Shown: positions 1-64,000 of the stretch, in pieces
How the letters are laid out: each line of letters starts with the position of its first letter
Numbering within the stretch: the stretch's first letter is position 1
From: Lojkania enalia
Lineage: Eukaryota; Ascomycota; Dothideomycetes; Pleosporales
Length of the DNA stretch: 64,000 nucleotides
Reading direction: 5' to 3'
Assembly: GCA_010094045.1 (NCBI GenBank)
Contig: ML986649.1
Span: 124,001-188,000 of the forward strand
The notes under the pieces: generated by a model
The model's input: only the letters and a program-made list of their open reading frames with translations
What the model was told of the DNA's origin: nothing
Databases searched by the model: none
Program-made: the position numbers and the translations under genes

Positions 1-439
1 GGCGGATGAGATTAGAAAGACTCAGCAGTAGATGGCAATAGCACACAACCAGATGCGTAACAATAGCATACAAATATGTCCTCTTGGGGAAGCCGTCGAG
101 ATAGGCAGGGGGGCCGAATCGCACGTGATGTGGAGAACAGGCACGCTAGGCGACATACGCACTAGTCGACTGCCAAGTGGTCCTCGACATGGCCATAGCT
201 CTACAACTCCCAGGTTCCTCGGAGCTCTCTCCCATTCACCCCACGCAGTAAGACGGTTGTCTCTCCAGCAAGCCCCATGCTATTGTCTCAATACACACGA
301 TAGACTGTAGCAGTTGCGTATCATCTATATTTAAACACGCTCCTCCCTCCTAGCACCGCAATCCCAGACGCCATCCTCCACTCGTTCCGGCGCGCTTCCC
401 AGCTCTAACCTACTATACAGTTCACTCTCCACTACAGCA
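1..439. other. upstream region of the BAH-PHD gene
   Basis: No gene is supported here. A 92-codon open frame at 32-310 has no recognisable domain and no coding-like composition. A TATA-like stretch (ATATTTAAAC, about 326-336) followed by a pyrimidine-rich stretch leads into the start codon at 440. This looks like an ordinary fungal promoter and 5' leader. Confidence 0.4.
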
Positions 440-1702
440 ATGGGTCCCAAGAGAGCCGCCACCCCCGACCCCACCTCGCGCAAAAAAGTGAAGCGCGTTC
501 CTACCAATAGCATGTGCCATCCTCAGCTCCAAATCCCACTCCTCTGGGACTCCTGAACCGCCCACTGTGCTAACAATCCGTATAGAGACCTTGAGCTCTT
601 CTCCCTCGGCCGCCAACCACCGCTCAGGGAGCTCTGCCAGCTCCCCCGCACATTCTTCCACCTCCGCAACCTCACAATCCTCCAACCCGCCTGCCCTCAC
701 CTGGAAGGCCCCTGCCTTCAAAGGCTTCACGCTGCGTGTCGAAGCAAGAAGACGGCCCTCGGTCGAGTCCACCGCACTCCCCAGCCCATTTGAGCGCGCT
801 AATGGGCGCCCAATATTCAATACGCTTAATTACCGCGTCGAGCCAGCGCGGTACTGGGACGCAATGCGCGAATACAGGCGATTTTCGAGTACGATAGCCT
901 CTCACCTCTCAATCTAAGAACTGGAAAACTAACTGACCTCTCAGTCCAGAACCAATCCATCGAACTAGGAGACTGCATATACGTCACCGCCTCTGCTGAC
1001 GAAGACGTCGCCTTAGACGCGCCGATTCGCGGCTGGGTTGCGAAAGTCCTTCATGTACGCGCCCACGACCCATCCCACGTCTTCCTGCTTGTCGCCTGGA
1101 TGTACCGACCAGAAGATCTTCCGAACGGCCGGAAACCGTACCACGGCAACTACGAACTTATCGCTTCCAACGACTTGCAGATCATCGACGCAATGACGGT
1201 CGAAGAGAAAGCGCCAGTCGTGTACTGGGATGAGCATGATGACGAGAATGAATCGCTAGACCCGCGGACCCTGTTCTGGCGCCAGACGATCGATGTGCAA
1301 CGCTCAAGGCCTCTACTTTCTAAACTTCGAACACATTGCATAGATAACAAGCCCTGTAACCCTGACCAGGTCACCGTTCAATGCCCACATTGCAAGGTCT
1401 GGCTCCACGGAGCTTGCATCGAGGAGGCCGCTGTTCGAAGCCTATTCCAGCAACACAACCTCGCATACCCCCCTCGCACCAGCGTCCCACGCTTCTCAGC
1501 TCAGTTCACTGCAAGCCAAGATCAGCCGTGTCGTCTCCGAGTAACAGATCACCACGCCAAGCCCGGCGAAATGAAACATTGGAACCAAGAAGCCGACTGT
1601 CTGCTCTGCGATCGAAATATCGACGACTCTAGTGAGCCCGAGGCCGGTGAAGAGGAGGGCTTTCATGACGGCGTTGATATTACTGCGATCCTCGAAGAAT
1701 AG
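440..1702 (+). CDS. BAH and PHD-finger chromatin reader (EPR-1-like)
   Basis: Predicted nuclear histone-mark reader. Exons 440-509, 586-888 and 945-1702 give 376 residues. Intron 1 (510-585) must be a GC-AG intron (GCATGT donor, GCTAAC branch, TATAG acceptor), because no GT donor keeps the frame. Intron 2 (889-944) is GT-AG with ACTAAC branch. Residues 1-25 are basic (KRAA, RKKVKR), like a nuclear localisation signal, followed by a Ser-rich low-complexity stretch. A BAH domain covers about 125-240 (IELGDCIYV, GWVAKVLHV, VAWMYRPED, NYELIASN). A PHD-like zinc finger follows at about 256-347: paired cysteines 256/262, C271-x2-C274, H279-x2-C282, and a late CLLC pair near 343-346. The first pair is C-x5-C, wider than usual. 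The tail is acidic. This order matches the Neurospora EPR-1 / plant EBS type, known to read H3K27me3; that binding is inferred only. Confidence 0.85.
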
Positions 1703-2385
1703 GTCTCCGATATTTCGGATGACGAGGGTGGGACTAGAGATGAAGAGTAGGTGGGCGGTATGAAGCCATGAGTGATGATATATTTCGTCCTTGAACAAAG
1801 TGTCTACGCGCCTTGGTTCGCATCTAGGTCTTCAAGTATGGTGTTTGGAGAGCGTGGTTTGAAGCAACGTCTTAAATACGGCAGACCATGGTATTGAGCA
1901 ATTCCTTGGCCACTGCACCAAAGACCATGCTACGAAGATAGGATAAATTAAGTAGGATACCGGAGTTTTGGGTGGCGTCTCAAACATGAGGATATACCCT
2001 GGGTACCGGTTGAATTTTTCTCTTTTGCTCATTCGACAGCTCTATACCCATCAGTTTCCAGTTCTCTTGAAATTTTTTTCAAATATTAAGATCTCATCAT
2101 GCAAGACACTGAACTGTGAAGTAATAATAATACTAATACTAATACTATTGCTAGTATACTTTGAATACCATTTTCATATCCCATATACTATCAAACGCGG
2201 GGTATATATCCAAAGAAACCCAACCAAGCAAACCAACCAGCCTTTAAAAAACCCCAAACGCCGCCGCTAATGCAATAAATATAGATATATTTTCAAGCGC
2301 CCAAAAGCCAGCCTGAAGCCAATAGACAGGCAGGCCACTAAAACTTATACATAATACGATACCCACCCACATACTGTCGTCGGCT
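1703..2385. other. convergent intergenic region
   Basis: Shared 3' flank of the BAH-PHD gene (plus) and TAF2 (minus). It is AT-rich with short runs such as AATAATAATACTAATACTAATACT near 2121-2146. I see no gene in it. Confidence 0.4.
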
Positions 2386-5300
2386 TCACATATGCGGCGG
2401 CAACTTGCCCTTCCCAACATTCAATTTCAGCACCAATCTTTTCCGTTCCGGACCCGTGATCATGCTCTCACTGCTCGCCTGTCTCTTGATCGCCCTCTCC
2501 TCGCTCATCTCTCCGTCTGCTTTCCTCTTCTTCCCATTCTCTGTAGACTCTGTGCTCTTTCTGAGTTCGGGAGCCTGTATGCTCAAGGGCATGTCATCCG
2601 ATTCTTCCGATTGCTGGCGCTTAGGGGCTCTGGTGTCCAGAGTACTGTCTTCAGCTTTGCGTTTTCTTTGCGATTGAAATTCATCGGTCAGGTAACGGGA
2701 CAGCACAGAAGAAGAAAGCTTCAAAACCACAATCCTCGATTTCCGGCCTTTTGGCTCCACAGGATGGTGACTCTTACGAGGCTTTTCTTCTACGGGTTTG
2801 CGGGGCTTTTCCTCTACTGGTTTCCGAGCTTTGGCCGGAGCCGGCTTCGGGAGCTTCTCCCCTAAATCAGGCGCTGTGTTCCTGATTTTGAGTGTGGGCT
2901 TTCTTTCCGGTTCCGTGGGCTTTGATGTCGCAGGTTTCGGTGGTTCAGGAGGCGCTGCAACAAGAACCGGAATTTCTGGAGCTGGGGCAGCTGTAGGAAC
3001 TGGTAAGGGCAACGGCGCCGAGACGGGCGCAGGCGTCTGGACAATGGGAGCTGGTACTTCGGGTATCGTGTGTATCGACTGGCTTCTCTGCAGCTGTTCT
3101 TCACTAATTACGGGAACTTCTTGTGAATCAGGAACAAGAACGGCAGGTGCGGCAGAGGGCTTGAGTTTGGGTAATTTGAGTCTAGGCCCTTTTGATTCTT
3201 TCTCTTTTGGAGCCATGACTAGGGGCTCGCGCGGCGTGGTTCGCACCTTGTCGGTACGGTAGAAGCGCATTTGCCCGTTTCCGATGTGCTCTGCCCGCCA
3301 GTAGCGAGGAAGGGGAATGGTAAGCCGTAGAGCGTTGATCTGCGGATAGAGCAGTCCACAAACTTCGACAAGCTCTCGTACATCGTGGAGCGACGTTGTC
3401 TGAGACCGAAGGGCAGCTTCAAGAGCTTCCCTCAGTGCGATATTATCTTCCAAATCCGTTTTCAACCCTTTACAAGCACCATCTAACGTCCGACGAGCAA
3501 ACTCAGCTGCACGATCGGATGGTCCTTCGTCGCGTTCGATGACCAGGTCGCCATTCGTCGGCTCCGCAGGTAGATCAAACTTCGGAAGATCTCCAATGGC
3601 AAGCTGACCGAGGGCATTGCAAAATATCCTAATGAGCGAGGCTCGAACACTAGGAGATGGGTCGGTCGACATTTCGTGAACTAAGAACCTTATAATAGAA
3701 TCTTTTGTTATCATACCTAACGCAATGAGACATTCCCACGCTTTCAATCGGACATTTTCAGCATTACCGATCCTGGTATATTGCAGGAATTCCGTCGGAG
3801 TTAGTGGAATGACTCTCCTACTCATTAACTTCAGCCCACATTCAAGGGCAGTGGTGGTATAAATGTTCTGATATGTGGGGATCCATTCGTCCAGCCGCTG
3901 GTGGCGACTCATTTCCTCAATGGATTTCCTTGTAAACTCGAATTCCTCAGCTTCATCCTCCAGGCTGAGAGTAGGATCCTGAGCCTTCCTGCCGGAGGCG
4001 AGGCTGTCTGCAAGAGCAGACATGAGAGTTGCGACATAATAATCATCACTATATTCGTTCCCTCTATTGTCATTGTAGCGTATGAGGTCAAGTAGAAATC
4101 GCTTAACCCGCATAGGTGCTCTTCCATCTGCTCCTTTTATCTGCGAAACTGCCCTAGGGATCGCACATTGAACAAGGTAAGATGCCCGGTCAGAGAAATC
4201 ATTCGAGCGAGTCATAGGGGACCCCGGGATGCAATAGAGCTCACGAAAAGCCTTCTCAAGATGAAATAAGCCGATCCAATCCAGATGCTCTTTCGCACTT
4301 GCGGCAATAACCTCAGCAGCCATTGTTCGGATTCCGTGAAAGTATCGGCCATCCATCAATGTTTTCACTAAGATGCTGGATATAAGCGGATGTCCCTCCT
4401 TAAGAGCAAGATACTGGATCGACTCGGCCTGCGCCACAACGTCCTTATCTTGTTGCAACTGCGACACATACATATAGGACGGCATATCGTTGATGTGCGC
4501 GCGACATATCCATTCAAAGTCTGCATCGACTCGGAGCCACTCATAGGACTCCTGTTCCATTCGAGCTTCGTCCTCGGGAGACCAGTCCGATATCCTCCAT
4601 TCTTCAATCTCTTCCGTAGTATTAAAGAGGTCCCCGAGAGAGTAGAGCGTGACATCATCTTGTGAATCAACCGCCGTCTCAAGGCCCTGGGCGGCTGCGG
4701 CACGTTCCTTGGCCAAGCGGTTGCGCTTAAGTCGCTTGTACTTGGTGTTGTATGGAATCTCAACCTTTAGAGTTGATGAATTAATTTCTACAATATGCTC
4801 ATAGGGAGTTCCATCGGCTTCGTGTATACGGATTGTCATCGGGCCAACGAAAGCAGGCGATTCCTGGCTAGTGCGAAGACCAGTTTTGTTCTCTTTCACC
4901 TCTCTCATGAAATCAGCAGCAGCCAGCGGGCGTTCCTCCGGCTTTAGAGTTGGATCGGATTGAGTTTGTCGAATAGTGAGTTGAATGACTTGCTTCTTTT
5001 TGTTGAATTGGGGAAAACACTCAAACGTAGGACACCCAGAGCCATACACCCACTGGTTGAAAAAATTGTCAAGCTTCTGGTGCCCCACCTTCTCACAGAT
5101 GTCGAGGAATCCTTCAGTCGAAATGGCGCCATTTGCTAACTTCTCATTGCGAGCATTAAACAAGAGCCGATATAGACATCGGTCGACGCCATTTTTCCCA
5201 CTTTGTTTAACGAGCCTATTGTGAAGGATCGTGAGCACCGAGAGTGATTTGAGCTCCATGAACTCTTCCTCCCCAGGGTCCAGTGCAAGGTACTCGCCAA

Positions 5301-6813
5301 GAATATGTAATGACGGTCGGCGGTGATCCATGTCCATTATCTTATCGACCATGGACTTCTGTCGAAAACGGTGGTCATTTCGTCCGAAGAGGTCCCGCAA
5401 ATAGAGCTCGGTCATGAACCACGAGCCTCCGGTAATGACCCAATGATCGTTTGGACGTTCTGCAATGACGTTTACTCCAATCCATTGACTTGCCACAGCG
5501 TGGACTAAGACTCGGGTGGTCTTTTCTAACGGCTCCCAGACGGTCTCTGGGAATAATAATCGAGAGCTACAGATTGAGAAAGACGCCGTGCTCGCAACGT
5601 CGCAATCTAGGTCATCCACGAATGCTAGCTTGTAGGCTTTTTCGAATGGGTAGCTCTGGTAACGCTCCGTAAAATTGTCCAGAGTCCTTGCGAGGATCAT
5701 AGCGCTGTTTCGAACCTCGTCCGCCCTTCCGGGCAGACAGAAGGCATGCACTCTTATTGCATTTGAACCCAGTCTATCGTCATCCAGGGTATCACGGTAT
5801 TCTGACAAATTTACGTTTTCAAAAGGGCCGATCGCAATGCCAATATGCTGCGGTAACACTGGGGAAGCGCAAAGAAAGCTAGCGGTCTTGCGAGTTGAGT
5901 CGGTGGGGTCAACGATCTACGCTGTCAGTAAACACTAGCGTCCAGGAGGGACGGCACCTACATCATCAGTCATCTCACCCGAACAGACCACGGATATCTC
6001 CATAGCCTTTTCTTCCTCGCTAAAGTCCGGAGTATCGTCGCCCCCATCGTTCATGACACTATCCGCCTTGTGAACACCAATTTTGAGCGGCGGCCCGGTT
6101 CCGGAGTCGACGGACAGAGCAGCCTTGCTAAATGCATCGCCAAGAGTTCTCGGGTATCGGATGGAGATTTCAAAAGTACATTTAGACGTCCCGTCATCTA
6201 TGCATGGAAACAGGCATGAGGCCATTCCTGGAAAAGGCGAGTTCCTGGTATAGATGTGCGGATACCTCGAATCGCCCTCCTCAATCCCAGCGAAGTGTAC
6301 AGCGTCTCGGAAGTCCTGCAAATAATACTCAATCTCGAATTTGATCGGCGTAAAGAGGATCTCTCCAGATCGATGGGGTCCGCTGGCAAAGGAATCTCTA
6401 TTCAGGATGACATCGTGAGTCGCGGAAAGATCCGGTCTGATCTCCTTAATTCGGATGCTGCCTGGAATAGTAATGGACAGTTCGTCCTCGATGCCAGAAA
6501 CATGTCGTTCAATGCGGGACTTGGGAAAATGGTATTGTTCAATGCCTGTACCCGGGTAAAGTGTTAATTTCTCGTACAGATTCGAGTAACCAAAATCACG
6601 CCGGGAGGAAACACGACCCTCGACTTTGACAGACGTTATCTTTAGCTGTCGGCAGTGAAAATTCACCGTTTTCAAGTTCGCGATGTGCGGTTGTACCTCG
6701 ATGGTCGCCTTCCCCTTAATTAGGCGTGGAGAGAAGCTGAAGTCGAGCTCCAGCTTCTGATTCAGAACGGTAAAACTGGTCGCGGGGGACTCGCTGTCCT
6801 CAAAGTCATCCAT
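2386..6813 (-). CDS. TAF2: TFIID subunit TAF2
   Basis: Large subunit of general transcription factor TFIID, which helps the complex contact promoter DNA. Exons 5962-6813 and 2386-5916 (minus) are joined across a 45-nt intron with GTAGGT donor; the product is 1460 residues. I chose the ATG at 6813 (MDDFEDSES) because the conserved TAF2 opening (FTVLNQKLELDF, then GKATIEV) follows within 15 residues; an upstream in-frame ATG at 6999 would add 62 unrelated residues. The body is an M1-aminopeptidase-like fold. The zinc site is degenerate: the HExxH position reads HAVAS near residue 423, as expected for a non-catalytic TAF2. The last 300 or so residues are Pro/Lys/Glu-rich with several KRKA/KKRKA nuclear-localisation-like clusters and end in a basic KRLVLKL segment. 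Length fits the family (about 1200-1500). It converges on the BAH-PHD gene. Confidence 0.95.
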
Positions 6814-7600
6814 CTTCTGGGGATTTGACAGCTGGCAGACCAGCTGCAGGTGGTAAATGCGCTCACAGCGATCGCACGTCGAGTGGTGAGTTATTGAATC
6901 GGCTTGTGTTGGGGCGCGAGCGCGGAGGTTGAGGACGGGGAAGCGCGAGATGACGGTGTAATGGTTTTTCCGATCCGGCTTGGCGTAAGTGGTTTCCATT
7001 GCCTTTCAGTTTCCCCTCAGAATCCCGAGTCATGTTCACCTTCACTATGCGCGGTCTCGGGTAGTGTGAATTCTATGATTATGAAGTACACTTCAACATT
7101 GAGTACAATTAGTTCAATCACAATCGGTGGGCTGCTTCGCTTAGATTCATTCAAATACTTTCCTTCCAGTTTCCACTGCCATCGAATCGGGCAGCTTCGC
7201 TTTGAGGTCGTCCAAGTCTCACTTAAGAGTCGTCTCGAACCAACTACAGGGTCATTCGTAGCCTGCTTCCACATACGGCAATATTATGGCAGCTGATATT
7301 AGGTCAATATCGATACAGCCGGATCTATGTCGCTAGTAATTCTAAGCTAGGAAATTCTTGATTCTCCACTTTCAGTCTCAAATTACCCAATAGTTTTGGC
7401 ACATTAAGTTCGTGTTTGCCATGCCAAGTCTCTATGGGGCAACTCACAGTAGCCTACACCGCATTGCCGGGTATCGGGCTGCCAATGCGTCGATCTCTTG
7501 ACAATTATTGCTGTCTTGGAAGGATTAGTACCACTCACGCCATCCCTTCCCACTCATCTCGAACTCTTGTCTTCCACTCGTCACTTCTAATAGAGGCATC
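6814..7600. other. divergent intergenic promoter region
   Basis: This stretch lies between TAF2 (minus) and the secreted-protein gene (plus) and should hold both promoters. Short open frames overlap in both directions but none shows a domain. No clear TATA box is visible on the TAF2 side, which is common for housekeeping genes. Confidence 0.4.
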
Positions 7601-8191
7601 ATGCATGCGCCATACTTATTGACATTGTTCATTCCCACCATTCTCTCATTCACAACCCGCAGACCCAACTTCGCCATAACAGCGCACCTACCCCCAGCTT
7701 CCTCCTTCTCCTCCATCCAATCATGGAATCTAACGTCTTACCACATCATGCCCTGCTACAACTATGCCGTCTTCACGAACGCCACGGGCCGTACCTTTTA
7801 CGCTAACGGCACCTTCGAGGAAATCTCCTCGTGCACTTCAGACATCCTATCAGACGGAGGCACGCCACCATGGCCCTGGGGAACAATCATCACCCCGAAT
7901 AACGAGACGGATGGCGAGGGCAGACGGAATGTGTTCATTAATTGTGGAACAGGCACGCCAGGAGTGGAGGTCAGGAAGAAGAGAAGAAACGGCCCGAGAG
8001 TCGTGTATGGAGAGGGCGAGTTCTATGTGTGTAATTCGACGTTACTGTTTGGACCAGCAATGACGTTGTATTATCGTGAGAAAGCGGAGAGTACTCCCGG
8101 GAATTGCGCAGATGTCGTGTTAAGGACGAAGTGTGTTGATGATAAGACGGAGAGGGAGTTTCAGAGGGATTCTTGGTGTGAAGAGCTGTAA
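7601..8191 (+). CDS. small secreted cysteine-containing protein
   Basis: Single-exon frame of 196 residues, family not recognised. The N-terminus (MHAPYLLTLFIPTILSF) is a hydrophobic signal peptide. The mature part has seven cysteines and several N-glycosylation sequons (NLT, NAT, NGT, NET, NST), consistent with passage through the secretory pathway. A basic cluster RKKRR lies near the middle. No transmembrane segment or GPI signal is seen at the C-terminus, which ends in WCEEL. It sits at the edge of a 5-kb gene-free tract, a typical position for fungal effector-like or lineage-specific secreted proteins; that role is inference. The product could also be an ordinary extracellular protein. 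Confidence 0.65.
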   Translation: MHAPYLLTLFIPTILSFTTRRPNFAITAHLPPASSFSSIQSWNLTSYHIMPCYNYAVFTNATGRTFYANGTFEEISSCTSDILSDGGTPPWPWGTIITPNNETDGEGRRNVFINCGTGTPGVEVRKKRRNGPRVVYGEGEFYVCNSTLLFGPAMTLYYREKAESTPGNCADVVLRTKCVDDKTEREFQRDSWCEEL

Positions 8192-9545
8192 AGGAGGTTT
8201 GTGAGAATGAGTAGCATGTAATGTAATTTGGCCAAAGCTGTGTCGCGGCTGTCTTCAAGCCTCACGATTGAAATGCAATCATTGGCTTAGGTGTATTAAA
8301 GCGTGGATGCAACCTAATGCAATTTTGTCAGTACCTTGCTCTCTACGATTTTCTTATATTCCTCCAAAAACTAAATATTACAAGCTGTTCAAGAACGCTT
8401 GCATGAAAAATATTTTGCGGTCGAGGCGGGCCGTGATCATCAAACTTTGCCATTAAGAAATCCATGCAGGATCCTAGCATTGCACATTGACATCCCTACC
8501 TCTAATGGTGAGCAACATCAACTTAAGATTACGACGCACCCGCGTCTCAACATTTTGCTTGCGAAATACTTCGTCTACAACTATTCGCCGCCCTTAATAC
8601 CCCTGAGCCAATGTCACGGGACTACCGTAGACGCGCAGCATATGAACGCCCTTCATCTTCCAGACCCATTTATCCACACATTTCTAATCATTTCCTATCA
8701 CTCTACAATCTACGCTCCTATTCTCGCATGCTCCCGGCCTTCTAGAATTAAGGTGTCCCATTTTATTCTGACAACTCGTCAAAAGAATACGATCGACTGG
8801 AATAGCAGGCGCTCTGGTCTTCTAAAATCAGAATCACTGGGAAGGATAATAGAGAATTACGCAACTAAATCTTCCGCGAACATGTCTACACAATCTCGAC
8901 TATCGTTTTTCCTAAGATATCGGCGAGAGTTCAAAGTCATTAAAGACAAGCTGAAGAGGTCCAGAAAAGATGGCGATCCAGGTTTACGTTCCGTCCATCG
9001 CCTCTAGTATTCTGTTACGCACGTCAGATCAAAGCCTTCTAAGACAAAACAAATCAATCGAAATTGGCCCATAGCTTATAAAACCGCGGTCTCCGCGAGA
9101 GCATATCTACAACGCCCGTCCGGAATGTTTCGATGTATTAGACCTCCTTGATACCCTTGATTTACCGGACAGATCCCGTCTACAAGACTAACGCTCTTAA
9201 TACCATATGAATCTCTAAAATCCTACCTGACAGTGCTGTATGACAGAACTCCAGCCTCAGATAAGTAATTAGAAGGAATGTGAATGAAGAGCTCTTATCT
9301 AGTACATCGTGCTAGGCGAGCATATCTATAAGATTATGTAAAGCACATCTCCTACTATGGACTAGCCTTGATGTCGTGTGACGCTAGGACAGACAGTATA
9401 GTCAGCCTTGATCTTCTATAGACATCAATCAACGCAGTTCTCCTCCTCATCTGTCCTGATGCCTTAAGCGTAAGAAGTCGTAGCGGCGATTATATTTCCG
9501 AGCGTTACGACATGCGATGCATAGATCTATACACTGAAAAAATCA
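8192..9545. other. gene-free tract with isolated repeat-like words
   Basis: A 202-codon open frame at 8399-9007 has no recognisable domain, so I do not call it. The word ACTAGCCTTGA occurs at about 9361 and again at about 11825 and 12040 in the CTAAAA repeat field. CTCTAAAATCC occurs near 9211. This suggests that worn members of the same repeat family extend into this stretch. Confidence 0.35.
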
Positions 9546-9546
9546 A

Positions 9547-9568
9547 TTTTTTTTTTTTTTTTTTTTTT
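9547..9568. repeat. poly-T tract (22 nt)
   Basis: An uninterrupted run of 22 T at the border between the preceding tract and an AT-rich tract. It could be a mononucleotide microsatellite or the poly-A tail of a retrotransposed copy on the minus strand. No flanking element or target-site duplication could be recognised. Confidence 0.8.
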
Positions 9569-10790
9569 GCACCGCGTGTGGAAATTTTCCGTATTCTGAG
9601 TATTTTTAGTAATTGGAATGCAATTTTCACTCTATTCGCGCCTTATTTTTGGGTTTAGTCTCCACGCATAGTTAAACCATATTTACCAGGCTTTAGTTTC
9701 CTCGGAAGCTGCCATTTTACTTTGGGATCTTATTGATCTGCATATTCACGCATTGTTTCATAGTTTTTACTAAATTCCGAGAGTATTCATACGTAAGTGA
9801 AATTGGACTATAGAGGTTTGTATCAAGTAATCCTTCTTTCGGCCTATTAATGTCCGGCGAACTAACTTTATAGGAAACAACTTCATGGAATTGACAGATG
9901 ATGGCTCAGTGTCCTTTTTAAGCCCAGAAGTGGATTGGTTTTTAGACTGTTAATGAGAATGGCCTTAGCTAATACGAGGGCTGGATTTCGTATTGAGTGG
10001 TTGATCGTTCATCTTTCTGTCTCTTCTTTGTAAAAAAAAAAAAAGCCCTGCTCATATTATATTCCCAGAATCTATGTCTATTTCTAAAATTTCTCAATTG
10101 ATATTTATTTGTATTTATGATCACAAAATGTCGATTTTTAGACACGGAAAGGATTTGTCATAGACATTCGTAGGGTACTACTACGCTTTTAGTAAAATAG
10201 CTAGTATCGTTGATGGGCATAGGAAGTCTTGTTCTTTTGTCTCAGTTATTGATATTCAATCAGGATTGATAGGCAATGAGATCTCGAGAGAATATAGCTT
10301 TTCTAGGCTCAATTCCCGAGGCAGAACCGCGTGCTTTCCTAATGCAAAATATCTTAGTCAGTAATTTGTAGATATAGTCGCGTGAGTAGAACGTAGTTTG
10401 AGAAGCTGGCGGGCCTTATATATCTCTTTCGCTCCCGCTAAGAGCTTTGATGAGGTCATTTGAATTCTGTCTTTCGTATGACCTGTCTGAGTGCTTCATA
10501 GACAGGTAGTGGATCGAAATTCACTTATATTCCAGAACCTAAGAAATGGCTTTATTCTCAAATTTTTTTGATCTTAACTTCCTGGTCGTAATTTAGCATT
10601 TCTGGGCTTGTGTTTCGATCATGATGGCGACTTCTTCCAGATATATCATAGCCTATATATTTCTTATTTTGAGTCTCACCTAACTCCCATTAGGTGCCAA
10701 AAAAAAAAAAAAAAAAACCTTAAACAACTTCGTCGATGCTCAAGGCCAACGTCTACACACATTTTCATCTCTATGCTTCGGACTTTCGCG
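9569..10790. other. AT-rich gene-free tract with TTTTAG words
   Basis: No gene seen. TTTAG/TTTTAG words recur at about 9606, 9654, 9693, 9940, 10136 and 10186, in the opposite orientation to the CTAAAA boxes that start at 10796. Spacing is irregular. Short A-runs are present at about 10031 and 10699. It may be an eroded inverted part of the neighbouring repeat field. Confidence 0.35.
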
Positions 10791-12470
10791 GCTATCTAAA
10801 ATCGAGGAAATCAGCGATATATGTGCCTTCGGGTAAAATCTAGAGTAGAAAAAGAATCATAGCATCTCCAATTCTCAGTCTCTCTTGCGTCTCAAAATAT
10901 TCTGTCAACCTCCTTGTGTGCCTCCGCTTGCCGCACTCTTAAAACTCAATACTATTAGGACTCATATTGCTAAACACTCGATTTGGAGTAACCCAGCTTC
11001 ATTTCAATGTCTAAACGCCAAATATCTTCTCAAGCATGTGCTCTTTTCCCCAAAAAAACAACTACAGCTCAATCAATATGATGCTAGTATCCGTCATCGG
11101 CACCTTGGGGCCCTAAAATCGAGACCACACATGCTCATCTATTCCTACTCCCTGAATATTTCTAAAACTATGGGAATATAGATTGTGTGTTGCAGGCAAC
11201 TTCATAGCCCTGGAAATAAGAATTACTACGTATGCATCATGAGCAAATACGCCGCGTCTCATGTGATTTCTAAAATACCTTCGTCTGTCATCAGATGAAT
11301 ACTCCTCTAAGAAATTGAGCAACAAAAACATATAGAGTGACTCAGTCTTCGCGTTTTCGAGTAAGCCTATCTAAAATCCTTAAGGAAGGAATGGCATAAA
11401 TTCTCTCCTATAAAAATGTTGTGATTATAGATGCATGCCCGTACTTGGCATTCGGGTATCCTAAATATTTAGCATGCTTGTCTAAAATGGTTAACAAAGC
11501 AGCAACATGTGTCCTCTGCTCTATAAACATGTCAGCAGCGAGAATATGTCGGTGCCTTTTCGGGGCACTTATTACATACATCGTCCGTCTAAAATTCACA
11601 AAAATGCGACACAAGTTCTGTGCTCCGCAAATTAAAACAGATTCAATACTATGCAAGAGCTTGTTCGCCGCACTTGCTAGCCAACTCGCTCTGTTTATAA
11701 ACCTATACTCTAAAAAGACATGTCTGTGCTTCTCTAAAAATACGCCGATGAAGATACTGTAATGGACATTTTTCATCCGAGCACCATACGCTAAAATATC
11801 GCAAGCCGCAGTCGGATGTCCGCACTAGCCTTGAAGCGCTCCAAAAAAAATCCTAACGAAAGTCTTGATGCTGGTATTCTTGCGGCTCCTATACAGTCTA
11901 CTTTTCTAAAAAGCCACATCACAGCACAGTCATGTCCTTGCTGTTCTAAACTATTTTAAATATTAGTAGATGCTGGGACGTTTTTAACCCACGCATACAT
12001 GTCACTAAAGTCAGATATCCGACCATTACATCCCCACACTAGCCTTGAAGAGCTCTAAAAGAATACTACGAGAAAACAGATGTTGAGAGCTTCTCAACTC
12101 GAATGCAATTCCCCCGCTCCTTCTGCATAGACGCGGATACGTAATGATTCCTTGCCGCTCCAAAACCTGTATGGCTAGAACATGCTTGTCGCGACATCTA
12201 CATTACTAAAAGAGCAAATAAAGGATGTTAGTGTCAACACCAGAATTGCCGCCCCTTTAAAAAAGAATAAGAGACGGAAATAATATTCGGGCCTGACCGA
12301 CCTAACTAAAATACACACTCCCAAGCTGCATTACGTGAGCGGAGACTGGAACATAGCATATCCTTAGATCATGGCTGAGATTTGGACGAAAAGAGAATTT
12401 CAAACCGTCTTACGTCCGACAAAGAAGAAAATAATTGCTACCATGTTAACATTTTTCTAAAAGCGTAGGG
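10790..12470. repeat. decayed tandem repeat field, about 50-bp rhythm, CTAAAA box
   Basis: A short box (CTCTAAAA and variants CCAAAA, CTATAAA, TTAAAA) recurs on the plus strand about every 40-65 bases. Clear copies start at 10796, 11113, 11162, 11270, 11371, 11482, 11589, 11710, 11733, 11791, 11906, 11946, 12055, 12206, 12306 and 12457; gaps are near 50 or 100. Weaker variants fill many of the 100-base gaps. The box is often preceded by ATGT/ATGC and a pyrimidine-rich stretch, as in CATGTCCTTGCTGTTCTAAA. Two units share a longer block, cACTAGCCTTGAAGnGCTCyAAAA, at about 11823 and 12038. Sequence between boxes is otherwise nearly unique, so this is an old minisatellite or satellite. It codes for nothing I can support. 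Confidence 0.55.
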
Positions 12471-13716
12471 TAATAAATAAGTTATTCCTTTCTATCATGT
12501 CCCAAAGCCAAAGCCCAGAATCGAAAAAGGTTACAATAGCATCCAAAAAAAGGACATTCCCCTGCCTCCGTTCACCCACGACTAACTGATGCAAACCAAG
12601 CCAAGCCAGAGCTCAAGCTCGATATAAACCACAGCCGCCTGGCGTTTTAGAGCACCCCTCCGGGCACCGGGAAACTCCTTCCTAGGTGACGCGAAGCAAC
12701 GCGTTAGTCCACTAAGATGCTGGGTGGAAGTCACTTTTTCTCGTTGCGGAGTTGTTTACCCCAGAGTGAGTGCCCACGGAGATTTCTCGGTTCCGTCACG
12801 TAACGTGCTGCCAATCCAACAGTTGCCCGCCCGCGCAGGTGGTAGTGGCCGGAGCCGATGAACTTGTAGTTTGTGTAGTTGTTGGTGATGGGAGGGCTGT
12901 AATTTCAAGCTGAAATAGGGGAAGCGGATAGTTTTGTAGTGCTTGGAGTAGAAATGTCTCGTCTCTTGCATGATAGACGTCTGAAAGGAAGTTCAGGAAT
13001 CGGAACTAGGCCACGAAAACAATGCAACGTGTTAAACAAACAAACAAACTAGCTACTACCCACCCCTACTCATCGCAAGTCCCCAAACGTTCTCCCGGAT
13101 TTCGAACCGTTCCATGCCGCGTACGCACACCGCTAGCTCCCCGAATATCCGTAAAACCACAGCATTGTTGGTGCTTAGTTAGTTGGCCATAAGTCTACGT
13201 TGCATCATCGCGATGCAATACTCCGTGAATAGAAACAATGGCATGATCAATTACTTATTTATCCCGCATCATACGTGTCTTGATCGATCCAAGATACCGG
13301 ATCGCTAAACAGCCAAAGCCGCATATGCGGCGCTGCTAGCGACACCGACACGACATCACTACGCAACGTTAGGTATCCGGATCTAAAAGTCTAGAATTCG
13401 GGACAGGGCCGGGGTGTAAATGGCTTGATGTGTTGGTCGGGTGGGAGAGAAGCATGATGCGGGTGGTAGGGAGTTTGTATGTGAAAGGCCATCTGGCTTG
13501 ATGAAGCCGGATCACCGAGGTTCGCGATCTGAGGCTGGTGGTGCGGGGCGGGATCGTTGGTGGACTACACTAGCACGTACCCCGCCACACTATCCTCCTC
13601 GCTCGGCCATCCAGAACAATCGCCTTGACATCAGACCTGTGCTAGTCATCATCCACAATCACCACCAGCATTCTATATCTTTCCTACGTCCCAAAACCCC
13701 CCTTCCACGCCCGGCC
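12471..13716. other. intergenic region, no gene supported
   Basis: Open frames at 12756-12971 (minus) and 13441-14166 (plus) have no domain; the latter is antisense to the EthD gene. I see nothing else here apart from a short AAACAAACAAAC run at about 13035. Confidence 0.35.
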
Positions 13717-14040
13717 CTAAGAGCTCTTCGCCACCACATCCCCCGCGACCAGCACCGGCATTTCACTACTAAAGTTCTTCACATCCGCCATAATCTCTGG
13801 GGTCCCCGCATCCTTCATCGCCTCAGCAACACATCCACTGTTCTCCCAGTCCATGGTCGCGCCCACGACGTACGGCGAGTCGTCGTTGTACTTTGTGACC
13901 CACCATCCCTTGAGCCCGTACTTGCCCCAGTGCTTTGCGACCATCGGCATGTGCGTCTTGGTGTAGTAGTCAAGGTCGAATGTTGCGCCTTCTTTGCGGG
14001 GGTAGAGGACTTGGGTCGAGGTGCCGCCGATGTAGGACAT
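13717..14040 (-). CDS. EthD-domain protein
   Basis: A 107-residue single-exon protein of the EthD / dimeric alpha-beta barrel family. The start MSYIGGT at 14040 is chosen because the conserved strand (VLYPRKEGATFDLDYY) begins a few residues later. The hallmark HMPMVAKHWGKYGLKGWWV follows, and it ends with FSSEMPVLVAGDV, the usual second half. The length is typical (about 100). The frame stays open upstream, but only through an Arg-Pro dipeptide repeat encoded by a hexanucleotide microsatellite, which is more likely 5' leader. EthD was named from bacterial ethyl-tert-butyl-ether degradation; fungal members mostly have unknown substrates, and some act as small cyclases or decarboxylases in polyketide pathways. 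No pathway genes flank this copy. Confidence 0.88.
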   Translation of the reverse strand: MSYIGGTSTQVLYPRKEGATFDLDYYTKTHMPMVAKHWGKYGLKGWWVTKYNDDSPYVVGATMDWENSGCVAEAMKDAGTPEIMADVKNFSSEMPVLVAGDVVAKSS

Positions 14041-14064
14041 CGCCGTTGTGCGGTTGTGGGTGGT

Positions 14065-14106
14065 GCTGGGTCTGGGTCTGGGTCTGGGTCTGGGTCTGGG
14101 TCTGGG
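14065..14106. repeat. hexanucleotide microsatellite (TCTGGG)n
   Basis: About six perfect TCTGGG copies, preceded by a partial one, lie 25-66 nt upstream of the EthD start codon (CCCAGA units on the coding strand). In the EthD frame they encode alternating Pro-Arg, so copy-number changes of this 6-bp unit would not shift frame. Confidence 0.9.
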
Positions 14107-17100
14107 AGTGTAAGCGGATGCGGAGGGAAGAACTCGTGTGGAAGGGGGTTTGGTGGAGAGGAATGATGCCGCTGCTATTTGAGGTGTATCGTAGGTACCG
14201 AGAGAGTATCTAGACACAGCCCAACATAGTCTGCACTTCCCATCCTTTTTGTCTGCCCAGCCAGCCCCCAAGGGTGGAAGAGCTTACCAATTGAGTTCCC
14301 GTTAGGGTAAGATCGAGCTTATGTGTTGAAGTCGCCTGCGGAGTTCCGCAACAATTGAAGGCGTTGATCGGATCGTGGATGCGGAGTCCGACGTTAGTAT
14401 TGGCGGTCGTGGTGATTGTAGTAGTATATATATTCCAAGGTTGTGTTGGGACAACGCAGGTAGTTCCTACGGAGACCGAGGTCATATTCCGCTCTATCTA
14501 AGCTGCGTAGGCTTTGTAATACGCTTGCAAACCAACTCGACGCCCTGCTACTGAGTGGAGCGAGGGCTATCTCACCTGGCTATGCGATTCTTTTCTTCCT
14601 GGAGTTATAGCATGGTTCCTATTTAAACTCCGGAAGTTGATCGTATTGATCACCAGCGCCGACAATCTCAAACTCATCACTAAACCACTAATCAGAGCGT
14701 GGATTTATGGTTCACCATTGCATACGGTGGGTATCTTTCTGCGCATATTTGTTACTGCTACAACTCACGCACTCTAATTGGAGGCCTGCTCGACGATGCC
14801 TAGGAGCCTAGTTGTCGAACGCAGCTACCAATCAAGAACTGATACATAGTGACATTAGGCCAAGTCCTTTGCGTGGGTGCCGTTACCAACATGCTCATGA
14901 CGTTTCCAGCAACGGCGCACGAGCTATCGCAATATCTTTGATGACGACCTACTCTGCACGCGGCTTGGTCGGCCTGATGTGGTACGCTTACATTGGAGGC
15001 AGGAGGAACATCAGCATTGCCCCCCAAATCCTTCCCTCTAACCCGTGTCTAGTAATCGAATGGCATTTTACAATGATAGTACCTCTGCGCGCGAACAAAC
15101 CCAGCTTTCAACGCGTCTGCCTCTACGCGCGACCACGTGTTTGATGTGATTGGACCTCGGTTGGATGATTCGAAGACGACTTCTCGGCGTTATAGCCATC
15201 GGCACTTCCGAGTACTTGGTACTACAGAGGGTGGGAATTTCTATTGAGCCTTGCGAGCACCGTGCGTTTCGTCTCGACCAGTAGTGGGCCACTAATTGTA
15301 GCTCCATACATATCGACATGTGAGGGAGCGGTGGCCCCCACCTACCCAGGAGCATCGCGAAGAGGGCACAACGGCCCACTAAATTTCGCTCTTTTCGATA
15401 TATTACTTCCTAGACCTCTCTGGCATGAACGGAAGTCGGGCGTTCGCTTTGCTCTCGGGGTCGCTAAATCGTAGCACAGGGCAAACAATCAAAGAGAAGA
15501 AAAAATCTGACAAAAGAAAGCGACTTCTCACAAGCGCCGGCCGGACTCAAGATGATACAGTACCCACCGACCCCTTTGCTTGGTAGCCGGGCACGAAAAC
15601 GACCGGTGAAGAGTATAAGAGGTCTGAGCAAGACACATATTTCGCCCAGGGGTGTCGACCTTATGCCGACGGCGAGATAGCGCATCGTCGCATTGACACG
15701 CTGACAGCCCCCAAATTGCATCCAACAATGCCGTTTCATCGCTAAATCACAGGCGCGACAAGCGTTAAAGGTCCGGGAGTCCAAAAGCGGAAATGAGAAG
15801 CGAACGCTGCGGTGGTGGGTTTAGGGCGGGTTCAGCCTCACCGCGACATTCGGGCCGTCCTGGGGATCTGAGCGGAGCGGAGCGTGCGTTAGAGGGCGGA
15901 AAGGCGGTGGGCCTTTTTTTCACGGGCGTGACTGGATCGGCCGGTGGAGATATGTCGCCATTTAGATCGCTTTAATACTGATTGGGAATGCGAAGCAGTC
16001 AAAATGGGGTGGTTCATCGGGTCTGCCGTGGAATGACGGGCGGTAGCGCCATGTCACCAGCTCACGGTTCGGCCAGCGGTTCGGCGCTCAGGAACGCTCG
16101 CACAAGCGACAGATCGGGCGGCACAAGTCAAGACACGATGACTCTAAGCGCGTGCCCTCAGGGATCTCGACGTCGCAATAGCCAACTTACTGAGTCGACT
16201 TTGGCATCGTCATGAAGATGCATGGGCTTTACGAAAGGGCTGCTGGTGAAGGCAGATTCCGGTCTTGTTACATGTGAATTGTCAAAAAAACTAACTCGGG
16301 TTCCTTGGACTCAGCTGTTCTGCAGGACTTTTGTTAGGCTGCACAATTCAGGACCTCTAGAGACTACTTTTTCGCAGGACGACAGAAATTTCACGCTGGT
16401 TGCACGAGGACGAGGCAGAAGGAATATAGGCTCCACCTTCAACTTCGAGGCGAATCAACAACAATCTGCCTTCTTGGGAAGATGGGGTCGACTAAAGGCA
16501 GAAGGTCATGCTTCAATTGTCCTGGACTTGCGCGCAGGTCCCCCCGGAACAAGCCACGCATCCCTTAAAGGACACGCGCGATGTCCTGATAGCACAAATG
16601 CCTAGGTAGCGGAAGGACCGGAAAAGGAATTGCATCCTCTGCCCAGCTGCCCATTACCTCACTAAGGGAGTACCAGTTACGCAGAGTAAACGCACGGCGG
16701 AGGAGTTGGTGACGCGGGATCTTGGCCGTCCCACGGCAAAGGGCTCCAGCGGGCCATGGCGAGGGTTGCCGGCGTAGGTCAGATGCCAGCAGCCTTGCCG
16801 GCCTTCTCTTCTCGTCCATGGGTGGGATGGGTGGTGAGCTCTCAGCCTATGGGGAGAGTCCTCATAGCGTGGCCTACCCTTACAGGACCGTTGGCTCGGG
16901 GTTGAGGAGCCGATAGGGAATGGATAGCGACCTAACAAGCACCTAGCAGGCTGGTGCTAGCGGCGGGAACACTCAGTTGGAATTCGTGGGGTAAGCGGCC
17001 ATGGCGATGAAGGGCGTCGTTCAGGGAGCCATGAAGCCATGCCTCGTGGGAAAAGGAGGTGGACGGGCAGAGGGATGGGCTTGCGACGCTGTATAGAAGG

Positions 17101-18008
17101 TTTCAAGTTCTTCGAGAAGCAGCCGAATTGGGTAGAATGCGAAGTTTTGCGCATGGATTTGGTATAGTGGGCCTCATGGGGAGGTTTTTGCAAGTGGATG
17201 GTGGTGGTTGGGTGAGGATGTTCGGAGTCCGATGGCTGCTTAAGCGCTGCGCTGGGCGTGCAGGTGCCTCGCAGGGAGGGGAGGGTGAGATTCGTCATGG
17301 CGCGAAGCGCAATCTGGCCTGGTCTTACTCCTCCAGACAGACTGCGAATTTGCGGTGTTGCAGGACGACGAGCATGCCACTTGGCCTCGATTCGCAGCAA
17401 GACGGGTCGCTGGAATCGCCTTGCCATCCGGCGGTGAGGCGCGAGATGAATAGGACCTATTGATAGCAACCGTCGCAGGACGAGGAGGAATAGAATGATA
17501 ATTAATCGACAGTTACATTGAGTACAATCTATCCACCATCGACGTCTGCCACGCCTCGGGGCGGCGCGATTGGCCGGCGGGTCGCCCCCCAGTGTGGTGA
17601 TATGCGAGGGAACGCAAAACAGCCTGATGATATGTGCAGGCCATCCACTCCATACAGTCCATATGTACAGTATGACAGGGACAAGGGTGCGGATTACGGA
17701 CTCCAGCGCGCAACCCAGTCCTCGCGCTGGCTCAGGCTCAGGCCCAGCTAAGCCCAGTTTGCAGACGCAGACGCACACACAGACGCACCTTTCAGCCCAC
17801 CCGGCCCCGTCCTGGTCTTGGTCCTGGTCTTGGGCGTGGTCTTGGGCGTGGTCTTAGTCTTTGGTCCCTTCATCCTGACATGTAAGCTCAAGCACCACGC
17901 GCGGCTGCACTCCGCATTTACGGGCAGCTTTCCTTCCACCTCACCCTCTCACCTTCTCCCTCCCAACAACAGTCTTCTCAACAGCAGCTATCCAGGCATT
18001 CTCTCGCC
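14107..18008. other. 3.9-kb region without a credible gene
   Basis: Several long open frames exist on both strands (14210-14485 minus, 15793-15975 plus, 16222-16605 plus, 16957-17778 minus) but overlap each other and show no domain, no coherent start context and low-complexity translations. The region looks richer in G and C than its neighbours, which makes chance frames longer. At about 17810-17865 an imperfect TGGTCTTGGGCG-like repeat lies upstream of the next gene. Confidence 0.4.
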
Positions 18009-19237
18009 ATGGGGAGAATGGTCATCATGTCCCAAGAGCACCTCGAGCTCCTCCGCAGCTCGGCCTTCGAGTCGGAGCACGCCCAGCTCTACGACACGTC
18101 CTACATGCAGCACGAGGCCGCCGCGCTCGCCCTCGAGCAGGAAATTGAGAACTCGCTCGCCAGCATCTCTCCGGACGAGAACTCGGACGAGCACCGGCGC
18201 ATCGCACGAACCCAGATCACCATCCATCGCGAGCGGCAGAAGGCGTTGCGGCCGCATCTGGAGAGCGGAAGCGGCCTGGAGGATGAGGAGGGGAACGAGT
18301 GCGTCTTCGTGCCTGCCCCCAACCACTGGGGCGCCAACGGCGACCTCGACGAGGAGAGCGGCAGCCTGTCTTCTGTACGTTTCAATCACTTCAAATTAAA
18401 CTGCTCCCTCTCTTCTTCCTTTCGTCTTTCTTGCTTTTCGTCCTGTCTTGTCTCGTCGCCCAAGCTTCTTCTATCCGGCACGGGTACTAACGGCCTCTCC
18501 AGGTGCACAACCTCCTCACGTGGCAGGCCAACTACTCACCACTATCATACACGCCAATGTACGAGGAGCTGCCCTCGCCTGACATACCTTACTTCCGAAT
18601 GCTGGATCCTGAGGCCCCGGCAATCACCTATCATCTACACCGGACACGTGAATGGACGACCTCAGGCTGCCGCAAATACATCTACAGCGCACGCGAGTAC
18701 TCGGACAAGTACTCACTATACACGCTCGAAGCATCCCACCGCGCCGGCAACCAAGTCACTGCCGCCGACTTCTACCGCGTTGCCGAGTACCCGCAGCCCT
18801 GCATCAACATCCTCCTCTCCGGCATCGAGAAATGCGACGGCAACGCCGCCTACAAGTCGCGCTGCATCCACCTCCGAGGACCCTTCTCTACGCCCATAAA
18901 AGAGTACCCGGACCGCCAGCAGAAGATCCCGTGGTCGCCGCGGCGCTTTACATATGGCGGGCGGCGCTTCGTGTGGAAGCCCGGCGACCCTAACGACGAC
19001 GTCATGCCCGAGACGCTGTACGAGTTTAAGCACGATTACCCAAAGCCCGGCAGCCGGACGGGCAAGCGGCTCGACGACGCAAACACGCGGCCGCTAGTCT
19101 GGGGCGAGAAGAAGCGCAAGGGGAAAGTCGAGAGCTACACAATCCACTTCGCCGGCGGCATCGATCAGGTGTTTCGGGAGATTTTGCTCGCAAGCCAGAT
19201 GGTGAGGCAGGTGTGTCTTTTCACGGCGATGGAGTAG
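18009..19237 (+). CDS. conserved-looking protein of unknown function
   Basis: Exons 18009-18374 and 18503-19237 are joined across a 128-nt intron (GTACGT donor, TACTAAC branch, TCTCCAG acceptor), giving 366 residues. The start MGRMVIMSQEHLELL has a good context (gccATGG); a second in-frame ATG lies six codons later. The N-terminal 120 residues look alpha-helical and acidic (HEAAALALEQEIENSL). The rest alternates strands and turns, with TREWTTSGCRKYIYS, PCINILLSGIEKCDG, FTYGGRRFVWKPGD, RPLVWGEKKRKGKVE and FAGGIDQVFREILLASQ. No signal peptide or membrane segment is seen, so it is probably cytosolic or nuclear. I do not recognise the family. The beta-rich C-terminal half faintly recalls tubby/scramblase-like barrels, but that is only an impression. 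Confidence 0.8.
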
Positions 19238-22200
19238 ACCTGCATTACTCGGCATAGTTGCTCCTTATTCCTTTTTTATTGTTGAAGGATTCACGACTGT
19301 CTTTTTTAGCGGGTTCGGCATTGGATTGGAATGGGGAATCAGGCATGGATACCAGGCGTTTTGGGGCTCTTGTAAGGGCAAATTGTCTTTTTGGGAATTG
19401 ATGATTGGGAACGCTAAGAGGCGTGAGGCGTCAGGATTTATTTTAGGCTCGGATGAGCTGGATATTTTTTTTCTTTTTTTTTTTTTTTTCGTCTTGGTGT
19501 TCACTCATTAGGAGAGCCCGCCGCGGTAGATAGCCGGCTGGGTAGTGTTGATGTTCAATCGACAATAAAAGATTAATAGCTTAGTCTTTTTTTTTATTTT
19601 GGCACGTGCATTTCTCTGTTCGCAAAACTACGAGAGGCGATTTTCTTAGAATCGTATCGCCAGTTCCCAGACGGATTCACAATCAAGACCTCGTCCAGCC
19701 CATCGTCATACATGATCAGGCCGGCCGTCCTACGTCACATCACTTCACATCCACATGCGCTGGGCGCCCTATTCCTCCCATGCCCTCTCGCCGGCGCCAC
19801 AAATACACAAACGCGCTCAGACATAATCCTGCCTAGCTTACCCAACCTACCAGCGGAACCACATATTTATACCCGTACTTACAAAGGCTAAGAGATCCTA
19901 TTCTCCTCCTCCGTTACCATGACACTCACTATTGGCCCGCCTACTTTAATGCTTTGCCTAGTCCCTCGTACGCCCGCATCCATTCTACAATACCGGAAGT
20001 GAGTGCGGAGTACCCGACTTTTCAAATCCAAACGGCAACCGCTTCTCAGACGGGTACTTTTCAGTTGCACAGGCATGTCGCTTCATTTCACGCAGATCGT
20101 CGACAGCCGGGGATGAAGTGGACATGGGTTTTCGAGCGGTGGATAGGGGCGTTAGTTTTGGGGCGGGAGGCGTGGTAAAGAGTGGTGGGGGTGTGTTGTG
20201 ACGAGAGGATCTAAGGGACGGTGATTATTGCAAGGAGATAGCTGCTAGGGTGCGTGGTTTGTGTAAGGGATTGTGTGGTCGGATGCAGAGGTCGATAGGC
20301 GTGCTCGACGTAGGCGTGCTTGACATAGGCACGCTTCCCAGCCCCGAGTACATAGCAGTGCTCGATGATGTCGCTGTCAAGACGCTACTGGCCGCAAACA
20401 TGCAAATGTGAGTGAGAAATTAGACCCCGCGTGCGCGCTGCAGATACGAGGCCCCCCTCTCCCTCCTTACATCTACATATTCTCCTAGAAGGATTGTGGA
20501 AGCTTTAGAAACGGTCTGAGTGGGATGGTGCTGAGGCGACGTGGTGGAGATGCGTATGGTTGGGACAGGAAGGGAGAGGGGGATGTGTGGGGTGGTTAGT
20601 GGTGGGTTAGTGGTGATTACGTTGCGGGAGGATGGGTTAGGTAAGGCATGGGGCGTTGCGCTATCTACTTAGGAGATTGGGGTAATATGGTAGATGTACC
20701 CACTTCCCTATCAAGGCAACCTTGCTTTTGATATTGAGAATAGGATAGATGGCGAAGGGAATCGCAATCGGCCCAGCGAGGCAAAGCGATTGCATCGCCG
20801 GTCGCAATCGCAATGCTTGCTACTACACATGTGTAACTGTGCGAGCGGCCCAAGCAGGGGCCGTGCCTTGCAGGGCACTTTGGCAAAACGTGTTGAGGTC
20901 GCGTGGTGTTGCTGCAGGGCGTGGCTTCGACGGGAATGCGGCATTTGCTCTCGCAACGAATGGCCATTCATCGCGAGCTGGGCAGCCAGCTGGTCTTGGT
21001 CCTGCACTGCAACTGGGAATAGCTAGCGGAACCTCCTTGCACCACCAAGAAGCCTTTCGAATTTCTCGTTCAGAGATAAGAGGGATGCTAGATGCGCGTG
21101 CGAACGGCCCCTAATTCATACGTACGGTTGGTCGGTATAGATGAGACAGTACGCTTTGATAGATATGTGAGAGTTGATTGTCCAAAGCCACAATCTTACT
21201 CACCATCTCTCGGAATTCCACCGCCTGCATATGCATGCATATAGCGCCGACACGCGGTCGCCGCGTTTTTAATCTACGCTTCGCTCATCCCGAAGGTTCT
21301 CACAGCTAGCCAAGTGCCGTTGAACCGGTTTAAGTGCCGAGTCTGTACGCACGCTAGTTGAGAGATATGTTCTCGGTGAAGGGTAATGGGATGATCTGGG
21401 CGCTCGGCTAACGTCAAGAATTGATGGAGGGTGAATGGCATGGCAATCTTTGTTCATCATTGCTGGATGGAGATGAGATGTGGTAAGCGGGATATTGGGT
21501 GCGGGCCTTGCGATTTTTATTTGCCATGGGGTCTAGGGGTTAGGGTAGCCGAGGCAGAAGTGCATGGTTTGGAGGTATTATATGGGTTTGCGTGTGATGG
21601 CGGGTTGATGATGAGAGGGGAGGGTGGTGCGGAATATGGGTGGATTTTGGGTTTGGGTTGGTCAGTGACCAGTCGCATTCGTGGAATGGATGGATAGAGG
21701 CGGTTATTTGGGAGGATATCCTTTCGGAACTCTTCGGGTTCTTCTGTGAAGTGGCTTGTGTTATCACTTCGAGGTAGCCTTGAGTGTCGATATGTTAAGA
21801 TTCATATAGTCTGACCGCAGCTACGGTCGCGTGGACTGTCGCTCTTCTCAATTCGTCCCGGAGGTTAGGGGAATAAAAATATCATGCGCTAGACTCACCT
21901 CTTATTAGTCGGAAGACATTAGGATGTGGGAAATGTTGGTATGATAGCAATTTGCATTTCCAATACCAAACGCCTAGATCACGAGCCCGCATCAGATACG
22001 CAGGATTCGTACGCTCAGGATAGCCTCGATACCCACCTTCAATTGCAAGTGGTGATTCTTGGAATAACTACGTCTAGTTGTCGTTGCAAGTAAAGCTTGG
22101 GGCTTGGTGGGGTACGAATAGGCTGACGCGTCCCAAGCGCAACACTTAGTTATCCCGGCGAGCATGAACGATGAACGAATAAGGGAGGAAAACATATCCG

Positions 22201-22300
22201 TTTTCTAATGTCAAATTTATTCTCAGATCATTTATGATGCAAATAAAGGATGAGAGGACGGGTGAAGGACTGTTAAAAGGTAGAATGTGTGGCTTCAGCC
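19238..22300. other. gene-free region
   Basis: No supported gene. A T-rich tract lies at about 19468-19490. A short tandem of about 15 bp (GTGCTCGACGTAGGC / GTGCTTGACATAGGC) lies at about 20299-20331. Open frames at 20694-21114 and 21431-21697 overlap antisense frames and have no domain. Confidence 0.35.
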
Positions 22301-25300
22301 ATTCAAAGGCCCAAGCATGTAAACGATACAAAAGTAAGGGATATAGGAAGTTGAAGAAAACTACAAAAAGATATTCACCATGACAGAACCCTTAATAAGC
22401 GAGCGATTCTAGTGATCAATATCCCCTAATCCACACATCAGTGCTGTCATTATTCTTATTTAGCATTTCGCACTAGAAATCTGTTATACGCCTATATTAT
22501 CGATTAGTAAAGACGTCTTCGAGTGATTCCTTTTTTTTTTTTTTTAAAGAAGAACTCATTCTAGTTCAAATGCTGCACAAGACTATAATGACTTAATGAT
22601 AGCCTCTTCCAATGAAGAATATTCTAGTTGAGAAATTTGTAGTAAGTGTGCAAAGCGTAATTGCAATCACTTTAATCATTTTAGGCAGCTATTAGTGGCT
22701 AAAAAGATGCCAAAAGCCGAGGATACGAGCTTTATGTATGTGAGCTTTTGAACTGTTTTAAAACTTCCAGAGTTCTTCCCACATAACCTGTGTAGCCTAG
22801 CTATACAGAATGTTCGAAACAGCGGAGTATCCCCTAACACGCCTAAGCATTGGCTCTTATGCTGGTCACATTGCTGCTAGACACTATACCCTTAGCCCTG
22901 TGATTGCATATAGCGTTTCGGTCGGCATTTTTCCATCACGATTCAGGATATTTCAAATGCGGGAAGGGAAATAATGCAGAAAAACTGCTTATAAGTGTTT
23001 ACGGACAGGTTGCACGCTTAATGGTCGATAGTTTTAGGGGAAAGTCTCCCTCAATTATGTCCTAGTATCTGTAGTATATCACGCTCTTAGTGAAATGATT
23101 ATCGCTCTCTGTTGACGATAATTAGTGTTACCTTTTGAATGCCATTCTTATGGTCTTATTTCTCACTGTCGGTCTGCTACACGCATGACGATATATTGAG
23201 ATGTATTCTCATAGTATAATATTCTCAAGCCTCAGTACAAGGGCTTCCTTCCAAGCAACCGTTTACAGCCCGGCATGCCGTTTTAGTTGTAATGTATTCT
23301 ATTTTCTTTCCCCTGGCTTTCTTACAGTGTCTGGAACATATTTGCGGCTGTTTTGCACGCTAGCAATAGGCCAATTTAGGGTTATCTTTCGCTTCTTAGC
23401 TTTTTAAACATTGAACACAGGCCAATATGTGAGGATTTTGCTGCTAAGATATTTGTTGTTTGGATGAAATGGAGAATTTTTGTCATGCGAATTGCTAGTA
23501 GAGGATTTCGCTGGACTCTGTGCGATCGTTTCCTCGAAGAGATATTGAAATCCTTTCTGGTTAGAGCAAACCTCTGTTATACATTCTACAATGTAGAATG
23601 ATCGAATGAAACGGCACTCCTGACATCATTCCAACATCCTAATATCTAGAATCTCCCGTTATTTATGGCCTACTATGACTTTTTGTATCGCTAGCGCATC
23701 ATAACGTCCGAATCCTCTCAGTTATATTAATCTTGCGCAAGACATAAGTTTCTCTTAAGTTCTGAGGATAATAACATTTTTCGCCGCTCTATAGTCTTGT
23801 AAATCCTCCCTTCATGCCGAATTCATGCGCTTGCTGGTATCGGAATTTCTATTCGGCTAAAATCAAATTCTTAATTTATCTTCCCTGTACAGAATGTGGG
23901 CATAACGACTGGAGTCGTAGGCTCAATGGCCACAGCCATTCAAGTAAGTAGAGTAGATTTTGGAAATGGGTTTCACGAGTTCCTCGTACCTGTTCGTGGG
24001 TTTTTGAAGGCTAGTAGCCACGCGGTCGTTTTTTGGTTTTTTTGAACGATATTGCTCTCATGCTCTATCAATGGATTCTTATTTGCTTAACTTGTAACAA
24101 ACCGACCCTGGCATATGCGAGATTTCCAAATTGTCAAGTAAATGCTCATCATTACCTCTCGGATTAAATTTACCCACGTACGGACCAGACAAACAGTCAT
24201 TATTATGTTGCCCAAGAATTCTAATTACTTCATAACGCATTATAAAACTCAGTTCTAGCTCTTTTATCGCCATAATACAGCCCATCTCAGATTTTGGACC
24301 TTTTAGTTAGGAAATAGGCTATATGTGGACAGGTGGTGGAGAGCACGGCAGTTATCCTCGAGTTTCTCTCTTGGTTATTTCAACGGAGAGTTCTACTTGA
24401 CTGCAGGTTGTTAATTCTTGAAATTCTTCATTCTTGCGTATAGATTTAGCGTTTGCATCTTTTAGGGGGTTTAGACTTACTATGCCTAGGAGATAGGCTC
24501 TTGTTGGTCCACGCCGTATATTGCATCAATGAAAGAGCATTCAGCGATAGAAAGCTATAAAAAGTCGTAAATTTCAGGCTTTCGAATGAGTATATTGCAA
24601 TGGTTGGTTTTATTCCATCTTTGGTTCTAGTACACTGACCAAGTGTGCATGTGTACGCTCAGTCTTAATTCTTAACTCGATAGATGTATAATATAGTAGA
24701 TCCTCGGTTTTTGTGTAACACGTGACCAACAAATGAATAATCTCTGAAGCCTGAATCAACAGCAATTATTATGCTCCATTTTTATTCCTAGCCACATCTT
24801 ATAGGCCAGGTTATAGGCTTTATTTCCATGAGTCTCTAGGTGTGTAAATTAATTCCTGCGCATGATCGTAGCCTTATATTTCCTCCCTATATAAATATAA
24901 GTCATCAAGTTTTATTTTATCTATACGAGCGTATACTCGCAAATTTTTAGTGAAATGACAATACCGTAGTTAGGGGAAAACAGATGTATACCAATTGAGA
25001 TTTCAGTATTAGGCTTGGCTGTCATCAAGTTGGAGCAGTATATTTCTTTTAATGATAAAACTATGCACTATTATAGAACTTGGTTGATTAATGGCCTGTT
25101 GCATCCAATATATCTTCTCAAAGTGGAGAGAACAGCTTTCCATTAATAATGGGAGAGCACTACAGGCGTGAGAAGTAGTGTTGGCCGTTTCCATTTGGAA
25201 CAGTAATGTAGATGAATAGTCGTGCGCTCGATGACATCGTGCTTCTAGTTGTTTACATTTGCCACATAACGGCATTCTTTCCCCTTATACTTTGATATAA

Positions 25301-26650
25301 TGATAATTGTTAAGCTAGTCTTTGGATTGTCCATCAACTAGGCACCAGACATATCTCAACGCCTGTTCCGTGGCACGCGTTGTCGTGTGCTTAGCTTTTA
25401 GTTCACGCTGCACAATGCAGGCGTAGTCCTCGAGAAAAACCTAGCGAGTCCGGCATGCAAGATAGGGCTGGTCTATGCTCAATAGTTGTGCGGCACATCG
25501 ACCTTGCGTAGTGTTTTTCATTAACATATGCATCGCCTAATCTATAGTCTTCTTATCGTTAGGAGACTTGGTGGCGCGCCGTGAATACTCTTCTTGTAGG
25601 GTACGCCATTTTCTTTCTTTTTGATAAGGCTCTCATCCCTCGATAATGCTAGTAGCTGATTATAAAGTTCTCAGGGATAGCGGGCCAGTGACACTGCTAT
25701 TAATATATATATCGTACCATTTTAGAGATTTTACCTGCGCACAGTCTCCAAATCTCCATTGGATTTCGAATGAATTATCCAAATGGCATGAGTCATATTA
25801 AGTTTATTTTTGGTACAGCTAAGCTATGCCATCATAACGCTCGATCTTTTTTTTTTTAGTATCTTGATATACAGGTCATGACTCTTAATTGATGGCTAAT
25901 CCATGTTTTAAGTTTAAGGCCGTTCTTGGAAAACAATCGATAAGAACATGTCTCAATGCTCTTCTGTGGCGTTCTGTAGTTTTCCATCGATTCCCGGAAG
26001 TAATGCGCATCTTGCTCTGACTAGAAGAAATATAGAATGCTTCGTAGATTGATGTGGAACACAGATACTTGGGCCCATATCCTAGTTTCCATCTCCTTTT
26101 TAGAATAACAAATCTCTAGAAACATTGGAGAATAAATTTAAATAGAAGCAAGGCTTTTTAACTTACGTCCCTCAAAATCTTATAGAGACAAGTGAATGGA
26201 ACTTTGACTAATACTTCCAGAATGTTACCCCAATCGAACATGATTTAGTTGGGCATAGTTTTAGTTGAAGACAAGTATCTCAATGATATTTTCAAGGTAC
26301 AACGGGAGTATAACCTAAAAGAAGTATCAAAAGGTATTGTTTCCCCAAAATCCGTACGGTTTGTGAGATTTTCTAGAGAAAAGGTGAACACATGATCACG
26401 ATAGGCCGTTCTTCGCGCCACGGTCCATATTTCAAATCGAAAGTCGGTTTTAGTAGTAAGCAAGCTCCTATATGCAGTGAATTAGAATGCACTAGGAAAA
26501 TTATCACCAAGGGAAAGTGTTTAGATACCAAATAATGCCCGTCCGTAATGATTACTAGCGGAGTAAGGTAAACAGCGGATGCCATGTTCGAGTCAAGGAG
26601 GAATTGTTAGATATCAGCATTCCCGTAAAGCACTTTATAGTTCCCTTTGA
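22301..26650. other. AT-rich gene-free region
   Basis: A 4.3-kb tract with only short open frames. TTTTAG words recur on the plus strand (for example 23029, 23281, 24302, 24463, 25388, 26258, 26437), more often than CTAAAA. No gene, RNA gene or transposon end was recognised. It resembles the mutation-worn AT-rich blocks of fungal genomes. Confidence 0.35.
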
Positions 26651-26930
26651 AGCATTGAGGTCTTTTAAGTGCCACAATGAACATATAGTTCCGGCGCTCC
26701 AGGTTTAGTACCAAAAGACATGGCACGCTACCAAGTGACTTTGACGTTGGAGAGCACGCGTTACTTCAATACGATCCAAGTGGAGAAAGGGACATATTAC
26801 TACCTTTGTGTTTATTTTAGTGCCAGAAGAGACATGGACCGTGTCGATTGTGTTTCTTTCAGTGCCAGGAAGCACATGGACGAAAGCTTATTGTTTTTAG
26901 TGCCAAAGTCATTGCAGCTATGCCGTTGCT
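26650..26930. repeat. short decayed tandem array, about 40-bp rhythm, TTTTAGTGCCA box
   Basis: The box TTTTAGTGCCAGAAGACATGG and variants recurs with AGTGCC/AGTACC at about 26668, 26707, 26819, 26861 and 26899; weaker AAGTGAC/AAGTGGA copies at 26734 and 26779 fill the gap, giving steps near 40. Read on the minus strand the box is CCATGTCTTCTGGCACTAAAA, which closely resembles the CATGT...CTCTAAAA units at 10.8-12.5 kb. The two fields therefore look like one repeat family in opposite orientations. Confidence 0.6.
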
Positions 26931-27734
26931 ATCTAAACCTTTATTAATAGATAAAATTGAACTCCGTGTATGGAGAAAAGGGAAAGGGACGTGGTGAAAA
27001 GAGGGGTTTATATATTCCTGTTGCGAACCTTGAAAGTACTTAAGCCGAGCGTCAAGTGCGAGGACTTTCCTTCCCATTAATTCCTTTAGAGGGGCGGGCA
27101 TCAGAAAGCAAGACGTGTGACTAACATCACGAAATTCAATATTACCAACTCACTAAACCAACTACAAGCTAGATCTTGGCATAAGGAATGGAATGCGTAT
27201 CTATAATCTCGCTTAGTATTTGAAACCCAGGCCTTCGTCGAGTCTTTGAAAACACGAACTAGATCGAAGTGATTACATATAAAAACTAGAGCATTACTTA
27301 AGAAATGTTGAGAAGTTATGATGTAGTTTCCCCTACATAACACATTCAGGTGAGTATTCTAGGCGTACCCTCGGGCTTTTGCCGGTTTTAGGATGCATAT
27401 TATACGCTTTGCTATTAATAAATCTGATTATTAAATTGAATTCGTCGGAATAAGATGGCCAGAAATGAAACAAATACTAGGTATCACGGCTGCTGCCAAA
27501 TGACAGAAAGTATCACAGAAGCAGAAAATCACGCCACGGTGCATTAACATACTCGAATATGGCCTTCCGTCTAATGTTCACATGACAACACCAAAAATGA
27601 GAAGATTGATTCGCATCGTTGTATTCTGTTCTATTTTATAAAATCCAAATACGCTACCTATATACTAGGATATCATACTAACAAAGAAATTAATTCGTGC
27701 CCGCACGTTGCTACTTCTGCCCACTTTCGTACCT
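26931..27734. other. intergenic region 3' of the dioxygenase fusion gene
   Basis: No gene supported; AT-rich with short chance frames. It should contain the 3' untranslated region and polyadenylation signals of the minus-strand gene ending at 27735. Confidence 0.35.
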
Positions 27735-30700
27735 TCATACCCTGGCCTGCACCTGCTGGAACATCCTTTCATCTCCACTCGCATTTGCCGCCAATTTCAA
27801 CGCCCTCAGACCCGCGGGAACAGCGGGCATCGTGCTCGCCGCTGTTGCAGCCGCAGGTGCTAAGGGCGGAACAGGGGGTACCTCCTTATCAAGGCTCAGT
27901 TTACTCCGGGAACCATAAGACTTAATAGAACCGACGGAGCTCAAGGCCAATGAGGCTCGGGGTGACGCAGGGAGTGGCGTATGGCTTCGGGGGGGCTGGC
28001 GGCGGTTTAGGTGGGCCATTGCTGCGTTCGCGATCGATGGGGTGGCTATGGGATTATACTGAGTTTGTGGAAGCATTTCGGAAGGAGCTGATGAGGGTTG
28101 ACGACGATGAAATTGGGGCTCGAGTGGTGCGGTTTGTGCGCGTGTTCGTAGCGGAAGAGGCGCTGGGAGAGGTTCTGCTTGTACTGGTGAAGTTCGCATC
28201 CGTTGAAGCTGTGAACTAGTGCTTGATGTTGAGCTGGGTGCCTTAGCGCTATATTGAGAAGCGGTGTCTTCGGCTTGCAAGTGTTTGCCGTATGTTGCCA
28301 TCAACTGTGCAAAGTCGTATTCGGCGGGTAAGCGACTCAGGCGACGGATTGTCGACATGTTCTCGTTGATGAAAGCGGACATACGACGGATTGCGCTTCC
28401 TTGTTGTTGAATCTCGAATGTGGAAGGCGCTTGGGTATTTTTGGCTGCCCGGGTAGTGTGCATATCTGCTAGTCGACGTGGTTGAGATGGCTCATAATCC
28501 TGCTGCGACGAGACATTTTGGGCGTTGAGTTGCAAGGTTTGCTGTGCGTTCGCAAAGATCTGGGCAAAATCGACTTCAACACCATTCTGTCGCGGCCGTA
28601 GCCCGGTGGACATGCCATCGCTAGCAGCCATGTTGGGCGGCTTTGCAAGAACGAAGAACGATCCGTCCGAAATTTTACGGCGGACATTGTTCCATCGCGT
28701 ACGTGCAGGATTGTTCTCTATCTCAGGACGGTAGATTGATTCTTGAGAGAGCGAAGCATAATAACTTTCCAAGCGAGCAGCAATACGTTCGAGCACTGAA
28801 AGGAGATATGAGGCGAGCTTGACCTGGGAAATTTTATCAGGAGCTGAAATAGAATAATAATCAAGGCTGATTACCTGTTTTGAGCTTGTTGATTCATCCA
28901 TATTCGCGACAAGATCAAATGCATCCATGCCCAATGCAGCCTCATCGCGAATTTGCTCGAGGAACTTTACATCAAGTTCCGTGACGGACTGCGCGTACTT
29001 CAAGATACCATTCTCATGGAATCTAGCGGATCGACTCGTCGCACTGACGAATTGACCGATTTCGGAAACTTCTTTCATGGCTTTGGTGGCATCCGGAGAC
29101 GACTGAGCTCGGGTGATGGTGCCGACGATGTCAGGAAGGCGGACATTTGGAGCAACGGCATTTGCGATGGAGAATGTCAACTTGAGATATAATTCTTGAA
29201 GCTTGGCCTACTGAGTGTTAGCAAGAATACTGTCTGTAACCATACGAGTGAGATACTCACGCCGAACAAGCTCGAGAACCCGCTCTGCATTAAGCGGCTC
29301 TGGAACTGGTAGAACTTTCTGACACCACCGATATTGAACAGCCCACCTGAGAACCACACTTTTGAGTCTTCAAGAATATTGTTGGCTTCGAAGTACAGGG
29401 TTGTTAGGCTCTCTACACTAGTTCGTAGATACTGTAGCCACCTGTCGTATATATAGCTCATTTCTTCGTTCCTGAAATCGGGCTTCTGTGCAAGATGGCC
29501 GATGAAGTATTTGGACAGGAGACTAGAGACTTCGGGATTGCTGGTGTGAGCGAGGTCATCGAAAGTCTTTGTCGCATCCAGACCAGCACTAGCTGCTACG
29601 ATGAGGGTTCCGCCTGGGTGCATTGGCAAAAAGTCTGAGATGCCACTGTTAGACTCTTATTACTTTCGAGAGGTGAGAAACCTTACCTGTCACATCGTAT
29701 ACGCCTCCGTGTACACCAATCCACATTCGCGACCCCTTCCGATGACCTGTGTGAGCGGCAAGCTTGGACATGGGGATTGTGGGTGTGGTATTGGAGATTG
29801 CTCGAGGAGTCATGAAGATATCTGCAACATGAATTAGCACAGCTATCAACTTTGTGAACGTATAAACTTACCAAGCATGAACCTGCGTTCCGCGAAAGCT
29901 GTTGCCAAGAGAGCATCCGCTGTTGAGTGTGTCGAAGCTTGGTATTTGTAGATAGCTTGTTTAATTCCGGACATAACTGTCTCGTACACCGATACGGAAC
30001 CGCAGATATAAAGGTAGCCACCAAGTCCACCCTGACTCTTTGACATTACCAGCTCGGACACTAGGCGACCCTGTTCAAGGATTGTAGCATCGATGTACCG
30101 TGGGTCCATGTCTTGTTCAACGAGATCTCGCAGAGCAGGGTCGTAGAGAAGCCCATTGCGGTCTCTGGAGAATGCCGTATGCAACTCGAGTGAGCCTTGC
30201 TGGACAAGGCCCCGAAGCTCTGCCTCGTGGACAAATTTCTCGCGGGATTGAACGCCGAGAAAGAGAATATTGCGCCCAATGCCCGTTTCAGTCCTCGCCT
30301 GCCAGAAGCCTCTAAATGGAGCGATACCAGAGCCACCAGCAAACATAGCTACCGGAACGGTTGAAGAAGGCGGTAGCTGAAATTGAATCGGCCGCGAGAC
30401 ACCAATCAAGACGGCGTCATCATCAGCAGCATCGCAAGGGAAATCCATCCGCTGAGGCGCAGGATTCAGGAAGCCGCTCGACACGCCATACAATGGGAAG
30501 GATGGCTGAACTGATCGGAATGCCGGATCACGGGCGGTTTCCGTACGTGATACAGTTAGATCTATGGTCGAAGGCAGCAACTCATGCGAAGAGTTCGAGA
30601 TGCTGTAGGTGCGAGGAACTTCGAGACTGATCAGTTTCGGAAGCCATGCGAGATTATACAAATCAAACGCGTGGTCCCAGATGTCCTGCGGTACTTCTGC

Positions 30701-33093
30701 AATGGCAGCCTGTAGAAGGTCACCTAAGCTACCTTTAATCGGCCATTCATCCGCCGCGAGGATCCTGAGAATAGTTTGAGATGAGGCTCGAAGAGTTTGA
30801 TGCACCTAATTCCGGGTTAGATGAAGGTCAAAAGATATAGAATAACAATTCTGAAAGGGAATGGCATACCGATACAATAAGCTCTTTCGTTAAAGGAGCC
30901 AAATGGCCTCGCTTAAGAACGTCCTTGACTTTGAGCCCAGCACTCGGCGCTTTGGAAATGATTTCCATATGTTTCGAGAATCGTGCCCATTCCGATCCTT
31001 GTTCAACAGGAACAATAGCTTCCATCATATCTTCCAAGCCCAGTGCAGCTGCAACCTTAGTGGTCTCATACGACGCATTGATCGGCATAACCGCAAGACG
31101 GTCTCCTGGCTGGAAAGTGATACCTGTGTTTTGAATGTCGAAAGTGATCATGCCAGTGGAACGATTAGGATCAGAGTCGATTGTCTGCCTGTCCATGATG
31201 CGGGCCTGGAATCGGCATTCTTCAAAGCTCCCTCGCATTTGATGGGGCTGGACTTTGACTTCGCCTCGGTAGGGGTCTAGGCGTTCGCGCATAGAATCAG
31301 ACAAGGTGCGATGCACTTCCTCCCATGGCCTGCCCTCGCCATCTCCTGCTCCTGCATTACCATTCGTCTCGGTGCGACCTGTCTTGGCAACAACCTCGAG
31401 GAAACCGTACACCTTGTCTGGATGAGGTTAGCCTCAGAGCTTGTCTGATAGAAAATGGCAAACAGCTTACATCGGTGCGTCCCCATGAACCCTCGCTCAC
31501 CAGCATACGATTCAATTAAACCCTCCAAGACTCCTTGTAACCTCGGATCACCACTCGCCTTGATAAATTCCGGAACACGGTAGTGATTCTCGATAGCGGC
31601 AATAAAAGCGCGAATATTGAGCGGCAACCATCGACGAAGGTGAACTGCTTCGACGCCAAGAAATGATGTGTATTTTGTCCTTCCGATGAAAGCATCCATG
31701 AGGAGGAACAAAGGTAAAGCAAGACCGGATAGCGCAGGTACGCGTTTTGACAATGGCGCGCTGAACTTGGCGTATCGTTGACCCCACTAGAATATGTTAG
31801 TGATTGTACCGCTCAAGGACGGTCAATATACCTCGACAGGATTGGCGAACTGTTCGCCTGCATTAGGATTGACACTAATTTTGTGAAATACATATGGTAG
31901 TTGGTCGATGATGGATTTAAGCCCAATCATTTCTCGAAGTAGAGCATCATTATCACGGTTCATGACAGCTTCCTGGCATCTTGTAACTAGAAACGCTTAG
32001 TACATTAACCCAAACTTTCGGGACCGAAAATACTGACCTGCTTCGATACCATTTTGGAAGCAGCCATGCACTTCGGCCATACATAGTAGAAACATGGCCT
32101 CACCACGATCATTAAATACCTAAATGATAAGCTTTCATCTGAGATGATAGAGAATTTGTAAGTCATACCGGCCATCTGAGGTCCATATTCTCCGTCCTCG
32201 CCAGGTATGGTACCACGCTTGTCGGATCCCGGAGCTTATAGTTGTAGATGCTTACATCGAACTGTGTAAGATGTGGTAGAGCTCGACCCATGCGGGTGCA
32301 AACTTGTCGAAGAGGTATCGCGATGTTTCTTGGAATGCCTTTCGTCTCCTCTTCCTCGTCATCCGCCTCGCCAGAGATATTTCGGAAAGCTCCGGGGGGT
32401 GCAACAACGCTGACGCCCTCATTACCATCGTTCCTCTCTTCGTATCGATAGACGCTTGCAAGGATACCAAGGCAAACTGTTGCCGCCCAGAGAGCTCGAT
32501 CTGGTATCATATCCGGCGTTCCATGAACCAACGGAAGGGCGAGAATGGAGTTCCGCACATTGCCTCTGGCGACGACGCCAGGCATCCGCTCGCAAAGGTC
32601 TGACCATATCCTACCGGGTGATGCTCGCAATGCAACTGGGGAGTCTGACGGATCCGGTGGAAGGAAGCCGTATGCTGAACTCAAATATCCATCCTTCCAT
32701 CCAGTTCGAGGCCCAATTTCCTCCGCTCGCATAAGGACACGACGGGCCGGAGCTCCAAGAGCGACTGCCAATACATCATCGTCCTCGGGGTTTAGAACGT
32801 CTGCGTTCTTCAGTCCATTAGTGACTTCGCGAGAAGGGGCATCCGGCATTAGCATTTCATTCAAAGCTTTACGCTCTTTCTCGTGAAGAGTGTTGGTATC
32901 ATCTGAGCCCTGCAATACTTAGCTACACTCTATTACTAAGAAGAACACTTACATCAGAATAAACTGTCGGCGCTCCTAAATTTGGTTGAAAAGCAGCAAA
33001 AGCGCAACCCCGAGGTCCTACCCGTCCCGCTGGACAACCCGCACCGTTCACCGATCCACTCCTACCACTAACAGGGCAAGCCCTTACGGACAT
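27735..33093 (-). CDS. indoleamine 2,3-dioxygenase-like / FAD-NADPH reductase / cytochrome b5 fusion
   Basis: Minus-strand exons 32953-33093, 32169-32909, 32038-32119, 31832-31986, 31471-31786, 30870-31417, 29872-30805, 29687-29821, 29261-29634, 28875-29207 and 27735-28823 keep frame throughout; about 1615 residues. Residues about 60-485 are IDO-like: YGFLPPDPSDSP, RAL..A, IPRNIAIPLRQV, DAFIG, FLGVEAVHLRRWLPLNIRAF, then GTHRYKVYGF with H477 at the proximal heme-His position. About 500-970 is a ferredoxin/P450-reductase-type FAD and NADPH module: PGDRLAVMP, RTYS (726-729, FAD), GVSSGFL, GGSGIAPFRGF (about 818, NADPH), YICG. No FMN flavodoxin domain is present. About 985-1065 is cytochrome b5 (HPGG with H1023, second His in DDLAHTS). 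The remaining 550 residues are helical, then disordered Ser/Pro/Ala-rich. The 51-nt last intron (28824-28874) is in frame and could be retained (1632 residues). No signal peptide. Likely role: an O2-dependent heme dioxygenase with its own electron supply; the substrate is unknown. Confidence 0.9.
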
Positions 33094-35589
33094 ATTTGCA
33101 AATAGATGTACTAGTTCACGCTAAATAATATATAGAATCGAAAGGCTTGCGACCAGCGCCCAAACAGACACTAGAAAAGAATGGCACTTTGAGAAAAAAA
33201 GAAGACGCGCAGCATGCTCTCCACCAAAGGTCAGGCATGTCTCTAGATATTCTTATTTCCAAGGCATCACGCGATGAACTCCGATCCACTAATAATGAGC
33301 GCTGAGGCCTTCTAGTTACAAGTCCGACCCACTTGCCGCCAGGGCTTCAACGGGCTCCAATGTGGCACCTGAAGGAGCAGGCCAAAATGGACTTCGGTGA
33401 TCACTTCTGCTGGCGAGTCCATTTCCTCGCTGGGAAATGTGTACGTACGTCCCAGGTCTGGAATGGCTGGGCAGCGACTCTGTGGCTGCTCGTACTGGCT
33501 AGACGCACCACACGTGGGTCCCCACAAGAACAATACATTGTCAGAAGTGTCAGAAGAAAAGCCAAAGCGCTTGAGCGCGATGTTCCAGTAATGTCGTTGA
33601 TGCCCGTTGCACAGACGCCACTAGTGTTTTGCGGCCGCAATCTAGGTAGCCAAGCTCCGAAACTGCTTCCTGGGCGGCAGTAGCCGAAAGGCTAAACGGT
33701 TACAACCCGACTTGCAAGACCCTTGACACGTTGAAATCGAATGATCTGTATACCTCCGTACTTACACTGGAACTGTGGGAAAGCCGATTTTCTTTGCTTT
33801 TCTCTTTGGTATACAGTCTAGGCTCGCGTATAGGTAAAAGCCCAAGCCAAATAGCACTTAACTTTCCCGTTAGAACGAGAAAGGTACAGTATTCTGCTCA
33901 TGCTAGGATGATTTCCAGGTTGCAGGCATCTTCCTAGCCCCACCGAGTCGGTAGACAAAAATGTCCAATCCCAAGTCAAATTGAAGGTCATGACGGCTGA
34001 AATCGGTAGCCGAATCCGGGGAATCCTGAAACAAGCACGTGCCAAGTCGCCCCCAAGGTTCCCCTAAATCTACACCCTCTTCGCCAAGCGCTAAGAAGCA
34101 TCAAAAATGTCGGAGATCCGCCACGGTAGTCCTGCCTCATATTCACGGAGCAAATCAGCCACATATAAGCGACATGTTTCAACGGAGGCCGCAAGTGGTT
34201 GGTTGCTCCTGCGTCGTTGAAAACAAAAAGGAGCAACCGGGGGTTTCGCGGAGGGGATTGGCATTACGAGATGGGAAAACTTGAAGGAAAGCAGCAGTAA
34301 CAAGACGCGCGTCGGTGGAATGATGGTGGTATGGTAACGATTGGGGCGTAACGGAGTAAGGCTTCAAGAGACGAAAGGACGATTGAGCGTTGAGGTTGAT
34401 GCGATATCGCCCCGAAGACCAAGACCTTATATACTTGCATCCATCGTGAAGATGTAACCAAATAGCTTACATCGCGTTTGCGCCCAGATCAGAGTGTTGC
34501 GAAGCTGGAGGAAAACCGATCGAGATCGCGTTTGCAGCAGACTAATGCGCGTTTCCCGGTGTTCCGGCTTCGTCCTCGAATCCAAGGCCGCTGCTTCATC
34601 AATGCCATCACACTAGTTTCAGTGGAAGCCGAACTGGCGGGTGAAGGAGTTAGAGATTACAATGAATAGAATGGCGTTGGTTTAATGGAAAAGCAAATTT
34701 TTGTGTCGGCAGCATGAATAATCAGCGGCTAAACCTGAACTCGCTAAGTAACCACCCAGAGTAGAAGCTGGAAAGTTGATTCCCTGGCCTTTGCCGCGTG
34801 GAAGCGGCCTTTATGAATATGAAAATCGCTAGGATAGAGAAAACTGTGTAGTCCAACACACTAATCAAGGCGGCAAGCTTCGCAGCCGTCGGCATAGAAG
34901 CCTAAGACCGTCTAAAAACCACTAGGGTTTGGTGTTCCGTTTGAAGACGGCAAAAGAAAAAAAGGGGTGAACATTGAAGAACCCGCCGGAATTGTCCATA
35001 ATCATAGAATCTCCTGAAGGGACCCAAGACCTATGTGGGAGCTACCGAAATTTAGGGCTAGACTATTTTACCTTCTTGAGCGTAGAAGCAACTCCAGAAA
35101 TTACCAGGTTGGCTTGCGAAAGTTTTACCCACATGATAGATATCGCATGTGTTTTCTTTTTTCATCCACCATAAGTGACGATTTGAAGGACCTGGGACTG
35201 TAGTGGACGCTCACTTTGTCTTCCAAATGGGAAATGAACACTATATAATGACCGGAAGGGAACACCTGAGGCCCCACGTACAGAATCCCAGGCTTGAAAA
35301 TCTCGCCTAGAGTTCATATTCAGCCTTGTGTTCTTCGGTCGGCGTCAGAAAAATATCTAGGCCTTGATGTTGCCTTGCAGAAGAGAGCAGAAACAGGACC
35401 AGGATATCACACAGGGACAGGAAGTAAAGTCTAGTCAGATCGATTATAATCTCCTCCGGCCATGAATTATGGAATGTCACGAGTCTCATACTTTGGAGTC
35501 TTATCTACTCAAAGTGGGAAACCTACCAACGGCACTGCGATTGATCAATTGTCTGCAAGAAGAGGCAGTTGAAGTGACTGGGATTGCGC
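33094..35589. other. intergenic region upstream of the dioxygenase fusion gene
   Basis: No gene supported. Overlapping open frames at 33312-33683 and 33988-34303 have no domain. The first few hundred bases should hold the promoter of the minus-strand fusion gene. Confidence 0.35.
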
Positions 35590-36430
35590 ATATGTAGGTC
35601 TTGATTACGTTTGGGGCGAATCTCCGCCTTTCCACTTCAGAACATCGTTCCAATTTCAAAGCCTATTAGTGGTTATGGGGACGCCATAGTCGTCACGACT
35701 CGAGCGGGCATCCGATACTTATGGGTTGACAAATACTGTTTTCTCAAGACGACCCTCCCCGAAGGCATCGGCAGACACAAAGTATGCATCTCAACTGTGT
35801 GAGCGTGAAAGTCACTAGAATCGCTGCTTGTTTCCTAAATACAGATGCAGGGTCGGCCGGCGTGAGTATAAACCATCGAGGGCGAACCCCGTGTGTCGTA
35901 CTAGGTCGCAATCAGTTCGTCCCTACTTATGCATTCCCTCGTACTATAAAACATCGAAATGGAATATGCCAGAATGGACTTACCAGGGGGCACTTTTCTT
36001 GGAGACGACTTGTGTTTACGGATCGGATGGTATACTTCCAATGTCGTGAAATGAGCCGCCTAGAATCCATTGATGAAGGAAAGTGGCCGGGACCATTGGT
36101 CATTGCTTAGGGATCCTGTGTTTCCTAATCCTTTAGCTAGCGCTAACGTCTAGGTTATCTAGAAAATGGTTGTAGACGTCATTCAAGGGTCCTTTACCCT
36201 CGAGTCTGATATTTCGAACGCCTTTTCATGCATATTGAATAGCTTCGCTGAGATCCATCCCGGGATCCTGCATCTATTTGCGGTCTTCCAATTTTCTAAG
36301 CACGATAGCCGCGGGGGCCAAAAAAATGGACGCATATCGGAGTTTTTGGCGTTAAATCTGGCGTGGGGAGCATCCTGAATATCGAAAAAGGCGCGCTGGC
36401 TACTCGAGTTGGTCGTGGGTCGGCTAGCAT
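35590..36430 (+). pseudogene. HET-domain (heterokaryon incompatibility) pseudogene
   Basis: Successive HET-protein motifs appear in order but in shifting frames. YVGLDYVWG (from 35591) matches the YVALSYVWG start. DAIVVTTRAGIRYLWVDKYC (frame of 35611) is the core block. GVSINHRGRTP, LGRNQFVP and RRLVFTDRMVYFQC (frame of 35784) match the second block, and the middle WTYQG piece lies in another frame. SFTLESDISNAFSCIL (frame of 36166) and RRAGYSSWSWVG (ending at a TAG near 36427) match the C-terminal part. At least four frame changes and internal stops are too many for introns, so the gene is dead. Intact HET proteins mediate non-self recognition cell death in filamentous ascomycetes. The N-terminal part before 35590 was not recognised. 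Confidence 0.8.
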
Positions 36431-36659
36431 GGCGCAATTACGTTTCAATTCAAGCAAAATTCGAATCGGACTGCCATGAGACTAGAATACAGTGTGGCAT
36501 GTCCGCCACAATCCAAGCTAGATAATTTCCCGCTTCATATGTCCGTCGAAACTCAGGGTGCAAGTGCCATAGACATTGAGCAGTATAATGATCTATCCAC
36601 GGGACAAGCGAGCAGATATAGGCCGATGTCCTTTTTTTTTGTACATAGTGCCTTTCAGA

Positions 36660-36859
36660 TGTTCTTCAGCAGATTCAATGTCCACTTTAGCTTGGTTGCG
36701 TCACGTGCGAGGCACGATGAGATGCTAGCTTTCGCAACCGTTCATGATGTCAAGCCTCGGGTGGAGCAGTTTGAGCTGAGCGAAAAAGGCATTGAGGAGG
36801 CTGTTGGCAAACCCAAGGGAAACAAGATGCGTTACCGTGTTATGCTAATCACTAAATAG
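36660..36859 (+). pseudogene. C-terminal remnant of a zinc-type alcohol dehydrogenase
   Basis: The last 60 or so codons of an open frame ending at 36859 read NVHFSLVASRARHDEMLAFA, then VHDVKPRVEQFELSEKGIEE and GNKMRYRVML. This is the conserved C-terminus of medium-chain Zn-dependent alcohol dehydrogenases (GS...EML.FA..H.IKP......I.EA.....GK.RYR.VL). The upstream part of the same frame is unrelated, and no Rossmann or catalytic zinc-site motifs are seen, so only a fragment remains. It sits directly after the dead HET gene. Confidence 0.7.
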
Positions 36860-37228
36860 GCTCAGGGAAACGAGACAAGTAGTATGACTTGGTGAATTCT
36901 GTTACGATATCTGCTGGAGGAAAGGAGGTAATATTAGCCTCCGGAAGAGCGAACAGAGCTGTTGTATTTAGAGGAGTCTTCCGCTGTTCACAGAGGGCAG
37001 TTGCATGCCTGCCTAGCTTAAAAATCCTTGATTCTACAATATGAAAGGGACGCGAGTATGTGAAAATCCTATGACGCGTGTTCGACACACGTCGGCACGT
37101 GATTGAAACTGACGCTAACGCTATATTCGGCACTCGGCTAACTGATCTGACCGCCCTTCATTCCATGCTTGAAATCCATCTACCCATGCATTATTCACAA
37201 CCTCTTTAACTAGTATATCTCTTCGCAA

Positions 37229-38410
37229 ATGGTCTCCGGCACAAATGTATTGTAATTACTTCTACATGAACCGTTACATACACTAATATTTGCCAGGATT
37301 CCAAGACGCCGCCCATAGTCTCTTTGGCCGCCGGCGGTGTGGCGGGCGGCATCGAAGCATTCACATCTGTGCGGATGTATCCTATGTTCCTTTATCCTAG
37401 GCAATCATAATAACCTCTAAATTAGTATCCTCTGGAATTTGCAAAAACTCGTGTTCAGCTTCGGAGTCAAAAAGGAATTCCGACGCCGCGTAACCCATTC
37501 CGGGTTGTTACCCAGGTCTATCAGAAAGAAGGCATCCGCGCGCTTTACAAGGGCTGCGCTGCTCTCGTTGTCGTACGTTCTGCCCCGAGACCTCCTCTCA
37601 TCCATTTCTCCTTCCACATTGATTCAATGTTCGTTATTTCTTTCATCGGAATTGCATTTCCGAATTTTCCCGAGCTGATCTCAGCTGCCTTTCCCTTACC
37701 CGTATCGCTACCAAGATCTTTTTTGAGTGAAAGTATAGGGTTCCATAGCAAAAGATGGTGTGCGGTTCCTGTTCTTCGATCAGATAAAGCATGCCTTCGC
37801 CGACCCGCAGACGGGAACTCTTTCACCGCTGCGAAATCTCGCCGCGGGGATGACAGCAGGTGTCGTAGCTTCAATAACGGCTGTCACACCAACGGAACGC
37901 ATTAAAACGGCCCTCATCGATGATGCAAGAAATGAAAGAAGGTTTAGATCGGGTCTCCATGCGACGTCCGTGATATGGAAAGAGCATGGCATGCTTGGCC
38001 TTTACCGAGGTTTCGCCGGGACTACCCTTAAGCAAGCATCTGCAACTGCCTTCCGAATGGGAACGTACAATATCTTAAAGGACTTCGAGACAACAAGGGA
38101 TATACCGCAGAACACGGCTGTCAACTTCGCTAACGGATCTGTGGCTGGAATTGTGACTACGCTATGTACGCAACCTTTTGACGTCATCAAGACACGATCG
38201 CAAAGTGCGTATGGAACCAGCACCGCCGAAGCCGTCAAGAGTATCCTGATAGACTATGGAATTAGAGGTTTCTGGAAAGGCACAACAATGCGTCTTGGAA
38301 GGACTGTATTCAGCGGTGGAATCTTGTTTACGAGCTACGAAGCTGCGGTCAAAATCATAATGCCGATATACTCAAAAACGGCACAGACAGTCAGCGCAGA
38401 AGTATCATAG
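37229..38410 (+). CDS. CTP1: mitochondrial citrate/tricarboxylate carrier
   Basis: Inner-membrane carrier exchanging citrate or related tricarboxylates between matrix and cytosol. Exons 37229-37246 (18 nt, MVSGTN), 37297-37368, 37426-37572 and 37739-38410 encode 302 residues, close to yeast Ctp1 (299). Three mitochondrial-carrier repeats carry the signature PxD/ExxK/R: YPLEFAKTR, TPTERIKTA and QPFDVIKTR. The second repeat reads AVTPTERIKTALIDD, almost identical to the citrate-carrier signature, which separates it from other carriers. Other typical blocks are LAAGGVAGGIEAF, GVRFLFFDQIK and FWKGTTMRLGR. The first donor (GTATTG) and second donor (GTGCGG) are weak; introns are 50, 57 and 166 nt. 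The stop codon is only 51 bp from the stop of the convergent hydantoinase gene, so the transcripts probably overlap. Confidence 0.9.
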
Positions 38411-38461
38411 ATGAAGCTTAAAATATATTTTTCCAAACTATTTACATGTGTCCATGTTGAC

Positions 38462-41400
38462 TTAAGCCTTGTCGTCAAACTCATCTATAACACTAACTGG
38501 CTTGACGAATCGCCCCAGCGGCTTGTACTCTAAGTGGTCTAGGCCAAATGCTTTGGGACCCCCGATCTCGACCCCTCTAGGGCTTGTCCACCGCTCACTC
38601 GCTGTAATGCCAATAACGATCACCAAGAGCCCATATCGATACTCGGGCGTTCCAATTGCCTCACCGTTCTGAGCGTCGATGACCGATATCAGATCCGGTA
38701 CTATGGCGATAACGTCTTCGTTCCTCTCTTCCCCGACAACGTCATTCCCATCTTCGGGCATCCGAATAGCCGCAATATTTTCATTCTTGAAAGGTATTTT
38801 GATCTTCCCTGCGTAAGCTGACTCTCCAGTCCTAGACATATCGCTAATATCTGCACCTTCAATAATTACCTCTCCATACACATGTCCCATTCGGAGTGTG
38901 CGTTCGACACCGACGATCTTGCCCTTAAAAAGCACTCTCCCGGTTTCCGGTCCCCCTACGGAGTCGATGATTGATTCGGCCACGCTGTCAACCCTATGTT
39001 CCTGTCGCGCTCTTGCAACCTCTCTCCCGATTCTCCAGCTCAAGGAAATAGTATGTTCGACAGCCCATCTTTTTGTCTCTGCGCCTGTTACTGGGGCATC
39101 TGCACACCCGACATGGCTTCCCATCTGACTTAGCGCCGCCCTAATAACTTGCTCGACTTTGAGATCACTTGTAGACTTTGGCATGTACAAGACATTGCCG
39201 TTGCCGTCCGCTACAGAAACTGGACTGAAGATGATGTCCCGTTCTCGAAAAACAACTGGGGTAGTCTGCCATTTTGTGGGGTACGCGCGGCCCATCCAGT
39301 CGCCGTCCACCGTGGGAATATTCATATTTGATGAAGCGCCAAGAACCATTCCTTGCAGACCGTTGCCACCCCCAATCTCAAGTGCAATCATGTGGGTTGC
39401 TTGTCCGCCATGGAAGAGTTTGTACAGCTCTACCTGTGCGTCCATTATCCTTCAATTGATTAGCTGATACCCGCCAAAACTGCAAAAAAACTTACTCGTC
39501 TCCAGCCAATTTCTCAATGCCGACGGTAGGGGAGCCAGCACCACCCCCTGAACCAACCAAATCATCATCTTTAAGATCATCCGGACTCACCACGCGTACA
39601 ACATCGCCTCTCTGAAGCATCCGACGTAGACGCAGCATAATAGAATATGGACTGCCACCACCTCCTGTGCCAAGAATATAGCATCCGATTGTTATCCAAC
39701 TAAGATCAATCTCAGAGACGTACCATGTACGATTCGTTACCTTAGGTTTGTAGCTTAAAATGTTAACAAGGGGACCCTCGTCCTCTTCTGGAGAACCATC
39801 TTCTAAGGACGACGGTAATATTTCCTCTATGCTTTCGGTTGATGCGGTTTCTGTATCAATATGAAGTGCGGCAAATTCCTGAGAACGGGAGAAATCAAAA
39901 TCGCCGGCGGCCCTTAGAATAAATCGGGTCTTATGGGCGATATATGGCAGAGGGAATGTTTCGATTTCAACCACCTCGATTGAATCACGCGATGCGCCAG
40001 CGTCGACTGTCTTCTGCCGTAAGCCCTCCGAAATATCGGATATCAGTTCTTTCGTTGACTTCTTTTCAGTGGACTTAACAGTATCAATAACAGCACTAAC
40101 TCTTGCCATCGCTGCTCCGATTGCATTTGCTACCCCGGACCACTGAGGCTTGATGACACAGCTTGCCCCTTTCAGCTCATCGGGTGCGATGACTGCCCCT
40201 CCTCCTACTAATATAACTGGTAGATCGTCGGGTGAGGTTTTCATAGTGTCGATGACGCGCTCCAACATTCTCTTCGTTTCCTGCTTAAATTGCTTGATCT
40301 CTTCCTCACCTAACTTCCCTCGTACTTTTACCGGATCACCAATAGACACGGCTGCGGATGCTGCTACTGTGTAATCAGTTGCAGTCGGTACATCACCGCC
40401 GAACACCAAGGCTTTTTCTGGGAGCCTGTAGCCAACAGATTCAGGGCCAACTGTAAGTCTGCCATCTAGCTTGTGGACGAGCGATCCGCCGCCCAGCCCT
40501 ATACTTTTTACGTCTGGATAGCTGAAATTCATTCTTACGCCCGACAATTCCGAATATGCGGCCTGCTGTCTGGGGAACCCATTGGCGAGCAATAGCCCGA
40601 CATCGGTGGTTGTACCACCTACATCAACAACCATCATCGCCTGACCTTTTGCCTGCTTGTCAACGAGAAATGCTGCGCCACGCATACTATTTGTCGGACC
40701 AGAGCTAAATGTTCGGATGGGTAACCGACTGGCTGCGTCGCCACTAAGAATCGTTCCATCGTTTTGTGTGATAAAGACTGGGCAATTCAGTCCAAGGTCT
40801 TTGATCGGCGCCTGGAATGACTTGATTGTTTTCCGCGCAAAGGACTGAATTGAGGCGTTCAATATAGCTGCATTTTCTCGCTCCAAAAAGCCTAGATTAG
40901 CAACTTCTTTGCCCAAGACAACATCCACGCCAGGGATCTCGCGGCGTATAATTTCAGCTGCGCGTTCTTCTTGTCGTTCTACAGTGTCAATGGGACTAAA
41001 AACACCGTTCACAACAACGGATTTTATCCCTTTGGACTTGATAATACCAGCTTGTTCTTTAATTTCATCTTCATTGATGCTGGAAATTAGACTTCCATCA
41101 ACTTCTAGACCGCCTTGTAGATGAGTATAATAACCCAGAATTATCTTCCTCATGGAAGGTGGCCAGTCGATGCATGGCGGAGCATGTTTACCAAATGGCC
41201 CGCTTAGACGCAAGACCGCTACTCGGGATAGACGAGAAGTGTCGCGGGTTACTACTGCATTGACGAAGTGCGTTGTGCCGATTGTAACGCTCGCAATAGT
41301 GGTGGGATCTACGGAGGCAGACTTAAACATCGTTGTGATAGCATCTGCAATGCCATGGCTGGGATCTGTGGTTGTGGGCGCTTTATGCCTGTTCAGAGGT

Positions 41401-41751
41401 GAGCAATCAAATCAAAGTCATATAATACAGGAATTCTGGCTCTATGGAAGATCTTTTGTCATTGGAAACGTCGATTAAGGAAACATTGATTAAGCGTAGA
41501 TTTACATCGAGGAGCTGAGAGTTCATCCATGTGTGGATGTAAGGGCATCACCATCTGCCCTTCTAAGGACCACAACTGACTTACCATGCAATGATTCCTC
41601 TATCAACCTCCCCAGACCTGATCGGATCGATAATAACTCCATCAGTATTCGTCCTACTACCGATCAGCCCGGTACTAGAATCAGCAATGGCGTAACGTTT
41701 TACCTACCCGCCAACGTCGACGCCAATTCTCAGCATGTTGTGAGCTGCCAT
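38462..41751 (-). CDS. hydantoinase/oxoprolinase fused to DUF917 (thiohydantoin desulfurase-like)
   Basis: Minus-strand exons 41708-41751, 41585-41653, 39496-41388 and 38462-39449 give 997 residues; introns are 54, 196 and 46 nt. The N-terminus shows the hydantoinase/oxoprolinase N-domain (RIGVDVGG then TNTDGVIID), TIGTTHFVNAVV, and the ATPase-like core MMVVDVGGTTTDVGLL and IGLGGGSLVH. From about residue 600 the DUF917 module begins (IGCYILGTGGGGSPYSIM, VGSGGGAGSPTVGIEKL, HMIALEIGGGNG). The hydantoinase half hydrolyses five-membered cyclic amides such as hydantoins or 5-oxoproline using ATP. DUF917 has, as I recall, been renamed after S-methyl thiohydantoin desulfurase. The acceptor before TNTDG could be either of two adjacent TAG sites; only the second restores the GGTNTD motif. 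It is divergent from an NCS1 permease, suggesting a catabolic uptake unit. The exact substrate is unknown. Confidence 0.92.
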
Positions 41752-41791
41752 GATATGGCAGTGTCTCGAATAGGAGTCGTCTCCTCAGGTA

Positions 41792-42176
41792 GATAGATGA
41801 TCCCAACTGCTGTCTGCTCTATGCTCGTAAAATCTCGGATCAGATAAGATAAACCCGGGAACCCGAAAATGGTTGCACGTCTCCGAAGATCGGACGATTC
41901 TGCCGAGGACCTTCCCATTTCCCCCCAGCGCGCATGCACGACTGCGAGTCAGCACACTCGTTCTCTCACATCACTCGCTCACAGCTCGGGCAGATATTGA
42001 ATACCGCAACGGCCCTTGTCGATCACGAGAGTGGGGTTGTGCTCGAAGCACCACTTGCGAAATGGAGGGGTATGCCTATCGCGGCGTACGGGAACAAGAT
42101 GCTTGGCTGCTGCGATACAACGACTCAGGCTACAAGTATCAGATAAGACGTATAGCTTCGTTCCCACTGAGATAGG
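41792..42176. promoter_or_regulatory. cluster of HGATAR sites in a divergent promoter
   Basis: The 571-bp space between the hydantoinase start (41751) and the permease start (42323) holds five AGATAR sites on the plus strand: GATAGA 41792, overlapping GATAAG 41843 and GATAAA 41848, GATAAG 42142 and GATAGG 42171. HGATAR is the binding site of AreA/NIT2 GATA factors, which switch on genes for secondary nitrogen sources in ascomycetes, usually from paired sites. Binding here is inferred from sequence alone. Confidence 0.6.
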
Positions 42177-42322
42177 GGAATTTTCAGTTGTGGTATCGCT
42201 CGCTTTGCGAATACGAGTTGGCGCGCGAATGAGTTCTTTTATATCGTCTCCAATCTGAGGCCTGTTGAAGCGGCGTGCTCACCTCGCATCTGATCATCTA
42301 ACCTTACGCTGGATTCTAAGAG

Positions 42323-44233
42323 ATGTCGAATCTTAGGAAGCGACTTGTTGCGGTTGACCAGTATGTGCGATTGAAAGGCAACAAAGATCAACACGAGCAA
42401 ACCGACGCATGGAGCAACCGTGATCTCATCCCCTTGCCACCGTCAAGGAGGACGTGGGGATGGTTTCACTTCTTCGGGTTTTGGGCAATTAGTAGTTTGA
42501 ATATTGCAAATTGGCAAACACCGAGCACATATCTGAGTACGATTCTATTCCTTTACTGACTCCTAACGGGGAAGTTTGATGCACTGCGTGCTGACATTTC
42601 GCAGCACAGGGTCTGTCGGTAAGACAGAGCATGTTAATCATAGTCGTCGGCCGAATCCTCATAGCAATGTTCTCTACACTCATCGCATGGGCGGGCTTGA
42701 AATGGCACATCGGGTTCACAGTGCAGAATCGGTATACGTGGGGCATGCGAGCGAGCTATATCCCCCTACTACAAAGAATCTTGCTTAACTTCATATGGAA
42801 CGCAGTGCAATGTTAGTCCCAACCCTCTTCCATGCTTTCTGCGACTAATAGTTCTGTGTATTTAAGGCTGGAACGGCGGCCGTCTAATCGCTGTCTGTAT
42901 AACATGCATCTGGCCCTCCTTTGCTCGAATTCCGAATACATTCGGCCCCAACATGCCAACGACTACCTACGAGTTCGTCGGCTTCACGGTGTTCTGGTTC
43001 CTCTCTACACCATTCCTCTGGCTTCGGCCTGAGAAGTTTAAGATCCCATTCCTCATCATGTCGCTCTGGTGTGGTCTCGGTATGCTGTCTTGGATGATCT
43101 GGGCACTTGCGGTGGCAAAAGGTGTCGGCCCGCTCTGGGATTCAGGACAGCAGATCCCTGGCGGAAGTCCATGGGGCGCTAGTTGGCTGATCATGGCGGG
43201 GATTAATCAACAAGTTGGCGGACTGGCGGCTGGAATTACGAATGGATCGGATTTCTCGAGATATGCGAGAGCGCCGAAACACTATCTTATTGGTACCGTG
43301 CTTAGTTGTATGGTCACTGGTGTTATGGTGTGCTTCATTGGCCTTGTGACGGCCTCGGCGGCGCAGAAGATTTATGGAGAGGTGTACTGGAATCCGCCGG
43401 ATTTGTTGATGGTGATGATGGATTATGGGAATGGGTCATCAAAGGCACGAGCGGGTGTCTTCTTCCTTGCTGCAGGCTTTGCGTTTACGGCCATGTTCGA
43501 AAATATTTGCGGAAATGCGGTTGCGGGTGGTATTGATCTGGCTGGTCTATTCCCTCGATACATCGACATTCGACGTGGAGCTATCATCACCTTCCTCGCC
43601 GCTTGGATTGTGCAACCATGGCAATTAATCAACCGCGCCACAACCTTCATCCAAGTTTTGTCGTCCTTTGCAGTCTTCTTGGCGCCAGTTATGGGACTTA
43701 TGGCTTGCGACTATTATATCCTGAGGAAGCGGAAGATTAGATTAAGCCATTTGTATCGGACCCATGATACTAATTATTGGTTCTGGAAGGGCATGAACTG
43801 GAGAGCGATTCCAGCGTGGTGTGCGGGATGGGCGCCAACGATCGGAGGACTCGTAGTAACAGTAAGAATGGATCCGAGCCCGCCGAGGGCGTTGGTGCAG
43901 TTATATTTTATGGCTTTTTTAATCGGTGAGTACCCCAGCAGCGCCTTGCATTACCATTTATCATCCCGATGTCATCGAGCATGTCATGATAACATTGGGC
44001 TAGGCTTTTTTATCAGCGGTATCCTGTTTTATGTCTTGAATATCGTCTTCCCGGTTCCTGATATGGACCAGTATGATGAGATAGATTACTATGGAACCTT
44101 TACGGTTCAGGAAGCGGAAAGGATTGGTGTAGTGCCGTTAGAGCAATCGGGTATCGTAGGCATTGATGACGAAGGAATCATTAGGGCTGAGACTGAGGAG
44201 GTTGTTGTTAGTTCGTACGGAAAGAAAGTTTGA
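42323..44233 (+). CDS. NCS1-family permease (Fur type; allantoin/uracil/hydantoin-like substrates)
   Basis: Plasma-membrane proton or sodium symporter for nucleobases and related rings. Exons 42323-42536, 42605-42811, 42867-43925 and 44004-44233 encode 569 residues, a usual length for fungal Fur-like proteins. The N-terminus is cytosolic (MSNLRKRLVAVDQYVRL). NCS1 marks include WSNRDLIPLPPSRRTWGWFHFFGFW, ISSLNIANWQT, GLSVRQSMLIIVVGRI, WNAVQCWNGG, GGLAAGITNGSDFSRYARAP and a series of about 12 hydrophobic segments. The cytosolic tail is acidic and ends SSYGKKV. The last intron (78 nt) is a multiple of three without a stop, so retained transcripts would stay open. It is divergent from the hydantoinase-DUF917 gene across a GATA-rich promoter, which points to a hydantoin- or allantoin-like substrate. 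Uracil, allantoin and cytosine remain possible. Confidence 0.92.
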
Positions 44234-45562
44234 TGTATAGAGAATGTTTCCTAATTACTATCACCTCGTCTTATAGGGGCCTTTTTTAGTGTTGGCAATA
44301 AATATGGCGGCTAGATCAAGTTCTTTTCGGCAATTGCGGATGTTGATATCCTGATATGCTTCGTTCACGGGTCACATGCCCTTCGAAGAGAGGCCGACTG
44401 CGCAAGTAATCCGTTAGATTTATCCCGAGGGATTTACCTACATTTGACCTGACCCACTCCCACATTTGAGTTTTCAACATTGATTCTAAATAGATAATGG
44501 TGATGATCTCATATCTCGCGTTTACGCTGTGCACCTAGAGCCTCACAGTCAAGGCTACTAAGCCGTCATAAACTCAAATACAAGCTAGGCTTGGCACGCT
44601 GACTTTCCTGACTTTCCGGCTGAGCTTTGCTTGAAAGCAATGACGGCAGGCTAGCACACAAAGTTATCTTACCGGAGGTCCCGACATGTTAAATCCATGC
44701 TCTAAGTAAATCGGAATTCGGGGTTGCGTTTTGCCTTGCCCGTCACCACAGTTCTATTGGCAATATGTCCCACATCACAGCTTACGTGGCTATCAAAAGT
44801 GGGAAATTATTGGATGCGTGATTCATAGCTTCTTTAGCATTCTTTGGAATTTCGCTACTTGCTCAGGGCCCGAACGTAAGATCATAGCGAAGCTTGGGCA
44901 GGTGCTCAGCCACTTCGTACGCTAAACTTGATCAGGGACAAAGCGTGCCGCTACGGATTGTAGCCTCAGAGAATTAGTAGCGACGAATTTCGCGACATAC
45001 ATCCTAAATCGGTAATGGAATATAATATTATGTTTTTGGATTCTTGGATCTCTTACCATCTGCTACTCTCCTTTCCAAGTAGACATCCAATCGGGTCAGA
45101 ACGTGCTTGCATCAAATCCCATTAAGTCATGCTTCGCCCACTGCTTTGGATCTTGGAATCCAAGTATCGGAAGATAACCTCCACTAGGTTGAAAGGATAG
45201 TTTAGCACGCTGAGCATTAATCTCGCGGGATAGGAGCTTACCGGGTAACAATTTGTCACCTCATCGACCCGCACCATATTTCGACTACGTCGTTATACAG
45301 GGATATCGATCTAAATTCCTAATTACTTGTATCCACCATTCTAAGCTTTGCAGAATGATGGTTCTCATGGAGCACGTACATGGAAAAGCTATTTTTGCGC
45401 AAGCAACTCCTGGGGGAATTTGAGAAGTGCTGCCGTCGATGTCCGAACCGATACTCATTTGGAATATATATATAAGAGCTCTGATTTCGTCTTCTAACCT
45501 ACTCCTTACATCCCTCCATCACTCATCCATTTATCTGCCCCCTCGAATCCTCATCCAGAACC
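44234..45562. other. intergenic region
   Basis: No supported gene; a 64-codon frame at 44731-44925 has no domain. The right end contains the promoter of the secreted hydrolase. Confidence 0.35.
45464..45475 (+). promoter_or_regulatory. TATA box of the secreted hydrolase gene
   Basis: TATATATATAAG lies about 90 nt upstream of the ATG at 45563 and is followed by a pyrimidine-rich leader, a normal fungal arrangement. Confidence 0.6.
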
Positions 45563-46840
45563 ATGTTCTCCCTCGTTTTTCTCACTGCTCTCACTACCTT
45601 CTCCCTTGCCTCCTGCGCCCCTAATCATTCACCCCCATATGTCCATCCCACTTCCGGAAACTGCATAGATCTCCCACTCCGCGAGACCGTCACTTCCTCA
45701 AACTACGTTTTTGGTTTACCTAAATTTAAGTCAAACTTCGATGTCGTGGGCTTGCTCTTCGATATTGCGACTAGTGCAGTATCTAGCACGCCGTTCGTTC
45801 CGTTCTCTGGCCTTGAGAATGTGACTGCGACGTACGAGGCATCGGCAACGTTCTGTTCGCCCAAGACAATGAAAGGAAAGGAGAGCACGGTGCTAGTCGC
45901 TACTCATGGCCTGGGTTATGATAGGAGGTACTGGGCACCTGGGTATAAAGAGGATGAGTACAGCTTTGCGGAATATGCTTTGAAGCAGGGCTACTCTGTG
46001 CTATACTATGATCGCTTGGGTACCGGGAAGTCGCAAATGTGAGCAAACCACTCTATAGATTTAAACGAAATTTATGAGCTGATGAGGATAGCCTTTCCGG
46101 ATACGTAAACCAGCTTTCCATTCAGACCGAACTTTTGGCCAAGATTGTGAAGAGCGTCCGGGCAGGAAAATACACCGGTAAAATCCAGGCGGAGAAGATT
46201 ATTTTAGTGGGCCATTCGTTCGGATCATCCATCTCCAACGAACTTGTTGCCACGTACCCTGATCTCGTAGAGGGTACTGTACACCACGATCAACTGCCTT
46301 TTTTTTAATAGGAATAGAATTAATTAACGTATAACAGGCGCTGTCTTGACTGGAATAGGCTACGATAGCGGTAACTCTTCGACGATCGCAGTCCCCTATA
46401 TCCCTTCTATTTTCAGCAACCGCATCGCTTCAATGCAATCTTCTGCTTTCAAGCACCTCGACACGGGATACCTCGGCTTTGGCGACATCTACAGCCACGT
46501 CGAGACATTCTTTCACAAGCCAGACTATGCCGAAGACGTTGCAAAGTATGCGCAAGACATTGCACAGCCTCTTGCTATCGCTGAGTTCTTGAGTCTCAAC
46601 ACGGTGCAACCTGTGGCGCCGGAGTTCAAGGGAAAGGTATTGGTGACGACAGGAGAGTTCGATATTATCATTTGTAGTGGCAATTGTGTGAAGACATTTG
46701 CAAGTAGGTATTATAAGGAGATTTTCCCAATGGCGGATGCGGAGGGTTATGTCCACCTTGGTGCGGGACATGGTGTTAATTTTAACTATAATGCCACAGG
46801 ATTCTATAAGGTTATTGGGAATTTCTTGGATGGATTTTAG
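45563..46840 (+). CDS. secreted alpha/beta hydrolase
   Basis: Exons 45563-46038, 46092-46273 and 46338-46840 encode 386 residues. A signal peptide (MFSLVFLTALTTFSLASCA) indicates export. The fold is visible from STVLVATHGLGYDRRYW and GYSVLYYDRLGTGKS. The nucleophile elbow is GHSFGS with Ser201; likely acid and base are Asp328 (TTGEFDIII) and His364 (HLGAGHGVNF), so the triad is complete. Several N-glycosylation sequons are present (NVT, NSS, NAT). Introns are 53 and 64 nt with standard ends. The substrate cannot be told; it could be an esterase, lipase-like enzyme or epoxide-type hydrolase of the Abhydrolase_6 group. It is convergent with a cytochrome P450 whose stop lies about 350 bp away; a shared pathway is possible but not shown. 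Confidence 0.88.
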
Positions 46841-47194
46841 GCGGAAAACTGGGGAGGGGGCGAGAATTTGAGGCGTGGGAGAGGGGGTGCTGGAGAGTGG
46901 TACTCATGAGTGAGATGACTCAGAGATTGCGGTATGAAGCAATGGCGGATGGCAGGGATTCTTGATAATATTTCGATTCTCACTGTCGTTGAGTTTGCAT
47001 CGTTTACAGGCCTGAAGGCCAGAATAGAAATATGACAGCATTCTAGACGCATTGAAAGTATCATTTTAAAAGCGAAATTACTTCCTTTCGAATGCCGCAG
47101 CCGCCAAAGGAGGCAATCCAAAATTGCTTTCCAAGCGGTCCGTAATGTCACTAGAAAAATCGGCTAGGCATCCTTCAATAAATTCATCAATACC

Positions 47195-48872
47195 TTAAAT
47201 CCCATACTCCCCGTTGATATCCGTTTGCACTCTTACTCGCAGATATAATGGAGCCCCATTCCACAATGTGTCTATGAACGAGTCGCGATGGAGATCCATA
47301 TCAGCGTTCACGAGCTCAAAGTCAAAACTCCACATCAATTTGCAGATAATGAAATTCATCTCCACCCATGCAAGGCTGAAAATCTGTATCAGCCAAGCTC
47401 TCTCTACCAGAGCAATTCATGAAGCATTTACTTACTTTTGCCCAATACAACCTCTAGGCCCCAGACTAAAAGGCTGGGCCGCCTCCAAAATATCCCAACT
47501 CTTCGATACCCTATCTTTAGCCCATCGATCGGGCTTGAAGGTCATCGGGTCCTCCCAGTTCCTGGAACTTAGGTTGGCAGAAAATGCATTGGTGCTCACA
47601 ACAGTGCCTTCTGGGACAAAAATTCCGTCAACCGTATCCCCTCCCCTCGGTACCAATCTAGGCAATCCTGGTGCGACAGGTGCATAGATTCTCATTGCCT
47701 CGAGAATTACTGTTCGCAAAAAAGGTAGAGAAACAGCGTCTTGAGCGTTGATGGACTTGTAGGTGGGAAATCTAGTACGGATTTCGTTCTTCAGGCGATT
47801 ATAGAGAGCTTTGTCTCGCAGAATGTAGTTTAAGGCTGTTTTAATGGTTATATTAGTAGTGTCAGTTCCGGCTTGTAGCAGTTCGGCGGCTTGCGCAGCG
47901 ATATGAATGGCGCCTTGCGATTCGTCCATATTTTCTTGCAGGCGCGTAAGAAAATCGGGACGTTTTGAGGGGTTGGCAAGACGCCTGATTGGATTGATTA
48001 GTGAATGGCTTGCACCGGCTAGACTTGCTTACTCTTGAGCAATCTTAAGTGCGAATTGCTCGTGCTTCTTATTGCCTTCCAACAATCTGAGCAATGTACG
48101 CGCGAAAAAAAGTGCATATATCTTGCCAGCAATAGGGAATCGCTTCATGATATCGATGATTCCGACTTGGCGAGTGGCTTCGTGAATAAATTTTACACTC
48201 GGATGCTGGCCGCCGTTCTTCAGTGCATCGAAACTCTTTCCGAAAGCCAAGCTTCCCATGATGTCAAACATACATAGCCTCAGCCACCAATCAAATTCCA
48301 TGACCTCTCCCTTCTTTACGCCGATCTCTCTCACATTGGCCACTAGGTGTTCAATAATATCCTCTACCAGAGGCTCTTGTTCTTTCAATGCCAGGCTGCT
48401 GAATGCATGGCTCATGAATCTTCGCATCGATGCATGCTCCTTTGGATCCCGAGACGTGATGATTCCGTGAATGCCTTCTTCAATAAACATATATCCATCG
48501 TAGAACTCAGACTTGATGAACGTCTGATGTCCATGCCGGAAGCCATAGATATCTTTCCAGGATTGCGCCGTGTTGAAGCTGATTTCATTGGGCGCGACAC
48601 AGACTACTGGCCCGTACTTCTCGTGCATAGAGTGAATCCAGAATTCTTTGCGTCTACGGAGTAACCAGTATGAGTATGGTACGTTGGAGTAGTGGCATAA
48701 CCATGGGCCGGGAAACTTTCGTAGCGGGTTTGTTAAGGCTGTGTAGAGTTTGTGGAGCAATGTGAGGAGCGTCTACAGCAATTAGCGGAACTACGACCAG
48801 GAAGTTAGAATCATTTACGAAGAATACAAGGCCAGCCCAGACAAGGGCGATAGGAGACAGTGCGAAGAGCAT
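47195..48872 (-). CDS. cytochrome P450 monooxygenase (CYP65/benzoate-hydroxylase-like group)
   Basis: Microsomal heme monooxygenase. Exons 48819-48872, 48033-48772, 47436-47984 and 47195-47375 (minus) give 507 residues; introns are 46, 48 and 60 nt. The first 25 residues form a membrane anchor (MLFALSPIALVWAGLVFF). The proline-rich hinge is NPLRKFPGPWL. Conserved marks are complete: I-helix AGTDTT (303-308), ExxR EAMR (360-363), the FKPDRW region, and heme loop FSLGPRGCIG (437-446, Cys444). The block KYGPVVCVAPNEISF with SWKDIYGFRHG resembles the large fungal CYP65/CYP561-type group, which includes isotrichodermin C-15 hydroxylase relatives, but substrate cannot be inferred. A cytochrome P450 reductase partner is not in this window. 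A TATA-like box lies near 48960. Confidence 0.93.
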
Positions 48873-48954
48873 TACTTAGTGAGTGCTGGCGTCTCGACTA
48901 AGGACAATTTAGCTACATATAATTAGAAGAGCGCGATAACATTGAGCGCTGGAT

Positions 48955-48966
48955 CCTATATACCCC
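48955..48966 (-). promoter_or_regulatory. TATA box of the P450 gene
   Basis: GGGGTATATAGG on the minus strand lies about 85 nt upstream of the P450 start codon. Confidence 0.5.
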
Positions 48967-51110
48967 GCGCAAACAATATTTTACACCAACCCACCTCGTT
49001 TCATGAACACTAATATCAATGCTGGCTTGTCAACGCCAGCCTGTCAATACCTCGCTTCTCATTGATCCAATACCGAACGGTAGGCAGCGAGCAAACACCG
49101 CTTCACCAACACAGATATGCAGTCCGATACACAATAGATACTGTCCCCCAATCAGCTGAAGGCATTATGCGAAATGAGTGCAAATAAATACACAACATCA
49201 TAGGCCGTCCCACAAATAGGCTATGCTTACAGTCATACAAAACGCTTGGGGTTCGTGGCAACCGCCCTAGGATATTTGATTGGTAGGTGGAATTTCGAGA
49301 GGCGGGGTTTGCATAAAAACAACTGTAGTCAATATACAGTCCAAGTTGTCGGACGCGAATCACGATAGGAGTAGTATGACAGGGCGTGCGTGTGACTAGG
49401 GTTTACATCTCTGTAAGAAACTAATGGGCATTGGTTAAAGTAAGTAAAATGGCTTCAACTTTGGTTTTATTTCTCATAGCATATATATTTATTAATGGTA
49501 TTCTTATAATTGAATATACACAGCGCCGACAAACAGAAGCTGGAATTTAGACGATACTATCAGCCCTCATCTCGGGATTAACATATTCGAAATTATGCTG
49601 GATATATATCCTGGCTTCACGTGATTCTCTAAGTGGTCGCTTCTATCCTCGTTTAGCTTAAAACTATACACGAAATTTATATTGAAGTGGACGAGAGCAG
49701 AGAAATGCATCAAATAAAGTTCATTACAGCAAAAGCTACAGAGTCTTCGTTAGATCCTATCATATCGATAAAATGGAATTTGACACATGATTTTTGATAC
49801 TGAAATCTGCCCCTTTTTCCTACTATCCTATTATAGTTGGCCTGTTTTCAGGCCTATATAGTCTCGCCACTGCCAGCCTCTGGCCAGGCGGGCCACTTAC
49901 CCTCCTTCAATACATCAATATTTGCCTCAGCAATTGGTGCTGCCTGATACGCGACAAAATCAATTATCTTTACGAATTCCCTACTCACCTTCCTTTCAGT
50001 ATTTGTCTAGATAGAATCTTCTGAGGTTGAATCCTCAACATATTTATACTCCTATAAATATAGAACAAGCCGGGAAGACTATTATACTCTGAATAGGGTA
50101 TTAGCATCGCTATTATGAGAAGGAACATGCATCAATACGATCGTAGATATATGTGATTTTCGTTTAGTTTACCTTTTCCTTCTAAGTTAAATAATTGTTC
50201 AATGAGAAAAACTTGCAACTTTATTAAATTTAAAAGAAAAAAAAAGATGCGTTCTTCATAATAGCAGTGCGGGTCCTCTTTCTACGGTATTTCAGTCAAC
50301 AAGAATCCCTCATCTAGCATAAGCTAGCCTGTTTTTCTGTATTCATTGAAAAGAAATGAACAGAATAATGCGGACGAGAAGATTGTAAAACATGTCTATC
50401 GCACATGCGATATTTTTGGATATAGATTCTATTTCGCGCGAATTGCAACGCTATGTCTGGCATCAACAGTGTCAAACTATAGATGTTTGCCTAGTGCAAA
50501 AGTCGGCTAACTAAATTTGGCAAACAGTGCGACCCTATCTCCGTGCCCGACCTCATCAAGATTGTAAGGCATTTCTATGGGCTATATTACTAGAATTATT
50601 CACCTTGGCACAAAAGATGTATGGATAATGCCGTTTCACAAAAGCTACGTACGCCATGATGCAAGGCGCAGCCTGACAAAGCATTCCGATTGGTCAGCTA
50701 GTGTTGGTAATTGGCATATTTTCATTTCGCATCTCGCACGACAACGCAACACACGACACGGGGGCCTTTTCGTTAGTTATTACTATGCACCTAGAAGTAT
50801 TGATATCTCATGCGTTCGGAGCTTGTGATTAATCTCATTCTTTCTATAGATTTCACGTATCGTTAACGTCGAAGACTTTGGATTTTTATTGAGTAGGGCA
50901 TGGTAAGTTTAAACGAATGGATCTGCGACTTGTGGGCATTAAATTCCCTAAATATTGCTACACATCTGTTATTCGTATTCTTGCCCCATTAGGGTGGAGG
51001 GGGATCTAGGCAGAGTCGTAGGTCAGCCTCATCCAAATCGCGCGAGTATGAATAACACGTAACAACTGAACCTATGCAACCTGGTGGGATCTCGAAAGTA
51101 TTTAAATCAC
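48967..51110. other. AT-rich gene-free region
   Basis: Short chance frames only (49103-49363 minus, 49794-50024 plus, 50577-50828 plus), none with a domain. I see no transposon ends or RNA genes. Confidence 0.35.
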
Positions 51111-51117
51111 TATATAG
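51111..51117 (+). promoter_or_regulatory. TATA box of the small secreted protein gene
   Basis: TATATAG lies 68-74 nt upstream of the ATG at 51185, preceded by TATTTAAAT at about 51099. Confidence 0.55.
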
Positions 51118-51184
51118 CTCCTAAAATCCCTCATCCACTACCATCCTCCCACACTATCTACAAAGTGCTCGTTCTTTGCCCATC

Positions 51185-51703
51185 ATGCAAATCTTCAACT
51201 CTATTCTTGCCATAACTTCTGTCCTTGCGCTCTTAGGAACGGCCGCTGCAGCCCCAAAATCCAACTCAATAACTATCGGCAAACGCGAAATTACTGTTGA
51301 TGACGGGAACAAATTCCAAAGACATGGGGGAGGACCATGCGCTGAACTCTCCCATATCTTAGAAGGCATAACTGACGAGCGAATCCAACGACTGATGGAA
51401 GTTGAACCAACCGGCGGCTCCTACAAAATTGCCTTGTTTCAACGCGATGATCGCATCAGCATGTTTTTCCGTGTCGATGTCTACAACTACGATGAAGAGG
51501 TTAACAAGAACTCTGGCAATATCAGATCGTATTTAGAAAAAGCTGCGACATACGCGTCTGGGGATGATCCGGGTAGGCCGGGGAAATATAGTCGGGGAGG
51601 ATGGTATCAGCTTATGGCCGGCGATGATATTCGTAGTAGATTCGTGGTTGACGTATTTTGCACGAATTTGCGTAGTGAATGTGGAGGTTGTCCCAAGAAT
51701 TAG
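51185..51703 (+). CDS. small secreted protein with Kex2-type site
   Basis: Single-exon gene for 172 residues, family not recognised. The N-terminus MQIFNSILAITSVLALLG leads to an Ala-rich cleavage region (TAAAA). A dibasic KR site (IGKRE) about 35 residues in suggests Kex2 processing of a short propeptide. The mature part has four cysteines, one near the start (GGGPCAEL) and three at the C-terminus (FCTNLRSECGGC). A TATA box and short leader precede it. No transmembrane or GPI signal is visible. It is flanked by 2 kb of AT-rich gene-free DNA on one side and a dead monooxygenase gene on the other, a setting typical of effector-like or lineage-specific secreted proteins. Function is unknown. 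Confidence 0.75.
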   Translation: MQIFNSILAITSVLALLGTAAAAPKSNSITIGKREITVDDGNKFQRHGGGPCAELSHILEGITDERIQRLMEVEPTGGSYKIALFQRDDRISMFFRVDVYNYDEEVNKNSGNIRSYLEKAATYASGDDPGRPGKYSRGGWYQLMAGDDIRSRFVVDVFCTNLRSECGGCPKN

Positions 51704-52339
51704 AAGTGGCAGTAGAGTTCTTTGAGGGTAGCGGCCTAGGTGTAATCTTCGTTTGTGGGGCGCTATTGCTATTTTTCACGTTTTAGGTCTAGTAGATCAA
51801 AATCAGGGTGTATATCAATATATTATCTCTCCTTGGCTCTTTGGAGTTCCAGCCCTTTCATTATACGCTTAGGCTTATTGCAAGTCCGCAAGGATCGAGC
51901 AAGGTCTAACCTCGTGAAAAGCCGCTAGATAGCACTATAAAATAATCAAACTCAGGCATATGATGAGGGAAACACTCCCTGTAGTGATTGCTGGAGGAAT
52001 TAGCAAATTTGAGGACGAGAAAACCGCTACGCTTTCGTGAAGCTTACTATCTCCTCCCTCACGATGTTCAATAGTCTCCTAGAAAATCCCTATCAGCGCC
52101 CTTGCAGCACTATAGCAGTGCCATGATCCAAAAGGCGGAATTTAGCATTTAGTGGACCTCTAACAGCCCAAATATTCAGCAGGTTTCATCCTCGTCTTGT
52201 CTCTAACGCCATTCAAAGAACCTTGGCAAAAATCGGTACGTTTCCCATATCTTTGGCCAACTGTAATCCATAACTGTCATGTTCAACACCGTACGTGACT
52301 CGAGTGTCGGGTGCCTAACGGATACGATAGTTCAACTCA
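51704..52339. other. intergenic region
   Basis: Lies between the secreted-protein gene and the 3' end of the monooxygenase pseudogene. Nothing recognised. Confidence 0.35.
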
Positions 52340-53830
52340 TCGGCCGAGCTGAGAGGTTGAGTTAGAAGACCGAATTGGTTCATGGTAAATAGCATATCTT
52401 ATGATTCAAATAGTAGTAGAATCGCGCCAAAGCCTAGACAAATGAAGTCGATAAAGTCAATTATTAGATCATGCTTCTTCTATACTTATCGCAGGTCTTC
52501 GTCCAACCCAATGAGTTATGGTCTCTTCCTTTCATTTACAGCAATGTTGAAGTATGGGAATGATGGAAGATATCCTGTGGCAAAGATTATGGTATTAGGC
52601 TTGATTATTTTTCGGAAACGGCCATATCCCGGACGGCCACTATTAAGAAGGTGAGCAATGCCATTCCTCATGAAACGAAATGGGAGTGGAATTGTGTCGA
52701 TGATGCGGGATGGATGAGGCTGGCATTCAATATCGATGAAGAAACGACATATTCGATGGATTAGGGGCCAGATATTCGGACGCCAAGCTTTATTGAAAAA
52801 GACCAAGAGGTATGAGTTTATGATATACAAGCCCATCTCTGTGGACTAGATGTAACTTACTCCTGAAAGCATTGAATCGATAACCGGATATCCACCTATC
52901 CATTAATTAAGTCCACGGGATTGCCGGAAATGGCCTAACTAGGTGCTTCAACCGCCATAAAATGGTAAGATATCCAAACAGGCATGCTGTCACGGACCAT
53001 TCTGTGTACGTACATGGATTAGAAGAGAGTAAAATTGTCCGACAACGATTGGCAAAGCTGTCCTATCCATACCATAGCGAAATAGCCGCGGAAGAAATTG
53101 CTCATTTAGGAATCTCGAGGACGCTTGTTAAAACCTAAATCAGCGGAACTTGAGAATGCTCCTACCTTAGTAGCGCCGAGCCAACCATCCTGATGACAAA
53201 GCACAGTGCTTTTAGGATCGCTGGTAACGCCTAAATGACGGATATCTACGCTAGTATCCCCCGCTAGCAGAACCACAATTTCCCGCCCTTTCCCAAAATA
53301 CTCACGAAAGTTGGGGTCTTCCGGATGCATTATCTTCTAAGTGTTCGATGCTAGGTATAATCGGCCGGTATCTTGCAACATGAACACTAGAGCAAATTGT
53401 GATTGCATCACAGCTCTATTCATTTATTTCACTATTGTGCATCTGATAGGTAGCTATGTGGCTACTTGTTTCGTATTGCTCTATTGAAACAACCTTGTGG
53501 TTCAAATAAATGCCCGGCCAAAGGTCAAAATGTGTCGTAGAGTCGAAAAGTAATGCCACAAATCTTCCTGTCGAGAAGAAGCCCGGCTCATCAGGGAAAG
53601 GGGAGGTGAGAAAGTCTAAGAAAGAAGTGAGAAGGTTCGATGATACGAACTCTGCATCTTAGTATGTAAGGATGTTGAACATACCGCCGAGCTTGTCTTG
53701 CTGCTCGAATAACTTGAACGATAAAGGCTGGGTGTGAAAGCGAAGGTGAGCTTCTCCAAGACACTTTAGTTAGGCCGGAAGGTAAGCTATCGATAGTTGC
53801 TACGCAAATTGTCAACGATTTTGTAATTTC
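52340..53830 (-). pseudogene. flavin-containing monooxygenase (dimethylaniline monooxygenase-like) pseudogene
   Basis: Minus-strand pieces in family order but broken frames. Near 53830-53500: a LPSGLTK piece (from GAGPSGLVAAK), FEQQDKLGGMF, FPDEPGFFSTGRFVALL and HFDLWPGIYLNHKV. At 53330-53106: EYFGKGREIVVLLAGDTSVD then HLGVTSD and VLCHQDGWLGATKV, the second nucleotide-binding block, whose GxGxxG glycines are partly lost (LAGDTS). At 52836-52516: VFFNKAWR, then RIIDT, NSGRPGYGRF and NTIIFATGYLPSFPYFN, the FMO FATGY motif. Near 52440-52370: FIDFICLGFGAIL then a stop. Intact relatives use FAD and NADPH to oxygenate N or S atoms or carbonyls. Several frame changes and stops show the gene is dead. 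Confidence 0.8.
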
Positions 53831-54700
53831 CTACGATTTCGTCCCCTCTTGTCGTTCCTAAGTCACTGCTCGTCGCCTTGGCCGACGCCAGCAATATCGA
53901 GCGCTGCACTGAAACGACGAATCTCATTTAAACACCCAACTTATAAAGCCTACTACACAACCTAAAGCTATATGGACAATTCTACGGGGTTTTCCGCAGA
54001 CTGAAAGCGAAGGCTAATATCAGACGGTTAAGAAATCTAGGCAACGCCGTCCGAAGGACTGCTTTCTACCCGTCCCACTAACGTCACTGGCGACAGTTGT
54101 AGTCGCTTTAATGGTTCTTTTTCTCCTCCCCAAAAGATTTTGTAGCAATGAGGCACTCTTTCCAACATACTGGAAATCCGTCAGTCCAAGTGATAATAGC
54201 TCGATAGTTGATTGGTCAGAATCTGTTGAAATTCATCACATGACTGTAGAATATCTGCCGACCCTATAGCTAAGTGGATCAAGACATTTAGTTAATACCG
54301 GCTATATATGTAACGAACTGATCTTTTTATTTCCGAATTCTCATATGTAATACACGACAAAGAATTTAGTTCCATAATTGCCTTACTAACATGAGGGATT
54401 CTAGTTGGATCAAGATCATTTATTCCGTGTGCTTGTAAGACAGAGATATCAATATTTTATGTTCTTTTGAGTGTGTATTGTGAGCCCCTGCGAAAAAAAG
54501 AGAAAACACGATAAGTTTACCAGCAAGGTTTTACTGTCTATATATCCCGTACATCAATAGTTTGATCCACCACTGAGCTTTCAATCAAGTTAATTCTAGC
54601 GTAGGTTACAGGCGGGCTGAGCATCCCACTAACTTATCCGACATCTAGAGTGATAGGCCTTATTACCAAATGAGAGGATATATATATGAAAGTAGTTCTA
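53831..54700. other. AT-rich intergenic region
   Basis: No gene recognised; only short frames. Confidence 0.35.
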
Positions 54701-54714
54701 GCTTATTTGCTATC

Positions 54715-55080
54715 TACTATATTTTTCTTAGACGTACGTGAATTATGCCCTCTCACTCTACAGCGCGTACAGCCGGCATGAACCTGCCTTTTCACACCTT
54801 CTCCTACCCTAATCTAACGTATTTTAGCCTCAAGTTGCTCCTCAACGTCCTTATAACTATATCTTTATTATCCGCCTTTGTTAGAGTACCCTATTTCTAG
54901 ATCTGCTTCTTTTTATTATGTACGCATTATAGCTACTTCATTTACCTTCTAAAGCTGAGCAACTTGATCACGTAGCAGGACAATAGGGTGAATTATCAGC
55001 TCAACATCTTTAGCAAGCTGATTGATTGGCTCCATAATGTGACCCCATTATTACGTATTGCCAATTTGTAGGGATACCAT
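54715..55080 (-). mobile_element. remnant of a Fot1/pogo-type DDE transposase (C-terminal end)
   Basis: One minus-strand frame, interrupted by stops, reads VLLRDQVAQL*KVNEVA, then a GG stretch, KDVEEQLEAKIR*IRVGEG and finally HAGCTRCRVRGHNSRTSKK at about 54730-54790. This matches the end of Fot1/pogo-like transposases: a coiled, charged region after VLLQAEN.L..AN, then a zinc knuckle CxxCxxxGHNaRTC. The last cysteine is now Ser. All internal stops are TAG or TAA at positions where Gln or Arg is usual, as C-to-T decay such as repeat-induced point mutation would give. The catalytic DDE part and the terminal inverted repeats were not recognised. Confidence 0.6.
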
Positions 55081-56226
55081 TAATATTAATCAATGAAGCG
55101 ATCCTATTAAGAACCTTAGAAGCATTCACTCCCATATTTGCTTCTGTTCATCTGGGGCACTTCTCGAAATACCGTAGATCATTGGAACGGTCTCAAAGTA
55201 TTTTCCTCTTGTTCTCGGAGGGAAATAGAGATTATCAAGTAGACAACCTCTAGAGTTTCGTGTGGCAAGGTGCGATCAGCTCGACTTCCATGCATATGGC
55301 CAAATGCCAATATTATGACTGTTAGGGCCTATGTATCTTTACAGAATACAGGGAAGCAAGCTCTCTGTGCCCAAGATCACGTGAAGGATCAGCAGCACCC
55401 TAGGGTCGATTCGCGGGGCTCGTTAATTATCACCTGTAAGGTACTTATAAAAATATCAAAGCTCGGCAAAAACTTAGCATTGTTTCTCGAGGATTACGTT
55501 TTGATTTAGGTAATCTATGGGCCTAAAATAGCAAAGCTATGCTTTATAGAATGAAAATTATAAGAGAGGAGTCCACTAAGAGTTCATCCTGACCTATTCT
55601 TTACTCTATCACGGCAAGCAGGTGGGCCTATAACCAAGAGTCTGAGTGGGCTGAACTGTTCCTTCCTTGCTCTGGTCGTGCGACAAGGCGTTGAGAGCGT
55701 TTATAGAATCTAAAAGGAGACCGTGAGCAGAGTAAAGTGGATCTATTTCGAAGTCTGACTCAGGACCCATGATTCAATGCAACATTTTGGTATCACCTCC
55801 ACAGTTTGCCCCTCGAAGTCTCAGGCAACAAGGTGTGGATTCTGGTGATGGAGACAGGGATTATCCAAACCGATAACCCTGCTGAGATTCCAAATGCGGC
55901 CCAACGTCGAGCCTTGTGTCACCTTAGCTCACCATCGCCTTCGTACAGTACCAGTGTCGACAACGCTATAAATATCGTGAACCCGAAAGCGTCACGTCAT
56001 TTAGGTTCATCAGCTCATTTTCTGCCCTACCGCGCTTGTGTATGGTTCGCTTGATCGATCAGGTGAGGTCCGAGCCGAGGCTGATGCCGTTTTCGCGACC
56101 TTGCATGGGGGTCACGTGGAGAACACCATACCAAATCCATCAACTTTGCCCGTATAACTTTATTGGAACCCGTAAATGCGACTCCGGTCACGTATTCCAG
56201 ACGTTCAAAGCTAAGCCATGCATTCC
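55081..56226. other. intergenic region, possibly further transposon debris
   Basis: Upstream part of the same transposon may lie here, but I could not recognise DDE motifs. An 80-codon frame at 55270-55509 has no domain. The right end is the promoter of the GPI-anchored protein gene. Confidence 0.3.
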
Positions 56227-56233
56227 TATATAT
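56227..56233 (+). promoter_or_regulatory. TATA box of the GPI-anchored protein gene
   Basis: TATATAT lies about 77 nt upstream of the chosen ATG at 56310. Confidence 0.45.
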
Positions 56234-56309
56234 CTGGCACCACCCACCCCATGAATCTAGAATTTCCAGTCACTCGTTCGTCATTACGCAGCAGCGTCAA
56301 ACTTACAAA

Positions 56310-57620
56310 ATGAAATACCTACTTGCTGCGGCTGCTATGCTGGCAGTCGCATCATCTCACTCACCAGACGCAACCACGACAGATCCTTTTTTGACTTGCA
56401 CATGGAATGGGGAAGAAAAGATTTGTACCTGTCCCACAGGCTTTTACTACAACGGAGAGAATTGCATTAGGAACATACCCACTCCAACAAAATCATGTCA
56501 ATGGGGTTATTACATCGATATCCAGGGAAACTGTGTAGCCAGCATACGAACTCCGTCTCCAACTACATGTCTATATGGCATATACACGGATTATCGGGGA
56601 CCGCACTGCAATCCATCGCCCACTGTTAATTTGTATCCTTGCCCCACCCCGAGTCAAATGAGCTGCAGCTGCTATCCAGGTTATTATAACGATTACAGAG
56701 GTCATTGCAGGAGGATCCAGTCACCAACTCCGCCAACATCAACATCAACATCAACATGCCTTTGGGGCTATTATACGGACTACAGGGGCCACACGCGCTG
56801 TTCTCCCAGCCCAACACCAACTTCGACATGCCCTTGGGGCTATTATACAGATTATAGGGGCCACACGCGCTGTTCCCCTAGCCCAACGCCAACACCCTGT
56901 CCTACGGACTATTACGAGGATTGTCTGGATAATTGTTGGGCTCCCTCTGAAACGGCAACGGCAACTATGATCTATGGTTATTGGGATCAATTCCATCATT
57001 GCGTCTGCCCCACTGGATGGACTACCCGTGCCAATGTTGGGACCTGTTATCGTGAGCTTAGTTCAACTCCTTCAAGCACTGCCACGAGTTCTTCCTCACT
57101 TGTTTGCCCACCCGGCTCGGAGCCTGATGGCATGGGTGGATGCAAGCCTTTCTATTTAACGACTTCTACGGCTACAGCTTCTCCGTCTCCGGGAACTACA
57201 TGCGGCGGGTATAACTCGACCAACTGCACTCCGACCCCCCCAGGTCCAACGGTGATCACCAAAACCGAGCACCACATCGAAACCCTTACTGTTTGTCCAT
57301 CATCAACTACATGCCATGGTCAGACTGTTACTTGGACACATACCTATGGCCCTACCTCTTGCCCGCCAGTTGTGACTTGCACTTGCGTCCTTCCGGGTGG
57401 ATATCCAACGCTCACATCATGCCCGCGTAGTGTTACATGCACCGGACAGACAACGACTATTACAGAAGGAGTTACGGTAGTATTGCCTTCCGAGTCACTT
57501 CCAACTCCGAATGTACCTCCACAGCCGTCGTCAACTCCACCGTTGGAGCTTGGTGGAGCAGCTGCTACAGGTGGCGTTGGGTTAATGGCAATTTTGTTCG
57601 GCGCTTTTGCTGCATTGTAA
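56310..57620 (+). CDS. GPI-anchored cysteine-rich cell-surface protein with YTDYRG repeats
   Basis: Single-exon gene for 436 residues. The ATG at 56310 (MKYLLAAAAMLAVASS) starts a clear signal peptide; the frame is open further upstream but without one. The mature part begins with EGF-like spacing (CTWNGEEKICTCPTGFYYNG). It then carries about six short modules of the type C-x-WGYYTDYRGHTRC followed by SPSPTPT linkers; two adjacent copies (about 56757-56888) are nearly identical at DNA level, suggesting recent duplication. A Thr/Ser-rich, probably O-glycosylated stalk with more cysteine pairs follows. The end has small residues (LGGAAATGG) and a hydrophobic tail (VGLMAILFGAFAAL) without a charged cytosolic end, a typical GPI-attachment signal. 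Likely a cell-wall or surface protein, perhaps adhesin-like; no ligand can be named. Confidence 0.85.
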   Translation: MKYLLAAAAMLAVASSHSPDATTTDPFLTCTWNGEEKICTCPTGFYYNGENCIRNIPTPTKSCQWGYYIDIQGNCVASIRTPSPTTCLYGIYTDYRGPHCNPSPTVNLYPCPTPSQMSCSCYPGYYNDYRGHCRRIQSPTPPTSTSTSTCLWGYYTDYRGHTRCSPSPTPTSTCPWGYYTDYRGHTRCSPSPTPTPCPTDYYEDCLDNCWAPSETATATMIYGYWDQFHHCVCPTGWTTRANVGTCYRELSSTPSSTATSSSSLVCPPGSEPDGMGGCKPFYLTTSTATASPSPGTTCGGYNSTNCTPTPPGPTVITKTEHHIETLTVCPSSTTCHGQTVTWTHTYGPTSCPPVVTCTCVLPGGYPTLTSCPRSVTCTGQTTTITEGVTVVLPSESLPTPNVPPQPSSTPPLELGGAAATGGVGLMAILFGAFAAL

Positions 57621-57978
57621 AGTTGCATGGTCACAGCTTATGTCAGAATGATGATTTTTTGCTATCTCTCCTCATTAACTGGTATTGTAATATTGGGGTT
57701 TTCTCAGGGTTTAGGGTGGTTTGGCGTAAATGGAAGTGATGTAAATGTTGCAGGGGACCAAGTATTGAACGAAGTTGTATATAAGTCTGCAAGACTTCAC
57801 GCATTCCTTTAATTGGTATCGGAAAGACAGGTACATAGGTGGCATTTGTAAGCGAATCGAGTTCTATGTATTTCTGTATGTCCCTGACCTTCACTAAGTG
57901 CGGAGTAAATTACAGCTACGACAAGCTACGCGTCTACATTGAAACTACGTCGGTAGGAGGCTGGTGTTGTCCCGAAGC
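57621..57978. other. convergent intergenic region
   Basis: Shared 3' flank of the GPI-protein gene (plus) and the HET gene (minus). Nothing else recognised. Confidence 0.35.
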
Positions 57979-60159
57979 TTAAATAATCTTTATGGAATAC
58001 TTTCCATCTCGCTGTTCAACGCAAGGAAATCCAATTTTTGTTTCCCGATCGGTTTGTTGGAGTACATCTTCGAGTTTAGCCTGGTTATTCTCGTTCACGT
58101 TCAAAGATGCTACGCCTATCCGACGATAGATGCCTTCCACACGATCGTGGACTTGGAGCATCAGGCAGCGAATTATCACAGTTCGCCCGGAAGTAGTCAT
58201 GGATGACTGTTTAGCTATGGGCATTATAAATAAAGAGCAGTTGAGGTTCTCTTCTCGAAAGTCGCTTTGCATGACGTCCAACTTGAACCGAACATGTAAG
58301 TCAGGTTCCTCATTTGACGCGCCTGTCCATATATGCATTCTCCATGTAAGCCCTATTGAACTCGATTGTGGGAAATATGGTTCCATAATTTGGATAAGCT
58401 TCAAAACACCCTTCAAATGAAGCTCCGCGCTACGAATAGCGCCATATTTGTCTTCTGTCACATAGTTTATGGAAACCTGCTCGACTGTAGCCAAAAGATC
58501 TCCTTTTAGGTCACTCTGGAGGGATATCGGACCATCGAGTGATGCCCAAGACCAAGAAGGAGCGCGATATTCTGCGGGCCGGGTTATGTCACCAATGTCG
58601 CGGAGGTTGCTGAAATCGGTCGTTGCGACTGTCCATAGAAGATGGAATTCCAAGCTATCTCGCCACAAGCCGGCAATATAGTCATCTTTTAGTAGTCGCC
58701 CTATCTTTTTGGCCAGACCGGCGCAAGCAATCAGCTTGTCTCCTGGAAATGTGAGGTTACATTTTGTGTATGTCTCAACAATATCACACCAGCTATGATA
58801 TGCAGCAGTGATTTCGCCAACGGTAGTTGTAATAAGAGATTTCGGTGACTCGCTTGGTATACATGAAGGTAGCCCGTCTGGGTACATCTCCGAGGAGTTC
58901 TTCTCGGCGCATTCCCAAAGAATCTGTTGGGTGCCAAGATGAAGGATTCGCGGTGCTAGAATTCGCTCCTGTACCACCCAAGCTCTCGTATGTAGTATCG
59001 CCTCGGAAACCTCGCGTCGCCAGATGTCATGATCATGTAGAATAAAACTATCTCTCTCTGTTTCATTGCCGCACTCATTATCTGTGGGGACCCGCACAAT
59101 TTGTGGAAAGATGGACTTCGGATCACGTGTGTGAAAGAAAGAGTGGAAGCCATCTGGTGCATCCAAAGCCGAGATATTGCAAAGAGAATTGGCATACACA
59201 TCTTGCATGCAAGGCGCCTCACGTCTCCAGTCGGAGAGGTCGTCCTTATCTTGAAATATGCACAATGCATCTATCCATAGGTAGCGGCAACCTAAACTTC
59301 GGACAGTATAAATCGCATCCTGAAATAGCTGCCTGAGTCTGAATACTGAAATTCCATCACGTAGACTGTTATATGTCGCTTTAGTAAGCGTTAGATGATT
59401 GACTTTGCCCCAGCAATGGCTAAGTGTCATATATCTTCCATTTGGGATGGTTTTACCCGTCTCGATTAAGCGTATTGAGTCGGGCGATAAGGCATCTGGT
59501 TCTAGGTCGAGCAAACGGGTTGGGCACCAAGTCGTCTCAAGGGATATCGAACAGCATTTTTCGTGATTATTGGTGCAGTCCGACATCCATTTCCTAGCAA
59601 GGGAAAGGACCTCCAAACTCTTGGTATTTATTATCCCTTTCCCTGCAAGTCTCATCGACTCACCTTCGTTTTGATCAGCGGGGTCTTGTTATAGACTATC
59701 GGTAAATTGCTCACCGTCCAAGATGAATCGCGCCTCTATTGCTTCCGCTTTCGGATCCTCGACCTTAAACTGAAAGTTCATATGATCTTCATCCAATCGA
59801 ACATCGAGCCAGAAGTTTTTCGGTTGTCTTTTGCTCTCATCTTCGTTCCATTCACGCGGTAATAGCTCAATCTCCGTGCACAGAGGAACATAATCGCCTT
59901 TGCCGAGCTTTGCCCCTTCGTAACCTAAAGCGCTTCGCGTGGCGAGCCTGGTGAGGATAAGATTTCGGGCCCAAGGCGAGAGCCTGGCGCAGAATAGGTT
60001 ACAAATATGGCAATCAGTAAAGAGCGATGCATAGAAGCTCTTCAGAGAGCGGTGATGAGGTTGTTGGGGATCATACGACTTCTGTCCCGGAGACTTCCGC
60101 ACTCCATTCCAGCGACGGATAGCGCGCTGGATAGTATCATGGCATACATCGCATAACAT
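57979..60159 (-). CDS. HET-domain protein
   Basis: Exons 59715-60159 and 57979-59663 (minus), joined by a 51-nt intron (GTGAGC donor, GCTGATC branch), encode 709 residues. The start MLCDVCHDTIQ is typical of this family, with further cysteines (DCHICNLFC, HEKCCSI). The HET domain spans about 226-390: RYMTLSHCWG, RYLWIDALCIFQD, MQDVYANSLCNISA, then RAWVVQERILAPRILHLG and QILWEC. The C-terminal part has GLAKKIG and YRAPSWSWASLDG, the usual closing block. HET proteins trigger vegetative incompatibility or related cell-death responses when paired with non-self alleles; most family members are uncharacterised. No stop or frameshift is seen, so it is probably functional, unlike the HET relic at 35.6-36.4 kb. 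No NACHT, ankyrin or other added domain is present. Confidence 0.92.
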
Positions 60160-61269
60160 TATAGGTATTCTTGGTCTGCACTGGATTTCTAGGAGCTTGC
60201 AAATCAGACCTCATCAACGTTTCTTCGTAGACGACATGTCCGTGGAACCCCACACTAGCTGACGGAAAATACGATACTACTATGCCTATCCAGGGCTGGC
60301 TCATTCACTTACGAGCACTAGCGTCTTCGCCTCAGAGTTTCGGCCCCAACTGAAAGAATCGCCGAGATAGCCTCCTGTGAGTAATTAAATGAAACCGCTC
60401 CTCCAACAGAATGGTGTTTATGAGAAATGCAAATAAAATACTAAATTGATCCTCGCAACTAACTCGCAGGCCTACATAAGATATGAATAAAGGTTCCTTA
60501 GGGCCCCTGATCAAAATGGTATAAAAATCTTAGTAGTTTCATCTATCATTTATATCCAGATTTACATCCAACCCGCTCGACTACATATTCCTCGCGCTAC
60601 TGTACCACCCTCAATTGTGAGGTAATTACCATACCCGATATGGTCACATAGCGCAAGTAGGGCTAAACGCCAAGAAGCTCGGTACGTCTTGAGAAAAAAG
60701 TATTAAGTATCATATTATCTTTTCTGCCTAAGCCGACATATTCGCACAGATAATCTATTTGTATAAAACAGTGAGCAGTGATCTGGACCCAGACAGGAGT
60801 AGCGTTGGTGTTTTAGAAATAACCATAAGGATCTAGATAACGACATGATTCTTAGTATGCTGATACTTCATGGAGGGGAGTTGTGGTATGATCATTGAAC
60901 AAACAAGCCCTTCATTTTCGCGGGATGAGGAAATGGTAGGGGTGGCACCTGCGGGTCACGTGAATATTTAAGTGACGGAACTTGGCACTTTCAAATGAAG
61001 TAAAAGAAAATACTATATCCCCAGAACTTACGGGAGACTTGCGGTGAGATATTTAAATTTTAGAAACTTGAAGATTTTTAGGTATCCAGTCGATTAGATA
61101 TCCTAGCACGCGATACAAGATCTTTCACTTCATATTCTTCTCTTACCCTTCAATGACAGTCTCGACATCTCCATAGTCTTAAGTCAAAGTATCATTCACA
61201 GAGGATTATTCTTGAACTTTCTTTGTTCTTCCTTGACTACACACCTGCCCGGACATTTAACAACCACAA
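60160..61269. other. AT-rich intergenic region
   Basis: It holds the promoter of the HET gene and upstream DNA of the F-box relic. No gene recognised. Confidence 0.35.
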
Positions 61270-62490
61270 TAGCGTGGCTCAATTCCATCCCGGATAAGCT
61301 CCTTCTCGCCGTTGCTTCTAACATTCGAAATGTCTTCTAACTCTGAAACCTTGCCATTGTATCGTGCAGGCGTCAGCTAGCAGCCCATGAGGTTCTGCAC
61401 AAGTCACCATGCCTTGTCAATCCGACGCATCATAACCCGATGCGCATTACTCTGCTTCTCATGACGTTAATTGAGAGGCAAGATTTGGCCAAGTCAGTAC
61501 GCCAGCTGACAATCGAGTATACGTATGCCTATCATGAGCATAAAAGCAGTTATCAAGAGACCATAGGATACGACAGGAATAATAGTGTACAGTATCATTA
61601 GAAGTCGAGGTGCACAGGCCACGAGTATGCTAAATATATCTATGGCTGGAAAGAAGTTGAGAAGCTCTTCTTGCATCGATATCGTAATGGCTCTCAGGCC
61701 CTCCTTATCAATTATATTGGTTGTAATAGCAAGATTCATGAACCACAGTCAGTCAGGTTGCTCTTATCAATTTTGCAGTCATTAAGTCTCTCGTTACCTC
61801 ACCCTTAGGACAATATCTAATGGTAAATCCTTTGCAAAACTCTGTTAATTTGTTTAACCTCCTTTCAGGTTGGAAAGAAGAGGCCAACATCGCACATGAG
61901 GATTTCGGCACCTTGACCGTTCTGAACGAACTTCGCTCCATTTCTACGCCTAAGCTTCTGCTATGGTCGGTGACGCTTATTCCCACACTTTAGAAGTTAG
62001 GAATTAGACTGCCTACCCATCTTGACGCAAATGACACCTTTGGTTCGACTATCTTTCCAATTCATATTCCTCAGTGTCTGGATGTCGAGAATCTCACGAT
62101 CAATATTATGGTAATGACGCCCAACGGATCTCTACGTTTATTTTACCATGAAGATACTAGGGAATTCTTTGGGATTGTACTAAGTAAAATGGTGTGGCTT
62201 CATTCTCTTTTCCTCCGCGTCAACGCAGTATCTTGGTGCAACACAGAAATCGGACAAGATATTACTTCTGAGAATTTTACCGATTTGATCGCACCAATCC
62301 CTCCTAATAATTTCAATTTATTTCAATCATTATTTCCAAAATATATACAGGAGAATGACGAGGAGAGTTCACAGATGACCAATTGTTCCCATCCGAGTAC
62401 CTCACTTTGCAAGTTTCGCAACCTAAAGCGCATAGCGGCCCCAGCAGACTTCTTCTTATTCACGGCAGAGCCGATAAACCTATGGTAAAG
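61270..62490 (+). pseudogene. F-box protein pseudogene
   Basis: The region from about 61278 reads LNSIPDKLLLAVASNIRNVF, then two stops (TAA, TGA), then LAIVSCRRQLAAHEVLHKS: an F-box of the fungal type. LLLMTLIERQDLAKSVRQL follows, the LL.TL..RPDLA..VR.L block seen next in these proteins. Further along are an in-frame TAG, more frame changes, then TPKLLLWSVT and VENLTINIMV, and in the frame of 62108 HSLFLRVNAVS and FRNLKRIAAPADF, resembling the leucine-rich back half. F-box proteins recruit substrates to SCF ubiquitin ligases. The number of stops shows it is dead. One could argue some stops fall in introns, but not the two inside the F-box. Confidence 0.65.
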
Positions 62491-64000
62491 ACCATCTAGA
62501 TGCTCCCGAACACGATCAGAGTCATAGAGGTCTTTCAAGGAACATGGAGACTGAACTAGTGAATGGACAGTCTTCACAATGAGCTTCGATATCTCCCTCA
62601 TCTTCGTCAGATCGTATTGCGGTATATTGTTTTATCTCGCGAGAGCGATAACATGCCCTCAGTGGTAGAAACAATGGTCTAGGATGAGGGCGTTTTGGGG
62701 CCCGGCCGGTCACGATTCGCCGGAAAGATGGACGGGAAGGCGACCCGTAGGATTCAAAATAACGGCGCTCGGAAGGAATTTGGGTAGGCTGGAATCGACG
62801 TGGTTAGGCTGCGATAGAGACAGAGCTGATCAGCAAAGATGAATTTTTAAGCTTGTTTGCCTATTTTCGCACCTTCTCTCCCTAAGAAGCTCTGTACCGG
62901 ATACTGAATTCTATTATGACAAACATTGCCAACATAATGATAATTGGCGCCTCATTACAGTTAATAGTACTTTAGGGTGACCGCATCTAGCTAATTCTAT
63001 ACGGATATTGTTCCGGTATATCATAAATTCTTATTGTCTTTGCCTAGAACGTGTTGAGTATAGTTGGTGTCGAATTATTAGCACCACTATAATGAAGGAG
63101 GCTGTTTTCAGTCACAAGATATCTAGGGATCTCTGCTATATCGCAACGCGACTTCTCGTACGGCTCTTTTGCGGCACTTACGCTACGTCATAGTACCATG
63201 TAACCATCGTTTGTTCATAACGATGTGTCCCAAGACCTAAAGAACTTGTACATGATTCAGTAGTTATTCGATCCTAAATCAAAAAATCAAAGGATTGAAA
63301 GGTTGTATTACAGGCAACTCTTGAGCACAGTCAGAAGTGGCGAATACAATTAATATTCTTCTCTCCTGCCTATGTTGCACTAGCACATAATCATCTTACC
63401 GTGTAGGGCCGATCCAGGCCGTCATAGCTACTAATCAACAATGTGCAACTTAGGCGAAGGCCTCCCCAATACCGTTGTTGCTCTCCGAATTGTTGTGGCG
63501 AGTGCGACATATTGAATACCGAAATCGTAAGTGATATGAAGACATGGTTGGCAGAAAATCCTATTCCGGATTTGGAAAAATTAATCGCATCCTATTCGCC
63601 AGGTCCCTAGCCAGTTTTTTGCCGAAGGATCAACAGGGCATCGACAAATTAAGTGCTGCATATCCTGCCCAACCAGCGCCGATTTGCAAAGTGATCAATA
63701 ATACCCAGATGTGCCGAAGTGCAGGAACATTCCGTTGAAATGCCGAAGTATGGGGTCGGTAGCAATATCTTGATATCATATGTGTTACCACCTGCATTTG
63801 TGGGGAGATTAGTGTCACGCGGGGAAGCCCTGGAACATCGATTTTATTGGCCGTGGACGTGTTTGGATAAACGAGTAGACATTCAACACCAAGACTACAA
63901 GACATCGGTATGTTGGGGAGCCAAGGAATGGAAGAATGGTCTAATGACGATAAATGTTTGACGTGTGATATATTGTGAGAGGTCACCCTCTTTTGCTTTA
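62491..64000. other. terminal region without a supported gene
   Basis: Short frames at 62522-62713 (minus), 63008-63193 and 63544-63738 (plus) have no recognisable domain. The window ends inside this stretch, so a gene beginning further right cannot be excluded. Confidence 0.35.

Follow-up and report, generated by a model that had tools for sequence, protein, structure and literature searches.

The window, a stretch of 64,000 nt of Lojkania enalia DNA, carries on its minus strand a gene for a single chain of 1615 residues, in which an IDO-like domain, a FAD/NADPH reductase and a cytochrome b5 follow each other in this order. The product is probably a self-sufficient heme oxygenase, in which electrons would pass from NADPH to FAD, then to b5 and to the heme of the IDO-like domain. 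The parts have descended as one unit, and relatives of the fusion are present across many fungi and are not confined to the L. enalia genome. The features of the gene, with window positions, are the following:

33093..27735, minus strand: whole gene, 11 exons and 10 introns, 1615 aa (splice model; match to deposited P0001)
33004..33078, minus strand: CP..CP..GPRGC N-terminal segment, residues 6-30 (motif counts in relatives)
31263..32801, minus strand: IDO-fold domain, predicted to bind heme, residues ~84-530, across introns 2-5 (Pfam IDO 123-359; P0094 model)
31475..31477, minus strand: codon of His477, predicted proximal heme ligand (H in 104/104; MAFFT and HHalign)
31323..31331, minus strand: RPW (508-510), where the canonical GTGGT lid sits (one MAFFT alignment)
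29805..31235, minus strand: CPR/SiR-type FAD-NADPH reductase, residues ~540-978, across introns 6-7 (Pfam, PDB profiles, P0033 model)
30602..30613, minus strand: RTYS, 726-729, putative FAD binding (109/109)
30161..30169, minus strand: SRD, 874-876, NADPH 2'-phosphate type (109/109)
29814..29875, minus strand: LDIF, 972-975, end of the reductase, across intron 7 (D973 and F975 in 109/109)
29489..29777, minus strand: cytochrome b5, residues ~988-1066, across intron 8 (Pfam E 4e-15)
28647..29461, minus strand: conserved C-terminal helical region, residues ~1076-1312, across introns 9-10 (conservation profile)
27738..28646, minus strand: tail of low conservation with a conserved RRLS (1413-1416; 28335-28346) (conservation counts)

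Gene model and descent of the fusion

The ATG is located at 33093 and the stop codon ends at 27735. A first-pass annotation had described one continuous, splice-consistent gene, and this holds: the ten introns of the splice model, each of 43-64 nt, are all of the GT..AG type, the 1615-residue frame has no internal stop, and the product is 100% identical to P0001, a protein of the same length deposited as 'hypothetical protein CC78DRAFT_499454 [Lojkania enalia]'. The motifs that it had listed are also where it had placed them (GTHRYKVYGF with His477, RTYS at 726-729, GGSGIAPFRGF, HPGG with His1023, and the second b5 histidine, His1047). When the product was compared with Pfam-A, four domains scored above the curated cut-offs: IDO (PF01231) at 123-359 (E 3e-14; 53.1 bits, cut-off 26), FAD_binding_1 at 547-623 (3e-11), NAD_binding_1 at 815-868 (4e-6) and Cyt-b5 at 992-1065 (E 4e-15). 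The IDO match falls within residues 60-485, the interval proposed for this domain, and PF01231 was matched in all 29 members examined (E 0.001).

The end of the IDO part and the start of the FAD part are carried by one exon (31417-30870), and the end of the reductase and the start of b5 by another (29821-29687). As both junctions lie inside single exons, the fusion does not depend on a guessed junction intron. Of the 120 homologues listed, 105 carry the same four Pfam labels, which places the fusion beyond chance; the other 15 lack at least one label, and 11 of these are shorter than 1390 aa. We also built trees of three segments (IDO, reductase-b5 and C-terminal region). The IDO and reductase-b5 trees are congruent, and three conflicting pairs were found between the reductase-b5 and C-terminal trees. 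Homologues have been deposited as sulfite reductase flavoprotein or as 'related to nitric-oxide synthase, salivary gland', names that are misleading for the fusion family.

No second copy of the fusion was found in the genome: of 14 matches, the other six are all short and fall within the b5 or flavoprotein regions. The genome also has two or more further genes of the IDO type; one is a distinct canonical IDO-alpha, which would take care of the usual degradation of tryptophan. A search for stand-alone forms, limited to shared-word matches within a length limit, gave 69 matches of 331-1053 aa, including short ones with the IDO label only (P0122: 453 aa, 86% identical); because they are so close to the fusion family, we take these as probable gene pieces of it. 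One pattern scan of genome contigs for prokaryote relatives returned a single locus with a reductase match only, 24% identical. Among the ten adjacent open frames scanned, seven had Pfam matches (TAF2 and its M1-like part, mitochondrial carrier, hydantoinase, cytosine/purine-type permease, P450 and HET), contents that do not suggest a tryptophan gene cluster. The window also includes an AT-rich stretch at 22-27 kb, with a somewhat raised TpA/ApT value of 0.92 (0.78 for the window) and a second RIP index of 1.20 (1.22 for the window). There is no clear sign of a RIP or repeat origin of this stretch, one index being average and no second copy having been found.

Reductase, cytochrome b5 and terminal regions

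The first-pass annotation had proposed one chain with an IDO-like domain, a P450-reductase-type module and a b5, and the comparison with relatives agrees with it, the predicted ligands and catalytic residues being kept. The structure models used are those of two relatives, P0094 and P0033, and neither spans the whole IDO domain together with b5. The P0033 model has structure matches to SiR-FP, to the P450 BM3 FAD domain and to the nNOS reductase; the best matches listed for it are all to reductases, with none to b5 or the C-terminal region among them. The catalytic residues of a FAD-NADPH half are retained in the fusion (RTYS, SRD, the Cys, the Asp and the terminal aromatic residue), and the SRD suggests NADPH specificity. 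Sulfite reductase identity was rejected, as NCBIfam models on the reductase region stay far under their cut-offs (best, 82.2 bits against 432). We detected no Flavodoxin_1 in 29 members (Pfam, E 0.001), and none of the six matches of a flavodoxin profile in the whole genome is on the contig of the window (C72).

The predicted axial ligands of b5 are His1023 of HPGG (108/109, with one gap) and His1047 (109/109). Downstream of b5 the chain continues for ~550 residues, conserved at ~1076-1312, a part that is mostly helix in the P0033 model and in which no further Pfam family was found at E 0.001 in 29 members. In the tail, S1416 is present in 107 of 109 proteins and the complete RRLS, a possible basophilic-kinase site, in 93. 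At the other end, GP[RLK]GC occurs within the first 80 aa of 80 of the 108 models that start with M, preceded by two CP in 66 of these, by one in 8 and by none in 6; the Cys-Pro motifs may be heme-regulatory. No membrane anchor is obvious: the 19-residue stretch of highest hydrophobicity (389-407, mean 1.92) falls within the IDO domain.

From this arrangement we infer an electron route and an oxygenase activity. NADPH would reduce FAD, which would hand single electrons to the b5 heme, so that b5 would take the role that the FMN domain has in P450 reductase and in nitric-oxide synthase. The b5 would then reduce the IDO heme, and this heme, once reduced, would bind O2 and oxygenate the substrate.

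The IDO-like domain and alternative functions

The P0094 model matches IDO2/IDO1 over ~350 residues at ~20% identity. His477, conserved in 104 of 104 fusion proteins, aligns both in MAFFT and in HHalign with the canonical proximal histidine (His346 in IDO1), and the domain is predicted to bind heme. Human IDO1 scores 43.6 bits against the window protein, above the best of 120 fungal IDO-alpha proteins (14.6 bits); four other fusion members compared with IDO-alpha gave 11.9 to 21.9 bits. The open-frame pieces of the C56 gene, whose identity as IDO-gamma is a guess, reached 2.2 bits at best against the family profile.

The GTGGT lid and the serine at the Ser167 position form, by their functional role, the signature of the tryptophan site. 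Of 120 fungal IDO-alpha proteins, 119 have GTGGT; none of 104 fusion domains has it, and RPW stands in its place there (R in 92, P in 94 and W in 102 of 104). Serine at the Ser167 position is likewise present in 120/120 fungal IDO-alpha and in 0/104 fusion proteins. The Phe226/Arg231 segment is shortened in the alignment; R377 (95/104) is a possible counterpart in what is an ambiguous alignment. These losses, together with the distance from fungal IDO-alpha, make it unlikely that the protein is an ordinary tryptophan 2,3-dioxygenase that forms N-formylkynurenine with its own reductase and b5. The substrate would instead be aromatic or indole-like; with the signature of the tryptophan site lost, it is probably not free L-tryptophan. 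The self-sufficient dioxygenase of the first-pass annotation is best read as a self-sufficient oxygenase; that it is a tryptophan dioxygenase is not supported. An IDO fold does not by itself fix the reaction, as is seen with PrnB: PrnB and other His-ligated heme-dependent aromatic oxygenases have the IDO/TDO superfamily fold with divergent pockets and reactions (PMC11791213).

The reduced IDO heme might also serve as an NO dioxygenase, an NO source or an O2 reductase that yields reactive oxygen, with no organic substrate oxygenated. The layout resembles those of nitric-oxide synthase and flavohemoglobin, the structure matches of the P0033 model include the nNOS reductase, and some deposits carry the nitric-oxide synthase name. 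Nevertheless, likeness to nitric-oxide synthase was found only in the reductase half and Pfam finds neither a NOS oxygenase nor a globin domain, so we regard this function as decidedly unlikely, and nitric-oxide synthase identity itself was rejected.

It is very improbable that the reductase-b5 part is the working half, feeding desaturases, P450s and others, with the IDO domain as a gating heme, O2 or ligand sensor. The N-terminal Cys-Pro motifs and the RRLS suggest regulation, and the loss of the tryptophan-site signature would fit; against this, conservation of the IDO domain is about equal to that of the reductase (mean pairwise distances 0.32 and 0.35) and extends to its predicted proximal histidine, and an obvious membrane anchor is missing. 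Finally, a wrong join of two adjacent genes is already nearly refuted by the junctions within exons, the shared four labels and the congruent trees, even if the deposited homologues are likewise gene predictions.

Significance and comparison with known systems

The first-pass annotation had called b5 with a flavin reductase the known cellular donor of IDO. This is too strong: according to a 2026 preprint, P450 reductase, alone or together with b5, supports human IDO1 in vitro, whereas whether it is used in vivo is not yet clear (PMC13142367); an older review gives b5 as a suggested reductant (PMC4191572). For animal IDO, it is still debated whether these kinds of partner cooperate in cells, and the fusion joins exactly these three. 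Their union in one gene, kept together across many fungi, lends indirect genetic support to the IDO/reductase/b5 pairing and offers one protein in which it can be measured. We found no paper describing this fusion among the matches listed in the open PMC literature; a Blastomyces genome paper among them has another subject. A search for the substrate could give access to a fungal pathway that is at present concealed by names such as sulfite reductase or nitric-oxide synthase. We consider the chances about even that the family is an unnamed class of self-sufficient heme oxygenases that extends throughout the fungi, a natural fusion of IDO, a P450-reductase-type flavoprotein and b5, in which b5 would replace the FMN domain known from the P450-reductase/NOS design and would drive an IDO-fold heme on a new substrate.

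With human IDO1/IDO2 and fungal IDO-alpha, the fusion shares the IDO fold over ~350 residues (in the model of a relative) and a histidine where the proximal ligand sits; it differs in its ~20% identity to IDO, in lacking the Ser167-position serine and GTGGT, and in having its own reductase and b5 attached. With the PrnB group it shares the IDO/TDO superfamily fold and a His-ligated heme, here predicted; the members named in the available part of the source belong to natural-product pathways, with no fused reductase mentioned there (PMC11791213). The FAD/NADPH half is common to the fusion and the diflavin reductases (NADPH-cytochrome P450 reductase, sulfite reductase flavoprotein and NOS reductase), but in the fusion no FMN flavodoxin domain was detected and cytochrome b5 comes directly after the reductase. 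P450 BM3 (CYP102A1), nitric-oxide synthase and flavohemoglobin are layouts with a heme and a FAD/NADPH reductase in one chain. At the sequence level, the fusion likewise joins an oxygenase-type heme domain and an NADPH reductase on one chain; its fold is that of IDO rather than of a P450, NOS or globin and, in comparison with P450 BM3 and nitric-oxide synthase, a b5 heme stands at the place of FMN. If the electron route is true, an FMN-free design, from FAD to b5 to an oxygenase heme, would join the known self-sufficient heme enzymes.

Gene structure and domain organization

The first-pass annotation had proposed a single splice-consistent gene, and this holds: the reading frame stays open through ten introns, each of 43-64 nt and bounded by GT..AG in the splice model, and the product is identical at every residue to P0001, a deposited Lojkania enalia protein. 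Because the IDO/FAD seam (exon 31417-30870) and the reductase/b5 seam (exon 29821-29687) each sit within a single exon, the fusion is independent of the intron call at both junctions.

Features of the gene
33093 to 27735, minus strand: fusion gene, splice model, 1615 residues without a stop
33073-33078, 33031-33036 and 33004-33018: N-terminal CP..CP..GPRGC pattern, residues 6-30
28647-29461: conserved region after b5, residues about 1076-1312, mostly helical, without a Pfam family
28335-28346: RRLS in the tail, residues 1413-1416; S1416 in 107/109 homologues, exact RRLS in 93/109

The protein exceeds the Pfam cut-offs for IDO (residues 123-359), FAD_binding_1 (547-623), NAD_binding_1 (815-868) and Cyt-b5 (992-1065). 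Among 29 relatives, these domains were found in 29, 29, 28 and 29, respectively, and no flavodoxin domain was found (Pfam, E 0.001). After residue ~1312 the tail is weakly conserved apart from RRLS, a possible kinase site. GP[RLK]GC preceded by two CP occurs in 66 of the 108 family models beginning with M; the N-terminal pattern resembles heme-regulatory Cys-Pro motifs.

The ~5 kb located 3′ of the gene (22000-27000) have a lower GC content (0.40). This stretch gives no clear indication of being a repeat mutated by RIP: a search found no second copy of it, and of two RIP indices one is somewhat raised while the other is average. At 38462-44233, a hydantoinase/oxoprolinase gene adjoins a cytosine/purine-type permease, near a mitochondrial carrier; these genes are perhaps a small group for hydantoin or purine breakdown.

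Distribution and descent of the fusion

The domains of the fusion protein are inherited together as a unit. Homologues numbered 314, and domain labels were counted among the 120 listed: 105 carry all four Pfam labels and 15 lack one or more, 11 of the latter being shorter than 1390 aa. Named sources include Pezizomycotina, the basidiomycete genera Rhizoctonia, Marasmius, Mycena and Serendipita, and the chytrid Gaertneriomyces. The alignment comprised the 109 listed homologues with a length of 1390 aa or more, and 106 of them were used for segment trees, splits being counted at support of at least 0.95. The IDO tree shares 27 splits with the reductase-b5 tree and 28 with the C-terminal tree, without conflict in either case; the latter two trees share 28 splits and show three conflicting pairs. 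IDO and reductase-b5 distances correlate at 0.916, a value reached in 0 of 999 permutations.

Midpoint rooting separates the family into groups of 44 and 62 sequences. Several species are represented by one member in each group, for example Lentithecium fluviatile, Amniculicola lignicola and Periconia macrospinosa. When a second copy was searched for in the Lojkania enalia genome, a single copy was found. A stretch of a Chlamydiae MAG (L026:2001-3053) is 24% identical to residues 563-975 (reductase), and no match to the IDO part was found in that locus.

The IDO pocket and the other IDO-type genes

The pocket was compared with 120 fungal IDO-alpha, a narrow yardstick, as they are the best-listed of 2126 matches and each is at least 63% identical to one IDO-alpha. 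Residues carry IDO1 numbers, with positional equivalences taken from alignments. At the positions equivalent to Phe163, Ser167, Phe226, Arg231, Gly262, Ser263 and His346, IDO-alpha shows no variation (120/120 at each), and the lid motif GTGGT is present in 119/120 IDO-alpha but in 0/104 fusion proteins, where R/K-P-W occupies its place in one MAFFT alignment. The Ser167 position holds Cys (60), Met (42) or Val (2) in the 104 fusion proteins. The Phe226-Arg231 segment is shorter, with R377 (95/104) as a possible substitute in an ambiguous alignment; Phe304 (102/104) and Ser393 (103/104) are retained. The IDO domain of the Lojkania enalia protein is remote from IDO-alpha (top score 14.6 bits among the 120) and less remote from human IDO1 (43.6 bits). 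The changed pocket and this remoteness suggest that the predicted enzyme would likely act on a substrate different from that of IDO-alpha. A new substrate in this fold has precedent, as the IDO/TDO superfamily, according to PMC11791213, includes enzymes of other reactions, e.g., PrnB.

IDO searches revealed two further IDO-type genes in the genome, so ordinary tryptophan breakdown would not need the fusion. The exons of the gene on contig C58 match P0184, a Lojkania enalia deposit labelled IDO-alpha, at 100%; together with the identity to P0001, this makes Lojkania enalia the most probable source of the window. The gene on contig C56 (G000:C56:226620-227947; loci L004, L005) gives a weaker, divergent match, with FRWRHW at the His position and a TGGS-like motif, and is possibly an IDO-gamma.

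Proposed electron supply and known systems

IDO requires its heme in the ferrous state. According to a review (PMC4191572), cytochrome b5 has been proposed as the reductant, and a 2026 preprint (PMC13142367) describes human IDO1 as supported in vitro by P450 reductase with or without b5, and the use of these partners in vivo as unclear. The fungal fusion unites the same three kinds of partner (IDO, P450-reductase type and b5). It has been deposited many times in databases, under names derived from the reductase half, and no description of it was found among the matches listed in open-access PMC. We regard the fusion as a probable variant of the self-sufficient heme oxygenases, differing from the known ones by its IDO fold and by a b5 domain placed where FMN would be.
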